From Sorangium aterium (GTDB lineage Bacteria; Myxococcota_A; Polyangia; Polyangiales; Polyangiaceae): a stretch of 64,000 bases of DNA. Positions 1 through 64,000 of this stretch are shown here, piece by piece. The notes below the pieces were generated by a model that was not told the origin of the DNA, made no database searches, and saw nothing but the letters and a program-made list of their open reading frames with translations. Numbering within the stretch: position 1 is the stretch's first letter; every line of letters begins with the position of its first letter. The stretch covers positions 372,001 to 436,000 of the forward strand of contig NZ_JAQNDK010000003.1 in the NCBI RefSeq assembly GCF_028368935.1, given 5' to 3'. The position numbers and the translations under genes were made by a program.

Positions 1-1
1 G

Positions 2-1840
2 CTCGAGCCGCTCATCGCCCGTGGCGTCGTCTACGCGCGCAAGACCGACGAGGGCATCGAGCTCGTGCTCCCGGCCGCGTTCCTCGTCCAGCTGAAGAGC
101 TGGGAGAGCGAGGACCCCCGGGCGATCCGGGCGCTGCTCGCGCAGGCGCCCTTCGAGACGATGAGCGCGATCGCGACGCACTACCTCGGCCGCCCGGCCA
201 CGCCGCCCATCGCGCTGTCCCTCGAGAACGCGTGGGAGACGCTGAGCGATCCGGACCGGCTCCGCGAGGAGATCGATCGCCTCGCGCCCGTCGAGCGCCG
301 CCTGCTCGAGTCCATCGAGGCCGTCGGCGGCGAGGTGGACACGCAGGAGCTGCTCGATCTGGAGCGGGAGCCGATGCGCCTGCGCAGCGCGAGCGGGGTG
401 ACCGCGAGCCGCCGCGGCGCGGGCTTCGCGCTCGAGCGCCGCGCCTTCCTCATCCCGATCCATCCGAACCGGCACGTCGTGCCGACCGAGGTAGCGGCGA
501 TCGTCGGCGCGGATCGCCGCCGGATGCGCGAGAAGCGGCGCGAGCAGATCCGGTCGTTCGTCCTGGAGGAGGATCACGCCCCGCGGCGCGCCCGCTTCGC
601 CTCGGATCCCGGGATGCTCGCGCTGGCGCTCGCGTACTGCGTGCGCGAGCCCGGCAGCGACGTGCGCCCCGGCGTCGGGACGCCGCGGTCGCTGCTCGTC
701 CGGCTCGCGCAGCGCTTCGGGCGGGACGTCGATGGCGTCGCGCTCGTCGCCGCGCTGTCGCGCGCCGTCGGGCTCTGGGACGCTTCGGCGGCGTCGCCCG
801 CGACGCCGCCCGGCTCGCTCCTGGTGCAGGAGCTGACGCCGCTCCTGTTCACGACGTGGCGCCGCGGCGGCGCGTGGGATGAGGCGCGCGCCGAGCGGGA
901 GGTGCTCCGGGTCGCGTCGGACAACCGCGACGCGAGCCCCATCGGCGCGCTCCGCGAGATGGTGCTCGACGCGCTGCACGACCTCGGCGAGGGCCGCTGG
1001 GTCCCCTGGCAGTCGCTGCAAGGCTACCTGGCGGCGGACGAGCGCATCGCGGGGGTCGAGCGGCTGGTCCGTCGCTGGGCCGAGCGCGCCTCGGTCGAGG
1101 CGCCGGAGGTCCCCGACATCACGCGCCGGATCGCGCTGGAGTCGCTGCCGGCGCTCGGGATCATCGATCTCGGCGGGGCCGAGGACGTGGCGAGCGCGGA
1201 GCTGGCCCTCCGGCTGACGCCGCGCGGGCGGGCGCTCCTCGCGGGCTCCGCGCCGAGCTCGGACAACAGCAAGAGCAAGTTCGTCGAGGCGCACGCGCTG
1301 CGCGTCGGCCCGAGCGCCAGGGTCGCTGCCGTGCTCGGGCTCTCAGCGTTCGCCGAGATCGGCCGCGTCGGCGATCATGTCGATCTCCTGCTCACGCCGC
1401 CGTCGATCGCGCGCGCGCTGTCGGTGGGCCTCGACAGCGACGCCCTGCGCTCTCGCATCGAGGCGGTCGCGCCGCTGCCGGACACCATCTCGCGCATGCT
1501 CATCCAGGCGAGCGTCGTCATCGGCAAGGCGAGCTTCGTCGGCGCCTCCGGCTTCCTCTGGATCGAGGATCCCGAGATCCGCGAGCTGCTCCGCACGCGA
1601 CGGCCGGCGGCCGAGATGTTCGTCGATCCGTCGCCCCCCTCGGGGTTGCTGATCGAGGCGGGTGTCGATCTGGAGCGGCTCATCCGGCGCTGCCGCGCCC
1701 TAGGCGTCGAGATCGAGGCCGATCTCGGCAACCTCAAGGCGACGCGGCAAACCCCGGCGCACGGCACCGAGGGACCGCACCGGACCTCCTCGACGGCGAA
1801 CATGCGTCGCTCCCGGACCCCGCCAGCGCGCACCCGCTGA
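2..1840 (+). CDS. Helicase-associated-domain-like protein, 5' partial
   Basis: The reading frame is open to the left window edge, so the true start lies outside; the GTG at 65 is only the first start codon inside. About 610 residues are visible, rich in Leu, Arg and Glu, with no signal peptide or membrane segment. The last 150 residues (SIARALSVGLDSDALRSRIE, then PLPDTISRMLIQA, then a strand ending in VEIEADL) resemble the C-terminal part of the XPB/Ssl2-type helicase-associated domain found in stand-alone bacterial proteins. No Walker motif is present in the visible part. The assignment rests on pattern resemblance only; a helicase role is not shown. The final 35 residues are Arg/Thr/Pro-rich and look disordered. 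Confidence 0.55.
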   Translation, partial: LEPLIARGVVYARKTDEGIELVLPAAFLVQLKSWESEDPRAIRALLAQAPFETMSAIATHYLGRPATPPIALSLENAWETLSDPDRLREEIDRLAPVERRLLESIEAVGGEVDTQELLDLEREPMRLRSASGVTASRRGAGFALERRAFLIPIHPNRHVVPTEVAAIVGADRRRMREKRREQIRSFVLEEDHAPRRARFASDPGMLALALAYCVREPGSDVRPGVGTPRSLLVRLAQRFGRDVDGVALVAALSRAVGLWDASAASPATPPGSLLVQELTPLLFTTWRRGGAWDEARAEREVLRVASDNRDASPIGALREMVLDALHDLGEGRWVPWQSLQGYLAADERIAGVERLVRRWAERASVEAPEVPDITRRIALESLPALGIIDLGGAEDVASAELALRLTPRGRALLAGSAPSSDNSKSKFVEAHALRVGPSARVAAVLGLSAFAEIGRVGDHVDLLLTPPSIARALSVGLDSDALRSRIEAVAPLPDTISRMLIQASVVIGKASFVGASGFLWIEDPEIRELLRTRRPAAEMFVDPSPPSGLLIEAGVDLERLIRRCRALGVEIEADLGNLKATRQTPAHGTEGPHRTSSTANMRRSRTPPARTR

Positions 1841-2123
1841 GCTCGCTGTCAACTGGCATTGCGGGGCCACGAGCGCAGGCCGACCGCTGAGCCGAACCTG
1901 AAGGAACGGCCGGGCGGTCGTCGGCGCCTCACCGACGGACCGTGGAGGCGCTTCGTCCGCGGTGTGGCGGTGCGTGAGGAGCGCAGGCTGGCCCTGGGTT
2001 GCGCTCGCTTCCGCCTGTTCCACGCGCGCGTCCCACCTGGGAGTCGTTTTTTCGCAGCTCTTTGCATTCCTGCGGCGTGAGGGGAATCGCTTCGGAGAAG
2101 CGCGACGTGTATACCTTAGCTCG

Positions 2124-3830
2124 ATGGCGCCCTCCTCTGGTGAGCCGGACTCGACCGAAGGAGAAGTCTCGGTCGGCCCGGAGACGGCTGCGTTTCCGCT
2201 CGGCCCGGGGGAACCGAAGGCTGACAACGTCTACACGATTGCGCCTGGCACCGTCATTGCGCGCAAGTACCGCGTCGAGCGCACGATCGGCCGTGGAGGC
2301 ATGGGACTCGTGGTCGAGGCGCTGCACCTCGATCTCGATACGCGTGTCGCCATCAAGTTCCTGCTCCCAGAGTTCATGTCGTACACCGAGGCGTCGGAGC
2401 GGTTCATGCGCGAGGCGCGCACGGTCGCCAAGCTGCAGACGCACCACGTCGTGCGCGTGCTCGACGTGGCCGCCCTGGAGAGCGGCGAGCCGTACATGGT
2501 GATGGAGCTGCTCGACGGCGTGGACCTCGCGGGCCACGCCGCCGAGTCGGGCACGCTCGCGATCGGCGAGTGCATCGATCACATCGTCCAGGCGTGCGAC
2601 GCGCTCGCGGAGGCGCACGCGCTCGGCATCGTCCACCGCGATCTGAAGCCGGCGAACCTGTTCCTGACGAAGCGCCCGGACGGCGCCCCGCACATCAAGG
2701 TGCTCGACTTCGGCGTCTCGAAGATCCTCACCGGCGACACGGGCAACGTCTCGCTCACGCAGACGACCACGATCCTCGGGTCCGCGCTGTACATGTCCCC
2801 CGAGCAGATGCGCTCCTCGAAGAGCGTCGATCCTCGCACCGACATCTACGCGCTCGGCGTGTGTCTCTTCGAGATCATCGGCGGCAGGCCGCCGTACGTC
2901 GCCGATAGCTTCCCCGAGCTGTGCGCGAAGATCTACACGTCGCCGCCCGAGGCGCTCCAGGATCTCCGCCCCGAGGTGCCGGAGGGCCTCGTCGAGGTGA
3001 TCGAGAAGTCGATCGCGCGCGAGCCGGAGGATCGCTTCCAGTCGATCGCGGAGTTCGTTCAGGCGCTCGCGCCCTACGCCGCGCCGGGCACGCGCACGAC
3101 CATCGGCGGGATCCTTCGCCAGCACGCCGTGGAGCTCGACCTGCCTCCGCCGGCGTCGCGGGCGGCCATGACGCGGACGTCGCGCGCGTCGCGCACGAGC
3201 AGCGGGCCGTCGGTGAGCGACAGGGGCGCGCGCACGGGCAGCTCTACGCCCCCGGTGGAGGACGAAGTCCCGCGCCGCGGGCGCACGATGCTCTACGTGG
3301 CGGTCGGGGCTGTCGCCGTCCTCGTGGGCGCGTGGGGCGCGCTCCAGTTCCAGCGCAGCCGCTTCGCTGTGGGAGGGAGCGAGGCGACCGCTCCGGCGGA
3401 AGCGCCTTCGTCTGCCGACACCGCGGCTCCCGGCGCGCCGACGGCGACGGCGCCTCAGGCGCCGGACACGGCCGCCGCGAGCCCGACGGTCGCTGTCCCC
3501 GCGGGCACCGCAGCGACGGCTGACGCAGGCGCGAGCGAGGCGGACGCAGGCCCATCGGATGCGGGCGTCAGCCCGACCGGGACAGCGGCGGATGCGGGGA
3601 GCGAGCCGTCCGCAGCGGGTACGACGGCGCCGAGCGCCAGCGCGGGCAAGCCGCCGCGCGCCGGCGCTGGAGGGCGAGGGCGCACGCGCCCAGCGGAAGC
3701 CGGGGGGGCTGCCGTGGACGAGCCGGCGCCGCCGCGCACCGTCACGCCGACCGTGAACGACGATCTCTCGCTGGAGACGTGCACCGCCACGATGCCGGAC
3801 GGCTCCAAGAAGGTCGTCCCCTGCAAGTGA
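2124..3830 (+). CDS. Membrane-anchored Hanks-type Ser/Thr protein kinase
   Basis: About 568 residues. The kinase domain starts near residue 46 with YRVERTIGRGGMGLVVEA. VAIK gives Lys78, HRDLKPANLFL gives catalytic Asp173, and DFG is at 195-197. A single membrane segment follows at about 389-410 (MLYVAVGAVAVLVGAWGAL). Beyond it is a 150-residue Ala/Pro/Thr/Asp-rich tail, presumably outside the membrane, ending in a short part with two cysteines (TCTATMPDGSKKVVPCK). The ATG at 2124 is preferred over upstream in-frame starts because it begins just before the conserved part and sits 8 nt after a TATACC hexamer, suggesting a leaderless transcript. This layout is typical of myxobacterial signalling kinases; the ligand and targets are unknown. 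Confidence 0.93.
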   Translation: MAPSSGEPDSTEGEVSVGPETAAFPLGPGEPKADNVYTIAPGTVIARKYRVERTIGRGGMGLVVEALHLDLDTRVAIKFLLPEFMSYTEASERFMREARTVAKLQTHHVVRVLDVAALESGEPYMVMELLDGVDLAGHAAESGTLAIGECIDHIVQACDALAEAHALGIVHRDLKPANLFLTKRPDGAPHIKVLDFGVSKILTGDTGNVSLTQTTTILGSALYMSPEQMRSSKSVDPRTDIYALGVCLFEIIGGRPPYVADSFPELCAKIYTSPPEALQDLRPEVPEGLVEVIEKSIAREPEDRFQSIAEFVQALAPYAAPGTRTTIGGILRQHAVELDLPPPASRAAMTRTSRASRTSSGPSVSDRGARTGSSTPPVEDEVPRRGRTMLYVAVGAVAVLVGAWGALQFQRSRFAVGGSEATAPAEAPSSADTAAPGAPTATAPQAPDTAAASPTVAVPAGTAATADAGASEADAGPSDAGVSPTGTAADAGSEPSAAGTTAPSASAGKPPRAGAGGRGRTRPAEAGGAAVDEPAPPRTVTPTVNDDLSLETCTATMPDGSKKVVPCK

Positions 3831-3869
3831 CGCGCGCAGCGGCGCCCGTTCGCGAAAGGGGCTCGCCGG

Positions 3870-4553
3870 TCACGCCGGGATCGCGGCCGGATCGCTCAGG
3901 ATCGCGCCGGTGAAGCTGGGGCGCAGGTAGAAGCCGCGCGGCAGCGCGGCGATCATCTCCCCGTCGCGTCCGAACGCGAGCGTCCGCGAGCGCCCGCTCG
4001 CGGCCTTCGGCCGCACCTGGAGCCAGCGCCCGGCGTGCGCGGTGAGCGCCTCGACGGCGCCGATGCCGATGAGCCCCATCAGGTCTTCGAAATCGGCGCG
4101 CAGGACGCGCTCCTGCGCGTCCGTCGGCCGCCAGAGCCGCGGGACGCCCAGCCGTCGCTCCTCGCTCGGCCGGCCAGGAGAGGCGATGATCGGGACCCAC
4201 AGCACACAGGCGAGCTTCGCGCGAGCGCGCGACGTCTCCCACTCCGCACGATCGGCGTCCGAGAGGGAGATCGAGCAGACGAACGTCGACTCCTGCGGCG
4301 CCCCGGCCACGTCGACAGGGATCGTCTTGAGCTCGATCCCGAGGTGGGGAAAATCGGGCCTCGATGTCGAGCCGGCCGTCGCGCCTAGCGCGCGCTCGAG
4401 GAGCGCGCCGGCGGCTCCCTTCGTGCGCACGCCGCCTCGGGGCACGGCGCAACCGAGCGCGCGTGCCAGATCGGCGAGCGTCAGGCCGGCGAGCGCGGCC
4501 GCCCGGCACCGGAGCTCGGCTTCGTCGCGCGGCGGTTTCAGCGCAGGGATCAA
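3870..4553 (-). CDS. mutH: MutH-type DNA mismatch repair endonuclease
   Basis: The 227-residue product matches enterobacterial MutH (229 aa in E. coli) along its length. In methyl-directed mismatch repair MutH nicks the unmethylated strand at hemimethylated GATC after activation by MutS and MutL. The active-site pattern D-x6-E-x-K is intact: Asp67 in RPDFPHLG, Glu74 and Lys76 in GIELKTIPVD, equivalent to D70/E77/K79 of E. coli. Other shared blocks are ESTFVCSISL, WETSRARAKLACVLWVP, LQVRPKAA and LPRGFYLRPSFTGAIL. The start is TTG, and the N-terminus lines up with E. coli MutH there. Neighbours are kinases, not mut or dam genes. The full-length match argues against a Sau3AI-type restriction enzyme. 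MutH is mainly known from gammaproteobacteria, so its presence here is unusual. Confidence 0.9.
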   Translation of the reverse strand: MIPALKPPRDEAELRCRAAALAGLTLADLARALGCAVPRGGVRTKGAAGALLERALGATAGSTSRPDFPHLGIELKTIPVDVAGAPQESTFVCSISLSDADRAEWETSRARAKLACVLWVPIIASPGRPSEERRLGVPRLWRPTDAQERVLRADFEDLMGLIGIGAVEALTAHAGRWLQVRPKAASGRSRTLAFGRDGEMIAALPRGFYLRPSFTGAILSDPAAIPA

Positions 4554-4771
4554 CGACGCCGCCCTTAGAGCATCGCGGGGCGCGACTCCAGCGCTCAGCC
4601 GCGATCGAGAAAGGTTGGCCGCCGGGGTGCGCCGGTACGTCGATGGGAATCGAGCAGCGCTGACCCGGGGGCCATGGCGGCCTGATACGCGGCCCCCCCG
4701 AACGCGCCGCCGAGAAACAACCTACTGCTTAAAACCTTCTTTGGGCCGACAGGATTCAGAGGAAAAACGCA

Positions 4772-7700
4772 TCAGGAATTTCCTGTATGGACTTTCCGGG
4801 GCCCACCAGCGTTGGGCCTGGCAGCCCGCTCGTCGTCGAGCGGCCATCTCAGGTCAGCGAGCTGACCGGTGATCCGCAGCAGCATCTCTCTCAGAGAGGA
4901 GGCGTTCGCGCGGTCGTTCGGGTTGTGTCGTAAACAGGCATACATGAACGCCGCGATGTCGGCGGTCCTCGGATCGTCGGCGATGCGCTTGATCGGCGCA
5001 GGGAGCCCATCGTGCGTGACGTGCGCCGTGATGAGCGCGACCTCGGTGGGCGCGTCGAACAGCGTCTTGCCGGTGAGGATCTCGTAGGCGAGGCAGCCGA
5101 AGCTGTAGATGTCGGCGGTGAGCGGGGTCGGCGTGACCCCGGCGGGGACGACGCCCCAGATCTCCGGGGCGCCGTAGCAGCCGGTGGCGCAGCCGGGGCG
5201 GATGTGGCGGCCCGCGAGGCCGAAATCGACGAGCACGGGCTCGCGTCCCCCGCGAAGGATCACGTTGGTCGGCTTGATGTCGAGGTGCCCGACGCCGACG
5301 GCGTGCATGGCTTCCAGCCCGGCGAGGATGCCGTCGAGCAGCGCCACCGCGCTCCGGGAGGTCAGGCCTCGAGCGTCGAGCAGCTTGTCGCAGCGGATGC
5401 CCTCGATGAGCTCCATCACGAGGATCGGCTTGGGGCGTGCGCCCGCGTCGAACGTGACGAAGCGGGCGATGTTCGGGTGATCGGGCAGCGAGAGCAGCGC
5501 GCCCGCCTCCTCGCGGAACAGGCGGAGGAAGTCGGCTTCCGAGACGCTCCTGGCCGCCGTGTGATCGTACTCCGGCACCTTGAGGGCGAAGCGCTCCGCC
5601 GATGGATCGTGGCGCTCCTCGGTGCGGGTGACGACGAACACCGTCCCCAGGGATCCGCCGCCGAGCTGGCGGTGCACGTAGAAGCCGCCTAGCGTGCGCC
5701 GGCTCGGCAGCCACGCGGGCAGCGGCTGCTCGGGCAGGGAGACCCCGCTCGGCGCGCTCGGCCGCCGGACCGGGAGCAGCAGGACGCGCGGCGCGACGAG
5801 GGCGACCACATCGGCGAGCGCGCTCGGGATGCTCGCGCGCGCGGCCGAGACGAGCGCCTCGATCGGCGCGGCGACGCTCGGCTCCGCGTCGCCTTCGTCC
5901 TGCAGCGCGACCTCGATGGCGAGGCGCAGCGGCTCGGTCGCGCCGGAGGGCGCGGAGGCCGGGTGCTCCCCGCAGCGCCGGCGCGCGCCCGCGGTCAGCT
6001 GCGCGAGGCGCGTCAAGGCCTCCTCCAGGGCGGCGAGCGGCGAAGCGTCCACGTCGCCGTCGCCCGCGCCGGTCAGCGCGCTGAGCGCGCGGGCCGCGTT
6101 CAGCGCGCCGAGCGCGCGCGAGAGGCGGGCGAGCGCGCCCCGCACGATCTCCGTGCGCTGCGACGCGCCCGCAGGGAGCGCCGTGACGAGCGCCTCGAGG
6201 GCGGCGAGGCGCTCGAGCGCCACGCGCGCGCGCTCGGCCTCGGCGAGCTCCGCGTCGAGGCCGCCTTGTCGGGTCGACCGGCGCGACGCCGGGGCGTCGC
6301 CCTCCGTCGCGCGCGCGCCGCCCTCGCGCCCGCCGCGCGCGAACCGCGCGTAGGCGCGCAGCAGCTGGGCGACGTCCGGGTGCATGCTCGCCTGGCCGAG
6401 CACGTCGAGGTCGTCGGGGTCGCCGCCGCGCATCGCCGCGTGCAAGAAGATGTCGGCCGCGTCGGCGGCGCCTTCGCGCACGAGCGCGTCGAGGCCGCGG
6501 GCGACCGAGGCGGCGATGGCGCGGCGGAGCGACGAGCCGCGCTCGGCGCGCAGCCGGTCGAGCAGCACGCTGATGGCGCCCGTCCAGCGTGCGAGCACCC
6601 GCGCCTTGAGCTCGGGCTCGCTGCCGAAATCGGTGCTCTCTCCGTCGATCAGGTGGATGAGCGCGCGCAGGTTGCGCTGGTGCACGGTGACGTGCAGGGG
6701 CGGCGAGGCGCTCGCCCGGGCGGCGGGCCCCTCGGCGCGGAGCAGCCAGCGAGCGAGCCGCTCGTCGAGATCGTCCAGGGAGGCGACCCCGGTCGCGTCC
6801 TCGCTCGGCCGCCGGTTCAGGAGCAGGAGGCTCTTCAGCAGGCCGGAGCCGAGCAGCTCGGCGTCGAGCTCGCGCACGAGCCCCAGCGCGGCCCTGCGCG
6901 CCGCGGTGCTCTGCGCGTCGTCGTGCTCGCAGAGCTCGATCTCCTCGAGCGCGCCCACCACCTCGGTCGCCAGGGCGTAGGCCTCGAGCGCGCGGCCGTG
7001 TGCGTCGCGCGGACCGGTCTCGACGAACGCCGCGACGGCGCCGTCGAGCGCGCCGCGCAGCAGCGCCACCCCGGCGCTGTCCATCGAGAGGTCGCGGTGG
7101 ATGACGCGCGCGAGCGCCGCGAGCCCGTCGTCGCGGACGTGCGCGCTGGGCGGGGCCTCGAGCGCGTCCTCGAGCGCGCGGGCGCAGCGCGCCGCGGCGC
7201 GGGCGCCGAACGGCTCGCCGCGGCTCATCACGCCGCGGAGCTCGCGCCGGAGCTCGACGATCGCCTCGGCGGTCGCCATCGGGGAGGTGCGCGCGATCTC
7301 GTCGAGCAGCGCGTCGGCGGCCTCGGGCTCCGCGTCGGCCGCGACGGGGAGCCCCCAGGCCATCGCCGTGGCGATGCCCGGATCTGCGGCGAGCAGCGGG
7401 CTCCGGAGCAGCTCGATCGCGCGTCCGAGCGCGCCGTCCGGATCCACGGCGATGCTCGCGGCCAGCGACGCCGCGCCGCGCCGCCACTCGGTGGGGGAGA
7501 GATCCGGGGCGAGCAGCGCGCGCACCTCCTCGTCGAAGTCGGGCAGCACCCCGGCGAGCAGGCCGCGCGCCGCGGCCACGTGGCGCCACACGAGCGGCTC
7601 GCGATCGGCGAGGAGCGTCTGCCAGGCGAGCGCGATCCCGTCGGCGTTGCGGTCGAGGTCGCGCCGCCGCCCGTCGCCGACGTTGCGGAACAGCCGGAGC

Positions 7701-8316
7701 GGGAGGTCGTCGCCCTGCGTGGCCCGGCGGGTCGCCTCGCGGGCGGCGCGCTCGAGCAGGCGCGCGGCGAGGCGTCGCTCCGGGAGCGAGCCGGTCGATG
7801 GCGCGGCGATCCAGTCGCGCGACAGCTCGCGCCGCGAGGCGAGCAGGAGCGCGAGCGTTCGACCGGGATGTCGGTGCCGGCGGGGAGCCAGAGCGAGAGC
7901 ATCACGCGGGCGCGGATCCCTGCCCCGGACAGGCCGCGGGCCGAGCCGGCCGCCATGCGCGTCGCGAGGGCGACGAACGTCGCTGCGTTGCCGGCATAGA
8001 GCTGTCCCAGGACGCGCCTGCCCAGCTCGCGCCGCTCGGGCCCGAGCGGGAGCGCCCCGGCGATCTCGTAGAGCGCCACGCTCGCCGCGGCCGGCGCGAG
8101 CCAGCTCAGATCGTCGAGCAGCCCGTCGGCCATGGCGGTCTGGACGCTCCGGAGCAGGCCATCCGGGCTGAGGGAGTCGAGCGGGGTCGATCCATCGAGC
8201 GCGTCGACCAGGGCCAGCGAGGCGATCGTCTGCCGGAAGAGCGCGCGGCGGACGTTCGGGTCGTCGTGGGACGTGAGGTCGACGAGCCCTTCGAGGTATT
8301 CCGCGCGCGGTCGCAT
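4772..8316 (-). CDS. Long Ser/Thr kinase-like protein (HLD motif), apparent frameshift
   Basis: Two overlapping frames form one gene. From ATG 8316 the first frame reads MRPRAEYLEGLVDLTSHDDP to LPAGTDIPVE and then turns into Arg/Ser/Pro-rich nonsense. A second frame is open from about 7860 and reads RTLALLLASRRELSRDWIAA through to 4772. The total of 3545 nt is one base short of 1182 codons, fitting a one-base deletion near 7855-7863. The first ~850 residues are helical and Ala/Arg/Glu-rich with no recognised domain. The C-terminal kinase domain (about 5700-4870) has RQLGGGSLGTVFVV, FALKVPEY, HLDIKPTNV and DFGLAG. HLD replaces HRD, so it is a non-RD kinase. It may be a real mutation, a sequencing error or, less likely, programmed frameshifting. 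Confidence 0.8.
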
Positions 8317-8807
8317 CGGCAGGTTGCGCAGTCTAGCGCGCCGACGCGCCGGCCCCCCTCCCACGCCGCGGCAATCCTCGCCCGCCATGGAACCTCCCAC
8401 CTCGATCCGGAGCGCGCGCCGCTCCACATGGCTCCGAGACAGCTACCTCCCCCTACGATGATCGGACCGGCCCGAGGCGCGCCCCCGCCGCGCGTTTCGC
8501 CTCCTCGCCCAGGCGAGCACGTCGTGGCACGGCGAGGAGCCGGCGCGCCGACGCTCGATCTCGCGCAGAAGCGCGTCCCCTCGCGTCCGGCCGCCTGGGC
8601 CGTCGGCGCGCGCGTGGGGCAGCGGCAGATGGCAGAGCGCTCCGGGCCGCTCTACGCGTTGAGGACGCAATCCACGCATCCTGCGCAAGGCACCGCACCG
8701 CACGGACCGGCTGGGTGGAAGTGAGCAGCGAAGTGAGTTAAGCGGCAGCGCTACGGGGCCTCGTCGCCCAGCGTGTCCGCCGGCGACGCCTCGACTGAAG
8801 AGCTGGA
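8317..8807. other. Intergenic stretch, no gene seen
   Basis: This 491-nt gap lies between two divergently transcribed genes. Short ORFs occur on both strands, but their translations are Arg/Ala/Pro-rich and look like shadows. A TAGACT hexamer on the minus strand ends 13 nt before the kinase ATG at 8316 and may be its -10 element. Nothing else is supported. Confidence 0.5.
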
Positions 8808-10007
8808 ATGCAAGGAGACGTGGAACAGGGCTTCTCTCTCGATCTCGACGCGTTCCGCGCGGCGTACTCGCGCTTCCTCGCGCCGGCCGGGGACGCGGCG
8901 CCGCGCATCCTGCTCACGGGGCACTCGCACCAGGCCTGGCCTGATGTGGCGCGCGACGCGCTCGCCGCATGCTTCGACGACGCCGCGCGGCTCGTCGACG
9001 GCAAGTGGGACGCCGCGGTGTTGCCCAGGCTCTCGGCGGTCGGCGCGGCGATCCTGGAGCGGATGGGCTTCGAGCGCGGCGACGCCATCGCCTTCGGTCA
9101 GAACACCCACGAGCTCGTCTACCGGCTGATCTCGTCGCTTCCGCGGCGCGAGCGGCTCCGGATCGTCACCACGCAGGGCGAGTTCCACTCGCTCAGGCGC
9201 CAGCTCGCCCGCCTCGCCGAGGACGGCGTCGAGATCGACTGGGTGGCCGTCGAGCCGCGCCACGCGCTCGCCGACCGGCTGCTCGCGGCGCTCCGGCCGG
9301 GCACCTCGATGCTCGCGATCTCGGCTGTGCTCTTCGAGAGCGCGACGGTGGTGCCGCGGCTCGGCGAGATCGTCGCGCGCGCGGCCGAGATCGGCGCCGT
9401 CCCGCTCGTGGACGCCTACCACGCGTTCAACGTCGTCCCGCTCGCGTGGGGCAGCGCCGCGCCTCATGTCTTCGCGGTCGCGGGGGGCTACAAGTACGCG
9501 GCGATGGGCGAGGGGATCTGCTGGATGCGCGTCCCGCACGGCTGCGAGCTGCGCCCGGTCTTCACCGGCTGGTTCGCCGACTTCGGCTCGCTCGCGGGAA
9601 GCAGCGGGGGCGTCGCGTACGCGCCCGGGGGCGCGCGGTTCGCGGGCTCCACGTTCGACCCCTCCGCGGTCTACCGCGCCGCCGCTGTGATCGCGCACTG
9701 GGATCGCTTCGGCCTCACCGTGCCGCGGCTGCGCGCGATATCGCTCCGGCAGACCGGGCGCATCCTCGGCGTCCTCGACGCCGCGGGCCGCGGCGGCGAC
9801 GTCGTCTCGCCTCGCGAGCCCGAGCGCCGGGGCGGCTTCGTCGCCGTCCGCTCAGCGCGGGCGGGCGACGTCGTGGAGCGCCTCCGCGCCCGGCGCGTGC
9901 TCGTCGACGCCCGACGTGACGTGCTGCGCATCGGCCCCGCGCCATACCTCACCGACGCCGAGATCGACCAGGGCGCCGCGGCCCTCGTCGAGGAGCTCGG
10001 TCGCTAG
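8808..10007 (+). CDS. Kynureninase-like PLP-dependent enzyme (aminotransferase class V fold)
   Basis: The 399-residue product has the pattern of the kynureninase/class V aminotransferase family, which uses pyridoxal phosphate. GHSHQAWPDVARDAL near residue 38 corresponds to the N-terminal substrate loop. VDAYHAFNVVPLAWG (Asp about 201, His about 204) is the cofactor-ring Asp/His region. GGYKYAAMGEGICWMRVP carries the Schiff-base Lys at about 228. TGWFADF follows, as in kynureninases. No other tryptophan-catabolic gene is nearby, so the substrate is uncertain; a C-C or C-S bond-cleaving PLP enzyme is equally possible. ATG 8808 is used; a GTG at 8820 is a weaker alternative. It converges on the metallophosphoesterase gene 28 nt downstream. 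Confidence 0.82.
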   Translation: MQGDVEQGFSLDLDAFRAAYSRFLAPAGDAAPRILLTGHSHQAWPDVARDALAACFDDAARLVDGKWDAAVLPRLSAVGAAILERMGFERGDAIAFGQNTHELVYRLISSLPRRERLRIVTTQGEFHSLRRQLARLAEDGVEIDWVAVEPRHALADRLLAALRPGTSMLAISAVLFESATVVPRLGEIVARAAEIGAVPLVDAYHAFNVVPLAWGSAAPHVFAVAGGYKYAAMGEGICWMRVPHGCELRPVFTGWFADFGSLAGSSGGVAYAPGGARFAGSTFDPSAVYRAAAVIAHWDRFGLTVPRLRAISLRQTGRILGVLDAAGRGGDVVSPREPERRGGFVAVRSARAGDVVERLRARRVLVDARRDVLRIGPAPYLTDAEIDQGAAALVEELGR

Positions 10008-10035
10008 CGTCCTGGCGACGTTCTCGTCGGGACGC

Positions 10036-10980
10036 TCAGGGTTCGCTGTGGACGCGCGGCGCGTCGGGGTACAGCGACCGGAGCCCGCGCCAGGCGACGT
10101 CGGCCGCGCTCTCCGCGGGCTCGGCGAGATCCCATTCCAGGTAGAGCTTGTCGCCGTCGTAGCAACCGAAGCTCGTCGACAGGCAAAGCAGCGGCTCGCG
10201 CTCGGTGGCATACCCCTCGCGCGCGACGTCGTGCCCGTAGATCGCCACGCGAGCGCCCGGGTCGATCGCGCGGAGGAAGGCATAGGCGCGGTCGCTCGAC
10301 GTGCTCCGCGCCCAGAGCAGCGCGCCGAGCGTCCCGTGCAGGCTCATCTCCGAGAGCGGTACGTCGAGGAACCCGTCGAGCGGGAGCCGATCGAGATCTT
10401 GCCGGCTCTGGATGCGGGCGTGCGGCGCCGCATGCAGCATGACCAGCCGGGCCGCGCGCGCGGCCGCCACGAACGGCCACCCGCGGAACCAGCTCCGCAT
10501 CGCCAGCGTGTCCTCCGGGCCGAGGAGGTCTTCCAGCCGCAGCGCCTCGTCCGGGAAGAATTTGGCCACCACCGGACCTCCCACGTGCGCGTGCTCGTGG
10601 TTGCCGAGCAGGTAGTGAACCCTGCCGGGGTGGCGTTCCGCGAGACTCCTCGCCTTTTTCAACAAGGTCACGGAATCGCCCCGGTAGAACGAGCCCAGGT
10701 AGTCGGGCCATTCACCTTCGTCGAGCTCGGGCCCGTGGACCAGGTCGCCCGTGATCACGAGGACCGCGCCGTCACGGCCGGTCGCCGCCCGCTCGAAGAT
10801 CTCGGCGATTCGCTCGAAATCCGCGACATTGCCCTGTAAATCGGTGGCGACGATGAGTCTGCCCCGATCAGGGAGGTCGACGACACGCTGCACGTCTCCA
10901 GCATAGCCGAACGTCCCTGCGTTCGCCTCGCGTGAACTGAGCCCATCCGACACGTGAACGCCGGCCGGCTGCCACGCCAT
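10036..10980 (-). CDS. Calcineurin-like metallophosphoesterase
   Basis: About 314 residues with the five-block di-metal phosphoesterase signature: VATDLQGN (D-x-x-G, with Gln in place of the usual His), ITGDLVHG, LLGNHEHAHVGG, MLHAAPHA and IYGHDVAREGY. Such enzymes hydrolyse phosphomonoesters or diesters, for example nucleotides or phosphoprotein Ser/Thr-P. The context (many Ser/Thr kinases) makes a PPP-type phosphatase tempting, but the sequence does not decide the substrate. ATG 10980 is preferred over an in-frame start at 11076, which would overlap the divergent pckG gene and add about 32 unconserved residues. Confidence 0.85.
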   Translation of the reverse strand: MAWQPAGVHVSDGLSSREANAGTFGYAGDVQRVVDLPDRGRLIVATDLQGNVADFERIAEIFERAATGRDGAVLVITGDLVHGPELDEGEWPDYLGSFYRGDSVTLLKKARSLAERHPGRVHYLLGNHEHAHVGGPVVAKFFPDEALRLEDLLGPEDTLAMRSWFRGWPFVAAARAARLVMLHAAPHARIQSRQDLDRLPLDGFLDVPLSEMSLHGTLGALLWARSTSSDRAYAFLRAIDPGARVAIYGHDVAREGYATEREPLLCLSTSFGCYDGDKLYLEWDLAEPAESAADVAWRGLRSLYPDAPRVHSEP

Positions 10981-11032
10981 GCCCTCTGCCAGAACATCCA
11001 GATTTGACGAAATACTACAATAGTACTGTGAC

Positions 11033-11061
11033 TTGGCGGAGGTTCTCGCTCGGGCTAGGCT
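11033..11061 (+). promoter_or_regulatory. Candidate sigma70-type promoter of pckG
   Basis: TTGGCG (11033-11038), a 17-nt spacer and TAGGCT (11056-11061) resemble -35 and -10 boxes. The ATG of pckG follows 9 nt later and no Shine-Dalgarno sequence is present, so transcription would begin about at the start codon (leaderless). An inverted repeat TACTA-CAA-TAGTA at 11013-11025 lies just upstream, between the two divergent genes, and could be an operator for either. Confidence 0.5.
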
Positions 11062-11070
11062 CGCAGTCGT

Positions 11071-12819
11071 ATGCAAAACCGGAAACTTTCAGCGTGGGTG
11101 GACGAGGTCGCCCATCAGACGCGGCCTGATCGGGTCGTCTTCTGTGACGGCTCCGAGGCGGAGAACCGAACGCTGATCCAGGGGATGCTGAGCGACGGTA
11201 CGCTCCTCGCGCTCGACGGGGAGAGATACCCCAACTGCTATCTTCACCGGAGCGACCCGACCGACGTCGCCCGGACTGAGCACCTCACGTTCATCTGCAC
11301 TCGCGACAAGGAAGACGCGGGCCCGACGAACAACTGGATGTCGCCGGACGAGGCCTCGCAGCGGGTCGGACGGCTGTTTGACGGGGCGATGAAGGGGCGG
11401 ACGATGTTCGTCGTCCCGTACCTGATGGGCCCAGTGGGATCGCCCTCGTCGAAGGTCGGAATCGAGATCACCGACAGCCCTTATGTCGTGGCGAGCATGC
11501 GGATCATGACCCGTATGGGCCGGGTCGCGCTCGATGCGCTGGGCAGCTCCGAGGACTTCTGCAGGGGGCTGCACTCGCTCGGGGACCTGAGCCCCGAGCG
11601 CCGCTTCGTCTGCCATTTCCCGGCGGAGCGGCTCATCTGGAGCGTCGGCTCCGGGTATGGGGGCAACGCGCTGCTCGGGAAGAAGTGTTTCGCGCTGCGC
11701 ATCGCGAGCACGATGGCGCGCGACGAAGGGTGGCTCGCGGAGCACATGCTCATCCTCGGCCTGGAGGACCCGGGAGGGCGGGTGACGTACGTCTGCGCGG
11801 CGTTCCCGAGCGCCTGCGGGAAGACGAACCTCGCCATGCTCGTGCCGCCGGCGTCCCAGAAGGGGTGGAAGGTGTGGACGGTCGGCGACGACATCGCCTG
11901 GCTGCGGATCGGCCGGGATGGCCGGCTCTGGGCGATCAACCCCGAGGCCGGCTTCTTCGGCGTGGCGCCGGGGACGAGCTCGAAGACGAACCCGAACGCC
12001 CTGGCGACGCTGGCCAGGAACTCGATCTTCACGAACGTGGCGCTCACGCCGGAGGGGACGCCGTGGTGGGAGGGCTTCGACGGTCCGGCGCCGCCGGTGC
12101 TCACCGACTGGAGGGGACGCCGATGGACGCCCGACAGCAAGGAGCCCGCGGCGCATCCCAACAGCCGGTTCACCGCGCCGGCCCGCCAGTGCCCGTCCAT
12201 CTCGACGGAGTTCGAGGCCGCAGCGGGCGTGCCCATCTCGGCCATCGTCTTCGGCGGACGGCGCGCGCGCCTCGCGCCGCTCGTCTGCGAGGCGCGCGGC
12301 TGGGCTCACGGCGTCTATCTGGGCGCGACGATGGCCTCGGAGACGACCGCGGCGGCCACCGGGAAGGTCGGGGTCGTCCGCCGGGACCCGATGGCGATGC
12401 GCCCCTTCTGCGGATACAACATGGGCGATTACTTCCGGCACTGGATCGAGCTCGGCGAGAACCACGCAGCGTTCCCGAAGATCTTCCACGTGAACTGGTT
12501 CCGGCAGGGCGAGGCGGGCGCGCTCCTCTGGCCAGGCTTCGGCGAGAACCTCCGTGTCCTCCGCTGGATCGTCGCGCGCGTGCGCGGGGAGGCGAAGGGA
12601 CGCGACACGGCGGTCGGGATCATGCCCGCGGACGGCGAGCTCGACACGAGCGGCCTCGGCGTGAACGACGAGACGATGCGCGAGCTCTTCGCGATCGATC
12701 GCGACGCGTGGCTGGAGGAGGCGCGCGATCGCGAGGCGTTCCTGGAGTCGTTCGGCGCGCGCATGCCCGAGGCGCTGCTCCGGCAGAACCGGGATCTCAT
12801 GGCCCGGATGCGCGCGTGA
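11071..12819 (+). CDS. pckG: Phosphoenolpyruvate carboxykinase (GTP)
   Basis: The 582-residue product is a full-length GTP-type PEPCK, which converts oxaloacetate and GTP to PEP, GDP and CO2 at the entry to gluconeogenesis. Diagnostic blocks are YPNCYLHRSDPTDVARTEH, MFVVPYLMGPVGSP, ITDSPYVVASMRIMTRMG and the kinase-1a loop FPSACGKTNLAML near residue 245 with its catalytic Cys. The metal and nucleotide region VGDDIAWLRIG, NPEAGFFGVAPGTS, FGGRRARLAPLV and FCGYNMGDYFRHW are also present. It stands alone, divergent from the phosphoesterase, with a promoter directly abutting the ATG. High confidence. Confidence 0.97.
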   Translation: MQNRKLSAWVDEVAHQTRPDRVVFCDGSEAENRTLIQGMLSDGTLLALDGERYPNCYLHRSDPTDVARTEHLTFICTRDKEDAGPTNNWMSPDEASQRVGRLFDGAMKGRTMFVVPYLMGPVGSPSSKVGIEITDSPYVVASMRIMTRMGRVALDALGSSEDFCRGLHSLGDLSPERRFVCHFPAERLIWSVGSGYGGNALLGKKCFALRIASTMARDEGWLAEHMLILGLEDPGGRVTYVCAAFPSACGKTNLAMLVPPASQKGWKVWTVGDDIAWLRIGRDGRLWAINPEAGFFGVAPGTSSKTNPNALATLARNSIFTNVALTPEGTPWWEGFDGPAPPVLTDWRGRRWTPDSKEPAAHPNSRFTAPARQCPSISTEFEAAAGVPISAIVFGGRRARLAPLVCEARGWAHGVYLGATMASETTAAATGKVGVVRRDPMAMRPFCGYNMGDYFRHWIELGENHAAFPKIFHVNWFRQGEAGALLWPGFGENLRVLRWIVARVRGEAKGRDTAVGIMPADGELDTSGLGVNDETMRELFAIDRDAWLEEARDREAFLESFGARMPEALLRQNRDLMARMRA

Positions 12820-13138
12820 GCTAGCGCGGTCGAGAGCGGTTCACACGCGGTTTACGCCTGATTCACGCCTGATTCACGCCACGCACCGCCGCGAGGCCCG
12901 GAACGGCCCCGGTCGAAGGCTCGCGGCGGCGACGCGCGAGCCCTGCCCAGGAGCATCCCGGCGCTCGAGCTCGACGCCAGGCCGTGCGGGCGCGCGGCCC
13001 AGGAAGAGTGACGCGCGCGCCCGCGCCGGCCCAGGAACCGACCTGCCCGTCCGCGCTGCGTGGCGAGAACGGTCGGGAATGTCTTGACGCCGGCGCAAGT
13101 AGGCCCACACAGTTCTTTCAAAGAATTCTGAAACTTTC
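12820..13138. other. Intergenic region with short direct repeats
   Basis: This 319-nt gap between pckG and the GbsR-type gene contains an 11-bp tandem repeat, ACGCCTGATTC twice (12854-12875) plus a partial third copy. The rest is GC-rich with only shadow ORFs on the minus strand. The last 25 nt hold the palindrome annotated separately. Confidence 0.55.
13116..13133. promoter_or_regulatory. Near-palindrome upstream of the GbsR-type gene, possible operator
   Basis: TTTCAAAGAATTCTGAAA is an almost perfect inverted repeat centred on GAATTC, ending 5 nt before the ATG at 13139. It is AT-rich in a very GC-rich neighbourhood. Position and symmetry suit an autoregulatory site for the MarR/GbsR-family protein encoded next; this is inference. 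Confidence 0.4.
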
Positions 13139-13696
13139 ATGAGCCACGCAAGCGACATCCATCGCCAGGCGGAGCTGCTCGCGGCGGACGCGATCGGCGA
13201 CGTGATCGAGCACTGGGGCTTCCGCCGGGTGCTCGGGCGGATCTGGACCGTCCTGTTCATCGAGGGCGGAGCCCTCGCCGCCGCCGAGATCGGCGAGCGG
13301 CTGCAGGTTTCCTCCGGCGCAATGAGTATGTCGCTGACAGAATTGCAAAGGTGGGGTGTAGTACGAAGAGTATGGAAACCGGGAGAGCGGAAGGAGTTCT
13401 TCGAGGCCGAGACGGACTTCTGGAAGATGATTTCCAAAGTGTTCGCCGAGCGCGAGCGGCTGATCGCCGACTCCGTGAGGGAGCGCCTCGAGCGGGCTTC
13501 GGCGCTGCTGGAAGGCCTGCCTCCGACCGAAGCCGCCCGGTTCAGCCTCGATCGGGTGGAGCGGCTCCTCTCGTTCGTGATCGTCGCGCAAGCGGCGCTC
13601 GACGGGTTCATCAAGAGCAGGACCGTGGATTTCTCGCGGTTCGGGGATCTGGTCCGGTTCCCCATCCGCGCCGTGCGTTCCCGGCGAGGCGCCTAG
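13139..13696 (+). CDS. GbsR/MarR-family transcriptional regulator
   Basis: The 185-residue protein has the GbsR-type winged helix-turn-helix: GRIWTVLFIEGGALAAAEIGERLQVSSGAMSMSLTELQRWGVVRRVWKPGERKEFFEAE spread over residues 33-90. The helical C-terminal half (SKVFAERERLIADSVRERLERASALL) likely dimerises. GbsR proteins typically respond to small ligands such as choline or to membrane state. It precedes the isoprenoid/menaquinone run in the same direction by about 90 nt, so it may control it. No ligand is evident. Confidence 0.85.
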   Translation: MSHASDIHRQAELLAADAIGDVIEHWGFRRVLGRIWTVLFIEGGALAAAEIGERLQVSSGAMSMSLTELQRWGVVRRVWKPGERKEFFEAETDFWKMISKVFAERERLIADSVRERLERASALLEGLPPTEAARFSLDRVERLLSFVIVAQAALDGFIKSRTVDFSRFGDLVRFPIRAVRSRRGA

Positions 13697-13787
13697 CGGG
13701 ACCGTGATTTCGGAGAGCTCGACCGTCACGGGGGGCCCCGCGCGGTGCGGGGCGCAGCGTGCGCTCGTGCTTCCAGGTGGAGATGGG

Positions 13788-14864
13788 ATGACTGCGACTA
13801 CAACGTTTACTGGGACGGTCCAGCGGAGCGATGTCGTCTCGAGCCTCGGAGGCATGTGCGCTGGGCGAGGGCTCGACGCGCTCGCCGCGCGCCTCGCGGA
13901 GCTGAGGCGCCTGCTCGACGGGGACCTCGTCGACATCGAGGGCGAGATCGCGAAGGTCGGGCTGGACGGCGAGACGCCGGCGCACCGGAGCGCACGGCAC
14001 CTGCTCGGCCTGAACGGCAAGCGGCTGCGGCCCATCTGCGTCGCGCTGGCCTCCCACATCGGGAGCGGCTTCAACGACGCCGCGCGGACGTTCGCGGTAG
14101 CGGTCGAGCTGGTCCACAACGCGACGCTGCTGCACGACGACGTCGTCGACCTCGGCGATCGCCGGCGAGGCGCGGACGCGGCGCGGGTCATCTACGGCAA
14201 CGCCGCCTCGATCTTCGGCGGCGACTACCTCCTGCTCGACGCGCTCTCCAAGATCCAGGCGGTCGGCATGACCGACGTGCTCGAGCGGGTGCTCCTCGTG
14301 ATCAAGGAGATGGTCGTCGCCGAGGCGCTCCAGCTCGCGTCGCGGGGCCGCGTGCGCACGAGCACGGGCGAGTACTTCCAGATCGTCGACGGCAAGACGG
14401 CGTCGCTGTTCCGCTGGGCGATGTTCGCAGGGGCGCGCGCGGGCGGCGTGAGCGAGCCGCTCTGCAAGGCGCTCGAGAGCTTCGGGACGAGCCTCGGGGT
14501 CGCGTTCCAGCTCGTCGACGATGTCCTCGACTTCGCGGGCGACCCGGAGGCGACCGGCAAGGCGCTGCTCACGGACCTGCGCGAGGGCAAGATGACGTAC
14601 CCGCTGCTCCTCGCGATGGAGCGCGACCGCGAGCTCACGCCCGCCCTCGAGGCGCACTGCGCGTCCGAGGACACGGCCGTCGAGCCGGAGCTCGGCCGGC
14701 GCATCGCGCAGATCATGGTCGAGGAGCGCGTCGTGGACGACTGCCTCGAGCTCGCGTCCCGGCTCTGCGGGGACGCGGTGCGGAGCATCGAGCCGCTCCC
14801 GGAGAGCCCGGCGAAGGCGGCGCTGGAGGGGGTCGCGATGTCGACGCCCCGGCGGAGGCGGTGA
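13788..14864 (+). CDS. Polyprenyl diphosphate synthase (trans-isoprenyl)
   Basis: About 358 residues. It shows both Asp-rich motifs of the chain-elongating trans-prenyltransferases, LLHDDVVDLGDRRRG and FQLVDDVLDFAGD, with GKRLRP near the first and LREGKMTYPLLLA after the second. Such enzymes add isopentenyl units to make the C30-C50 side chain, here most likely the menaquinone tail, given menA and the other men genes downstream. ATG 13788 is preferred because AGGTGGAG precedes it and the in-frame GTG at 13704 adds an unconserved stretch. First gene of the run. Confidence 0.92.
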   Translation: MTATTTFTGTVQRSDVVSSLGGMCAGRGLDALAARLAELRRLLDGDLVDIEGEIAKVGLDGETPAHRSARHLLGLNGKRLRPICVALASHIGSGFNDAARTFAVAVELVHNATLLHDDVVDLGDRRRGADAARVIYGNAASIFGGDYLLLDALSKIQAVGMTDVLERVLLVIKEMVVAEALQLASRGRVRTSTGEYFQIVDGKTASLFRWAMFAGARAGGVSEPLCKALESFGTSLGVAFQLVDDVLDFAGDPEATGKALLTDLREGKMTYPLLLAMERDRELTPALEAHCASEDTAVEPELGRRIAQIMVEERVVDDCLELASRLCGDAVRSIEPLPESPAKAALEGVAMSTPRRRR

Positions 14865-14935
14865 GCGGCGATGACGAACCCCTTGATGCAGTGCGCGGAG
14901 CGCGCGCTTCTCTCGCGAGCGCGCGGAGACACCCG

Positions 14936-16210
14936 ATGAGCCAACACGTGTCCAGCCGGATCAGCGGCTTCTACAAGCGGTGCCTCGAGGAGCGGCTCAG
15001 CGCGATCCAGGCGCTCGGCCTGCTCGACGACGAGGCGCTCGCGCACCTCGCCAGCGGGGGAGGGCTGCCGACGGCGGTGGCCGATCGGATGTGCGAGAAC
15101 GTCATCGCGACGCACGCGCTCCCGCTCGGCCTGGCGCTGAACTTCCGCGTGAACCAGCGCGACGTGCTGGTGCCGATGGCGGTGGAGGAGCCGAGCGTCA
15201 TCGCCGCAGCGTCGAACGCGGCGCGCATGGTCCGGCGGTCGGGCGGCTTCTCGGGCGAGGCGGACCCGCCGATCATGACCGCCCAGGTCCAGCTCGACGA
15301 CGTGCCGGACGCGGAGGCGGCCGCGGGCCGGCTGGAGGCGGCCCGCGCGAGCCTGCTCGCGGCCGGGGACGCGGCCATCCCCAGGATGGTGGCGCGCGGC
15401 GGCGGCTGCCGCGATCTCGAGGTGCGCGTCCTCTCGGCGGAGCTCGGCGTGCTCGTCGTGCACCTCTACGTCGAGGTCGGCGACGCCATGGGAGCGAACC
15501 TCGTCGACACCGTGGCGGAGGCGGTGGCGCCGCTCGTGCAGCGCATCGCCGGCGGGACGCTGGGCCTGCGGATCCTCTCCAACCTGACCGTCCGCCGCCT
15601 CGTCCGGGTGACGGCCACCGTGACGGACGACGCGCTCGGGGGCGCGGACGTGGCGAGCGGCATCGCGCGGGCGAGCCGCTTCGCGGAGCTCGATCCGTAC
15701 CGGGCGACGACCCACAACAAGGGCTTCATGAACGGGCTCGACGCGGCCGCGGTGGCGCTCGGGCAGGACTTCCGCGCCATCGAGGCGGGCGCGCACGCGT
15801 ACGCGTCGCTCGGCGGCCGGTACCGGCCGCTCAGCACGTGGGAGCGCATCCCCGACGGGCTCGTGGGGCGCGCGGAGCTGCCGCTCGCCGTCGGCACGGT
15901 GGGCGGCGCGACCGAGGTGCACGCCGGCGTGCGCGCCGCGCTGCAGCTCGTGGGCGCGAAGAGCGCGCGCGAGCTCGCGGTGGTGCTGGCGTCCGTCGGG
16001 CTGGCGTCCAACCTGGCGGCGCTGCGCGCGCTCGCGAGCGAGGGCATCCAGCGAGGCCACATGCGGCTCCACGAGCGGAAGCGCGCGCTCGGCGTCACGT
16101 CCACAGCGGGCGGGGAGGCCGCCGGGCCGGCGTCCGGCGACGGCAAGCGGTTCGCCGCAGAGCGAGCCGAGGCGCCGCGCGCGGCGCACCAGGCGGGAGG
16201 CGGAACATGA
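14936..16210 (+). CDS. mvaA: HMG-CoA reductase, class II
   Basis: The 424-residue product matches class II (Pseudomonas mevalonii-type) HMG-CoA reductase, which interconverts HMG-CoA and mevalonate. Catalytic Glu lies in ENVIATHALPLGLALNF, Lys in TTHNKGFMNG, Asp in GQDFRAIEAGAHAYA and His near the C-terminus in GIQRGHMRLHER. DAMGAN is the nucleotide-binding motif. VLVPMAVEEPSVIAAAS is also diagnostic. In this setting, downstream of a polyprenyl synthase and overlapping menG by ATGA, it probably supplies mevalonate for isoprenoids rather than degrading it; myxobacteria are known to use the mevalonate pathway. Cofactor preference cannot be told from sequence alone. Confidence 0.95.
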   Translation: MSQHVSSRISGFYKRCLEERLSAIQALGLLDDEALAHLASGGGLPTAVADRMCENVIATHALPLGLALNFRVNQRDVLVPMAVEEPSVIAAASNAARMVRRSGGFSGEADPPIMTAQVQLDDVPDAEAAAGRLEAARASLLAAGDAAIPRMVARGGGCRDLEVRVLSAELGVLVVHLYVEVGDAMGANLVDTVAEAVAPLVQRIAGGTLGLRILSNLTVRRLVRVTATVTDDALGGADVASGIARASRFAELDPYRATTHNKGFMNGLDAAAVALGQDFRAIEAGAHAYASLGGRYRPLSTWERIPDGLVGRAELPLAVGTVGGATEVHAGVRAALQLVGAKSARELAVVLASVGLASNLAALRALASEGIQRGHMRLHERKRALGVTSTAGGEAAGPASGDGKRFAAERAEAPRAAHQAGGGT

Positions 16211-16938
16211 GCGACGCGAGCCAGGATCAGGCGCCGCGCGGCGGGCGCCGCTTCGGCACGGGCGAGATGTTCGACGGCATCGCCGAGCGGTACGATCTCC
16301 TGAACCGGGTCATCTCGCTGGGGCTCGATCAGGGCTGGCGGCGGCGCGCGGTGCGCTCGCTCGAGCTCTCGCCCGGCGCGACGGTGCTCGACCTGGCGAC
16401 GGGCACCGCCGATCTCGCGATCGCGATCGCGCGGGAGCACGACGTGCGGGTCATCGGCGTCGATCCGTCGCAGGGGATGCTGGGCGTCGGCCGCCGGAAG
16501 GTAGAGGCCGCGGGGCTCGCCGGGCGGATCGATCTCGAGGTCGGCGACGCGCAGCAGCTCGGGCTCGGCGACGCGAGCGTCGACGCCATCTCGATGGCGT
16601 TCGGGATCCGCAACGTCCCGGATCGCGCGCGAGCGCTCCGCGAGATGGCGCGCGTCACGCGGCCCGGGGGGCGCATCGCGATCCTCGAGCTCAGCGAGCC
16701 GCGCAGCGGGCTCATGGGCAAGCTCGCGCGCTTCCACATCCACACGGTCGTGCCGTACGTGGGCGGCGCGATCTCGGGCAAGGACGAGTACCGGTACCTG
16801 CAGGACTCGATCGCGAGGTTCCCGCCGCCGGACGAGTTCGCGGAGCTGATGCGCGGCGCGGGGCTGCGCGTGCTCCGCGTGGAGCCGCTCACGATGGGCG
16901 TCGTGTGCCTCTTCGTCGCGACGCCCGAGGGGGCCTGA
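16207..16938 (+). CDS. menG: Demethylmenaquinone methyltransferase
   Basis: The 243-residue SAM-dependent methyltransferase of the UbiE/MenG family performs the last step of menaquinone synthesis. Family signatures are MFDGIAERYDLLNRVISLGLDQGWRRRAV, split around residues 21-49, then VLDLATGTADLAIAIA (SAM site), FGIRNVPDRARALREMARV and EYRYLQDSIARFPPPDEFAELM. It overlaps the stop codon of the reductase gene (ATGA), indicating translational coupling, and menD follows after about 30 nt. The men context favours MenG over UbiE. Confidence 0.95.
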   Translation: MSDASQDQAPRGGRRFGTGEMFDGIAERYDLLNRVISLGLDQGWRRRAVRSLELSPGATVLDLATGTADLAIAIAREHDVRVIGVDPSQGMLGVGRRKVEAAGLAGRIDLEVGDAQQLGLGDASVDAISMAFGIRNVPDRARALREMARVTRPGGRIAILELSEPRSGLMGKLARFHIHTVVPYVGGAISGKDEYRYLQDSIARFPPPDEFAELMRGAGLRVLRVEPLTMGVVCLFVATPEGA

Positions 16939-16971
16939 CGTGCGCGCGAGAGAGGGCCTCGGGGGGCGGTG

Positions 16972-18816
16972 ATGGGCGGGTCGAACCTCCACTCTGCCTG
17001 GGCGCAGCTGTTCGTCCGCGCGCTCGCGCAGGCCGGGGTGCGCGACGTGGTCCTCTGCCCCGGCTCGCGCTCCACGCCGCTCGCGATCGCGGCGATGGAG
17101 AGCGAGGAGGTGCGCTGCCAGAGCGTCGTCGACGAGCGCGCCGCCGCGTTCTTCGCGCTCGGGCAGGCGCGCGTCACCGGCCGGCCCAGCGTCTTCGTCT
17201 GCACCTCGGGCACCGCCGGCGCGCACGCGCTCCCGGCGATCATCGAGGCGCACCAGAGCTTCACCCCGTTCATCGCGATCACGGCCGACCGCCCGTGGGA
17301 GCTCGCCGACGCCGCGGCCTCGCAGACCATCGATCAGACCAAGCTCTTCGGCGACCATGTCCGTCACTTCGCCGAGCTCGGGCTGCCGGATCCGTCGCCC
17401 CTCGCGATGCGCGCGGCGGCGCGCATCGCGGCCCAGGCGGTCGCGCGCGCGCTCTCGCCGACGCCGGGCCCGGTCCACATCAACGCGCGCTTCCGCAAGC
17501 CGCTCGAGCCGGTCGACGCGGCCGGGCCCGAGCCATGGCAGGCGGAGTGGGAGGCGCTGATGCGCCGCGGCGGCACGCGGGTCGTGTCGGCCCGCGCCGG
17601 GGTCGATGGGCGCGCGATCGAGGAGATCGCCGCGCGCTGCGCGCGCGCGGAGCGGGGGCTCATCGTGTGCGGCCCCGCCCAGAGCCGAGAGGACGACGCG
17701 CGCGCGCGCCGCGCGGTGCTCGCGCTCTCGCGCGCGACGGGCTTCCCTGTGCTCGCCGAGGGCACGAGCCAGATCTGCTTCGGCGGCCTCGCCGAGGGCG
17801 TCGTGATGCCGGCGTCGTTCGATTCGTTCCTCCGCGCGCCCGAGTTCCGCGCGGCGAACGCGCCCGACCTCATCCTCGAGCTCGGCGCCCCGCCGACATC
17901 GGCCGGGTACGCGACCTACATCGCCGAGCACGCGAGCGCCCGCCGCGTCGTCGTGTCCTCGCACGGCTGGAACGACCCGACGAGCGCCGCGGCCGCCCTC
18001 GTCATGGGCGAGCCCGTGGAGGTGTGCGAGGCGCTCGCGGCGCGCCTCGCCGGGGCGGCGCTGAGCCTGGGGCGCGGGCGGCGGGACTGGGCCGCGACGT
18101 TCGCGCGCGCCGGCGAGATCGCGGCGGCGCACGCCGCGCGCGCTTGCGCCGGGGACGAGCTGACGGAGGGCGCCGTCGCCCGGATGGTGGCCAGCGCGTG
18201 CCCGGCAGGCTCGCTGCTCGCGATCGGCAACAGCATGCCGGTGCGCGACCTCGATACGTACTGCCCGCCATCGGCGCGCGCGCTGCGCGTGCTGCACCAG
18301 CGCGGGGCGAGCGGGATCGACGGCCTGGTGTCGGGGGCGGCCGGCGCCCGCGTGGCCGCCGCCGCGCCGGTCACGTTGATGCTCGGCGATCTCAGCCTGC
18401 TGCACGATCTGACCGGGCTGCTCCTCGCGGCGAAGGCGGCGGGCGACGGCCGAGCGCCGCTCGTCATCGTGGTGGTCCAGAACGACGGCGGCCGCATCTT
18501 CGAGCACCTCCCCATCGCCAGGCGCGGCGCCGAGCTGCTCGAGCGGTGCTTCACCATGCCGCAGCACCTCGATTTCGCGCCCGCGGCGGCGATGTTCGGG
18601 CTCGGCTACGAGCGCGCCGGGACCGCCGGAGATCTCGCCCGCGCGCTCGCCGCTGCATACCAGCGGATGGGCGCGACGCTGATCGAGGCGGTGGTGCCGC
18701 CCCACGACGGCGCCGCCCGCGTGGCGCGGCTCTGGTCCGACGTCCGCCGCGACGTCGCGGCCCTGGTCAGCGCGCCGGCCGCGGAGGGGGCGGCGGCCGA
18801 TCTGCAGTCTCCATGA
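16972..18816 (+). CDS. menD: SEPHCHC synthase (2-oxoglutarate decarboxylase/synthase)
   Basis: A 614-residue thiamine-diphosphate enzyme that joins isochorismate and 2-oxoglutarate in menaquinone synthesis. VVLCPGSRSTPLAIAAM, VVDERAAAFFALGQA with the activating Glu, TSGTAGAHALPAIIEA and ITADRPWELADAAASQTIDQ are MenD hallmarks. The C-terminal ThDP-binding motif runs from LMLGDLSLLHD to QNDGGRIFEHLP. ATG 16972 is used; GTG 16969 is directly adjacent. Confidence 0.96.
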   Translation: MGGSNLHSAWAQLFVRALAQAGVRDVVLCPGSRSTPLAIAAMESEEVRCQSVVDERAAAFFALGQARVTGRPSVFVCTSGTAGAHALPAIIEAHQSFTPFIAITADRPWELADAAASQTIDQTKLFGDHVRHFAELGLPDPSPLAMRAAARIAAQAVARALSPTPGPVHINARFRKPLEPVDAAGPEPWQAEWEALMRRGGTRVVSARAGVDGRAIEEIAARCARAERGLIVCGPAQSREDDARARRAVLALSRATGFPVLAEGTSQICFGGLAEGVVMPASFDSFLRAPEFRAANAPDLILELGAPPTSAGYATYIAEHASARRVVVSSHGWNDPTSAAAALVMGEPVEVCEALAARLAGAALSLGRGRRDWAATFARAGEIAAAHAARACAGDELTEGAVARMVASACPAGSLLAIGNSMPVRDLDTYCPPSARALRVLHQRGASGIDGLVSGAAGARVAAAAPVTLMLGDLSLLHDLTGLLLAAKAAGDGRAPLVIVVVQNDGGRIFEHLPIARRGAELLERCFTMPQHLDFAPAAAMFGLGYERAGTAGDLARALAAAYQRMGATLIEAVVPPHDGAARVARLWSDVRRDVAALVSAPAAEGAAADLQSP

Positions 18817-18865
18817 GCGGCGCGCGCGCCGAGAACCCCGAGCTTGCCGAGAGGGATCCACGATC

Positions 18866-19006
18866 ATGAACCAGGTCAACGCGAACACGAGTCCCGCACC
18901 CGACGTCGTCGCGCGCGGCGCGTCCGGCGGCGACGCCGCGCAGCGCGGGAGCGCTCGCGCCGCCGCGGGAGCGCGCGGGCTCCGCGAGCCGGGGAGGGGA
19001 TCGTGA
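18866..19006 (+). CDS. Possible 46-residue ORF between menD and menA
   Basis: ATG 18866 follows a GAGAGGGAT ribosome-binding-like stretch. The frame codes for [18 protein letters not shown] and then an Ala/Arg/Gly-rich tail, and its TGA overlaps the GTG of menA. It has no recognised domain and is compositionally like random GC-rich sequence after the first 15 codons. It could serve only to couple menD and menA translation. Low confidence that it is a functional protein. Confidence 0.25.
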
Positions 19007-19938
19007 GCGCCGCGGCGGCTCCTCAGGCGGCGGGCGCGGCGGCCGCGGGGGGCGTGCGCCCCGGCTCTCTCCGGGCGTGGCTCCTCGCGTCCCGGCCGGC
19101 GACGCTCACCGCGGCGCTCGCGCCGGTGATGGTCGGGACGGCCGTCGCCTACGCTCTCGGCGGGATGCGGCTCGGCCCGGCGCTCTCGGCGCTCGCGGGC
19201 GCGATGCTCATCCAGATCGCGACGAACTTCGCGAACGACGTCTTCGATCACGAGAAGGGGGCCGACACGCACGAGCGGCTCGGCCCCACGCGCGCCGTGC
19301 AGGCGGGGCTGCTGACCGCGCGCCAGGTGCGCGCCGGGCTGCTCGTCACGATCGCGCTCACGCTGCCGTTCGGGGTGTACCTGGCGTTCGTGGGCGGGTG
19401 GCCCATCGTGGCGATCGGCGTCGTCTCGATCCTCGCTGGCGTCGCGTACACCGGCGGGCCGTACCCGCTCGGCTATCACGGCCTCGGCGACCTCTTCGTG
19501 TTCGTGTTCTTCGGTCTCGTCGCCGTCTGCGGTACGGCGTTCGTCCAGCTCGGCTCGGTGCCGCCGCTCGCGTGGGCGGCGGCCGTGCCGATCGGCGCCA
19601 TCGCCACCGCCGTGCTCGTCGTGAACAACGTCCGCGATCGCGAGACGGACGTCGTCGCCGGCAAGCGCACGCTCGCCGTCCGGCTCGGGCGCCGCGCGGG
19701 CGTCATCGAATACGCGATGCTCTTCGCCGTCGCCTACGCGGTGCCGGTCGCGCTCGCGGTCGGCGAGGGCCGGCGGTGGACGCTCCTCGTGTTCGCGACG
19801 TTCCCTCGCGCGGTGCGCCTGCTCCGGGTGCTGGCGACGACCGACGGCCGGCCGCTCAACGAGTGCCTCGCCGGGACGGCGAAGCTGCTGCTCGCCTACG
19901 CGCTGCTCTTCTCGCTCGGCCTCGCGGCGCAGCTGTAG
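19003..19938 (+). CDS. menA: 1,4-dihydroxy-2-naphthoate polyprenyltransferase
   Basis: A 311-residue integral membrane prenyltransferase of the UbiA family that attaches the polyprenyl tail to DHNA. The first Asp-rich motif is [14 protein letters not shown] (about 74-87) and the second is [20 protein letters not shown] (about 208-227). Eight or nine hydrophobic segments are visible. GTG 19003 is chosen because GGGGAGGGGA stands just upstream and the conserved region begins soon after; longer in-frame starts add Arg-rich nonsense. menC follows after 5 nt. Confidence 0.95.
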
Positions 19939-19943
19939 GGATC

Positions 19944-21017
19944 ATGCGCGTCGTCGATGCCCGCCTCGCGTCCCGGATCCTCGATGGCGCGCGCCGGGGC
20001 CTCGTGCTGTCGCTCACCGACGACGACGGGCGCGTCGGCCTGGGCGAGGCCACGCCGCTCCCGGGCTTCTCGCCCGACACGGCCGACGAAGACGAGCGCG
20101 CGCTCGCCGAGCTGCCGGGGGCGATCGGCGCGATCGACCCGCCGGCCGAGGGCGCGACACCGGCGGTCGCGGCGTCCGCGATCCTGCGCGCGCTCGCGCC
20201 GCTGTCATCGCGGCTGCGCCATCTCCCGGCGGCGCGCTTCGCCGTGGAGACGGCGCTTCTCGATCTGCTGGGCCAGCGCCTCGGCCTCTCGATGTCGGCG
20301 TGCCTCGGCGGACACCGGCGCCACGCCGACGTTCAGGTCAACGGCCTGCTCACGACCTCGGTGGCGCTGCCGGAGATGCTCGAGCGCGCTCGCGCGCTCG
20401 CCGCGCGCGGCGTCCGCGCGATCAAGGTGAAGCTCCGCTCGCGCGGGGAGGACGGCTTCGCGCGCGACCTCGAGGCGCTGCGCGCGCTGCGGCGGGAGCA
20501 CCCGGGCGTCGAGCTCCGGCTCGACGCGAACGCGGCATGGTCGCTCGACGAGGCGCCGCGTCGGCTCGCGCTCCTCGCGCCGCTCGGCCCGCGCTTCGTC
20601 GAGCAGCCGGTCGCGCCGGAGCTCCTCCATCACCTCGGCGCGCGCGAGGTCCCGTGGGCGGCCGACGAGTCGCTCGCGGTCGAGGGCATGCCGGAGCGCC
20701 TGCTCGAAGCGGAAGGCTGCGCTGCGTTCATCCTGAAGCCGGCGATGCTCGGCCTGCTGCGCGCGCACGCGCTCGGCTGCAGGGCGCAGGCGCGCGGCAT
20801 CGACGCCGTGGTGACGCACCTCTTCGACGGGCCCATCGCGCTCGCCGCCTCGTGCGAGCTCGCGCTCGCCTTGCCGCGCCCGCCGCTCGCGTGCGGCCTC
20901 GACGCGCACGCCGGTCTGGAGGCGTGGCCCGCGATCCAGATCCCGCAGCTCCGCGAGGGCGGCCTGGTCGCGGCCAGCGATCGGCCCGGCCTCGGCATCC
21001 GGCCATGGACGGCCTGA
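19944..21017 (+). CDS. menC: o-Succinylbenzoate synthase
   Basis: The 357-residue enolase-superfamily enzyme dehydrates SHCHC to o-succinylbenzoate. The catalytic Lys pair is in AIKVKLRS (about 158-165). Metal ligands are Asp in RLDANAAW (about 193), Glu in FVEQPV (about 218) and Asp in WAADESLA (about 239). The second catalytic Lys is in FILKPAMLG (about 264). The protein overlaps the menE start by 13 nt, so the two are probably co-translated. Confidence 0.93.
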   Translation: MRVVDARLASRILDGARRGLVLSLTDDDGRVGLGEATPLPGFSPDTADEDERALAELPGAIGAIDPPAEGATPAVAASAILRALAPLSSRLRHLPAARFAVETALLDLLGQRLGLSMSACLGGHRRHADVQVNGLLTTSVALPEMLERARALAARGVRAIKVKLRSRGEDGFARDLEALRALRREHPGVELRLDANAAWSLDEAPRRLALLAPLGPRFVEQPVAPELLHHLGAREVPWAADESLAVEGMPERLLEAEGCAAFILKPAMLGLLRAHALGCRAQARGIDAVVTHLFDGPIALAASCELALALPRPPLACGLDAHAGLEAWPAIQIPQLREGGLVAASDRPGLGIRPWTA

Positions 21018-22564
21018 GCCTCCTCGATGCCGCGCGCGATCCGGCGACCGCCGCCCGGACAGCGATCGTCCACGGCGGCGCCGTGGACGACGCGCCGCGC
21101 GCGATCGACGTCCCCGTTCTCGGCTTAGGCCCCGGCGGCGCTCTCCGCTTCGGCGAGCTGGCACCCGCGGTCGCGGCCGTGTGCGCCCGGCTCGCCCGCG
21201 CGGGGGTAGGGCCGGGAGCCCGCGTGGCGCTCGTCGCCCCGAACGCGCTCGGGACCGTGGTCGTCATCCACGCGCTGCTCGCGCTCGGCGCCGTGCTCGT
21301 CCCGATCCACCCCCGGCTCACGGCCGGCGAGGCGAGCCTCCTGATCGACGACGCGCGCCCCGACCTCGTTCTGCGCGCGCCGGCGCTCGCCGCCCTGCTC
21401 GACGACGCCGCGCCGGAGATCGGCGCGCTCCGCGAGCGCGGGGCGCGCGCCGCCGAGGCCGCGCGCGTCCCGCCCCCGGACACATCCGGCGATCTGGCGA
21501 TCGTCTACACGTCGGGCACCACCGGGCGTCCCAAGGGCGCGGTGCTCTCGCGCCGGGCGATCCTCGCCGCCGCCGAGGGGAGCGCGGCCAACCTCGGCGT
21601 GCGCGACGACGATCGCTGGCTGCTCTGCCTTCCGCTCTGCCACGTCGGTGGCCTCTCGATCGTGACCCGCTGCTTGCTCGCGCGGCGCGCTGTCATCCTC
21701 GCGCCGCGCTTCGATCCCGCCTCGGTGCTCGCCTCGATCGTCCGCGATCGCGCGACGTTGCTCTCCGTGGTGCCGACGATGCTGCTCGCGCTGCTGGAGG
21801 CCGATCGCGACAACGTCCTCGCCCGGCTCCGGGCGGTGCTCGTCGGCGGCGCGGGCGCTCCGGAGCGGGCGCTCGATGAGTGCGCGCGCCGCGGGATCCC
21901 GGCGCTCACCACGTACGGCCTCACCGAGGCGTGCTCGCAGGTCACCGCGCAGCGCCCGCGCGATCCGCGCACGAGGGAGCCGGGCTCCGGCTCCCCGATC
22001 GCCGGCGTCGAGCTTCGCATCGAGGGCGCCGGCAGCGACGGCGTGGGCCGCATCGAGATCCGCGGCCCGGTGCTGTTCCGCGGCTACTACCGCGGCCCCG
22101 ACCGCGCGCCGGAGCTCGCGGTCGACGGCGCCGGGTGGTTCGGCACCGGCGATCTCGGCGCGCTCGACGCCGCCGGGCGGCTGCACGTCGCGGCGCGCCG
22201 CAGCGATCTCATCGTGACCGGCGGCGAGAACGTCTACCCCGCCGAGGTGGAGCAGGTCCTCGCGTCCTGCGCGGGCGTCGCCGGCGCGGTGGTGTTCGGC
22301 GTGCCTGACGAGCGCTGGGGCCAGGTCGTCGCCGCGGCGATCGTCCCGGATCGGGGCGCGCCCGGCGCGACGGGCAGCGCCGCGCCCTCGCCCGCATTGC
22401 TCGGCGATCTTGCGGCCGTCGTCGCGGCGCGGCTCGCCTCGCACAAGCGCCCGCGGCGGCTCTGCGCCGTCGCGGCGCTGCCGCTCACCGCGGCCGGCAA
22501 GCTCGATCGCGCCGGCGCGGCGGCGCAGCTCGCGGCTGCGCTCGCCCCGTTCCCACCGCGCTAG
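21005..22564 (+). CDS. menE: o-Succinylbenzoate-CoA ligase
   Basis: A 519-residue ANL-superfamily acyl-CoA synthetase. The AMP-binding P-loop is VYTSGTTGRPKGAVLS (about 167-182). Further core motifs are TYGLTEACSQVT, WFGTGDLGALD, RRSDLIVTGGENVYPAEVE and the C-terminal catalytic Lys in LTAAGKLDR. Position directly after menC identifies the substrate as o-succinylbenzoate. A Pro/Ala-rich insertion lies near residue 455-470. It ends the plus-strand men run; menB is not found in this window. Confidence 0.93.
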   Translation: MDGLSLLDAARDPATAARTAIVHGGAVDDAPRAIDVPVLGLGPGGALRFGELAPAVAAVCARLARAGVGPGARVALVAPNALGTVVVIHALLALGAVLVPIHPRLTAGEASLLIDDARPDLVLRAPALAALLDDAAPEIGALRERGARAAEAARVPPPDTSGDLAIVYTSGTTGRPKGAVLSRRAILAAAEGSAANLGVRDDDRWLLCLPLCHVGGLSIVTRCLLARRAVILAPRFDPASVLASIVRDRATLLSVVPTMLLALLEADRDNVLARLRAVLVGGAGAPERALDECARRGIPALTTYGLTEACSQVTAQRPRDPRTREPGSGSPIAGVELRIEGAGSDGVGRIEIRGPVLFRGYYRGPDRAPELAVDGAGWFGTGDLGALDAAGRLHVAARRSDLIVTGGENVYPAEVEQVLASCAGVAGAVVFGVPDERWGQVVAAAIVPDRGAPGATGSAAPSPALLGDLAAVVAARLASHKRPRRLCAVAALPLTAAGKLDRAGAAAQLAAALAPFPPR

Positions 22565-22602
22565 CGCCCGGCGCGCCGTCCGGCAGTCGTCGCTCGGAGC
22601 GG

Positions 22603-23040
22603 CTATGCGAGCGCGCTGCGCAGATCGCCCGGGAGCGGGCACGGCGTGAAGCGCGCGCCGTCGATGCACACGTGCACGGTCTGCCCGATGGCGGCGACCC
22701 GGCCCGCCGTCGTCACGCGGTAGCCCACCGTGAACGACGTGTCGCCGAGCTTCGGCGCGAGCACCTCGACCTCGATGGCGTCGCCGAACCGGAGCGGCAG
22801 GAGGTAGTCCGCCTCGGCGTGGACGAGCGGCAGCTTGATCGTGCCGCCCGCGATCATGGCGGGGAGGTCGACGCCTCGCTCCTTCAACGCGATCATGTAA
22901 GCGTCGCTGAAATACTCGAGGACCCGCGGATAGAAGACGATCCCGGCCGCGTCGACGTCCTGGAAGCGCACGGCGCGGCGCTCCACGGCGAGGCGCGGCG
23001 CGGTCTGCTTGAGCTCATCGACGCTGAACGCGCGCTTCAT
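22603..23040 (-). CDS. Hotdog-fold acyl-CoA thioesterase (4HBT/YbgC type), possible DHNA-CoA thioesterase
   Basis: The 145-residue product has the 4-hydroxybenzoyl-CoA thioesterase signature RFQDVDAAGIVFYPRVLEYF with the catalytic Asp, then LPLVHAEADYLLPLRFGD and GYRVTTAGRVAAIGQTVHV. Proteins of this family hydrolyse aromatic or short-chain acyl-CoAs, and some act as DHNA-CoA thioesterase. Facing the men genes across 38 nt, it is a good candidate for that missing step; this is contextual inference. TACCCT lies 8 nt before the ATG on the minus strand and no Shine-Dalgarno is seen. Confidence 0.87.
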   Translation of the reverse strand: MKRAFSVDELKQTAPRLAVERRAVRFQDVDAAGIVFYPRVLEYFSDAYMIALKERGVDLPAMIAGGTIKLPLVHAEADYLLPLRFGDAIEVEVLAPKLGDTSFTVGYRVTTAGRVAAIGQTVHVCIDGARFTPCPLPGDLRSALA

Positions 23041-23310
23041 CGCGCCGCAGGGTAGCGCAGAGGCGCTGCTCACGTCGCGAGGAGCGCGGTGCTCCGCCGC
23101 ACCGCGGCGCCCTCCTTCTCCGGCTCTGACGCGGGCGGTCACGTCGGACCGGCGGCGCTTCGTCGCGTCGTTCCCCTGTCCCTTTCCGCTCGCCGTCGTC
23201 CGTTTCGCGGTCCATGCTCGCCCGCGATGGCTGACCGACGTCCCGGCGGTCTCGGGGCCGGGTCCCGCAGGCTGCGTCGCGCCACCGCGAAGGAGAGCGA
23301 GCGCCGCGCG

Positions 23311-24279
23311 ATGCGATGCCTCGCGGCCCGAGCGCCGCGCTCCCGCGGCGTGGTCGCGGCGCTCGCCTGCCTCCTCGCGGCGTGCTTCGCGGCTGCGTGC
23401 GAGTCGGCGCCGGCGTCGACCCCGACGCCGATGCCCTCCCAGAGCCCGCCCGTCGCTGCGCTGCCGCGGCCTGCGTTCGCGGAGTCCTCGGCGCCGACCG
23501 GCGCGGCGCACGCGTCGAACCCGCTCGGCCTCCCCCCGTATCCGATCAAGCTCGAGCCAGGCCGCCGCGTGTTCGCCTTCTCGGACCGGATGCTCGCCGG
23601 GGCCAAGCTCGGGTCCACGCTCGTGCTGTACGCGGGCACGGTGGTCGGCTTCGACGGCGACGACCTCATCGTCGAGGGGAGGGGCGGACCGTCGTACAAG
23701 GTTCACCCGGGCTACGTCATCCCCGTGCCGGACGCGCCCCGCCTCCGGCCCCACGACCCGCTGCTCACGGAGTGGAACGGCGTCATGAAGCACGCCGTCC
23801 TCACCCGCTTCGTGAAGGACAAGATCGAGGTCCGCTACACCGACATGGACCCGCGGACCCCGCTCGCGCAGCTCAAGGGCGTTCGCTTCGTCGTGCAGAC
23901 CGCGGGGCTCGCGCCCGGCAACTTCGCCGCATGGAAGGACGGCGAGACGTGGCGCCACGTGCTGCTCGTGTCGCGGCTCGGCGGTCCCGCGGCCGAGCCA
24001 GGCGCCGTCCTGACGTCGCTGTCCAGCAGCTCCGCGCGGTGGTTTGCCCTCGGTTACGGCGGCGCCGCGCTGCTCGCCGACGAATCGGCGCTCCGTCCGC
24101 TCCCCGTCAAGCCGCAGCTCAAGATCGGGGCGAGCGTCTGGGCCGAATGGGTCGGCGCGCTGCGCCCAGCCGTCGTGCAGAGCGCCGAAGAGACAGGCCT
24201 GTACACGGTGAAGTTCGAGCGCGCCGGGCGGCCGGCCACGGTCGGCTGGGGGCTGCTCACGCCGCCGCTCCAGCCGTAG
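23311..24279 (+). CDS. Putative lipoprotein, unknown function
   Basis: About 322 residues. A hydrophobic signal (GVVAALACLLAACFAAAC) carries lipobox-like LAAC and AAAC sites near residues 23-30, followed by a Pro/Ser/Thr-rich linker. The mature part has repeated small beta-rich units: VLYAGTVVGFDGDDLIVE, VLTRFVKDKIEVRYTDMD and LYTVKFERAGRPATVGWGLL, resembling Tudor/SH3-like barrels. I do not recognise the family. ATG 23311 is chosen because it directly precedes the signal peptide. Confidence 0.7.
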   Translation: MRCLAARAPRSRGVVAALACLLAACFAAACESAPASTPTPMPSQSPPVAALPRPAFAESSAPTGAAHASNPLGLPPYPIKLEPGRRVFAFSDRMLAGAKLGSTLVLYAGTVVGFDGDDLIVEGRGGPSYKVHPGYVIPVPDAPRLRPHDPLLTEWNGVMKHAVLTRFVKDKIEVRYTDMDPRTPLAQLKGVRFVVQTAGLAPGNFAAWKDGETWRHVLLVSRLGGPAAEPGAVLTSLSSSSARWFALGYGGAALLADESALRPLPVKPQLKIGASVWAEWVGALRPAVVQSAEETGLYTVKFERAGRPATVGWGLLTPPLQP

Positions 24280-24497
24280 CCGCACGGCGCCCCAAGAGCG
24301 CGTCGCTCGAGCCGCCACCCTGGCCGGCGGAGCCGTCCCGACTCATGGCGAGCTTCCGACGTGGGCGAACGCCGGATCGCGATCTCGCCGCGTCGCGGAG
24401 CGGCGATCTGGAGTCGAGCAACGTCGCTCGCACACAGCGATGGTGCGCAAGACACTACGCGTTTTCGCCCGACATGGAGAGTGGTAAGCGCTGTAGT

Positions 24498-25316
24498 ATG
24501 GATCTCAAGAGCGCATGGCTGGCGACGCGCCAGTGGGTCCCTTTCACCCTCAGGACCATGGCGTACGGCACAGTGTCTCTGACGCTGGGCCCCCTCACGC
24601 CGCAGCGCTCGGCGAGCCTGTGGGCGATGCGCCGCTGGTGTCAGGCGAGCGCGCGAGGGCTCGATATCGAGATCCAGGCGAGCGGGCTCGAGAACGTCCC
24701 TCCCGGGGTGTTCGTCTACTGCTCGAACCACCAGAGCCTCCTTGACATTCTGGCCCTCGGCGCCGTTCTGCCAGGCGATTTCAAGTGGGCCGCCAAGCGC
24801 TCCCTCATGAAGATCCCGTTCCTCGGCTGGCACCTCCGGCTCGCGGGCCATGTGCCTGTCGATCGCACGGTCGGCTCCCGCGCCGCGGTCGAGGCGATCG
24901 CGCGGTTCGAGGAGGTGCTCAGGAGCGGCAAGCCGCTGCTCGTCTTCCCCGAGGGGACGCGGAGCGAGGACGGCATCCTCCGGGAGTTCAAGAACGGCGG
25001 CTTCTATGCAGCCGTCCGCGCCGGCGTGCCCGTGGTGCCGGTCGCCATCGACGGCACGCACCTCCTCATGAAGAAGGGCGCCATCGACACCGGCGACGGC
25101 ACCCTGCGGATCGTCCGCGTCCGGGTCGGCGCGCCGATGGCCGTGCGCCCGGACGGCCGCGAGGGCGCGCGGGTCAACGAGCTGCGCGAGCGCGCCCACG
25201 CCGCGGTGAGCGAGCTCCTCCGCTCGATCGGCGGTCGCGTCGAAGCGCCGGCCGGCGCCGCGGCCGCATCGGAGGCGCGGGCGAGCGGCGCCCGGACCGA
25301 GCAGGCGTCCGGCTGA
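24498..25316 (+). CDS. plsC: 1-Acyl-sn-glycerol-3-phosphate acyltransferase family protein
   Basis: About 272 residues. The PlsC/LPLAT signature is complete: YCSNHQSLLDILALG (NHxxxxD), VPVDRTVGSR, LLVFPEGTRSEDG and VPVVPVAIDGTH. These enzymes acylate lysophosphatidic acid at the membrane to make phosphatidic acid. A hydrophobic N-terminal stretch may anchor it. ATG 24474 and ATG 24498 are both possible starts; 24498 is used because conservation begins there. The Ala/Ser-rich last 25 residues look disordered. Interestingly, the convergent neighbour encodes a lipin/LNS2-like protein, whose family acts on phosphatidic acid. Confidence 0.9.
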   Translation: MDLKSAWLATRQWVPFTLRTMAYGTVSLTLGPLTPQRSASLWAMRRWCQASARGLDIEIQASGLENVPPGVFVYCSNHQSLLDILALGAVLPGDFKWAAKRSLMKIPFLGWHLRLAGHVPVDRTVGSRAAVEAIARFEEVLRSGKPLLVFPEGTRSEDGILREFKNGGFYAAVRAGVPVVPVAIDGTHLLMKKGAIDTGDGTLRIVRVRVGAPMAVRPDGREGARVNELRERAHAAVSELLRSIGGRVEAPAGAAAASEARASGARTEQASG

Positions 25317-25342
25317 CGGGCGGACGCGCCGGCGGGGGTGGA

Positions 25343-26554
25343 TCAATCGCAGAGGCTGGGGAGCGCGTCGATCTCGGCGAACAGCTCGTCGTAGCCGTCG
25401 ATGCGACGGCCCCCGTGCGACTCATCGTCGAACCGATAGAACACGCGCTGCGCGAGCGGCATCACGCCGGCGTTGTCGTAGGCCTCGGCGTCGGTCGCCG
25501 TGTTGCCGAAGGCCCACGCGGGCATCATCTCCCTTCCGTCGAACAGCCGCTCCAGCTCCGCTGTCTTGTACTCCACGGCGCGGTCGCCCACCGCGCCGGT
25601 CAGGCTCAGCGTGGTGTGCACGATGCCAGGCGGGAAGCCGTACGCCTCGAGGAAGTCGCGCGTGCGCTGGACGAGCCACTCCGGCCGCGCGGTCAGGTAC
25701 ATCGGGCGGTAGCCCTTCGACGTGAGCCGGTGGAACGCCGCCGCGGCGTGCGCGTGCACGTCGGGCAGCTCGCCGAGGAGGAGCGAGGTGAACTCCTCGG
25801 TCTCCGTGCCGGTGAGCGTCCCATCGACGTCGCTGACGAACACCGGGGCGCCCCGCTGGACGACCTCGATGAAGAGGTCGGTGCTCGAGAGGTCGCCGCG
25901 GACGACCAGGTGGACCCGGTGCCGGCCCGGACCGAGCCGCTGCGCCGCGGGGATCTCGAAATAGACGCGGCCGCCGTCATCGCTGACGCCCTCGACCGCG
26001 CGGTGCGCCGAGTCCGCTTCCGTCGTGGTCGCCGAGCCGAGGCGCTCCCACGCGCCGCCGCAGCCGCGGAGCAGATAGATGTCGACCCGCTCATCCTTCA
26101 GGTCCTTGTCCGTGATCCCGTAGGCGAACTTTCCGATGATCCACTGCGGGTCATCGGGCGTCAGGTAGAGATCGCGTCCGCGGTGGTTGGGGCTCCCAGC
26201 ACCGGCGATGAGGTACGAGGACGGGTGGTTCCACGCGAGCTCCTCGCCCGGATCCGGCGGCGGCGCATCGCACGCCGGAGGTGGGTTGCAGAAGGCCCCC
26301 GGCGCCCCGTCGCCGCTCGAACCGCCGTCCTCGCCGCTCGGTGCGCCGCCGCCGCCATCGCCCTTGCCCCCGCCGCCATCGCTCTGGCCCCCACCGCTGT
26401 TCTCGCCGTCGCCATCGCCGCCCCGGCCATCGCCATCGCCGCCCTGGCCACCGCCCCCGTCGCCGCTCGGCGCCCACTCGAGCGTCGCGTCGGCCGATCC
26501 GCAGCCGATCGCGAGCACTGTTGTCGCCATGACAAGTAGGTTCCTGGTCTGCAT
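25343..26554 (-). CDS. Lipoprotein with lipin/LNS2-like HAD domain
   Basis: About 403 residues. Signal peptide MQTRNLLVMATTVLAIGC gives a lipobox Cys at 18. A Gly/Asp/Ser linker with many GGDGDG units follows (about 30-75). A beta-sandwich-like region (VDIYLLRGCGGAWERLGSAT, GRHRVHLVVRGD) comes next. The C-terminal HAD-type domain reads VFVSDVDGTLTGTETEEFTS, MYLTARPEWLVQRTRDFL and GNTATDAEAYDNAG. This is the LNS2 pattern of lipins and PITP/Nir2 proteins, with DxDGT intact, so phosphatidate phosphatase-like activity or phospholipid sensing outside the inner membrane is possible. Substrate unproven. Confidence 0.8.
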   Translation of the reverse strand: MQTRNLLVMATTVLAIGCGSADATLEWAPSGDGGGGQGGDGDGRGGDGDGENSGGGQSDGGGGKGDGGGGAPSGEDGGSSGDGAPGAFCNPPPACDAPPPDPGEELAWNHPSSYLIAGAGSPNHRGRDLYLTPDDPQWIIGKFAYGITDKDLKDERVDIYLLRGCGGAWERLGSATTTEADSAHRAVEGVSDDGGRVYFEIPAAQRLGPGRHRVHLVVRGDLSSTDLFIEVVQRGAPVFVSDVDGTLTGTETEEFTSLLLGELPDVHAHAAAAFHRLTSKGYRPMYLTARPEWLVQRTRDFLEAYGFPPGIVHTTLSLTGAVGDRAVEYKTAELERLFDGREMMPAWAFGNTATDAEAYDNAGVMPLAQRVFYRFDDESHGGRRIDGYDELFAEIDALPSLCD

Positions 26555-26680
26555 CGGGCCCGAGTGTGACCGAGTCGCCCCCATTCGAACAGCGACCTCA
26601 GGTCGTCGATGGCCCCGCTGTGGACCGCGCTCGCCCCTTGCGTGCTGGCCTGACTCGGGGCAATCGTAGCTGCCCTAACG

Positions 26681-27337
26681 ATGCCCAAGCCCGACCCGAA
26701 GGCCCTGCTCCGCCACGCCGGTGACTATCTCAAGGCGCACCCCGAGGAGATCGCGAGGGCGCTGCGCGGCGCGCTCCGCCTGCGGTTCGGCGTCCCGATC
26801 GATGCGCTGCGCTATCTGGCGAGAGAGCTCAGCGGCGGCAAGCGCGCGCCGAAGGACATCGTGATCGAGGCCGCGCCCCCGGGCCTGCGCCTCGCGCTGA
26901 CGGTGAAGGTCATGGGCGCCCCGATCCGGGCCTCGTTCACGGCCTTCGCCGAGGAGCTCGACGTGCGCGCGGACGCGATCCAGGTCGGCCTGCGGATCGC
27001 CGACCTCAAGCTGCAGGTGATGGGCGACGAGGCCTCGCCGATCGCCGGGCTGATCGGCTCGGGGGCGATCGACCTGAACAAGCCGGGCGATCTCGTCTCC
27101 TTCATGCCCAAGCGGCCCGCCGCGCTGATCGACGCGAAGGATGACAGGATTACCCTGGATCTCCTCAAAATCCCGGCCCTCGGCGGGAATCCGACGGTCG
27201 CGCGGGCGCTGCGCATCTGCGCGCCGGTGCTCGGTGTCCGTGCGCTCAAGACCAAGGATGACCACCTGGACGTGCACCTCAAGGCCACCCCCTCCGGGGT
27301 CGCCGCCGCGATCGCCGCGGTGCGCGCGGGCGTCTGA
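26681..27337 (+). CDS. Conserved-looking protein of unknown function
   Basis: The 218-residue product has no signal peptide or clear membrane segment. It begins with a basic helix (KALLRHAGDYLKAHPEEIAR), continues with alternating strands (IVIEAAPPGLRLALTVKVMG, DVRADAIQVGLRIADLKLQV) and ends with VRALKTKDDHLDVHLKATPSG. Codon usage matches its neighbours and it lies 44 nt before a kinase gene in the same direction. The amphipathic beta pattern could be lipid-binding, but I do not recognise the family. Confidence 0.65.
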   Translation: MPKPDPKALLRHAGDYLKAHPEEIARALRGALRLRFGVPIDALRYLARELSGGKRAPKDIVIEAAPPGLRLALTVKVMGAPIRASFTAFAEELDVRADAIQVGLRIADLKLQVMGDEASPIAGLIGSGAIDLNKPGDLVSFMPKRPAALIDAKDDRITLDLLKIPALGGNPTVARALRICAPVLGVRALKTKDDHLDVHLKATPSGVAAAIAAVRAGV

Positions 27338-27381
27338 TGCTCTTTCCGCTGGGGGCCGTCGCCCGCTAGACTTCTCCGTGC

Positions 27382-29544
27382 ATGTCTCGGCTCCCCGAGC
27401 CCGCGCCGGCTGCGCTCTCGCTTCAGTTCCTTGCAGAGATCGCGTCCGGGGCCACCACCCGCGTTGATCTCTGCAGGTCGGCAGGTCCGCACCGGCCTGG
27501 GGAGCTGCTCGCCGTCAAGCGGCTGCACCCGCACTTCGCCGAGGATCAGAACGTCTCCACCCGGTTCCTCGACGAGGTGCGCACGACCGCGGCGCTCAAG
27601 CACCCGAACGTGGTCGAGGTCGCGGGCTGGGGGACGGACGAGCAGGGATGGTACTTCGCCGTCGAGCTCGTGCAGGGCGTGAGCCTCGCGCGGCTCATGA
27701 AGACCGTCTTCGACACGGGCGAGATGTTCTCCGAGCGGCTCGTCGTCCACGTCGGCGCGACGCTCTGCCGCGGGCTCAGCGCGGCGCACGAGCTCCGCTC
27801 GCCAGGCGGCGCGCTGCTCAACCTCGTGCACCGCGATCTGACGCCGGGCAACGTGCTCGTCGGCTTCCAGGGCGAGGTGAAGATCGCCGATTTCGGGCTC
27901 GCCAAATCGTCGCTCCGCGTGATGACGACGGCCGTCGGGGCGCGCCGCCGCGTGACGACGTACATGGCGCCGGAGCAGGCCCGCGGGGGCGCCGCCGACA
28001 AGCGCTCCGACCTGTTCTCGCTCGGCGTCGTGCTGTTCGAGCTCTTCACCGGCAAGCACCCGTGGCCGTCGACGAGCGACTACGAGCTCCTGCGGAGCAT
28101 GTCGACGCAGCCGGCGGCCGATCTCCGGGAGCTCCGGCCGAAGATCGACAAGGAGCTCGTGTCGATCGTGATGCGCTGTCTCGAGAGGGACCCGCCGTCG
28201 CGCTTCCAGAGCGCGGACGAGATCCTCGCTCGGCTGGAGGGCTGGCTGCACAGCCACGGGTACCACGAGGGCAACGAGGAGGCGCTCGGGCGCTTCGTGC
28301 GGCGCAACGCGATGAGGCAGATGCGCTGGTTCGAGCGCGCCGTCTCCGGCGGCTTCGCCGGGGTCGCCAAGGCGCCGCGCCCCTCGCTCTCGACGGCGCG
28401 GGCGATCCCGCGCCGGCCATCGGCCGATCCGCGGGGCAGGGGGGCGAGCGCCCCCGGACGGCAGCGCGGCGACGGGGGGGCGCGCGCTCAGGCCGACGAC
28501 GCGACCGACATCGAGGCGCGCCGCGGGACGCTGTCCCATTCGCCGACCGGCCTCACGCCGAGCGACGTGGACGCCGCGGACGACGATCTGGGCCGGCGTG
28601 GTGCCATGGCCTCCGAGACGGCCGACGAGGCGACGGTCGTCGTCGGCAGCAACGGCAGGGGGCGCGCCGACCCCGGGTCCTCCAGCTCGGGCGGAGGACG
28701 GCGGCGCAGCAGCCTGCCCTCGTACGGATCCATCACCGAGCGGGACAGCGAGCCGCTGCCGATGTTCGGGAACGAGCCGCGCGCGACGCCCGGGAACGAG
28801 GCGACGCCCTCGATCTCGAGGGTGGCCGCGTTCGCCGTGGATCATGACGCCGACACACCGCTCACGGCGCAAGGCGCGCCGGGAGGCGCGCGGCCGCTGC
28901 ACGCGGAGGTCGACCGCCTCACGACCGAGGCGCTCCGGCTCCGCGAGGAGGCGCGCTTCGCGGTCGCCCACGCCGAGCGCAAGCTGGCGCTGGCCAAGGT
29001 GGCTGCTCACCTCTCCGAGATGGCCACCGAGGCGCTGCGCCTCTCCGCGAGCGCCGCCCCGGAGCGCGCGTCGCACCGCCTCGACGAGGCGCTCGCGCTC
29101 GAGCGGGCGATGCACAAGGTCATGTCCACGCCGCTCACGCTCGCGCCCGAGACGACCGCGCTGCCTGTCGCGTGGGGCAACGAGCAGCGCTCCATCCTCG
29201 CCCAGCTCGGCCTCGAGCACCTGGCACCACCCGCCACGTCGAGGCCCTCGGACTTCGGCGCGCCCCCGCATCGGCTGACTCCGGCGCCCGGGGACGCGAG
29301 CGCGGCGCAGCAGCTCATGGCGACCGGCCCCGCGAGGAGCGACGCGGCAGGCGTGCCATCCGCTGCGCTCGCCGTCCGGGGCGACGCTGCGGGCGACGCG
29401 ATCGGCCCGCCCACCGCTGCGGACGCTGACGCGTTTCAGGCCAGCCTCCGGCCGATGCTCCTCGGCGTGCCGCGCGCGCTCGCGCTCGCCGTCGCGGCGG
29501 CGGCCTTCATGGCGTTCGTCTTGCTGGCCTGGTTCTATTCCTGA
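27382..29544 (+). CDS. Tail-anchored Ser/Thr protein kinase
   Basis: The 720-residue protein has an N-terminal kinase domain: LLAVKRLHP (Lys46), LVHRDLTPGNVLVG (Asp152), DFGLAKSS (170-177) and TYMAPEQARGG. The glycine-rich loop is degenerate (ASGATTRVDL). A long disordered Ala/Gly/Ser/Asp-rich region (about 330-500) leads to a predicted coiled coil (about 505-560, LHAEVDRLTTEALRLREEAR onward). A C-terminal membrane helix (about 698-718) ends at WFYS. The kinase therefore faces the cytoplasm on a tail anchor. TAGACT stands 9 nt before the ATG, suggesting a leaderless transcript. Confidence 0.92.
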   Translation: MSRLPEPAPAALSLQFLAEIASGATTRVDLCRSAGPHRPGELLAVKRLHPHFAEDQNVSTRFLDEVRTTAALKHPNVVEVAGWGTDEQGWYFAVELVQGVSLARLMKTVFDTGEMFSERLVVHVGATLCRGLSAAHELRSPGGALLNLVHRDLTPGNVLVGFQGEVKIADFGLAKSSLRVMTTAVGARRRVTTYMAPEQARGGAADKRSDLFSLGVVLFELFTGKHPWPSTSDYELLRSMSTQPAADLRELRPKIDKELVSIVMRCLERDPPSRFQSADEILARLEGWLHSHGYHEGNEEALGRFVRRNAMRQMRWFERAVSGGFAGVAKAPRPSLSTARAIPRRPSADPRGRGASAPGRQRGDGGARAQADDATDIEARRGTLSHSPTGLTPSDVDAADDDLGRRGAMASETADEATVVVGSNGRGRADPGSSSSGGGRRRSSLPSYGSITERDSEPLPMFGNEPRATPGNEATPSISRVAAFAVDHDADTPLTAQGAPGGARPLHAEVDRLTTEALRLREEARFAVAHAERKLALAKVAAHLSEMATEALRLSASAAPERASHRLDEALALERAMHKVMSTPLTLAPETTALPVAWGNEQRSILAQLGLEHLAPPATSRPSDFGAPPHRLTPAPGDASAAQQLMATGPARSDAAGVPSAALAVRGDAAGDAIGPPTAADADAFQASLRPMLLGVPRALALAVAAAAFMAFVLLAWFYS

Positions 29545-29600
29545 GCGCCGCTGCGCCCGCGAGCGCGCGACGCGCGACGCGCCGCGCGCCGAGACGTCGC

Positions 29601-29630
29601 TTGATCCCGGCGGGGCACGGCGGCTACCGT
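29601..29630 (+). promoter_or_regulatory. Candidate promoter of the TPR-protein gene
   Basis: TTGATC (29601-29606), an 18-nt spacer and TACCGT (29625-29630) resemble -35 and -10 boxes. The ATG follows 9 nt later without a Shine-Dalgarno sequence, so the mRNA would be leaderless or nearly so. Confidence 0.4.
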
Positions 29631-29639
29631 CCTTGGATC

Positions 29640-31130
29640 ATGAGCGAGCAAAGCGACTGGGTGCTGATCGGCCTGGATGAGACCACGGCGCGCCGGCAGG
29701 GGATCCCCGCGCGCATGCCGGTGCCTCGGGGTGAGTTCGAAGGGCTGGCCGACAAGGGGCTCGGCATCGACGCCGCCCGCAAGTGGATCAAGGACTTCCT
29801 CACGAACTCCGAGCCCGGCAAGAGCGGCGTCTGGCGCAAGCAGAACAGCACGCTCGTCTCGCAATTCGAGGCGTTCCTCGACAAGGCTCCGGTCTGGGAG
29901 CGCGCGCAGAAGGCCTTCGGCGAGCGCGACTACGAGAAGGCGATCTCGGCGCTCAAGCGCATCATCACGATGGATCCCGATGATCACGCCGCGCGTCTGA
30001 ACCTCGCCTCGGCGCAGGCGAACATGGGCGATCACCCCGCGGCGCTGAAGAGCTTCCAGGCGATCCGAAAGACGTTCCAGGGGGACGCCGACTACCACGT
30101 GGCGGTCGGGCAAGTGCACCTGGCGATGCAGAAGAAAGACGCCGCGCTCGACGAGATGGTGCTCGCGCTCGAGGCGAAGCCCGACTGCCAGCCGGCGCTG
30201 GATGCGATGGTCCAGCTCGGGGTCCTCACGCCGATCTACGAGAACCCGCGCGACGCGGCCTCGCTCGTCTACGTGCGCTCCGACGCGGTGCTCGAGTACC
30301 TCGCGGGCCAGTGGGACGCGGCGCCGCGCGACGGCGCCTTCTATCTCGAGCAGCTCGCCTACCACGAGCGCGAGCTCCGCCACGACGTCGCGCTGGCCGC
30401 GGCGGAGCGCGCCGTCGCCGCCTCGGGCGAAGGGGCGAGCGGCGAGCGCGCGCACCTCGCGCGGATCGCCGCGCTCCGATCGCTCGGGCGCACCGACGAG
30501 GCGCTCGCCGCGGCCGAGGCCTTCGTCGCGACGGCGCCGTCCTCGTCGGGCGCCTGGGTCGAGCTCGCCAAGTGCCTGTCCCAGGCGGGCCGCGGAGCGG
30601 AGGTGCCCGCCGCGGTCGAGCGCGCGCTGGAGAGCGACCCAGGCGATCTCGCGGCGCTCTCGCTCCGGTTCTGGCCGAGCGATCCCGCGGACATCCAGAA
30701 GGTCAACGAGGCGATCCCCGCGCTCGCCGCCTTCGTCGCGGCTCACCCCGAGAGCGCCGGCGCGCGCCGTTCGCTCGCCCGCGCCGAGCTCGTCGCAGGT
30801 CGGATCGACGACGCGCTGGCGGGCTTCGCGGCGGCCGTCGCGCTCGCGCCCGGGGACGACGATCTCCGGGCCGAGCACTGGACCGAGCTCGGGAAGCAGC
30901 AGCGGTACCCGGACATCATCGCCGATGCGGCGAGGCTCTCGGATCTCGCGAAGCGCGACTGGAAGCTGCGATGGAACGAGGCCGAGGCGTACGCCGCGCT
31001 CGGCAAGAACATCGAGGCGCGGGCGGCGTTCTCGGCCATCAACTTCGACGAGTCGCTGCACGTCGACGTGCGCCGCAGGGCCAAGCGCGCCGTCAAGACG
31101 ATGGATGAGACGCCGCCCGTCGTGCCGTGA
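29640..31130 (+). CDS. Tetratricopeptide-repeat protein
   Basis: About 496 residues, cytoplasmic by sequence (no signal or membrane segment). After an N-terminal 100 residues (MSEQSDWVLIGLDETTARRQ, WIKDFLTNSEPGKSG), TPR-type helix pairs appear: ERAQKAFGERDYEKAISALKR, HAARLNLASAQANMGDHPAA, RTDEALAAAEAFVATAPSSS, RIDDALAGFAAAVALAPGDD and AEAYAALGKNIEARAAFSA. TPRs act as protein-interaction scaffolds. It follows a kinase gene in the same direction and could be a partner or substrate; this is only context. ATG 29640 is preferred to TTG 29601, which lies inside the candidate promoter. Confidence 0.83.
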   Translation: MSEQSDWVLIGLDETTARRQGIPARMPVPRGEFEGLADKGLGIDAARKWIKDFLTNSEPGKSGVWRKQNSTLVSQFEAFLDKAPVWERAQKAFGERDYEKAISALKRIITMDPDDHAARLNLASAQANMGDHPAALKSFQAIRKTFQGDADYHVAVGQVHLAMQKKDAALDEMVLALEAKPDCQPALDAMVQLGVLTPIYENPRDAASLVYVRSDAVLEYLAGQWDAAPRDGAFYLEQLAYHERELRHDVALAAAERAVAASGEGASGERAHLARIAALRSLGRTDEALAAAEAFVATAPSSSGAWVELAKCLSQAGRGAEVPAAVERALESDPGDLAALSLRFWPSDPADIQKVNEAIPALAAFVAAHPESAGARRSLARAELVAGRIDDALAGFAAAVALAPGDDDLRAEHWTELGKQQRYPDIIADAARLSDLAKRDWKLRWNEAEAYAALGKNIEARAAFSAINFDESLHVDVRRRAKRAVKTMDETPPVVP

Positions 31131-31154
31131 CGCCGAGCCGCGGGCGGCGCGCGC

Positions 31155-31934
31155 TCAGAGCGAGCCGGAGACGCCGAGCCCGACGGCGTCGCCCGTGACG
31201 ATCGGCTTCACCGAGAGGGAGACGTCGTTGCGGACGAGCTTCTTCTCGGGCGCGGCGAGGCCGCCGATGAACATCGCGGCCCCGGCGACCTGAGCCAGCC
31301 CGTCGACCATGAGGACGAAGACGCCGCCGCCCTTCGCATCGGCGGTGCCGACGGTGATGAAGGGGCCGGCGAGCGGGATGTAGAGCGGGAGGTAGCTCTC
31401 CCCGCTGCCGCCGCTCGCCCTGTCCGCGCTCTCCGCGACGAGCCCGACCATCGCCGAGAGGATGTAGGTGACCCCGAACGTCACGGCGCCGCCGATGACC
31501 AGGCCGCGGCGCGCCCTCTCCTCGACGCGGTAACCCTCCGGGACGGCCTGCCCTTCCTCGTAGTTCATGATCCTCGGGCCGACCGGGTACGAGCCGGGGG
31601 TCGAGGCGTATCCGGGCGGCGGGGCGTAGCCCGGAGGCGGGGCGTAGCCGGGAGGCGGGGCATAGCCCGGAGGCGGGGCGTATCCGGGAGGCGGGTAATA
31701 GCCGGGCTGCTGCCCGTAGGGGGCAGGCGCGCCGTACGGCGCGGGGGCTCCGTAGGGCGCGGGCTGCGGCTCGGCGCCGGCAGGGGCGGCTGCGCGCGGC
31801 GGCGCGGACGCAGCAGGAGGCGCCTGCGCGAAGGCGGAGGGGGCGCTGAGCAGGAGTGCGGCGAGAGGTGCTGCGCTGGCGAGGAGCGCTCGCCACGGAT
31901 GCGTCGGGGCGCCCTGTCCGGGATGGATCGTCAT
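31155..31934 (-). CDS. Secreted or membrane-associated protein with PPPGYA repeats
   Basis: About 259 residues. A signal peptide (LLASAAPLAALLLSAPSAFAQA) is followed by Ala/Pro-rich sequence, three PYGAP-like units and then about five PPPGYA hexapeptides (coding repeat at 31602-31709). The C-terminal half contains hydrophobic stretches LVIGGAVTFGVTYILSAMVG and VLMVDGLAQVAGAAMFIGGL that may be membrane helices or beta strands. This repeat-plus-hydrophobic layout is common among uncharacterised myxobacterial envelope proteins. Function unknown. It converges on the TPR gene. Confidence 0.75.
   Translation of the reverse strand: MTIHPGQGAPTHPWRALLASAAPLAALLLSAPSAFAQAPPAASAPPRAAAPAGAEPQPAPYGAPAPYGAPAPYGQQPGYYPPPGYAPPPGYAPPPGYAPPPGYAPPPGYASTPGSYPVGPRIMNYEEGQAVPEGYRVEERARRGLVIGGAVTFGVTYILSAMVGLVAESADRASGGSGESYLPLYIPLAGPFITVGTADAKGGGVFVLMVDGLAQVAGAAMFIGGLAAPEKKLVRNDVSLSVKPIVTGDAVGLGVSGSL
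31602..31709 (-). repeat. Six tandem 18-bp units coding for PPPGYA-type hexapeptides
   Basis: Four consecutive units (31620-31691) are nearly identical; the flanking units are degenerate. Each 18-bp unit encodes one hexapeptide in the secreted protein gene, so copy number can change without a frameshift. Confidence 0.8.
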
Positions 31935-32020
31935 GGTCAATGACGCTAACGCAGCTCCGTCGCCAAGGTCCAGACGAGCGCAGGTCGCCGGCGCGTGGCG
32001 TGTGTGCTCCAGGGCCGCGC

Positions 32021-33358
32021 CTAGGCGCGCGTGCGCGCGGGCTCCATGGGCTGGTGCCTCCTGACGGCGCCACCGTCCTTGCGCGCCTCGAGCTCCGGCG
32101 CGTGGTGGTCCTCCAGGAGCGGCGGGATCTCGCCCGTGATCAACCGTGAGGCGCGCTGGTAGGTCACGTAGGACAGGGCCCACGAGAACAGCACCAGGAA
32201 GCGGTTACGGAAGCCGATCAGGAAGAGGATATGGACGAACAGCCACGCGAGCCACGCCAGGAACCCGGAGAGCTTCAGCTTGCCGAAGTCGGCGACCGCC
32301 GCCGCGCGCCCGATCGTCGCCATGGATCCCCGGTCGTTGTACCGGAACGGCAGCCGCGGCAGCCCCCGCAAGGTGCGCGAGACGTTGCGCGCGGCGTGGC
32401 GCCCTCCCTGGATCGCCGCGGGCGCCACGCCGGGCACGGGCGTCCCGTCCTCCTGCTTCAGCGACGCGAGGTCGCCGATCACGTAGATGTCCTCGTGACC
32501 CGGCACCGTCAGGTCCGGCGCCACCAGCACGCGCCCCGCCCGGTCGAGCGGCGCTCCGAGGGTGCGGGCGATTGCCGACGCCGCCACGCCGGCCCCCCAG
32601 AGCACGGTCCTGGCTTCGATCCGCTTGTCGCCGATCGAGACCCCCTCCTCGTCGATGCCGGTGACGCGGCAGTTCGTCCGCACCTCCACATTGAGCGCGG
32701 CCAGCTGCTGTTTCGCCTTCTCGCCGAGCTCCGGGACGTACGACGGCAGCACCTGCCCGGCCCCTTCCAGCAGGACGATGCGGGCCTTGCTCGGGTCGAT
32801 GTGCCGGAACTCGCGCCTGAGCGTGTGCCTCGAGAGCTCCGAGAGGGCACCGGCGAGCTCGACGCCCGTCGGACCCGCGCCCACCACGACGAACGTCATC
32901 CAGGCGCTCCGCCGCGCCGGATCGGGCTCGCGCTCGGCCGCCTCGAAGGCGACGAGGACGCGCCGGCGAATCTCGAGCGCATCCTCGACGGTCTTGAGCC
33001 CGGGCGCGAAGGCCGCCCACGCGTCGTTCCCGAAGTACGAGTGCGACGCCCCGGCCGCGACGATCAGCTTGTCGTAGCCGAGCTCGCCGTCCTCGAAGAT
33101 CACCCGCTTCTGGACGGGGTCGATCGCCTTCACCTCGGCGAGGATCACGCTCGTGTTCTTCTGCTTGCGCAGCACGTGGCGGATGGGCGTGGCGATGTCG
33201 CTCGCGCTCAGGCCCGCCGTCGCGACCTGGTACAGGAGGGGCTGGAACGTGTGATGGTTGTGCCGGTCGATCACGGTCACGCGTACCGGCTCGCGCCGGA
33301 GCGCCCGCGCCGCGTAGAGGCCGCCGAAGCCGGCACCGATGATGACGACGTGCTCCAT
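32021..33358 (-). CDS. ndh: Type II NADH:quinone dehydrogenase
   Basis: About 445 residues. Two Rossmann motifs mark the FAD and NADH sites: VVIIGAGFGGLYAARAL at the N-terminus and FVVVGAGPTGVELAGALSEL near residue 160. NDH-2 signatures HNHHTFQPLLYQVATAGLS and DIYVIGDLASLKQEDGTPVPGVAPAAIQGG are present. The C-terminal segment FLAWLAWLFVHILFLIGFRN provides membrane attachment. The enzyme passes electrons from NADH to quinone without pumping protons; the quinone here would be the menaquinone made by the men genes. ATG 33358 is used; an upstream in-frame start at 33385 adds nine residues. Confidence 0.94.
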   Translation of the reverse strand: MEHVVIIGAGFGGLYAARALRREPVRVTVIDRHNHHTFQPLLYQVATAGLSASDIATPIRHVLRKQKNTSVILAEVKAIDPVQKRVIFEDGELGYDKLIVAAGASHSYFGNDAWAAFAPGLKTVEDALEIRRRVLVAFEAAEREPDPARRSAWMTFVVVGAGPTGVELAGALSELSRHTLRREFRHIDPSKARIVLLEGAGQVLPSYVPELGEKAKQQLAALNVEVRTNCRVTGIDEEGVSIGDKRIEARTVLWGAGVAASAIARTLGAPLDRAGRVLVAPDLTVPGHEDIYVIGDLASLKQEDGTPVPGVAPAAIQGGRHAARNVSRTLRGLPRLPFRYNDRGSMATIGRAAAVADFGKLKLSGFLAWLAWLFVHILFLIGFRNRFLVLFSWALSYVTYQRASRLITGEIPPLLEDHHAPELEARKDGGAVRRHQPMEPARTRA

Positions 33359-33587
33359 GCCGTGGCCCTGGTTCCCGTGTGCCACCGCAGCAAGAGCAGG
33401 AGCCGCAGATCTCCCGATTTGACCCTGGACGTGAAGGCGGCGCCCTCGCTCGTTCGCGGGACGGAGGCCGCGAGATGGCCGCTCGCGATCCCCTCTCGTC
33501 GGCGTCGCCGTCCGTTCGTCGGGCAGCGCTTGCGTCAGGCGCCCCAGGCGGTGCGCAGCAGGGGCCGATCGATCGCCATCGGCCCGG

Positions 33588-34094
33588 TCAAGCGGCTTTG
33601 CCCTGGGCGATCCACTTGTTCATGAAGACCGCGCTGAGCTCCCACCCTTGCCGCAGCTCCTTTTCGGCGCTGCTCTCGAGCATGCCGCCGACGCCGAACA
33701 CCTTCGCTTCGATCGTGATCTCGGCGGTCCGACGCACCTTGTTGTCGCCGATGGCCTCGGCGCGCACCACGCCTTCGTTGCGCATCTTGTCGGCCAGGGT
33801 GCTTGGCGTCAGCTTGAAGGTCCACACCTTCGTCGCCTTGTTCAGCCTGCCCTCTTCGGTGTAGCGGAACCCGGAGCCGAGCAGCTTCTCGACGGGGCCG
33901 GGCAGATTCATCTTCGGCTTCCCGGCCGACCTCCGGATGATCTCCGTCGCCGTCTCGACCTGCTCCGTGATCGTGAACTCGGGGAAACCGAGCTCCTTCC
34001 TGTAGAGCTCCTCGTTGAATGTCTTGTCCAGGAACAGCTTCCAGAACGTCTCGAGGTTGCAGTTGATCTCGTGTGTGAGGGTGAACTTGCCCAT
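33588..34094 (-). CDS. DUF2505-like protein (SRPBCC/START-type fold)
   Basis: The 168-residue protein begins MGKFTLTHEINCNLETFWKL and shows the Trp-containing N-terminal strand/helix, alternating strands (VWTFKLTPSTLADKM, KVRRTAEITIEAKVFGVGG) and long C-terminal helix of small ligand-binding SRPBCC proteins, most like DUF2505. Biochemical function is unknown. ATG 34094 is preceded by AAGGAACGATCCC on the minus strand, an acceptable Shine-Dalgarno. Divergent from the receiver-domain gene. Confidence 0.75.
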   Translation of the reverse strand: MGKFTLTHEINCNLETFWKLFLDKTFNEELYRKELGFPEFTITEQVETATEIIRRSAGKPKMNLPGPVEKLLGSGFRYTEEGRLNKATKVWTFKLTPSTLADKMRNEGVVRAEAIGDNKVRRTAEITIEAKVFGVGGMLESSAEKELRQGWELSAVFMNKWIAQGKAA

Positions 34095-34297
34095 GGGATC
34101 GTTCCTTTGCGGTGCGCGGGTTCGATGACGTCTGGCTCTGCGTGTACCGCAGCCCGTACGTGGCGTCCATGTCTCGGCCGGGACCGCTGAACACGGGATC
34201 TGCGAGGACAATGCGTCCGTCTGCGTTGCGCGCGTCGGGCGATGCGGGCGCGGGCGGCGGGCTTCCAGCGCTTCTGCATCCGTGCGAGCATGACGCT

Positions 34298-34729
34298 GTG
34301 ACGTGCATCCTCGTCATCGACGACGACGCCGCGATCCGATCCATGTTCGTGCGTTCGCTCCGCCCGCTGGGCGAGGTCGAGGAGGCGAACGGCGGGGCGC
34401 CGGCGCTGCGCCGGCTCTCCGCGCGCAAGTTCGATCTCGTGGTGCTCGACCTGCACATGCCGCTGGTCGACGGCTTCAGCGTGCTCGAGTCGCTCTCGGC
34501 CAAGGGGGCGCTGAACCGGGACACGCCCGTCTTCGTCGTGACGGCCGATGAGTCGCAGCAGGCTCGTATCCGCGCGCTGCGTCGGCACGCGATCTTCCTG
34601 CTCTCGAAGCCGGTGAACCTCGCCATGCTGGTGTCGCTGGCGGAGTCCTCGCTGAAGAAAGCCGCCGCCCGCGCCACGCCGTCCCCGCCGTCCGAAGAGG
34701 CGCAGCCCGAGAAGCCGAAGGAGCACTGA
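34298..34729 (+). CDS. Stand-alone response-regulator receiver protein
   Basis: A 143-residue protein with one CheY-like receiver domain: acidic pocket ILVIDDDAA (8-10), phosphoacceptor Asp51 in VVLDLHMPLVDGF, Thr82 in VVTADES and Lys104 in LLSKPVN. A short Ala/Pro/Glu-rich tail follows and no output domain is present. Without an adjacent histidine kinase it probably receives phosphate from a distant one or acts as a diffusible switch. GTG 34298 begins just before the first strand; an ATG at 34211 is possible but adds unconserved residues. Confidence 0.88.
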   Translation: MTCILVIDDDAAIRSMFVRSLRPLGEVEEANGGAPALRRLSARKFDLVVLDLHMPLVDGFSVLESLSAKGALNRDTPVFVVTADESQQARIRALRRHAIFLLSKPVNLAMLVSLAESSLKKAAARATPSPPSEEAQPEKPKEH

Positions 34730-34778
34730 GCGCGATCCGCCGGCCGTGCGGGAGGCCGCTGCGGCCGGTCTGAAGGCG

Positions 34779-37055
34779 CTACCGCGGCGCCAGGTCGAGG
34801 GGCGGCGCAGCGGGGCGCGGCCGCGGCGGCGCCTGGCCGGGGACGGGCCCGCGCGGCAGCGCGGGGGTGGGTGGAGTCGCCGGCTGCGCGGGCTGGAGCG
34901 AGGGCCGTGGCGGAGGCCACCCGGTGACGGATGGCGTCGGCAAGGGTCCCGGGACGCGCGGCGCAGGGGTGACCGAGGAGCCCGGGTACGGCGTCCCCGG
35001 CGCGGGTGCGGCGCCGGGGATGTACGCCGGCTGCCCGCTCGGGAGAGGGGCGCCTGCGTCGGCGGGGACCGCGGCATCCGCGGCCGCGTCGGCCGCGTCG
35101 ACCTGCGCGGCCGCGTCGACCTGCGCGGCCGCGTCGGCCGCGTCGACCTGCGCGGCCGCGTCGGCGATCTGCTCGGCCGCGGCCGCGTCGATCGGGGCCG
35201 CGGCATCGGCGACGGCGTCGCTCGCGACCGTGGCGGCCGTCGCCGACGCGCTCGGCTTCGCCGCGGCATCGGCGCCGGCATCGGGCGTTTGCACCGCCGG
35301 TACGGAGGCGCTGGGGCTGGCGGACGGCACCACCACACGGCCGAACGGCAGGCGGCCGGAACGCGCGAGCGCGAACGCAGCGGCCGCGATCAGGCCCAGG
35401 ACGATCAGCGCGAGCAACGCCACGCGGACGAAGGACCACGTCGCAGGGGCCGGGCGCGCGCGGCGCTCGGGCGCCGGCGCGACAGCGCTCGCGGGGCCGC
35501 CCGCGTGCGCCGCCGGACCGACGTGAGCCGCCGGCCCCGGGGGCGCCGGCGGCCCCACGTGCAGCGGCGGCGGGATCAGCGGCAGCGGCGAAAGCCCCGC
35601 CGGGAAATCGAACGGCGAGCCTGCCCCGTCCGGGTTCGACTTGCGGGTTGCATCCGGATTCGACTTGCGCGTCGCGTCCGGATTCGACTTGCGCATCGGA
35701 TCGGCGTTCGCGCGGCGCGGGCTCGTCGGCGCCGGCATGCGCGAGCTTGCCGGCCCCGACATGCGCGAGCTCGCTGGCCCCGACATGCGCGAGCTCGCGG
35801 GCCCCGACATGCGCGAGCTCGCGGGCCCCGACATGCGCGAGCTCGCGGGGCCTGCCGGGGACGAGGGCGGCGCCGCGTCGGCCGCGCCCCCGCCCTCCGT
35901 CGCCTCCGGGCCGTCCTGCAGGATCGGCAGCATGGAGATGCGCCGGAGCATCACCTCGGTCGCGTCCTCGGGGCGCGAGGCCTGCGGCTTCTGGGGGTGG
36001 GCGCGCTCGGCGAGGATCCGATCGAGCTCGTCGAGCGCCTGATCGATCCGCTCCTTGCGCGCCTCGGCGACCCCGGGGAGCAGATCGCGGACGAGCTGGC
36101 CCACCTGTTTGTCGGTGTAGCTCTCGCGGACCGCGACGCTCACCTGCTCGAGATCGCGGCGCAGCTCCGCGGCCGTCTGGTACCGCTCGTTCGGGTTCTT
36201 GGCGAGCGCGCGCATGATGATGCGGTCGAGCTCCGGGTGGACCTCGGGCATGATCTCGCGCGGCGGCTGCGGGTTGCGGTTGGCGATCTGCTGCATCGCC
36301 TCCAGCGGGCCCTTGCCGCGGAACGGCGTGTGGCCCGTCACCAGGAGGTAGAGCAGCACGCCCATCGAGAAGAGATCGCTGCGGCGGTCGAGCGCCCCGC
36401 CCATGACCTGCTCGGGCGAGAAATACCCCGTCTTGCCCTTGATCGCGCCGACGCGGCTGGTCTGCGCGCGCGCCCGCGTCTTCGCGACGCCGAAGTCGAC
36501 GACCTTGACCATGCCGTCGAACGTCACCATCACGTTCTCCGGCGTGACGTCGCGGTGGATCAGGTTGAGGAGCTCGCCCGTGTCGTCGCGGACCTCGTGC
36601 GCCGCGTGCAGCCCGGCGCACGCGGCGATCATCACGTGGAGCACCCAGCCGAGCGGCAGGAGCGCGCGCTTCGCCTTCTGGTTCGAGAAGATCTTCGCGA
36701 TCGGGGCGCCGTCGATCCACTCCATCGCGAGGTACGGCCGATCGCGGACCTCGCCGTACGCGAGGATGTGCACGACGTTCGGGTGGAGGATCCGCGACGC
36801 GGTGCACGCCTCGTCGAGGAACATCGCCCGCGCGTCGTCATCCCCGCGCATCGCGTCCGACAGCAGCTTGACGGCGACGATCTGGACGGACCCGTTGGGC
36901 CGCCTGAGCCGCGCAGCCCACACGGCGGCCATGCCGCCCACGGCTGCCGGGAACAGCAGCTCGTAGGGGCCGATCGTATCGCCCGGCTGGAAGTTACCGG
37001 GGTCGTCGTCGTTCCAATCACTCCACGGATCTTTGGCCACGCGCTCCCCCACCAT
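34779..37055 (-). CDS. Repeat-rich membrane-spanning Ser/Thr protein kinase
   Basis: About 758 residues. Kinase domain at about 29-300: YELLFPAAVGGMAAVWAARL, IVAVKLLSD (Lys63), LIHRDVTPENVMV (Asp169), DFGVAKT (187-193) and YFSPEQVMGG. A linker holds five 8-residue units of the type SRMSGPAS (coding repeat at 35737-35856) and three SNPDATRK units. A single membrane helix near 538-560 (VALLALIVLGLIAAAAFALA) follows. The outer tail has Ala/Asp-Val repeats (AAQVDAADAA units) and then Pro-rich sequence. ATG 37055 is preferred to an upstream TTG at 37079. Typical myxobacterial kinase; the tandem units make length variation likely. Confidence 0.93.
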   Translation of the reverse strand: MVGERVAKDPWSDWNDDDPGNFQPGDTIGPYELLFPAAVGGMAAVWAARLRRPNGSVQIVAVKLLSDAMRGDDDARAMFLDEACTASRILHPNVVHILAYGEVRDRPYLAMEWIDGAPIAKIFSNQKAKRALLPLGWVLHVMIAACAGLHAAHEVRDDTGELLNLIHRDVTPENVMVTFDGMVKVVDFGVAKTRARAQTSRVGAIKGKTGYFSPEQVMGGALDRRSDLFSMGVLLYLLVTGHTPFRGKGPLEAMQQIANRNPQPPREIMPEVHPELDRIIMRALAKNPNERYQTAAELRRDLEQVSVAVRESYTDKQVGQLVRDLLPGVAEARKERIDQALDELDRILAERAHPQKPQASRPEDATEVMLRRISMLPILQDGPEATEGGGAADAAPPSSPAGPASSRMSGPASSRMSGPASSRMSGPASSRMSGPASSRMPAPTSPRRANADPMRKSNPDATRKSNPDATRKSNPDGAGSPFDFPAGLSPLPLIPPPLHVGPPAPPGPAAHVGPAAHAGGPASAVAPAPERRARPAPATWSFVRVALLALIVLGLIAAAAFALARSGRLPFGRVVVPSASPSASVPAVQTPDAGADAAAKPSASATAATVASDAVADAAAPIDAAAAEQIADAAAQVDAADAAAQVDAAAQVDAADAAADAAVPADAGAPLPSGQPAYIPGAAPAPGTPYPGSSVTPAPRVPGPLPTPSVTGWPPPRPSLQPAQPATPPTPALPRGPVPGQAPPRPRPAAPPLDLAPR
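35737..35856 (-). repeat. Five tandem 24-bp units inside the kinase gene
   Basis: Each 24-bp unit encodes the octapeptide SRMSGPAS (register variable) in the Ser-rich juxtamembrane linker. The units are nearly identical and keep the frame. A second group of three related 24-bp units coding for SNPDATRK lies at about 35640-35700. Confidence 0.85.
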
Positions 37056-37130
37056 GTCGGAAGACGTGCAGCGCGACAAGACCTGGCGCTCGGCCCCGTC
37101 TTCCCGCTCCCCTGCGCGGCGCCGCCGGTG

Positions 37131-38522
<1,392 letters not shown>

Positions 38523-38589
38523 CGTTCGTTTCCAGGCACTTCCAGGCATGAGATGCGCTGCCGTGGTGATCCAGCAGGAGGCGAGCGCC

Positions 38590-40410
38590 TCAGGCCTGCT
38601 GGGCCGTCGGCTTTCCGCCGTCCTCGCTCGCCGGCTCGGGCTGCCGCGCCCACGGCATCGTCTTACCGGAGAAGATCCAGAGCAGGTAATAGCAGAAGGC
38701 GAGTGAGACAGCGGTGAGCACCGTGTACTTGTCGTCGTTGTAGTTGAACGTGATCCAGATGAACTGGCTGAGCGCCGCCAGGCCGAACAGGGGCACCTCG
38801 ATCTGGCGCTTCACCCGGGTGAGCGGCGCGCTCAAGATCATGAATGAATAGTAATAACAGGTGAGCTGCGAGAGCAGGATGACGAAGATCTGGGCGAGGC
38901 ACTGGGCCACCCACAGCGAGCGGACCCGCCGGCACACGTAGACGAAGCCCGCCAGGGACGCGGCGATGATCCCGTAGGCGATCCAGCGATATTTCGCGTA
39001 GCGCTCGTTGCGCATCCGCTTCCAGACCTCGAACGGATCGACGAGCTTCGTGTCCTTCGTGTACTTCATGCGGCCGGACTCGACGCCCGTACCGGGCTCG
39101 TGGGAGACGAGCACGCGGAGGCCCATGTGGTTCGTCAGCGGCGTCTGGTCGTGCACCTTGAGCGTGTGCTCGTAGAACTGCCGGTACGAGTCCGAGCCGG
39201 AGACCTTCATGCTCACCGGAATGAGCACGGCGGCCGCGAGGGCGCCGCCGATCAGCACCTGCACGTGCGACCTCGCCATGCGCTTGTGGCGGACGAGGTG
39301 AATCCCGGCGACGGTGAGCCAGCCGATCACGGGCAGGCCCGGGAAGATGCGCAGGAGGCCCGCGTACACCATGCTCGCGCCCGCGAGCTTGAAGTAGCGC
39401 TTCCGGATGAGGCAGGCCGAGAGGACCAGGTAGAAGAGCCAGTCCTGCCGGAGGAACGCGCCGCCCGTCCAGTAGAACGGCGCCGACGACTGGCACCCCC
39501 AGAAGATCGCCGCGACGGCGAAGACCCGCCACCCGAAGGCCCAGTAGAGGGCGGCGAACATCCCGAGCAGATAGAAAATATCGAAGCTGGCGAGGAACTG
39601 GAGGTAGCGGGTGCTGGCCGGCTGGAGGTCCGCCCAGAACTTACCCATGATCGTCCAGACCGGCGGCGGGTTGTAGCCGTGGTCCTTCTGCATGTCCTCC
39701 CAGTAGCCCTTGTCCGAGGCCGTCCGGAAGAACTGCACGTCGGCCTTGAACGCATCCCAGCGCTCCGGTGCGAAGTGCGCCTTGCAGATCTCGGGGTTGG
39801 CGAGCACCTCGCTCGCCGGCATGAGGAGGTTGTCGCCGCCGAGGTTCCGGATCTTCTTGTCCGGGTGGCGGACCTCCTTCGACATGTCGAGCTTGACCTG
39901 CCGCCCCGTGTCCTCGTTCGTGTACGTGACGAGCCCCAGCTCGTCCTGCGCGATCAGCGCGCATTTGTAGAGGCCGTCGTACCCCATCTCCGGGAAGTAC
40001 TTGGCCCCCATGTAATAATGGAACTGATCCCAGCGGTGGTAATACTTGGGATAGCCGAAGCGGAAGCCGTTGAAGTACGCGATGATGGCGGCGACGCCGA
40101 GCGCGACGCCGGCGAACCGCTTCCAGCGCTCCGCGATCGGACGGCGCATCCCCTCGCGGTGCGTCTCGTAGAAGACGCAGAGCGCGGCGCCCATCGCGAT
40201 CGCCACCTTCGCCATGTCCACGGCGCGGGCGTGCTCGTCGATGTACCGGTCCAGACCATAGAAGAACAGCGCGACGCCCGCGGCGACCGTGCTGTACCGC
40301 GCGAGCACGCGGAAGCGCGCCGGGGTGAACCAGTTGAGCGCGAACGCGACGCCGAAGTAGGCGCAGAGCGCGATGACGATCTCGATGACTTGTTGTGACG
40401 TGAGCTTCAT
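38590..40410 (-). CDS. Polytopic membrane protein, possible glycosyltransferase-like
   Basis: About 606 residues with ten or more hydrophobic helices, starting MKLTSQQVIEIVIALCAYFG. After the third or fourth helix a large loop holds KYYHRWDQFHYYMGAKYFPE and a roughly 130-residue soluble insert, reminiscent of the acidic first loop of GT-C or DUF2029-type polyprenyl-phosphate sugar transferases. No catalytic motif is certain. The C-terminal residues are soluble and Glu/Pro-rich. Function unknown; membrane location is secure from hydrophobicity. Confidence 0.75.
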   Translation of the reverse strand: MKLTSQQVIEIVIALCAYFGVAFALNWFTPARFRVLARYSTVAAGVALFFYGLDRYIDEHARAVDMAKVAIAMGAALCVFYETHREGMRRPIAERWKRFAGVALGVAAIIAYFNGFRFGYPKYYHRWDQFHYYMGAKYFPEMGYDGLYKCALIAQDELGLVTYTNEDTGRQVKLDMSKEVRHPDKKIRNLGGDNLLMPASEVLANPEICKAHFAPERWDAFKADVQFFRTASDKGYWEDMQKDHGYNPPPVWTIMGKFWADLQPASTRYLQFLASFDIFYLLGMFAALYWAFGWRVFAVAAIFWGCQSSAPFYWTGGAFLRQDWLFYLVLSACLIRKRYFKLAGASMVYAGLLRIFPGLPVIGWLTVAGIHLVRHKRMARSHVQVLIGGALAAAVLIPVSMKVSGSDSYRQFYEHTLKVHDQTPLTNHMGLRVLVSHEPGTGVESGRMKYTKDTKLVDPFEVWKRMRNERYAKYRWIAYGIIAASLAGFVYVCRRVRSLWVAQCLAQIFVILLSQLTCYYYSFMILSAPLTRVKRQIEVPLFGLAALSQFIWITFNYNDDKYTVLTAVSLAFCYYLLWIFSGKTMPWARQPEPASEDGGKPTAQQA

Positions 40411-40791
40411 TGCCTGCGGTTCGATCGGGATCGAGGTGACGCGGGATGCGCCGGCGGGCCTCTTCGCCGGCCTTCCGCGGCAGCGCGCCCGACATCGGGC
40501 GCTGCTGCCGCCCCGACCCGTCGCTGCGGGCTGGAGCCCGTCGGGGCCGGGGCGACGCCGTAGGTGCAGGACGCACCCCGTCCCGGACGGGCTCCACGGG
40601 GGAGGCGGGGCCACCTTAGCCGAAATCCCAGGAGTGTGGCGCTCTCGTTGTGGTCGCCATGGGCATCGGCGAGCGTACCCAGGCGGCGTGCGTGTGACAG
40701 GTGTGACCGGGGCGGAGCCATGTCGCCTCGACGTGCTGCGCAATTGAGCGGGCTTCCTCCGCCGAGCAGAGCTCGTGTATCGTCTCCCCTC
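40411..40791. other. Intergenic region with an inverted repeat
   Basis: This 381-nt gap between divergent genes contains the inverted repeat GGAGCCCGTC (40533-40542) / GACGGGCTCC (40586-40595), which could fold into a GC-rich hairpin. A TATCGT hexamer at 40778-40783 is placed like a -10 box for the downstream GTG. No gene is supported. Confidence 0.5.
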
Positions 40792-41292
40792 GTGTCGAAC
40801 GACAGTTTCTCTTCTGCTTCTTCGGGGGGCTCGGAGCGAGAGGGGGTCCGTGGCCCCTACGGTTTTCTCGTGCGCGTCGACGGCGCGCCGCCGCTCTGGT
40901 GCCGGGAGGTGCGGGGCTTCCACCGCGCCGCCGTCGCCGCGGCCGATCCTGACGCGCTGCCTCCCGCGCAGCTCGTGCTCGTCGGCCTCGACGAGGCGGC
41001 GCGGGCGTGGCTCGCGTCGTGGGCCGAGGACAGCGAGCGCGTGCGCCGCACGCTGACGATCCGGAGGCTGCTCGACGACCGGGAAGCGACCGCGGTCGTG
41101 ACGCTTGCGTCCTACGGCTATGGAGTCAACACCGCGCTCGCCGTGGAGTCGGTCGTGGTGCCTGGGGGCGACGGTCCGGCGGCCATCCTGCGCAGCGGCG
41201 TCCACACGAAGGAAGAGATCGACGCGATGCTCGCGGTCCTCGCCACGGCGCTGCCGGAGGGCGAGGAGGCGAGCTGGTTCGCGCACGTCTGA
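40792..41292 (+). CDS. Small protein of unknown function
   Basis: About 166 residues from GTG 40792 (MSNDSFSSASSGGSEREGVR), without signal peptide or membrane helix. The core is YGFLVRVDGAPPLWCREVRG, QLVLVGLDEAARAWLASWAE, VRRTLTIRRLLDDREATAVV and GVHTKEEIDAMLAVLATALP. Codon use matches real neighbours. No family is recognised. TATCGT lies 8 nt before the GTG. An ATG at 40720 would lengthen it with Arg/Pro-rich sequence and is less likely. Confidence 0.6.
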   Translation: MSNDSFSSASSGGSEREGVRGPYGFLVRVDGAPPLWCREVRGFHRAAVAAADPDALPPAQLVLVGLDEAARAWLASWAEDSERVRRTLTIRRLLDDREATAVVTLASYGYGVNTALAVESVVVPGGDGPAAILRSGVHTKEEIDAMLAVLATALPEGEEASWFAHV

Positions 41293-41724
41293 CGGGCGCG
41301 CGGCCCCACTCGCGCTGCGGCGCGGGCGGCGGAGGTCACGGCGCGCGGGCCCGCCGTCCAACGTCCTTGCCGGCGTCCTCGCCGTTGTTCCACCTTACCT
41401 GTTCCGGCAGCTGCGCGCGTGCGTCCGGCACGTCGTCTCGCCGGAGCGCTGCGCCTCGTCCTGCCGAGATGCGCCTTGCACCTCGTCCTGCCTGGCCGCT
41501 GCTCCCGGTGACGCCTGCCTGGCCGTGTGCGACGTGCGACGTGCGACGTGCGACGTGCGACGTGCGACGTCGAACGACGCCTGCCCGGCTGCGCTGCGAG
41601 ACGCGGTGGGAGGGTGGGACCCTGCGGACCGCGGGTAGACATGGATGGAATGGAAGAGAATCGCTTTCGATGTTTCGGTGCGTGAGCCCCTTGCTCGCCT
41701 GAACAGCGGTGATAGGCTGGTCCT
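41293..41724. other. Gene-free stretch with a heptamer repeat
   Basis: Contains six perfect tandem copies of GTGCGAC (41527-41568). ORFs on both strands are Arg/Ala-rich shadows. A -35/-10-like pair, TTGCTC (41691-41696), 16-nt spacer, TAGGCT (41713-41718), lies at the end and could start the candidate RNA that follows. Confidence 0.55.
41527..41568. repeat. Heptamer microsatellite, GTGCGAC x6
   Basis: Six perfect contiguous copies in non-coding DNA between the unknown-protein gene and the candidate structured RNA. A seven-base unit is not a multiple of three, consistent with a non-coding location. Confidence 0.9.
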
Positions 41725-42250
41725 CGGCCTCGGACGGAGCATCAGCTCCAGGATGGTCCTGCCGTGGAGCACCACGGTGCCGGGGTCGACACCAGATCGG
41801 CGGGCTCTCCGCAGATCCGCAATCGAACACCCTTGCCATGCCGGACGATCTCTTTCGATCCGGCGCGGGGTGCCGGCAAGCCGGAGGAGGGATGGACACC
41901 ATGCACAGTACCAGTGGCTCTTCTATACCGGAGGCTGGGAACGGCTGACCCTCGTGGAGCGTGGACGCAGGGTCATCGGGGCCTTGCAAAACGCTACCGC
42001 GCTCGGCCAGGTCCGGCGCTCGATAACCTGTTGACTGCCATCGCGACCTCCGCGAGGCCGGCAGAGAGGGAATCGAGGAAGACTCAGGTCTTCCAGCAAC
42101 GATTCTCACCGGCGCTCCGGGGCCGAACGCTCGTCGCGATGGGACAGGGGGGGCGCCGCACAGGCGGGATCAAGCGGGGTCCAGAAGGCCTCCGGTAGAG
42201 GCCCACGGGACGGGTCGGGTGCGAGCAAAGCACCCGACCCGTTTTTATTT
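41725..42250 (+). ncRNA. Candidate structured non-coding RNA, about 525 nt
   Basis: No convincing ORF spans this stretch, yet it is packed with local hairpins on the plus strand. Perfect stems are GGAGC-ATCA-GCTCC (41736-41749), CCGTGG-AGCA-CCACGG (41762-41777), CCGG-CAAG-CCGG (41873-41884), GGAAGAC-TCAG-GTCTTCC (42077-42094) and GGCCTC-CGGTA-GAGGCC (42187-42203). Stems with a mismatch or bulge are at 41795-41817 and 41841-41863. TGACCC (41946-41951) can pair with GGGTCA (41970-41975). The stretch ends in a 13-bp intrinsic terminator with a U-tract. A promoter-like pair precedes it. Signature motifs of RNase P RNA, tmRNA, SRP RNA and common riboswitches were not found. It could also be a long leader attenuating the lipoprotein gene at 42308. 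Confidence 0.5.
42210..42250 (+). terminator. Strong intrinsic terminator
   Basis: Perfect 13-bp stem ACGGGTCGGGTGC (42210-42222) / GCACCCGACCCGT (42230-42242) with loop GAGCAAA, followed by TTTTATTT. It is the clearest rho-independent terminator in the window, and no protein gene ends just before it. Confidence 0.92.
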
Positions 42251-42307
42251 CCATTGCCTGCGAGCGCTTTTTTGTCCTGCGCCGTGCCTGTCTGGTACGC
42301 GGGCTCG

Positions 42308-42868
42308 ATGCGGATGCTGCTGCTCGCGCTGCTGCCGGCGTTGCCCTTGCTTCCAGCCTGCGCCGACGCCTTCGGCGATCAGGAAGCGCCGGAGCGGGGG
42401 ACCGCGCTCGGCGCGTTCCACGTGGTCGGGACGCAGACGGCGAACACGTGCGGGGAGGGGGCGCTCGGCGCGAAGCGCCTGTGGGAGTTCGACGTCGAGC
42501 TCGCGCGCGGCGACGGGTCCCTGTACTGGAACAACGGCGCCAGCGTGATCCCAGGCGTCATCGACGACGACGACGTGAGCTTCTCGATCGACGGGCGCGT
42601 GGTGGTGGACATGCGCGCCGGCGACGCGCCGCCGGGGCCGCCGTGCTCCGTCGAGCGCCGCGACCGAGCGCTCGGGCAGCTCGGCGGCAGAGGGGATGAC
42701 GTCGCCGGGTTCAAGGCGACGATGTCCTTCGAATTCGTGCCCACGGCGGGGTCGCGGTGCGAGGACCTCGTCGCCGGAGAGCTCAGCGTGGCGCCGGTGC
42801 TCGCGGCGCTGCCGTGCGGCATGGCCTACGATCTCAAGGCCAAGCGGAGCGCGCTCCCGCCCGAGTGA
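42308..42868 (+). CDS. Putative lipoprotein, unknown function
   Basis: The 186-residue product starts MRMLLLALLPALPLLPACAD with a lipobox Cys at about 18. The mature part has an even number of cysteines (TANTCGEGALG, PPCSVERRD, GSRCEDLVAG, AALPCGMAYD) that could form disulfides, and strands such as RLWEFDVELARGDGSLYWNN. No family is recognised. ATG 42308 directly precedes the signal peptide; upstream in-frame starts run into the terminator region. Confidence 0.7.
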   Translation: MRMLLLALLPALPLLPACADAFGDQEAPERGTALGAFHVVGTQTANTCGEGALGAKRLWEFDVELARGDGSLYWNNGASVIPGVIDDDDVSFSIDGRVVVDMRAGDAPPGPPCSVERRDRALGQLGGRGDDVAGFKATMSFEFVPTAGSRCEDLVAGELSVAPVLAALPCGMAYDLKAKRSALPPE

Positions 42869-42921
42869 GCTTCGGGTGGGCGTGGACCTCCGGGCGCGCG
42901 CCGGGGTAGGGTGCCACGATC

Positions 42922-43836
42922 GTGAAGCACGTCATCCATTCTCTGGGCGGGCGCGGCGGGCGGCGCTCCGTCCTCGTCCACGGCGGCGCGGGCGACGTCG
43001 CTCCTGAGCGGCGGCCGCTGCACGCGGCGGGGTGCCTCCGCGCGGCGCGCGAGGGAGCGCGCGTGCTCTCCGAGGGAGGGAGCGCGCTCGACGCCGTCGA
43101 GCGCGCGGTGCGCGTCCTCGAGGACGATCCGCTCTTCAACGCGGGCACGGGCGCGTGCCTCAACGAGGAGGGCCACATCGAGCTCGACGCGTCGATCATG
43201 GAGGGCCGCGGGCTCAGGGCCGGCGCTGTCTGCGCGCTCTCGGATTTCGCCGAGCCGATCGCGATCGCGCGCGCGGCGCTGGAGGACGGCCGGCACGTGC
43301 TGTACGCCGCGCACGGCGCCGCGCGGTTCGCGCGGATGAAGGGGTTCTCGCCGGTGGGCGAGGCCGCGCTCATCACGGAGGCGGCCCGGGAGGCGCTCGC
43401 GGCGGCCCAGCAGGGCATCCGCGCGACCTCCTGGGCGGGCAACACGGTCGGCGCGGTGGCGCTCGACGAGGGCGGGCTCACGGCCGCGGCGACGAGCACG
43501 GGCGGCACGGTCAACAAGCGGGTCGGGCGGGTGGGGGACTCGCCCCTCATCGGGGCTGGGACGTACGCCGACGACGAGGCCGGGGCCGTGTCGACGACCG
43601 GCCACGGCGAGGGGATGATCCGGCTCGTGGTGGCGCACTCGGCCGTGGAGCGGATGCGCGCGGGCATCGACGCTGTCGACGCGGCGAGCGGGATCATCGC
43701 GCACCTGGCGGAGCGCCTCGACATCACCGGGGGCGTCATCGCGCTCGATCGGACCGGGCGGTTCGGGCTGGCGCGCTCGACCGCGACCATGTCGTGGGCA
43801 GCTGTCGGCGATTGGGGCGAAGAGAGCGGTGTGTGA
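42922..43836 (+). CDS. Isoaspartyl peptidase/L-asparaginase (Ntn hydrolase)
   Basis: The 304-residue protein is a plant-type asparaginase that self-cleaves before a Thr nucleophile, releases Asp from Asn or isoaspartyl dipeptides, and is cytoplasmic. Signatures are SVLVHGGAGD, DDPLFNAGTGACLNEEGHIE, ELDASIMEG and the cleavage site WAGNTVGAVALDEGG with Thr175. AATSTGGTVNKRVGRVGDSP, IGAGTYADD and STTGHGE bind substrate. The linker before Thr175 is shorter than in E. coli IaaA. The start is GTG 42922, 9 nt after a TAGGGT hexamer, with no Shine-Dalgarno, suggesting a leaderless transcript. Confidence 0.94.
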   Translation: MKHVIHSLGGRGGRRSVLVHGGAGDVAPERRPLHAAGCLRAAREGARVLSEGGSALDAVERAVRVLEDDPLFNAGTGACLNEEGHIELDASIMEGRGLRAGAVCALSDFAEPIAIARAALEDGRHVLYAAHGAARFARMKGFSPVGEAALITEAAREALAAAQQGIRATSWAGNTVGAVALDEGGLTAAATSTGGTVNKRVGRVGDSPLIGAGTYADDEAGAVSTTGHGEGMIRLVVAHSAVERMRAGIDAVDAASGIIAHLAERLDITGGVIALDRTGRFGLARSTATMSWAAVGDWGEESGV

Positions 43837-43861
43837 ATTCTCTTTACAGAGAACACACATG
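43828..43861 (+). terminator. Possible terminator hairpin after the asparaginase gene
   Basis: TTCTCT-TTAC-AGAGAA forms a 6-bp stem just past the stop codon, flanked by GTGTG and CACAC that can extend it around a 4-nt bulge. There is no U-tract, so termination is only suggested. Confidence 0.35.
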
Positions 43862-44084
43862 ATTCCATAGTCACTGTTCATCGCATGGCGCCCCGGGCGC
43901 TCTCGCGTGTGCGGTAGTGAGCATTACCGCCAAACCGCGTTCGTCCTGAGCTGGGGTGTTCGCAAACCAAGCCGCGGCGCTGTTGCGCGCGTTGGATCAT
44001 GGCGTGTCATGCACGGCGAGGCGGCCCGACCGGCGCCCGATCCACGGGGATCACGCTGGGCTTCGCCAGCAGGAGGTCTATCTT

Positions 44085-45491
44085 ATGAATCGGAATTCGC
44101 TGCGGTTTCTCTCGGTGGGTCTGCTCCTGGCGGCCGTCGCGTGCGGGGATGACGACGGTGGCTCCGGCGGTGCAGGGAGCGTGTCCTCCGGCACGGGCGG
44201 GGCAGGGACCGGCGGCGCTGCCGATGGCGGCGGCGGGAGTGGGGGTGGCGACGGCGGGGGCGGCGCGTCGACGCCTGGCGGGAGCGGGGCTGTCGATACG
44301 GGGGAGTACCGCAACCTCTTCGCCGAGAACGGGCGCACGCAGGACGAGGTGAACGCCAAGATCGCGGCCGCCTGGGACCATCTCTTCAAGGGAGATCCGG
44401 CCGAAGAGGCCGTCTATTTCGAGCAGGACGAGAACGACAACGGCCCGCTCGCGCAGATCCGCGACATCGCGAGCGAGGACGTGCGCTCGGAGGGCATGAG
44501 CTACGGCATGATGATCGCCGTCCAGACAGACCATCAGGCGGAGTTCAACGCGCTCTGGAACTAGGCGAAGACATACATGTTCCACGCCGACGAGACGCAC
44601 CCGGCGTACGGGTATTTCTCGTGGTCGATGAATTTCGACGGCACCCCGCTCGACGAGATGCCGGCGCCGGACGGCGAGGAGTACTTCGCGACGGCGCTCT
44701 ATTTCGCGTCGGGGCGCTGGGGCAACGGCGAGGGCATCTACGATTACCGGGCGGAAGCGGATCGCTTGCTCGACCTGATGAAGAACCGGCCGGACGTCGC
44801 GGGGGAGGTGTTCGCGAACGGGGAGACGCGCGCGACGACCGGGTCGACGCTCTTCAACACCGAGAACCACCAGATCCGCTTCACGCCGAACACGGGGAAC
44901 TTCGAGACCAACGGGGATCACACCGATCCGTCGTATCACCTGCCGGCCTTCTACGAGATCTGGGCCAAGTACGGTCCGGAGGCGGACCGCGCCTTCTGGA
45001 GCGAGGCGGCCGAGGTGAGCCGCGGGTACTTCCACCTCGCGGCTCACCCGCAGACGGGGCTCACGCCCGATTACGCGAATTTCGACGGCACGCCCAAGGC
45101 GGCGTCCTGGAAGCCCGAGTCCGTGGACTTCCGCTTCGACGCGTGGCGCACCGCGATGAACTGGTCCGTCGACTGGGCGTGGTGGGCGAAGGATGAGCGC
45201 CAGCAGGAGCTCAGCGATCGGATCCAGGCGTTCTTCGAGGCGCAAGGCGCGGAGTACGGGAACCAGTTCACCCTCGACGGCGAAGAGCTGAGCGCCGACC
45301 ACTCCTCGGGCCTCGTCGCCATGAACGCGGTCGCCAGCCTGGCGGCCACCGACCAGCGGTCCGCCGATTTCGTCCAGGCGCTCTGGGACGTCGATCCCCC
45401 GAGCGGGCAGTACCGCTACTACGACGGCATGCTGTATTTCATGGCGCTGCTGCACGTGAGCGGCGAGTTCCAGGCATACGCGCCGCAGTGA
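44085..45491 (+). pseudogene. GH8 exo-oligoxylanase-like lipoprotein, interrupted by an in-frame TAG
   Basis: ATG 44085 follows AGGAGG (44071-44076). The product would be a lipoprotein (MNRNSLRFLSVGLLLAAVAC) with a Gly-rich linker and a GH8 domain most like reducing-end xylose-releasing exo-oligoxylanase. YRNLFAENGRTQDEVNAKIA, DVRSEGMSYGMMIAVQ (general acid Glu), APDGEEYFATALYFASGRWG and DFRFDAWRTAMNWSVDWAWW (general base Asp) are all present. Codon 160 (44562-44564) is TAG inside FNALWN-stop-AKTYMFH, where relatives have Trp, so one G-to-A change of TGG explains it. The frame is intact to the natural stop at 45491. Probably a recent pseudogene, a sequencing error, or readthrough. Confidence 0.9.
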
Positions 45492-45606
45492 GGTGCGGCG
45501 GCGCGGCGCCGCGCAGATTCGTGTGATCCGGGCTCGGTCGAGCGACGCAGCGACGCGATGAGCCCGTGGCGCACGAAGATGCGCCTCGCTATAGTCCGCC
45601 GCCCTC

Positions 45607-46908
45607 ATGATCCCTGCCGGCCCCCTGCCCATCACACCGCTTTCCTCGCCGCCTGATCTGATCTGGCGGGTCCCTGGCTCGAAGAGCATCACGAACCGCG
45701 CGCTCGTGCTGGCTGCGCTCGCCGACGGCGAGAGCACGCTGGAGGGGGTGCTCCACAGCGACGACACGCGGCACATGCGGTCCGCCCTGGAGGCGCTGGG
45801 GATCGGGATCGAGGACGCCGGGCCGCACACGCTGGTGGTGAAGGGGGGGCGGGGCCGGCTGCGCGCGCCGGGGCGCGAGCTGTTCGTCGGGAACAGCGGC
45901 ACCACCGTGCGGTTCCTGGCGGCGCTCGCGTGCCTCGTGCCGGGCGAGGTGGTGCTGGTCGGCGACGAGCACATGGCCAAGCGGCCGATCGCCGATCTGG
46001 TCGACGGCCTGAGGCAGCTCGGGGCGGACGTGGAGTGCGCGACGGGGTGCCCGCCGCTCCGGATCCGGGGCGGCCGGCTGAAGGGCGGCACGCTGACGAT
46101 GCGCGGCGATCGCTCCAGCCAGTACTTCTCGGCGGTGATGATGGCCGGCCCCTTCGCCGACGCCGCCATCGACCTGCGCGTGGCCGGCGAGCTGGTCAGT
46201 CGCCCCTACGTCGAGATCACGCGGCGCATGGTCGCGGATTTCGGCGGCCGCATCGACGAGGCCGCGGGCGGGTTCACTGTCCATCCCGCCGCGGGGTACC
46301 GCCCGCGGGCGTACCGGATCGAGCCCGACGCGTCGTCCGCGAGCTATCCGTTCGCGCTCGCCGCGGCCGCGGGCGGATCCATCACCGTGCCCGGCCTCGC
46401 CGACGGGGCGTTGCAGGGGGACTACCGGTTCGTCGAGCTCCTGGAGCAGGCCGGCGCGCGGGTGAGCCGGCAGGCCGACGCCACCACCGTGCGCAGCGAC
46501 GGGCGCCTGCGCGGCATCGACGTCGACATGCACCACATCTCGGACACGGTGATGACGCTGGCGGCGATCGCGCCGCTCCTCGAGGGGCCGACGACGATCC
46601 GGAACGTGGCGAACATCCGGATCAAGGAGACGGACCGCCTCGCCGCTACCGTCGCAGAGCTCCGCCGCCTGGGCCAGGAGGTGACCCACGGCGACGACTG
46701 GCTCCGCATCGAGCCTCGGCCGCTGACGCCCGCGCTCGTGCGCAGCTACAGCGACCACCGCATGGCGATGAGCTTCGCGATCCTGGGGCTGTGCCGGCCA
46801 GGGATCACCATCGAAGATCCGGCCTGCGTCGCGAAGACGTACCCGACGTTCTGGGAGGACGTCGAGCGGTGCCGCGGCGCGAGCGGCGGGGCCGCGCCCG
46901 TCGGGTGA
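45607..46908 (+). CDS. aroA: 3-Phosphoshikimate 1-carboxyvinyltransferase (EPSP synthase)
   Basis: The 433-residue enzyme joins shikimate-3-phosphate and PEP in the shikimate pathway. WRVPGSKSITNRALVLAALADG begins the shikimate site, ELFVGNSGTTVRFLAALA is the PEP-binding loop, MRGDRSSQYFSAVMMAGP and IRIKETDRLAATVAELRRLG follow, and SYSDHRMAMSFAILGL closes the active site. TATAGT at 45590-45595 stands 11 nt before the ATG with no clear ribosome-binding site. It is monocistronic by context. Confidence 0.96.
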   Translation: MIPAGPLPITPLSSPPDLIWRVPGSKSITNRALVLAALADGESTLEGVLHSDDTRHMRSALEALGIGIEDAGPHTLVVKGGRGRLRAPGRELFVGNSGTTVRFLAALACLVPGEVVLVGDEHMAKRPIADLVDGLRQLGADVECATGCPPLRIRGGRLKGGTLTMRGDRSSQYFSAVMMAGPFADAAIDLRVAGELVSRPYVEITRRMVADFGGRIDEAAGGFTVHPAAGYRPRAYRIEPDASSASYPFALAAAAGGSITVPGLADGALQGDYRFVELLEQAGARVSRQADATTVRSDGRLRGIDVDMHHISDTVMTLAAIAPLLEGPTTIRNVANIRIKETDRLAATVAELRRLGQEVTHGDDWLRIEPRPLTPALVRSYSDHRMAMSFAILGLCRPGITIEDPACVAKTYPTFWEDVERCRGASGGAAPVG

Positions 46909-46957
46909 CCGCGGGCGGCCATGGCGACTTCTAAGTAGCACGATCCGGCTGCAGCGG

Positions 46958-47147
46958 AGCCAGCGGGGGAGGTGGAGCAGCGCGGGGCGCCGGCGGGGCT
47001 GTCCCACAAACTCGCGCCTTGTGGTGGCTATTGCCCGTTGAACGGGGGGCGAGATCGGGGAGAGATCACTTCGCTGCGGGCCGGCGCTCGGGTTTGTGGG
47101 GGCCTGCCCCGCCGGCGCCCCGCGCTGCTCCACCTCCCCCGCTGGCT
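46958..47147. repeat. MITE-like element with 42-bp perfect terminal inverted repeats
   Basis: The left arm 46958-46999 is the exact reverse complement of 47106-47147 (42 nt), and an imperfect extension inside both arms ends in CCCACAAAC / GTTTGTGGG. The whole is about 190 bp and encodes nothing convincing. Just outside the right arm the 16-mer CTGGCTCTCCACGGTG occurs twice in tandem (47142-47173). No target-site duplication is obvious. It lies between convergent aroA and the hydrolase gene, so it may be a miniature mobile element or a very strong bidirectional hairpin. Confidence 0.75.
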
Positions 47148-47248
47148 CTCCACGGTGCTGGCTCTCCACGGTGAAGAGGACGTTTCGCAAGGAGGGCCCC
47201 GAGCCGGGCCCTGGTCGGCGTGAGGACGAGGGCCCTCGTCATGTCGAT

Positions 47249-48004
47249 TCAAGGGCGGGGCCGCGCGTTCGCGTCGAGCCAGTCGAGCGCCTCGTCCATC
47301 ACCCGTTCGGCGTCCGGCAGCGCTCCGTGGTGCGCGCCCGGCATCTCCCGGTAGACCGCCGGTATCTTGGCGGCGAGGAGCCCGCTCGCGCCCTCCTTCA
47401 TGCGGTACGTGGCGTCGAGCTCGCCGCTGATCATCACCGCTCCCCGGATGCCCCGGAGGCGCGCGGCCGAGGGCGTCGTGGGCGCGCCGAGCAGCACCAG
47501 CCGCGAATACCGCTCCGGCCACCGCTCCGCGAGCCGCTCGGCGAGATAGGCACCCTGCGAGTAGCCGATGACCATGAGGTCTTCCGCCTCGCCGCCGCAC
47601 GCCGCCAGCGCGTTCCGGATGCGGCCGTCCTGCTCGTCGACGTCGGGCGAGTACTTGCTGAACACCCGGTCGGCGCCACAGGGCACGTCGCCCTGGAGCC
47701 CGAGCACCCCGCCGTGCTCCCGCGCCGCCCTCGCGAAGGCCTGCACGTAGCCCAGCCCGTGCCCGCACATGCCGTGAAGGAACACCATCCGTGGACACGC
47801 GCCGAGCGGCCCGGTGACGACGAACGCCGGTAAGTCGCCTGGCACGGGCACCTCGGTCGCCGTGAGCGGCGGCTCGACGGGCTGCCGCTCGACCCTCGCG
47901 GGCTGCACCGGGCGCTCCTCCGCGAGCGCTCGGTCCTCCTTGCTACACCCCGTCGTGAGCATGGCGACGCCGAGGCCGGCCAGAGCGAGAACGGAGAACT
48001 TCAT
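47249..48004 (-). CDS. Alpha/beta-hydrolase lipoprotein
   Basis: The 251-residue protein has signal MKFSVLALAGLGVAMLTTGC with lipobox Cys20, a Pro/Glu/Val-rich linker and an alpha/beta-hydrolase domain. MVFLHGMCGHGLGY forms the oxyanion region, VIGYSQGAYLAERLA the nucleophile elbow with Ser, ISGELDATY supplies Asp and MPGAHHGALPD supplies His. It is likely an esterase or peptidase-like hydrolase on the envelope. The substrate is not indicated. A downstream gap of about 340 nt holds the inverted-repeat element. Confidence 0.85.
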   Translation of the reverse strand: MKFSVLALAGLGVAMLTTGCSKEDRALAEERPVQPARVERQPVEPPLTATEVPVPGDLPAFVVTGPLGACPRMVFLHGMCGHGLGYVQAFARAAREHGGVLGLQGDVPCGADRVFSKYSPDVDEQDGRIRNALAACGGEAEDLMVIGYSQGAYLAERLAERWPERYSRLVLLGAPTTPSAARLRGIRGAVMISGELDATYRMKEGASGLLAAKIPAVYREMPGAHHGALPDAERVMDEALDWLDANARPRP

Positions 48005-48076
48005 ACGACCGGCGTGGTGCCAGGACCGGCCGACGGCAAGCGGGGCGCCGCGCGGCGGATGCGCGGGCCAGCTGGA

Positions 48077-49018
48077 TCAGCGGCGCCCCTGGTGGCCGAT
48101 CAGGAGATGACCCAGGTCGACCGCGATCATGACGACGGTCGCGGCGACGAGCACGGCGAAGAGGAGGCGGAGGATCCGGTTCGGGAGGACGTCGGTGGTG
48201 AGCGCGCCTAGCTGGGAGCCGACGGAGGAGCCGACGAGCAGGGCCAGGGCGAGGCGGAGCGAGACGAAGCCGTGGAGCGCTTGCTCGAACGTGCCCACGG
48301 CGACGGTCACGAAGAGGAGCAGCACGCCCGTGCCTGCGGCGTTGCGCACCGAGAGCCCGAAGCCGTAGAGCAGGATCGGCATGAAGAGGACGCCGCCGCC
48401 GATGCCCATGAGCCCCGAGGCCGCGCCCAGCACGAAGCCGAGGTAAGCCATCATCGGGACCGAGACCCGCTCGAGCCCCACGCCCGGGAGATCGATGAAC
48501 GGCGGGATCCGGATCCGGGTCACCAGCGGCCCCGGGATGGTCACGTCGCCCCGGGGCGCCTCGCGCCCGCGCGCCCGGAGCGCGTCGCGCGCGACGTAGA
48601 CGGTCGTGAGCGAGAGCAGCACGATGAAGACCAGATCCAGGACGAGCGTCACCGCCGGGACGGGGCGGCCGAGCACCACCCACCTCCCGCGCTCGGAGAG
48701 GTAGGCGAGCAGGCGCGTCCCGGCGTCCACGCCGATCAGGCTGCCGCCGAGCATCACGAGATCGATGCGAGGCTCGCCGCGCCCGAGGTGGCGGTACTTC
48801 AGGAAGGACGCGATCGAGGTGCCGCACTTCTGGCAGAGCGCCGAGCCGACCGCGACCGGCGCGGGCACGCCCACGATCGCGATCAGCACCGGCGTGAGCA
48901 GGAAGCCTCCGCCCACGCCGAACATCCCCGCGATGTAGCCGATGAAGAGCCCGATCAGCGCCAGCATCACCAGCGAGACGGGGTGTCCCACGCCAGCATG
49001 AAGGCTGATCTCGAGCAT
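48077..49018 (-). CDS. TauE/SafE-family anion exporter
   Basis: The 313-residue integral membrane protein has about eight helices and the internal duplication typical of the family: IAGMFGVGGGFLLTPVLIAI in the N-half and ASGLMGIGGGVLFMPILLYG in the C-half. Members export sulfite, sulfoacetate or related anions. A conserved Cys pair (ALCQKCGTSIASFLKYRHLG) is present. It follows a 53-residue membrane-protein gene by 9 nt and is divergent from the nitroreductase/flavoprotein genes, so sulfur oxyanion export is plausible; substrate unproven. Confidence 0.9.
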   Translation of the reverse strand: MLEISLHAGVGHPVSLVMLALIGLFIGYIAGMFGVGGGFLLTPVLIAIVGVPAPVAVGSALCQKCGTSIASFLKYRHLGRGEPRIDLVMLGGSLIGVDAGTRLLAYLSERGRWVVLGRPVPAVTLVLDLVFIVLLSLTTVYVARDALRARGREAPRGDVTIPGPLVTRIRIPPFIDLPGVGLERVSVPMMAYLGFVLGAASGLMGIGGGVLFMPILLYGFGLSVRNAAGTGVLLLFVTVAVGTFEQALHGFVSLRLALALLVGSSVGSQLGALTTDVLPNRILRLLFAVLVAATVVMIAVDLGHLLIGHQGRR

Positions 49019-49027
49019 GCGCCCCGC

Positions 49028-49189
49028 TCAGATATGGTATTCGGTGGGCGGGAGCGGCGGGTCCGCCTTGCCGGCGCGCGCCCTCCGCCGCGCCACGATG
49101 GCCTCGACGCGGTTCGAGACCCAGACGACCATCACCCCCCAGGCGAGGGGCACGAGGACGCAGAGGCTCGCATACACGACGGGGCTCAT
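49028..49189 (-). CDS. Small single-span membrane protein upstream of the TauE gene
   Basis: A 53-residue ORF, MSPVVYASLCVLVPLAWGVM followed by VVWVSNRVEAIVARRRARAG and a short Pro-rich end. It has one N-terminal hydrophobic helix (about 4-24) and a basic cytoplasmic-type stretch, which looks like a genuine small membrane protein. The stop is 9 nt before the TauE start, so the two genes are probably co-transcribed. It may be an accessory or regulatory subunit of the exporter; no family is recognised. Confidence 0.6.
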   Translation of the reverse strand: MSPVVYASLCVLVPLAWGVMVVWVSNRVEAIVARRRARAGKADPPLPPTEYHI

Positions 49190-49300
49190 GGCGGGCAGCT
49201 CAGGGTTGGCTTGGGCTCCGGCGCGAGAACGTCAAGGCCGCAGCGAGCGCCACCCCGGCCCGGCGAGCAGCGCGGTTTTGTTCTTTATGGTGGATAGTCC

Positions 49301-49316
49301 ATCCGTTATAACGGAT
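49301..49316. promoter_or_regulatory. 16-bp perfect palindrome, likely operator
   Basis: ATCCGTTATAACGGAT is a perfect palindrome in an AT-richer patch of a 272-nt divergent intergenic region. It lies 112 nt before the small membrane-protein gene and 146 nt before the nitroreductase gene. A related half-site GGATAGTCC precedes it. The symmetry suits a dimeric regulator controlling both directions; the regulator is not encoded next to it. Confidence 0.6.
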
Positions 49317-49461
49317 ACGTCCGGCTGGCGCGCTCCCACGGATCGTCGCGCTGTGCGAGCGCGGCGCCGAGGCGCGCAGAGAACAGCCTGGCATCGCGGC
49401 AGGGGAGTACGTCCCGCGCTGCGAGAGACGATCGATTGCAAGGATGGCAAGGAGCAGACCG

Positions 49462-50292
49462 ATGAGTGATCGCGGCGTGGCGTATTTCGGCGAGCGGTAC
49501 GGCGGCGAGGGGCCGGCGCCGCGCTTTGCGCAGTGGAACGAGGTGATCGAGGCGCTGCTCGGGCATCGCTCGGTGCGGCGTTACGCGCCGAGGCCGCTCC
49601 CGGAGGGCACGCTCGAGCTGCTCGTGGCCGCGGCGCAGTCGGCGCCGAGCTCGTCGAACCTGCAGCTCTGGAGCGTGCTCTCGGTGCAGGACGCCGAGCG
49701 GCGGCGGCGCCTTTCGGAGCTCGCCGGCGGCCAGGCGCACGTGCGCGATTGCGGGCTGTTCCTTGTCTGGCTCGCCGATCTGCAGCGGCTCGGCGAGCTC
49801 GCGAAGCACCGCGGCGTGGGGCACGAGGGGCTCGACTACCTCGAGATGTTCGTCATGGCGGTGGTCGACGCGGCGCTCGCCGCGCAGAACGCGCTCGTCG
49901 CAGCCGAGTCGCTCGGCCTCGGCACCGTCTACATCGGCGCGCTGCGGAACCACCCCGAAGCGGTCGCGGCCGAGCTCGGCCTGCCACCCCAGGTCTTCGC
50001 GACGTTCGGCCTGTGCGTGGGCTGGCCCGACGCGGCCACCCCGGCGAGCATCAAGCCGCGGCTCCCGCAAGAGGTCGTCCTGCACCGCGAGCAGTACGGC
50101 GCGTTCGAGCGAAGCGTGGGCGCGCTCGATGCTTACGACCAGCTCATGGAGCGCTTCTATACGAAGGAGCGCATGGGCGTGCAGGGGAGCTGGAGCCGCC
50201 ACTCGGCCGCGCGCGTCGAGTCGGCCCAGGCGCTGCGCGGGCGCGACCGGCTGCGCGCGGCGCTCCTGGCGATGGGCTTCCAGCTGCAATAG
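49462..50292 (+). CDS. Nitroreductase-family flavoprotein
   Basis: About 276 residues with the NfsA-like pattern: LLGHRSVRRYAPRPLPEGTL (FMN phosphate-binding Arg/Ser), AQSAPSSSNLQLWSVLSVQD and AAESLGLGTVYIGALRNHPE, then FATFGLCVGWPD. FMN enzymes of this type reduce quinones, nitro compounds or flavins with NAD(P)H. ATG 49462 has AAGGAG eight bases upstream. It precedes the flavoprotein/ferredoxin pair by about 205 nt on the same strand and may supply reduced flavin or electrons to it; this is inference. Confidence 0.88.
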   Translation: MSDRGVAYFGERYGGEGPAPRFAQWNEVIEALLGHRSVRRYAPRPLPEGTLELLVAAAQSAPSSSNLQLWSVLSVQDAERRRRLSELAGGQAHVRDCGLFLVWLADLQRLGELAKHRGVGHEGLDYLEMFVMAVVDAALAAQNALVAAESLGLGTVYIGALRNHPEAVAAELGLPPQVFATFGLCVGWPDAATPASIKPRLPQEVVLHREQYGAFERSVGALDAYDQLMERFYTKERMGVQGSWSRHSAARVESAQALRGRDRLRAALLAMGFQLQ

Positions 50293-50497
50293 CCGGAGCC
50301 CAGCGATCGATGCGCGCGCGAGGTGCCGCGGAGGTGCGCCCGGAGCAGCACCTTGGCAGCAGCCCTTGGTGCCTCTCCAGCAATCAGGGAGCCGCCCACC
50401 GGATCGGTGCCGGGAAACAGGCGATGGCATGTCGGCTGCAATTGCGCTGGAGAGGGGCGGACAAGGCAGCTGGCCTGAACAAGGGAGCCTTCCCATC

Positions 50498-52159
50498 ATG
50501 AGCGAGGAACTGGAGCCTGAGGGCGAGGGCGGACGCGTCCTCGACGGGAGCGACACGCTGGCGCTGGAGGCCGACGTCCTGGTGATTGGCGGCGGGCCCG
50601 CCGGGACGTGGGCCGCGCTCGCCGCGGCGGCGAAGGGCGCGCGCGTGGTGCTCGCGGACAAGGGGTATTGCGGCAGCAGCGGCGCCACGGCGCCTTCGGG
50701 GGTCGGCGTGTGGTACGTGCCCCCGGTCCCCGAGATGCGCGAGGCGGCCAAGGCGAGCCGAGAGGGGCTTGGCGGCTTCCTCGCGGACCGGGGCTGGATG
50801 GACCGCGTGCTCGACAAGACGTGGGCCAGCGTGAACGACCTCGCGACCTGGGGTTATCCATTTCCGGTCGACGACAGCGGGCAGCCCGTCCGCCGCAGCC
50901 TGCAAGGCCCCGAGTACATGCGCCTCATGCGCAAGCGGGTGAAGCTCGCTGGCGTCCGCATCCTCGACCACAGCCCCGCGATCGAGCTCCTCGTCGACGC
51001 GAACGGCGTTGTCGCCGGGGCGGCCGGCGTCTGCCGGCAGCTCGGGCACAGGTGGGTGGTGAAGGCCGGGGCCGTGGTCATCGCCACCGGCGGCTGCGCC
51101 TTCCTGAGCAAGGCGCTCGGCACCAACGTCCTCACCGGCGACGGAGGGCTGATGGCCGCCGAGGCGGGCGCCGAGATGTCAGGGATGGAGTTCTCCAACG
51201 CCTACGCGATCGCCCCGGCCTTCGCGTCGGTCACAAAGACCCTCTTCTACAGCTGGGCGACGTTCTATTACGAGGACGGGCGCGTCATCGAGGGGGCCGG
51301 CTCGCAGCGCGGCCGGTCCGTGATCGCGGAGACCCTCCTCACGCAGCCGGTCTACGCCCAGCTCGACAAGGCCGACGAGGCGCTCCAGGCGTGGATGCGC
51401 ACGGCCCAGCCGAATTTCTTCCTTCCCTTCGATCGCGCCGGCATCGACCCCTTCCGGCAACGGTTCCCGGTCACGCTGCGGCTCGAGGGCACCGTGCGCG
51501 GCACGGGCGGGATACGCATCACCAGCCACGGCTGCGCCACGTCGGCGCCGGGGCTCTACGCCGCCGGAGACGCCGCGACGCGAGAGCTCATCTGCGGCGG
51601 ATTCACGGGCGGCGGCAGCCACAACGCCGCGTGGGCCATCTCCTCCGGCCAGTGGGCCGGCGAGGGAGCGGCCCTGTTCGCGCGCAGCGTCGGCCCGCGC
51701 GCCGGCCGGCGCGCGGTGGAGGGAGTTGGCCGAGCCGCGCTCCCGGCGGCGGGCGGGACGAGGCCGCTCGACGCGGAGGGGGTGATCCGGTCGGTGCAAG
51801 ACGAGGTGTTCCCGTACGACAAGAACCTCTTCCGCACCGCGCAGGGGCTCGCGGCCTCGCTCGACAGGCTCGATGGGCTGTGGAGGGACGTGCGGCAGGC
51901 CTGGCCCGGGGCGGCGGTGCGCGAGGCCGTGCGGGCGCGGGAGAGCGCCGCGATGGTGGCCACCGCGCGCTGGATGTTCAACGCGGCGCGCGCGCGCACC
52001 GAGACGCGCGGCATGCACAAGCACAAGGACCACCCCGGGCTCGATCCGGCGCAGCAGCGGCGGCTGATCACCGGCGGTCTCGACCACGTGTGGGTGCGCC
52101 CCGAGTCGCCCGCGCCGGCGTCGATCGGCGCGGCTGCGGCGGAGGTGCAGGCGCCATGA
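50498..52159 (+). CDS. FAD-dependent oxidoreductase of the fumarate reductase/AprA-like class
   Basis: The 553-residue protein has the FAD dinucleotide motif DVLVIGGGPAGTWAALAAAA (GGGPAG at 31-36), GSSGATAPSGVGVW (the Ser/Gly-rich flavin loop), VVIATGGCAFLSKALGTNVL and the second FAD motif GLYAAGDAATRELICGGFTG. C-terminal RTETRGMHKHKDHPGLD resembles the substrate-binding Arg region of succinate dehydrogenase/fumarate reductase and APS-reductase alpha subunits. The ferredoxin gene overlaps by ATGA, indicating a two-subunit enzyme. AAGGGAG precedes the ATG. Similar flavoprotein-ferredoxin pairs are often found near sulfonate genes, which fits the TauE neighbour. Confidence 0.88.
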   Translation: MSEELEPEGEGGRVLDGSDTLALEADVLVIGGGPAGTWAALAAAAKGARVVLADKGYCGSSGATAPSGVGVWYVPPVPEMREAAKASREGLGGFLADRGWMDRVLDKTWASVNDLATWGYPFPVDDSGQPVRRSLQGPEYMRLMRKRVKLAGVRILDHSPAIELLVDANGVVAGAAGVCRQLGHRWVVKAGAVVIATGGCAFLSKALGTNVLTGDGGLMAAEAGAEMSGMEFSNAYAIAPAFASVTKTLFYSWATFYYEDGRVIEGAGSQRGRSVIAETLLTQPVYAQLDKADEALQAWMRTAQPNFFLPFDRAGIDPFRQRFPVTLRLEGTVRGTGGIRITSHGCATSAPGLYAAGDAATRELICGGFTGGGSHNAAWAISSGQWAGEGAALFARSVGPRAGRRAVEGVGRAALPAAGGTRPLDAEGVIRSVQDEVFPYDKNLFRTAQGLAASLDRLDGLWRDVRQAWPGAAVREAVRARESAAMVATARWMFNAARARTETRGMHKHKDHPGLDPAQQRRLITGGLDHVWVRPESPAPASIGAAAAEVQAP

Positions 52160-52491
52160 TCGAGCTCGTCAGCGATGCCCGGTGCATCGGGTGCGATCTC
52201 TGCGTCGAGGTCTGCCCCACCGACGTGTTCGACCGCGTCCCGGGCGGCGCGCCGGTCATCGCCCGGCAGGGCGACTGCCAGACTTGCTTCATGTGCGAGG
52301 CCTACTGCCCGGTGGACGCGCTCTACGTGGCCCCGGAGGCGGAGCGGCCAACCGCGGTGGACGAGGGGCAGCTCGAGGCCTCCGGGCTGCTCGGGAGCTA
52401 CCGGGCCGCGGTGGGGTGGGGCGCCCGGCGCAAGCCGGGCGCCGCCGCCGACCAGACGTTCCGCGTCCTCACGGTCGCTCGTCAGAGCTAG
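52156..52491 (+). CDS. 2[4Fe-4S] ferredoxin-like subunit
   Basis: The 111-residue protein has two cluster motifs, CIGCDLCVEVCP (Cys 10, 13, 16, 20) and CQTCFMCEAYCP (Cys 41, 44, 47, 51), followed by a 50-residue tail. It overlaps the flavoprotein stop codon (ATGA) and so is almost certainly its electron-transfer partner, as AprB is to AprA. It is a soluble cytoplasmic protein. Confidence 0.93.
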   Translation: MIELVSDARCIGCDLCVEVCPTDVFDRVPGGAPVIARQGDCQTCFMCEAYCPVDALYVAPEAERPTAVDEGQLEASGLLGSYRAAVGWGARRKPGAAADQTFRVLTVARQS

Positions 52492-52983
52492 AGTAGAGCG
52501 ACGGTCACCCGCTTCGGATACGGGCCCACCTCGACGTTTTCGGTGCTCAGCGCACCGGAGTGCGCTTGCGCGCCGAAAACGCCGATCTGGGCCCGTCTCC
52601 TGTGCGGGAGACCGCCGCTCAGCTGCCGCTCAGCTGCCGCTCTGCTCTGGATGGTGCAGAGGTGGGCGGAAACCGCCGTAGAAGCGCCGCGAGCGTCTCC
52701 GCGCGCCTTCACGGCAGCAGCGCCATCCCCGCCACGACAGTTCTCGCGGCGCGCCGTTCGAGCGCGAGCACCTGCTGCCCTGAAGGGGCTCGGGCCAGTC
52801 GAGCCCGTTGTCCTCAGGTGTGTGGCGGAAAATTTCAATGCCCTAGAAATCGTGCGTCCTGTGCAATTCTCGTGACTGACTTCGTCCTGCTCTCACAACC
52901 TGGGTGAGAAACGAGGCCACCATTCCGCTCACGGCCGGGAGGCGAGGCGCCGACCGGACGATGAGGGGCCGCGCGAGGTATGC
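52492..52983. other. Intergenic region with a large imperfect palindrome
   Basis: This 492-nt gap has no supported gene. A palindrome of about 77 nt at 52520-52596 has arms beginning ACGGGCCCA and ending TGGGCCCGT, with CGTTTTCGG pairing with CCGAAAACG inside. It could terminate the flavoprotein/ferredoxin transcript or be a protein-binding site. Next to it the 11-mer GCCGCTCAGCT is repeated in tandem (about 52613-52640). Confidence 0.6.
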
Positions 52984-55032
52984 ATGAGACGATCTAATTT
53001 CTTCGTTTGCTTTTCGCTCGCTGCCGCTCACCTGGCATGCGGATCGAGCGGTGATTCCGGAACCGGCGCGGGCGGCGCCGGCGGGGAGGGCGCCGGGACG
53101 GGCGGCGGCGCGACCGGCGCGGCGTCCAGCGGCAGCGGCAGCGGTAGCAGCGGCAGCGGCAGCGGCGCGGGCACCAGCGCTGCGTCCGGCAGCGGCGGCG
53201 CCGGGACGAGCGCCGCGACCGGCAGCGGCGGCTCGGGCGGCGGCGCGGGCGGCGGGGCGCCCACGGGGTTCGCGCAGATGGAAGACCTCGACCGCGGTGT
53301 CGTGGCCGTGCCCACGGACGGCGGCACGTACGTGGGCTTCCGCCTGTTCGGCTACGACCCCGACGACATCGCGTTCAACGTCTACCGCGACGGCGCCAAG
53401 GTCAACGACGCGCCGCTCACGGACTCCACGAACCTCGTGGACCGCGGCGGCTCTCCGAGCTCGGTCTACACCGTGCGCCCCGTCGTCGGCGGCGTCGAGC
53501 AAGGCGAGTCGGAGTCCGCGCCCGTGTGGAAGGATGGATACCTGTCCATCCCGACGACGCCGCCGCCCGCAGGGGACGGCTACACGTACTCGAGCGGCGA
53601 TGGCAGCGTGGGAGACGTGGACGGCGACGGGCGTTACGAGATCATCCTCAAGTGGGATCCGTCGAACCTCCAGGACAACTCGAAGGCCGGCCGCACCGGC
53701 AAGACCTACCTCGACGCTTACTCGCTCGACGGCAAGCGGCTCTGGCGCATCGATCTCGGCGTGAACATCCGGGCCGGAGCGCACTACTCGCCGTTCCTCG
53801 TGTACGATCTCGACGGCGACGGGAAGGCGGAGGTGGCCGTCAAGACGGCGCCGGGGACGCGCGATGGGAGGGGCGAGTACCTGAGCAAGGGGCCCGCGGC
53901 CGGCGATGACGATTCCAAGGATTACCGCAACAACGACGGCTATATCCTCACCGGCCCGGAGTACCTCACCGTGTTCGCCGGCGACACCGGCGCGGAGCTC
54001 GCCACGACCGAGTTCAAGGTCGGGCGCGGCGACGTGTGCAGCTGGGGCAACAACGAGTGCTACGGCAACCGCGTCGACCGCTTCGTCGGCACCATCGCGT
54101 TCCTCGACGACACAGGGCGCCCGAGCGTCGTGTTCGGGCGAGGCTATTATGCGCGCACGACGCTCTCGGCCTGGAACTACCGCGACGGCGCGCTCTCGAA
54201 CCTCTGGACGTTCGACTCCAGCTCGAGCCGCGCCAACGAGGCGTTCGGCGGCAAGGGCTGCCACTCCATCAGCGTCGCGAACGTGGACGACGACCCGCAG
54301 CAGGAGATCATCAACGGCGGCGCCACGTTCGACAACGACGGCAAGGGCCTCTGCGCGGTGAACTACTATGCTCACGGCGACGCGCTGCACGTCACGGATC
54401 ACATCCCGTCGCGCCCTGGCCTCGAGGTGTTCCAGCCGTACGAGGGCGGCGAGTCGCCCGCCTACGCCATGCGCGACGCCCGCACGTGCGAGGTCCTCTG
54501 GAAGGGGCCAGGCAACGGCGGCGAGGAGGGCCCCGGCCGGGGCGTGGCCGCGGACGTCGACCCGCGCAGCCCCGGCAGCGAGGCGTGGGTCAACAACAGC
54601 GATCTGCTGGGCGGCTCGGACGGCGATCGCGTCGGGAGCCGCCCTGCGTCGAGCAACTTCCTCATCTGGTGGGACGCTGATCTGAGCCGGGAGCTCCTCG
54701 ACGGCAATGGCATCCGCCAGGCCGACGGCCAAGGGGCGAACTTCACGGCCGCCGGGTGTACCTCGAACAACGGCACGAAGAGCACGCCGACGCTCAGCGC
54801 CGACCTCCTCGGCGACTGGCGTGAAGAGGTGATCTTCCGCTGCGGCGATTCCATCCGCATCTTCACCACGAACCAGGCCGCGACGAACCGGATCTACACC
54901 CTGATGCACGATCCGCAGTACCGCGTGGCCATCTCGTGGCAAAACGGCGCCTACAACCAGCCGCCTCACCCGAGCTTCCATATCGGGGAGGGGATGGCCG
55001 CGCCGCCGAAGCCGGATATCCACGTCCGCTGA
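52984..55032 (+). CDS. PL11 rhamnogalacturonan lyase, lipoprotein
   Basis: The 682-residue protein has signal MRRSNFFVCFSLAAAHLAC with a lipobox-like Cys19, then about 75 residues of Gly/Ser/Ala/Thr linker. The catalytic part matches the YesW-type eight-bladed propeller lyases: MEDLDRGVVAVPTDGGTYVG, DGSVGDVDGDGRYEIILKWD, IRAGAHYSPFLVYDLDGDGK, EVAVKTAPGT, AFGGKGCHSISVANVDDDPQ and LSADLLGDWREEVIFRC. DGDG loops bind calcium. The enzyme would cleave the rhamnogalacturonan I backbone of pectin outside the cell. It fits a plant-debris-degrading myxobacterium and sits about 8 kb from a GH8 gene. Confidence 0.93.
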   Translation: MRRSNFFVCFSLAAAHLACGSSGDSGTGAGGAGGEGAGTGGGATGAASSGSGSGSSGSGSGAGTSAASGSGGAGTSAATGSGGSGGGAGGGAPTGFAQMEDLDRGVVAVPTDGGTYVGFRLFGYDPDDIAFNVYRDGAKVNDAPLTDSTNLVDRGGSPSSVYTVRPVVGGVEQGESESAPVWKDGYLSIPTTPPPAGDGYTYSSGDGSVGDVDGDGRYEIILKWDPSNLQDNSKAGRTGKTYLDAYSLDGKRLWRIDLGVNIRAGAHYSPFLVYDLDGDGKAEVAVKTAPGTRDGRGEYLSKGPAAGDDDSKDYRNNDGYILTGPEYLTVFAGDTGAELATTEFKVGRGDVCSWGNNECYGNRVDRFVGTIAFLDDTGRPSVVFGRGYYARTTLSAWNYRDGALSNLWTFDSSSSRANEAFGGKGCHSISVANVDDDPQQEIINGGATFDNDGKGLCAVNYYAHGDALHVTDHIPSRPGLEVFQPYEGGESPAYAMRDARTCEVLWKGPGNGGEEGPGRGVAADVDPRSPGSEAWVNNSDLLGGSDGDRVGSRPASSNFLIWWDADLSRELLDGNGIRQADGQGANFTAAGCTSNNGTKSTPTLSADLLGDWREEVIFRCGDSIRIFTTNQAATNRIYTLMHDPQYRVAISWQNGAYNQPPHPSFHIGEGMAAPPKPDIHVR

Positions 55033-55193
55033 GACTCCGGCGCTGGCAAGTCGCCTCGCTCGACTCGACATCTGAAGCCGACGGCCTGGCTACCGAGTCA
55101 AAACGCGTCGAAAGGGCCGCCCTCACTGCACAGCGTGCCTGTGAGCGTTCACATGTCTATAAATACATGATTACAGTACATTCGTTAACACCG

Positions 55194-55223
55194 TTGACGA
55201 AGTTCGCGTGCCGCTGGTAGAGT
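55194..55223 (+). promoter_or_regulatory. Candidate promoter of the tyrosinase/heme gene
   Basis: TTGACG (55194-55199), an 18-nt spacer and TAGAGT (55218-55223) resemble a sigma70 promoter, about 76 nt upstream of the ATG. The 40 nt before it are strikingly AT-rich and contain CATGT/ACATG flanking CTATAAAT (near 55151-55169), a possible regulator site. Confidence 0.5.
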
Positions 55224-55299
55224 GGTGTTGCCTGCCCGAGGTGAGGCGGGTTGCGCCTGACGGACTGAGCCTAACGGCCTGAGAGCCTGAGAGAGCGAC

Positions 55300-56889
55300 A
55301 TGCGATTTATCGACTTGCACCAGGGTTCTGCGACCGACCTCCGTACATCGCGGCGGGGCCTGGCCACGCTCGCCGCGCTGGCCGCGCTGTTGCTCAGCGC
55401 GTGCGCCGGTGACGATGGCAACTCGTTGAGCGGCGCGTCGGAGGGCGGCGCGGGAGGACCCGATGCGACGGGCGGGACGGGCGGCGCGGGCTCGCAATCG
55501 AGCGTGAACTCAGGCTCGGGCGCGGGCTCGGGTGCTGGCTCGCAGGCGAGCACGGGCGCGGATTCGGGCCCGGGCGCGGTCTCGGGTTCTGGAGGCGCCG
55601 GTGTCGGCGGCGGTCCGGACGACCATCCTGCGTACGACCACTGCGAGAGCGGGTACATGCCTCACCCGAGCGACTCGGATCCCAACATGAAGGATGGCCC
55701 GGCGGAGTTCTTTCCGCCCGGCAACAACGATCCGAACATCGTTGATACGACGGTGCAGCCCCAGGTCCTGGACTGGATGTATGAAAACAGGTGGCAGGAC
55801 GCCCACGTCGAGTGGCACGCGATCCGCGCCTGCAACTTCGGTGGCGCCGGGAGCAAGGTGGGCATCTGCGACTTCAAGCAGCTGGTCCCGAAGGATCAGA
55901 ACTGTCAGACCGCCGGCGACGGCTATCAGTTCCTCGTGTTTCACCGCCACATGATCCAGGCGCTGCAGCAGCTCTGGCCGAATCATAAAGAGCAGTTCAC
56001 GGGCTTCACCAAGTTCCCGACCAAGGCGGAAGACGTGCCGCCCCAGTGGCGCTCCGCGTGGAAGAACTGGGACGCGGACGCCCTCGCCGCCGGGAAAATC
56101 GGCGATGAGATCGACAAGCCCGAGAACCTCGCGAGGTTCAAGGACGAAGGCGAGCTCGGCTTCTGGCTTCAGTGCAACGTGGGTCAGAAGCTGGCGGGGG
56201 CGGCCAGCATGCCGTGGGTGGGGCTCCACTTCGTGCTGCACGCCAAGTGGGCGCGGCCGGGCAACACGACGCACGGTGTGAACAACACCAGCGCGAACAT
56301 CGACAATTACATGTTCTGGAAGCTCCACGGCTGGATCGACAACGTGTGGGAGAAGTACCGGCTCGCCAAGGGGTTGTTGCCGACGGACAAGAAGCTGAAG
56401 GACGATCTCGTCGCGCAGTGTCGCGAGATGGATACCGAGATCAAGATCATCAAGGACAACCTGGACCCCGAAGACGTCAGGGATCCCAATGCGCCTTTGC
56501 CGGTGGAGTCCGGGTACTTCCACGAGAAGGTGCGGCCCATCTTCGAGAGCGCGACGAACCTGTGCAGCGGCTGCCACGCCGAGTCGGGCGCCAATGCGGG
56601 GCTGTCGCTCGGTGGCCACCTCAGCTCCAGGGAGATCGTCGACGGTCTGGTCAACGTGCCCTCCCGCGACGGCGGCCAGTTCAAGCTCGTCGTCCCGGGC
56701 GACCCCGACCACAGCTGGCTCTACCTCAAGGCGGCCGGCAAGGCGGAGGGCGCGGGTTGCCAGCAGACCTCCACGGCGCAGTGCATCTCGGGCGTGATGC
56801 CGCCCAGCACGGGGGGGCCGACCGTCAGCCCGGCGCAGCTCGAGATCTTGCGTAAATGGATCGCGGACGGCGCCGCGGGACCGCCCTGA
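55300..56889 (+). CDS. Tyrosinase-fold lipoprotein with C-terminal c-type heme motif
   Basis: The 529-residue protein has a signal (RRGLATLAALAALLLSAC) with a lipobox and a Gly/Ser-rich linker to about residue 105. The middle domain resembles the di-copper tyrosinase/hemocyanin fold: HVEWHAIRACNFGG, GYQFLVFHRHMIQALQQLW (CuA-like HR motif), LHFVLHAKWARPGNTTHGVN and NIDNYMFWKLHGWIDNVWEK (CuB-like). The C-terminus has a cytochrome-c-type region: FHEKVRPIFESATNLCSGCH at about 407-426 (CxxCH), SGVMPPSTG (possible Met ligand) and ILRKWIADGAAGPP. An envelope copper/heme redox protein is suggested. The exact reaction is unknown and one or more copper ligands remain uncertain. Confidence 0.8.
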   Translation: MRFIDLHQGSATDLRTSRRGLATLAALAALLLSACAGDDGNSLSGASEGGAGGPDATGGTGGAGSQSSVNSGSGAGSGAGSQASTGADSGPGAVSGSGGAGVGGGPDDHPAYDHCESGYMPHPSDSDPNMKDGPAEFFPPGNNDPNIVDTTVQPQVLDWMYENRWQDAHVEWHAIRACNFGGAGSKVGICDFKQLVPKDQNCQTAGDGYQFLVFHRHMIQALQQLWPNHKEQFTGFTKFPTKAEDVPPQWRSAWKNWDADALAAGKIGDEIDKPENLARFKDEGELGFWLQCNVGQKLAGAASMPWVGLHFVLHAKWARPGNTTHGVNNTSANIDNYMFWKLHGWIDNVWEKYRLAKGLLPTDKKLKDDLVAQCREMDTEIKIIKDNLDPEDVRDPNAPLPVESGYFHEKVRPIFESATNLCSGCHAESGANAGLSLGGHLSSREIVDGLVNVPSRDGGQFKLVVPGDPDHSWLYLKAAGKAEGAGCQQTSTAQCISGVMPPSTGGPTVSPAQLEILRKWIADGAAGPP

Positions 56890-57453
56890 TCCTGGCGAGC
56901 GCTCGAGGTCGGCGGGATCTGATCTGCCGACCTCGAGGGTGAAGCGCCAAGCTCGTCTCCGGCCGACATTGGGGGCTCCGGGAAGCCATCAGCGCCTTTC
57001 GCCCCGCACCCCGAGGCGTCAGAACATGCCTGGGGCGCTCCGCCTCCCTCCTGTCTAGCATTCCGCACCTCGATCTCCGCCGTGAGCGGCCGCGTCGCTT
57101 CTGCGGGCGCCGGCGCAGGGCACCGCGCTCGGTTCCGCGCCCACGGCAGGCCCCCGTGACCGAGGCGTTAACCAAGCTTCGCGCCGCGTTCTCCTACCTC
57201 CGAACGTGGCCGTTTACGTGGTCGTGGTCGTGGTCGTGGTCGTTAACGTGGTCGTGGTCGTGGTCGTTAACGTGGTCGTGGTCGTGGTCGTTAACGTGGT
57301 CGTGGTCGTGGTCGTGGTCGTCAACGATAGGCCGTGAACGGCCACGACCACGACCACGTAAACGTTCACGTTCACGTTCACGTTCACGTTCACGTTCAGG
57401 TTGGTGACCGATGGTGAGGTGAAGGGGGGGAGACCGACCCAGGCGAGTCCGTA
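56890..57453. other. Convergent intergenic region carrying a minisatellite
   Basis: This 564-nt gap separates the 3' ends of the tyrosinase/heme gene and the di-heme-motif gene. Its first 300 nt are featureless and GC-rich; the rest is the repeat annotated separately. ORFs through the repeat give Trp-Ser, Gly-Arg or Asp-His dipeptide runs and are artefacts. Confidence 0.6.
57211..57397. repeat. Compound GTGGTC/ACGTTC minisatellite able to form a long hairpin
   Basis: Three perfect 24-bp units at 57242-57313 each consist of GTTAAC plus three GTGGTC hexamers, preceded by a longer GTGGTC run. Six ACGTTC copies fill 57362-57397. In between, 57342-57364 is the exact reverse complement of 57211-57233 (23 nt), so the block can fold back on itself. 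It may act as a bidirectional terminator between the convergent genes; copy number is expected to vary. Confidence 0.88.
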
Positions 57454-58653
57454 CTAGGGGCCCGGAGGCGGGTAAGTGTCTTCCTTCATCTCCTGGATCC
57501 AGCGCGAGACCACCTCCACTCCCGTCTCGTCGACCTTGTGCGTCCCGATCCGCGGCATCTGCCCTTCGAAGCCGCGGAGCACCTGGCGGGCGACAAGCAA
57601 GCTGCGCGACGGGTCTCCCGGCCGGATGTCGTACCAGTTGGCGGGGTCGGGGTTCGGGAGCCCCTCGTACTTCGCGTTTTCCGCGGGGCGCTTGTTGATG
57701 GCCGTCCGGGCGGCATCCGTGGCCATCACGCTGCCGAGCTCGCTCGCCTCGAGCCGCAGGTACAGGCCCGTCTTCTGGCCCGCCGACTCGGGCAGGTCGT
57801 TGTGACAGCTCACTCCGCAGTTGGCGTGAAGGTAACCGAGCGCCTGGCGCTCCACCTCGTTGCCCGGAATCGTGAGGGCCAGATTGCTCGCGTCCGCGAT
57901 CACGCCGAGCTCGACCAGCGTCTCGGGCGAGAGCCCCTGGGCGCCGGAGCCGAGCATCAGCGCGTCCCAGCCGAGGACGTAATCGGCGCGTCCGACGTGG
58001 CACTCCTTGCACTGATCGCGGTTCGGCACCGTGTGGCCGGTGCCGTAGAGATCTTCCACACCGAAGTCGTTCTGCATCTGGATGGCCTGCTTCTCGTCCT
58101 CGGACCACACATAGCTCGTGTAGACCCAGCCGGCCGCCGTCTTGCGCAGGAGGCGAGTCTCCGCGAGGCGCAGCGCGCCGCCCGCGCCCGTCACGCTGAA
58201 CTCCTTCCAGAACTGCGTCCCCTCGGGGTAGATGAACGCGTCCGGATTGCTGGTGTCCACGTGCTGCCCTTTCGGGATGGAAACGAAGCGCCGCTTCTTG
58301 GCGCCGTCGCTCCAGAGCTCCACGGCAGGCTTGTACTCGAGCACACCGCACGCGAGCTCGCGCTGATCGAAGTTCCCGTAGAGCCCCGTACAGCGCAGGT
58401 TCACCGGCAGAACGCCGTCGATGGGCGCAGCGCAGTCCACGTCGGTGGGCATCGCGAACTCCGCGCAGCTCGGGCCTCCACCGCCGCCTGCGCCGCCTGC
58501 GCCGCTCGCTTGCGCGCCCGATCCGCCGCTGCCGACCGTGGCGCCCGACCCCCCTTCGCCCTCGGGCTGCGCCTGCCCGCCGCCCGAGCTACATCCCGCC
58601 GCGAGCAGCAGCGCGCCGACGAGTGAACCGTTCCTCACGACATGAAAAAGCAT
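57454..58653 (-). CDS. Lipoprotein with two c-type heme motifs
   Basis: About 399 residues. Signal MLFHVVRNGSLVGALLLAAGC gives a lipobox Cys, followed by a Gly/Ser-rich linker. The mature region contains RDQCKECHVGRADYVLGWD (CxxCH) and LHANCGVSCHNDLPESAGQK (CxxxCH), with PRIGTHKVDETGVEVVSRWI at the end, as in the poorly characterised SO_2930/HNE_0200-type proteins. One classical and one CxxxCH heme site are implied, but heme attachment is not proven. It converges on the tyrosinase/heme gene and may work in the same envelope redox process. Confidence 0.78.
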   Translation of the reverse strand: MLFHVVRNGSLVGALLLAAGCSSGGGQAQPEGEGGSGATVGSGGSGAQASGAGGAGGGGGPSCAEFAMPTDVDCAAPIDGVLPVNLRCTGLYGNFDQRELACGVLEYKPAVELWSDGAKKRRFVSIPKGQHVDTSNPDAFIYPEGTQFWKEFSVTGAGGALRLAETRLLRKTAAGWVYTSYVWSEDEKQAIQMQNDFGVEDLYGTGHTVPNRDQCKECHVGRADYVLGWDALMLGSGAQGLSPETLVELGVIADASNLALTIPGNEVERQALGYLHANCGVSCHNDLPESAGQKTGLYLRLEASELGSVMATDAARTAINKRPAENAKYEGLPNPDPANWYDIRPGDPSRSLLVARQVLRGFEGQMPRIGTHKVDETGVEVVSRWIQEMKEDTYPPPGP

Positions 58654-59272
58654 GCGCGCAGTCTGCCACAGGAGAGGAGCGCTTGGGAGCGTGGAGTCAC
58701 GCCTTCGCCATGCCGCATCGCGCATCGCCGCCCGCGCCGCGCGCTTCATCCGGTCAGCGGTCGTCTGCTGTCGGTGCTGTCGAAGGGATGTGAACGTCGA
58801 TCAATCGACGATCGAGCGGGCTGCGCAGCGGCGGGTCCGACAGAGCCGATGAGGGCAGGGCGCCCCCTGAAAATGTGAACCTGTCGAATGGTCCACTCTT
58901 GCTGTACACCGCGCGTCCAGCGCTGGATCGTTCAGGGCCCGAACACCCGGCATCGTCTGTCCGCCGCGCTCTTGCGCCGCTCCGGCACCCATGCTCGCGG
59001 CCGCAGCGGGCGCGGTGCGGCCTCGGCAGCAGGCGCTGCTGACCGCGTGCTCGTGACGCAGCACCTGGCGCGCGAAATCCGGCCGAAGCGCGTGGAAATG
59101 CCTGGCACGGTGTGTGCGATCACGATGACCAACGACCAATGACCAACGACCAACGCCCACGACGACCGCGCGCGTCCGAGCCGCGACCCGGCACGGAGGG
59201 CGCGGCAGTGCGCCGCCTGGGCCGTCACCCCGCCGAGTGCGCCCGAGAACAACCTTTTCACGGAGCCGTCGC
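58654..59272. other. Intergenic region, heptamer repeat near its end
   Basis: This 619-nt gap between divergent genes has no supported ORF. Four tandem heptamers of the type GACCAAC/T occupy 59127-59154. The remainder is unremarkable GC-rich sequence with Arg/Ala-rich shadow frames. Confidence 0.55.
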
Positions 59273-60088
59273 ATGAGTGGTCTCAGTCTCGTCTTCGATA
59301 CGCCCCAGCTCGCGCAGGACTACGAGGTGCGCAGCGCCGATCGGCAGTTCCGCCATGGAAAGCGGCTGATCGCCGAGCTCGGCGTCCGCCCCGGCGAGCA
59401 CGTGCTCGACATCGGCAGCGGCACCGGGCTGCTCGCAGAGCATGTGGCGGGCCTCGTCGGGCCGACCGGCAAGGTGCTCGGGATCGACCCGCTGCCGCTG
59501 CGCGTGGAGATCGCCCAGCAGAAGGCGAAGGCGAACCTCTCCTTCCAGGTCGGCAACGCCTACGCGCTCGACGGCTTCCCCGCCGGCAGCTTCGATGTCG
59601 TGTACCTCAACGCCGTCTTCCACTGGCTCCCCGAGAAGACCGAGCCGCTGCGGCAGATCCACCGCCTGCTCAAGCCGGGGGGCCGGCTCGGGCTCACCAC
59701 GGGCGCGAAGGATCACCCGAACCGCCTGCAGGCCATCAAGCGGGAGGTGCTCTCGCGGGAGCCCTACGCACGTTATCCGGAGTCCCGGGATGGGACGCCC
59801 CACTGGGTCACCGCCGTGGAGCTCGCCGGCTTGCTCGGGGGCGCCGGCTTCACCGTGCAGAAGATCGAGGCCCAGGAGAACGTGCACCATCAGCCGGACG
59901 GGCGCTCCGCCATCGCCTTCTCGCAGGCGAGCTCGTTCGGCAACTTCCTCGGCCACCTGCCCGAGTCGCTGCGCAGCCAGGCCATCGAGGACATCCAGCG
60001 CGAGCTCGAGGCCTTCCGTACGCCCGAGGGCATCCGGCTCGAGGGGAAGCGGCTCTTCGCTATCGCACACAAACCGGCGTCGCACTGA
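59273..60088 (+). CDS. Class I SAM-dependent methyltransferase
   Basis: The 271-residue protein has the UbiE/Methyltransf_11 pattern. VLDIGSGTGLLAEHVAGLVG (motif I, about 55-74), VLGIDPLPLRVEIAQQKA with the acidic end of strand 2, SFDVVYLNAVFHWLPEKTEP and RLLKPGGRLGLTTGAKDHPN are all present. The methyl acceptor is unknown. ATG 59273 has GGAG upstream. It precedes a TauD-type dioxygenase gene by 84 nt in the same direction, so the two may act on the same compound. Confidence 0.88.
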   Translation: MSGLSLVFDTPQLAQDYEVRSADRQFRHGKRLIAELGVRPGEHVLDIGSGTGLLAEHVAGLVGPTGKVLGIDPLPLRVEIAQQKAKANLSFQVGNAYALDGFPAGSFDVVYLNAVFHWLPEKTEPLRQIHRLLKPGGRLGLTTGAKDHPNRLQAIKREVLSREPYARYPESRDGTPHWVTAVELAGLLGGAGFTVQKIEAQENVHHQPDGRSAIAFSQASSFGNFLGHLPESLRSQAIEDIQRELEAFRTPEGIRLEGKRLFAIAHKPASH

Positions 60089-60172
60089 GCTGACAGGTCG
60101 ATAGCCGACCCCTGCACCGCGACGCCATTCCAGCATCTTTATCGCTTTTCTCTGCCACGAGGAGAACTCCGC

Positions 60173-61132
60173 ATGAGCGCCACACAGAACCACAGCAACA
60201 ACGTCCTCGAGATCGTCCCCGTCGCCGGCCGGATCGGCGCGGAGGTGCGGGGCGTGCGCCTCAGCGCCGATCTCGACGCCACCACCGTGAGCGAGATCCG
60301 GAAAGCCTGGCTGCGACACAAGGTCATCTTCTTCAGGGGCCAGCACCACCTCGACGACGCCTCGCAGGAGGCGCTCACCACGCTGTTCGGCGCAAAGCCC
60401 GTCGCGCACCCGACGGTGCCCGTGGTCAATGGCACCGATTACATCCATGAGCTCGACTCGCGCGAGGGCGGACGCGCGAACTCCTGGCACACCGACGTCA
60501 CGTTCGTGGACGCCTACCCGAGGGCCTCGATCCTCCGGGCGCTCGTGATCCCGGCGTACGGCGGCGATACGGTCTGGGCCAACACGGTCACCGCGTACCA
60601 GGATCTGCCGCCCGCGCTGCGCGCGCTCGCGGACACGCTGTGGGCGGTCCACAGCAACGAGTACGACTACCAGGGGCGGAAGCCGAACTCGTCGTCGGAC
60701 GACCTGCGGCGCTTTCAGGAGGTGTTCACGTCGACCGTGTATGAGACCGAGCACCCCGTCGTGCGCGTTCACCCGGAGACAGGGGAGCGGTCGCTCGTGC
60801 TCGGCCACTTCGTCAAGCGGCTCGTCGGCGTCTCGTCCCACGACTCGGCGCACCTCTTCCAGGTGCTCCAGGAGCACGTCACGCGCCTCGAGAACACCGT
60901 CCGCTGGCGCTGGGCCGCGGGCGACGTGGCGGTCTGGGACAACCGCGCCACGCAGCACTACGCGATCAACGACTACGGCGATCAGGTCCGCGTTGTGCGC
61001 CGCGTGACGGTGGACGGGGACGCGCCCGTCAGCATCGACGGCAAGCGCAGCGTCACCCGCAAGAAGGCGCAGCGCGCCGCCGCCGCGAGGAGCGAGAGCG
61101 CCGGCGTCGCCGTGGCCGCGGCGAGCGCGTAG
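60173..61132 (+). CDS. TauD/TfdA-family Fe(II)/2-oxoglutarate dioxygenase
   Basis: The 319-residue protein is a full-length TauD-family enzyme. The facial triad is His106/Asp108 in SWHTDVTF and a distal His in NRATQHYAINDYG (about 262). The 2-oxoglutarate Arg is in VVRRVTVDGD. IGAEVRGVRLSADL at the N-terminus is typical of TauD and alkylsulfatase relatives. Members release sulfite from taurine, cleave alkyl sulfates or act on other acids, so the exact substrate is open. GAGGAGA precedes the ATG. The last 35 residues are Ala/Lys-rich and disordered. Confidence 0.92.
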   Translation: MSATQNHSNNVLEIVPVAGRIGAEVRGVRLSADLDATTVSEIRKAWLRHKVIFFRGQHHLDDASQEALTTLFGAKPVAHPTVPVVNGTDYIHELDSREGGRANSWHTDVTFVDAYPRASILRALVIPAYGGDTVWANTVTAYQDLPPALRALADTLWAVHSNEYDYQGRKPNSSSDDLRRFQEVFTSTVYETEHPVVRVHPETGERSLVLGHFVKRLVGVSSHDSAHLFQVLQEHVTRLENTVRWRWAAGDVAVWDNRATQHYAINDYGDQVRVVRRVTVDGDAPVSIDGKRSVTRKKAQRAAAARSESAGVAVAAASA

Positions 61133-61173
61133 TCGCGCCGAGCCGGGGCGCGTCCGCGGGCGTCAGGGGATCC

Positions 61174-61797
61174 TTGACGGCCGCGGACGCGTGCGCTTCA
61201 CCTGCGGCGGAGGAGTGCCCCGTGGGTCCAACAAGCAAGCGCGACGACGCTCGAGACGGAGCGCAGAGCACGGCGCACGTCGTGGTGATCATGCTGATCG
61301 TGGCCTTCGGCGTGCTCGCGCTGCCGTGGATGGTCCTCCGGAAGCTGGACGCCCGGACGCCGACGGGCGGCGTGGCGGCCTCCGGCGTCCCGGACGAGGA
61401 CCTCGCCCAGGGCGGCAAGATCTATTATCGCTCGTGCGCCAATTGCCACCAGGCGAGGGGGGAGGGGAAGCCGGGCCGCTATCCGCCCCTCACCGGCTCC
61501 TCGTGGCTGCTCGAGGACAAGGAGACGCCGATCCGGATCACGCTGCTCGGCGCCGCCGGTACGATTGAGGTGAACGGCGCGCTCTACAACGACGTGATGC
61601 CCAACCTCGGCGTCACGCTGTCGGATGAGGACGTCGCGCTGGTGCTCACCTACGTCCGGTCGAGCTGGGGGAACAGCGCGCCCGCCATCACGCGGGACGA
61701 GGTCGCGAAGGTCCGCGCCTCGCTGGGAGATCGGATGGAGCCCTGGGCCGGCGGCGCGGCGCTGTCGGCGGCGCGGGAGACGCGCGTCCTGCACTGA
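61174..61797 (+). CDS. Membrane-anchored cytochrome c
   Basis: About 207 residues. One N-terminal membrane helix (HVVVIMLIVAFGVLALPWMV, about 35-54) is followed by a class I cytochrome c domain: GGKIYYRSCANCHQARGEGK with CxxCH, YPPLTGSSWLL, LYNDVMPNLGVTLSDEDVAL with the Met ligand, and VLTYVRSSWGN. The heme domain would face the periplasm and shuttle electrons in a respiratory or dehydrogenase chain. TTG 61174 is the longest start; a GTG near 61222 is possible. Confidence 0.87.
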   Translation: MTAADACASPAAEECPVGPTSKRDDARDGAQSTAHVVVIMLIVAFGVLALPWMVLRKLDARTPTGGVAASGVPDEDLAQGGKIYYRSCANCHQARGEGKPGRYPPLTGSSWLLEDKETPIRITLLGAAGTIEVNGALYNDVMPNLGVTLSDEDVALVLTYVRSSWGNSAPAITRDEVAKVRASLGDRMEPWAGGAALSAARETRVLH

Positions 61798-61854
61798 GGA
61801 GCGCGGGCGATCGGAGCGGGCCGCCGGGCAGGCGCTTCCAGGCGCCGAGCGCGG

Positions 61855-63972
61855 TCACTCCCGAACGGGCTCCTGCAGATCCACCCCGAAGTGCTCGCGG
61901 TAGCCCCGCCGCGCGGCCTCGCGCAGCTCGTCGTCGCCGCGGCTGAACTGCTCCTCGAACGCCTGCGCGTACGCCTCGGGATCGACCTCCCGCGCGCCAG
62001 AGCGCAGCCTCTTGCCGGAGAGCGTCTCGAGGACGATCGTGGCCACCCGGTGCTCGGCGCCGCCGCGCGCCACGACGCCGAAGGGGAACAGGTGCACGAG
62101 CGTGAGCTGCGGCGGCGCGTCGCCGGCCGTCATCTCGGCGATGTACGCGGAGAACTCGCGGCTCACGCGGTCCTGCGCCTCGTCGGAGAAGCCGGCGAGC
62201 AGCTCGGTCACCGCGGGCGAGAGGGGAAGGTGAGGGCCGTCGATCTGATGCTGGAGCTCGTGCCGCTCGGTGCCGGCGAGCACGGCCCGCTCCAGCGTGG
62301 AGCCCAGGCGCTCGCGCAGCTTCGCGAGCGCTGCGTCGCAGCGCGCGAGGGCGCCGGCGTTGGCGCCGGCCGCGCCGTCCGCCGCCGCGTGGCACGTCGC
62401 GCCCTCCTGGTCGAACCGCTCGGCATACGACCGCACCTCGGAGCCGAGGACGAGCGCGAAGGGATCCTGATCGCGCGAGAAGCCGAGGTGGACGCGGGGC
62501 TCGCCCGTCATGGGCTCGACGAGGAGCGTCGCGAAGCGGTCGTCGCCGACGCGGTAGGCGTGGACCTCCTTCACCCGGTAAGGCGTGGTGTAGAAGCGCC
62601 GCGTGGCGCCGTCGGTCGAGACGCCGAGGTGGACGGACGCGTCCAGGTAGTACCCGAGGCCGGCGCGTCGCGCCGCGTCGTTGGCCTCGGCGACGAGGCG
62701 GCCGAACGCGCGGCCGGAGAGCTCGAGATCGTCCACCTGACCGGCCAGCGTCGCGAGCGCCGCGGCGACGTCCTTGCCGTCGGGCTGCGCCCTGGCGACC
62801 GCGAGCATCTCGCGGCTGCGCGCCCTGGTCAGCACCTGCGCCTCCGCGCCCGTGCCCTGCGCGTCGCGAGCGTGCGCGTCGCGGGCGATGCGCGCGCGCT
62901 CCCAGCTCGGCAAGAGCTCGCCGTACACCTTGTCCCATTCGGTCGTGGGCGCGCCGAGCCTCCAGTCGACGCCCTTCGGCGCGGGGCGGCCGAGCACGAG
63001 CAAGGCGCCGAGCAGCGCGGCGACCGACGCCGCGGCCGCGCCTGCCGCTGCGATCGGCCGCGCGCCGCCGCCGCCCGCGCTGGCCCCGATGCCTGGTTCC
63101 AGCTCGGCTTCGGGCACCATCACGCCGAGCGCGAGCACCTCGATCGCGGAGGCGAGCACCGCCACGACCGCGGCGAGCAGGAGGGCGAAGAAGGCGACGG
63201 CGCCCGCCTCGACGCCCCAGCCGCCCGAGAGGAACGCGCGGTACACGAAGAGCAGCATGAGGCCGGGCATGGCCCACACGGCCGCGATCGCGAGGCCAGG
63301 GTGCTCGCGCCGGGGCACGCGGCGCACGTAGGCGAGGCCCAGCAGGGCGATCGCGAGCGGGCCGAGCACGAACAGCAGGACCATGCCGTAGCCGAGCTGG
63401 AAGCGGGCGTCGGGCAGCGTGGCGACGAGCACGGCCGCGCGCGCGATCGTCTGCGCGGGGATCTCGCCGCGGGACGGCCAGAGATAGAAGACGAGCGCCG
63501 CGGCGACCGACGCGACGAGCAGGGCGCTGCCGCCCTTGCGCGCCTGCGCGTGGAAGCGCAGCACCACGCCCGCCGCGGTGAACGCGAAGACCGCGAGGAA
63601 CGGGGCCGGCCGCGTCAGCAGGCTGTCCGGCAGCGGCAGCATGTCCCACGCGGAGCTCCGGCGGCCGATCCACACGGCGACGTTCATGGCCACGAACGCC
63701 GCGAGCACGGCGATCGCGCGCGACGTCGGCCGCTCGACGAGCAGGCCCGCGCGCCGCTCGGTGCGCGCGCCGAGGAAGAGCAGCCACAGGCCGGCGATCG
63801 CGGGCGCGAGCGCGGCGACCTGGGCGGCGGGCGCGAGCTCGGGGAGCACGCTCCACACGAAGATCCCGTGGCCGTGGGCGACCTCGTACGGCACCAGCGC
63901 CGACAGCGCGAGCGCGAGGCCGCTCCACAGGCAGCGCGCGCGCAAGCGCTCGGCCGACATGCGGTAGAACAT
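61855..63972 (-). CDS. Polytopic membrane protein with an HExxH motif
   Basis: About 705 residues from ATG 63972. The frame is open beyond that to the window edge, so the start could lie outside. The N-terminal half has eight or nine hydrophobic helices. The C-terminal 350 residues are soluble and contain ERHELQHQIDGPHL (HELQH, about residues 571-575), a zinc-metallopeptidase-type motif, with SREFSAYIAEMT about 45 residues later as a possible third ligand. CHAAADG and LARCDAAL hold two cysteines that may pair. It resembles membrane-anchored gluzincin-like proteins, but I do not recognise the family. Function unknown. Confidence 0.75.
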   Translation of the reverse strand: MFYRMSAERLRARCLWSGLALALSALVPYEVAHGHGIFVWSVLPELAPAAQVAALAPAIAGLWLLFLGARTERRAGLLVERPTSRAIAVLAAFVAMNVAVWIGRRSSAWDMLPLPDSLLTRPAPFLAVFAFTAAGVVLRFHAQARKGGSALLVASVAAALVFYLWPSRGEIPAQTIARAAVLVATLPDARFQLGYGMVLLFVLGPLAIALLGLAYVRRVPRREHPGLAIAAVWAMPGLMLLFVYRAFLSGGWGVEAGAVAFFALLLAAVVAVLASAIEVLALGVMVPEAELEPGIGASAGGGGARPIAAAGAAAASVAALLGALLVLGRPAPKGVDWRLGAPTTEWDKVYGELLPSWERARIARDAHARDAQGTGAEAQVLTRARSREMLAVARAQPDGKDVAAALATLAGQVDDLELSGRAFGRLVAEANDAARRAGLGYYLDASVHLGVSTDGATRRFYTTPYRVKEVHAYRVGDDRFATLLVEPMTGEPRVHLGFSRDQDPFALVLGSEVRSYAERFDQEGATCHAAADGAAGANAGALARCDAALAKLRERLGSTLERAVLAGTERHELQHQIDGPHLPLSPAVTELLAGFSDEAQDRVSREFSAYIAEMTAGDAPPQLTLVHLFPFGVVARGGAEHRVATIVLETLSGKRLRSGAREVDPEAYAQAFEEQFSRGDDELREAARRGYREHFGVDLQEPVRE

Positions 63973-64000
63973 CGCGGTCGCGGCGCTCTCGTCGCCGGGA

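Follow-up and report, generated by a model that had tools for sequence, protein, structure and literature searches.

The element at about 41650 to 42250 of the window, the 64,000-nucleotide stretch of Sorangium DNA analysed here (G000:C3:372001-436000, from a genome of 13.5 Mb), is well supported by comparative sequence analysis as a stand-alone, single-copy gene for a structured RNA that matches no Rfam family. Midway along it lies a Shine-Dalgarno (SD) sequence followed by a 15-codon open reading frame (ORF), which the initial annotation, describing an undescribed structured non-coding RNA, had missed. Our leading explanation, which we hold tentatively, is a dual-function RNA encoded by a gene of its own; its short ORF would be translated, and translation would probably gate the fold of the RNA. 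The features of the element are collected in Table 1.

Table 1. Observed and predicted features of the element (window coordinates)
Feature	Position	Strand	Description
Putative promoter	41691..41718	+	-35-like TTGCTC (41691-41696), 16 nt, -10-like TAGGCT (41713-41718)
Predicted transcript, ~525 nt	41725..42249	+	Inferred from the conserved block, promoter-like pair, terminator and MFE z-score of -6.6
5' multi-branch domain	41727..41786	+	Outer stem 41727-41733/41780-41786 encloses hairpins A, H1 and H2
Hairpin A	41736-41740/41745-41749	+	Consensus fold, two-sided changes
Hairpin H1, UGG loop	41750-41753/41757-41760	+	UGG-loop hairpin recurs upstream of P1
Hairpin H2	41761-41767/41772-41778	+	Consensus fold, two-sided changes
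Helix P1	41828-41833 with 41867-41872	+	Preceded by a conserved GAA
Hairpin P2, CCGGC-AA-GCCGG	41873..41884	+	Directly 5' of the SD
Shine-Dalgarno GGAGGAGG	41883..41890	+	GGAGG-type sequence, near-invariant in homologues
Short ORF, 15 codons, MHSTSGSSIPEAGNG, stop TGA	41901..41948	+	SD-start-stop arrangement conserved in homologues
SD-like GGAGG inside the ORF	41930..41934	+	11 nt before the stop codon
Putative long-range helix P3	41926-41936 (ORF second half) with 42187-42197	+	11-nt complementarity, p = 0.05
Intrinsic terminator	42210..42249	+	Perfect 13-bp stem (42210-42222/42230-42242), 7-nt loop, T tract

All five congeneric genomes carry the element at 85-95% identity. Binned at 100 nt, similarity among them begins near 41650 and stops near 42250, and the segment 41300-41640 is not alignable; the boundaries proposed initially are therefore close to right. 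Among the closest congeners, the element is mostly more conserved than the lipoprotein gene that lies 3' of it. The promoter-like pair, the hairpins and the perfect 13-bp terminator stem reported earlier are all present in the sequence, together with other perfect short inverted repeats. The promoter-like hexamers recur, identical in sequence and spacing, in a second genus (G137), and a third (g18) has a slightly changed version (TTGCAC and TAGGGT). A strict sigma-70 scan returned no promoter at 41691-41718. A tandem run of the 7-mer CGACGTG (41524-41572) lies about 120 nt 5' of this pair, in the non-conserved part of the intergenic region. The proposal of a large structured RNA also held up: positions 41715-42250 fold with a minimum free energy (MFE) of -281 kcal/mol, against -240 ± 6 kcal/mol for dinucleotide shuffles (z = -6.6; none of 100 shuffles did as well), and helices covary in relatives.

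A DNA search of the order identified a short core, comprising a hairpin, the SD and the short ORF, that is conserved in other families. A covariance model of this core (R1) matched 93 of the 318 genomes of the class, and a longer model including helix P1 (R2) matched 162 of the 318, from about 20 families; roughly half of the class genomes are without a match, with stricter filters in the scan and many draft assemblies. Every genome positive with R2 has a single match apart from two, both fragmented assemblies. One draft (G049) holds two copies on different contigs (L103 and L104) with slightly different peptides (MHSTYGLSRKGTTG and MHKTYGLSRKGTTG), so that either the gene is truly duplicated or the assembly is mixed. 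Of 379 genomes sampled across the phylum, 60 matched, all from the same class except G372. The locus in G372 (L175), from another class of the phylum, has an SD, a 14-codon ORF, a UGG-loop hairpin and a terminator-like hairpin, and may represent deep ancestry, transfer or a misassigned bin. When species genomes totalling 257 billion bases were searched for an exact pattern, all 16 hits were labelled Sorangium, Labilithrix, Byssovorax or other Myxococcales/delta-proteobacteria MAGs; the Sorangium cellulosum strains So ce26 and So0157-2 have the element. A phage origin was also considered and set aside, the pattern, itself narrow, being absent from viral contigs.

Comparison of some 60-90 homologues revealed covariation in the 5' multi-branch domain, in helix P1 and in hairpin P2. 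In the consensus fold of the 5' domain, two-sided changes occur in the outer stem, hairpin A and H2. In an alignment of 58 sequences (A3), 93.9% of P1 cells are paired and two-sided changes are found in five of its six pairs; for P2 the count is four of five, an underestimate since the alignment slips by one column there in about 11 rows. Variant forms of P2 include CUGGC/GCCAG in one family (f22) and CCGCC/GGCGG in genome G221. The covariation score of P1/P2 was 0.345, whereas shuffles scored 0.157 and slid controls no more than 0.09, which rules out a chance structure. Upstream of P1, a hairpin with a UGG loop was present in 42 of 85 regions (next best trinucleotide, 20) on many different stems, and hairpin A directly adjoined it in 27 of 43 (control 0.12).

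The UGG loop of H1 (41750-41760) is complementary to CCA, and a conserved CCACC or GCACC lies close by in many copies, so that a loop-loop contact with this motif, or a contact with the 3' end of tRNA, is conceivable. A T-box riboswitch was considered and rejected: there is no Rfam hit and no consistent downstream gene, and the T-box UGGN is a bulge in the antiterminator helix, whereas here UGG forms a terminal loop.

Searched against Rfam 15 at the gathering score, the window gave no matches, and a low-threshold scan added only Scr6106, whose 24.4 bits fall short of the 52.5-bit cut-off; ARAGORN detected no tRNA or tmRNA genes in the window. The covariance models of tmRNA, 6S RNA and RNase P RNA, none of which matches in the window, score above cut-off elsewhere in the genome (tmRNA at G000:C1:3196652-3196996, away from the element), and these three identities were rejected. 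In size and single-copy status the element does resemble tmRNA or RNase P RNA, but with the true genes located elsewhere, no Rfam family that fits and chance excluded by covariation, we attach hardly any credence to the idea that it is a known housekeeping RNA in diverged form or a chance structure.

The description as non-coding was not supported by the comparison, even though the structure, the RNA's own terminator and the lack of an Rfam match did. All 113 homologues read (93 from the first round and 20 from the second) have an SD, a start, a short ORF and a stop, and the RNA is therefore not purely non-coding. In the first round, 93 of 93 had an in-frame ORF that begins with ATG at the spacing expected from the SD; with automatic choice of the start, 91 of these have 13-16 codons, and the others have 17 and 21. 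For G131, G136 and G301 we consider a start at the first ATG, which gives 13 codons (MHERSGSHPGEQT), more likely; before these three starts were reassigned, the stops of the 93 ORFs were TAG in 44, TGA in 28 and TAA in 21. Frames +1 and +2 of the same homologues have their first stops at scattered positions. The 20 second-round loci, G372 and members of other families among them, are arranged alike, with ORFs of up to 21 codons, and in family f3, where GTG frames were read by eye, GTG replaces the ATG start. From this conservation we infer that the short ORF is translated and, less firmly, that the act of translation, more than the sequence of the peptide, is the function.

Two longer ORFs that overlap the element (41645-42034 and 41764-42198) have no Pfam match and were rejected as genes; they are broken by single-base indels among the congeners (GGA-TGG versus GGATTGG in alignment A4) and hence are not conserved. 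A programmed frameshift at the end of the short ORF, raised by the SD-like element inside it, was likewise dismissed, as inspection by eye showed no conserved slippery site.

Conservation is weak for the sequence of the peptide and strong for ORF length, SD, start and stop. The residues that recur follow the pattern M-Q/H-S-T-x-G...P-E-G/V/A, with D also found at the Q/H position, and part of their conservation may come from base pairing. Changes among the closest ORF pairs, which are not independent of one another, number 25, 22 and 44 by codon position, and the distribution is flat in more distant pairs. These data bear on a serious rival, that of a small-peptide gene in which activity would reside in the 13-16-residue peptide, with the folded 5' region serving as a regulatory 5' untranslated region, riboswitch-like or protein-bound, that controls its translation. 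The slight third-position excess, the recurring M-(Q/H/D)-S-T..P-E residues and the conserved SD, start, stop and terminator would all fit an active peptide. Yet the peptides have diverged to a loose pattern while length and RNA elements persist, the codon-position signal is gone at moderate divergence, and no secretion or membrane signal is apparent by eye, and we consider the small-peptide gene somewhat unlikely.

Between the stop codon and the terminator lies a segment complementary to the second half of the ORF, with a mean z-score of -1.74 over 57 units; this pairing, of the P3 type, reached p ≤ 0.05 in 16 of the 57 (about 3 expected). It is clearest in compact forms (families f5 and f10) and weak in several large forms. 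GGAGG was found inside 45 of 81 distinct ORFs. In 30 of the 81 its distance to the stop is exactly 11 nt, which places it 8 nt ahead of the final sense codon. At this distance the anti-SD of a ribosome in termination could base-pair with it. Because the same nucleotides are partners in P3, the role of GGAGG is ambiguous, and its spacing from the stop may be a by-product of P3.

Since the peptide drifts while length, start and stop are kept, and the 3' segment has its pairing partner in the second half of the ORF, passage of a ribosome probably switches that segment between paired and free states. In the dual-function mechanism that we favor, the untranslated RNA would have the second half of its ORF paired with the post-stop segment in P3. 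Ribosome loading at the SD, access to which would be controlled or sensed by the upstream folded domain, would melt P3, and the ribosome may then pause at the stop codon, helped by the SD-like GGAGG. With P3 open, the 3' segment would be available for an activity of its own, such as base pairing with other mRNAs.

Alternatively, the RNA could act in trans or bind ribosomes, perhaps as a ribosome decoy or a sensor of translation status, and use its SD and ORF solely as a platform on which ribosomes dock, with the peptide and P3 irrelevant. A near-invariant extended SD, a single-copy, stand-alone locus and a GGAGG that could hold the terminating ribosome in those 30 of 81 ORFs would be in keeping with such a platform, which nevertheless leaves the conserved short ORF length and the P3 pairing of compact forms unexplained; we regard it as improbable.

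The genomic context speaks to whether the RNA is an independent gene. The initial annotation had offered, as an alternative, a long leader attenuating the lipoprotein gene at 42308. This gene (42308-42868) encodes a small putative lipoprotein without a Pfam match that in many genera of the family is kept close to the RNA, whether upstream or downstream, and is possibly a functional neighbour. Synteny was assessed by tblastn on individual loci; searches of genome contigs by peptide patterns found no relatives of the lipoprotein. The lipoprotein gene does follow the terminator on the same strand in this genus and in several related ones, as a leader would have it, but it lies upstream of the RNA in G086 and G147. 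Among the 52 loci with a downstream gene, called by codon-position GC rather than from annotation, 32 have it co-oriented and 20 convergent, and the neighbours vary between families. Synteny thus largely refutes the lipoprotein leader, which we now consider very improbable, and with neighbours that change, inconsistent downstream orientation and the lipoprotein on either side, the RNA is better described as a gene of its own. Further downstream, two adjacent ORFs in the same frame (43956-45491) read by eye as one GH8-type glycosidase-like protein, interrupted by an in-frame stop at 44562-44564 (...NALWN*AKTYMFH...) that reflects a pseudogene, a sequencing error or a recoded stop.

Dual-function bacterial sRNAs include SgrS/SgrT, RNAIII/hld and Spot 42/SpfP. 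Another is VcdRP of Vibrio cholerae (PMC8672173). The element resembles these in organisation, as judged here from its sequence: a stand-alone predicted transcript, an intrinsic terminator, and an SD with a small ORF. It would also qualify as an independent unit with its own terminator, given a terminator-like hairpin within about 300 nt past the ORF stop at roughly 35 of 42 loci and neighbours that are inconsistent. It differs in that the ORF, mostly of 13-16 codons, sits between covarying structured domains and is kept across about 20 families with little conservation of the peptide. With tmRNA it shares a single-copy structured RNA containing a short internal reading frame, whereas here the frame has its own SD and an AUG or GUG start. 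Leader-peptide attenuators such as the ilvB and fthC uORF motifs (PMC11109978) likewise combine a conserved SD, start, short ORF and stop with subsequent hairpins and a terminator, the ORF overlapping a helix. In contrast to these, the element has no run of regulatory codons and no consistent co-oriented downstream gene, the next gene often being convergent, and on this defining point a uORF leader was rejected. Surveys of intergenic regions have also listed sORF candidates (PMC6429828, PMC11109978), which are similar in that a conserved short ORF is not placed to regulate a main ORF, and different in that the present ORF is embedded in an extensively covarying RNA fold. The main texts of both surveys contain no mention of Sorangium or other myxobacteria, and a literature search, with most subscription papers outside its reach, found no paper on this RNA.

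Single-copy structured RNAs kept throughout a class without neighbours that explain them are uncommon and tend toward general functions. A bolder reading, which we rate as unlikely, is that the element represents a new kind of class-wide, single-copy RNA that draws ribosomes to a minimal, obligatory ORF, with their initiation and termination switching its own fold. Such an RNA would be a stand-alone sensor or effector of translation status, analogous in standing to tmRNA or 6S RNA and not homologous to either. Covariation together with a kept ORF length, SD, start and stop and a drifting peptide is what would be expected if the act of translation were the function. Annotation pipelines are likely to overlook this family both as an RNA and as an ORF, and the RNA is directly testable in culturable Sorangium, Chondromyces and their relatives.
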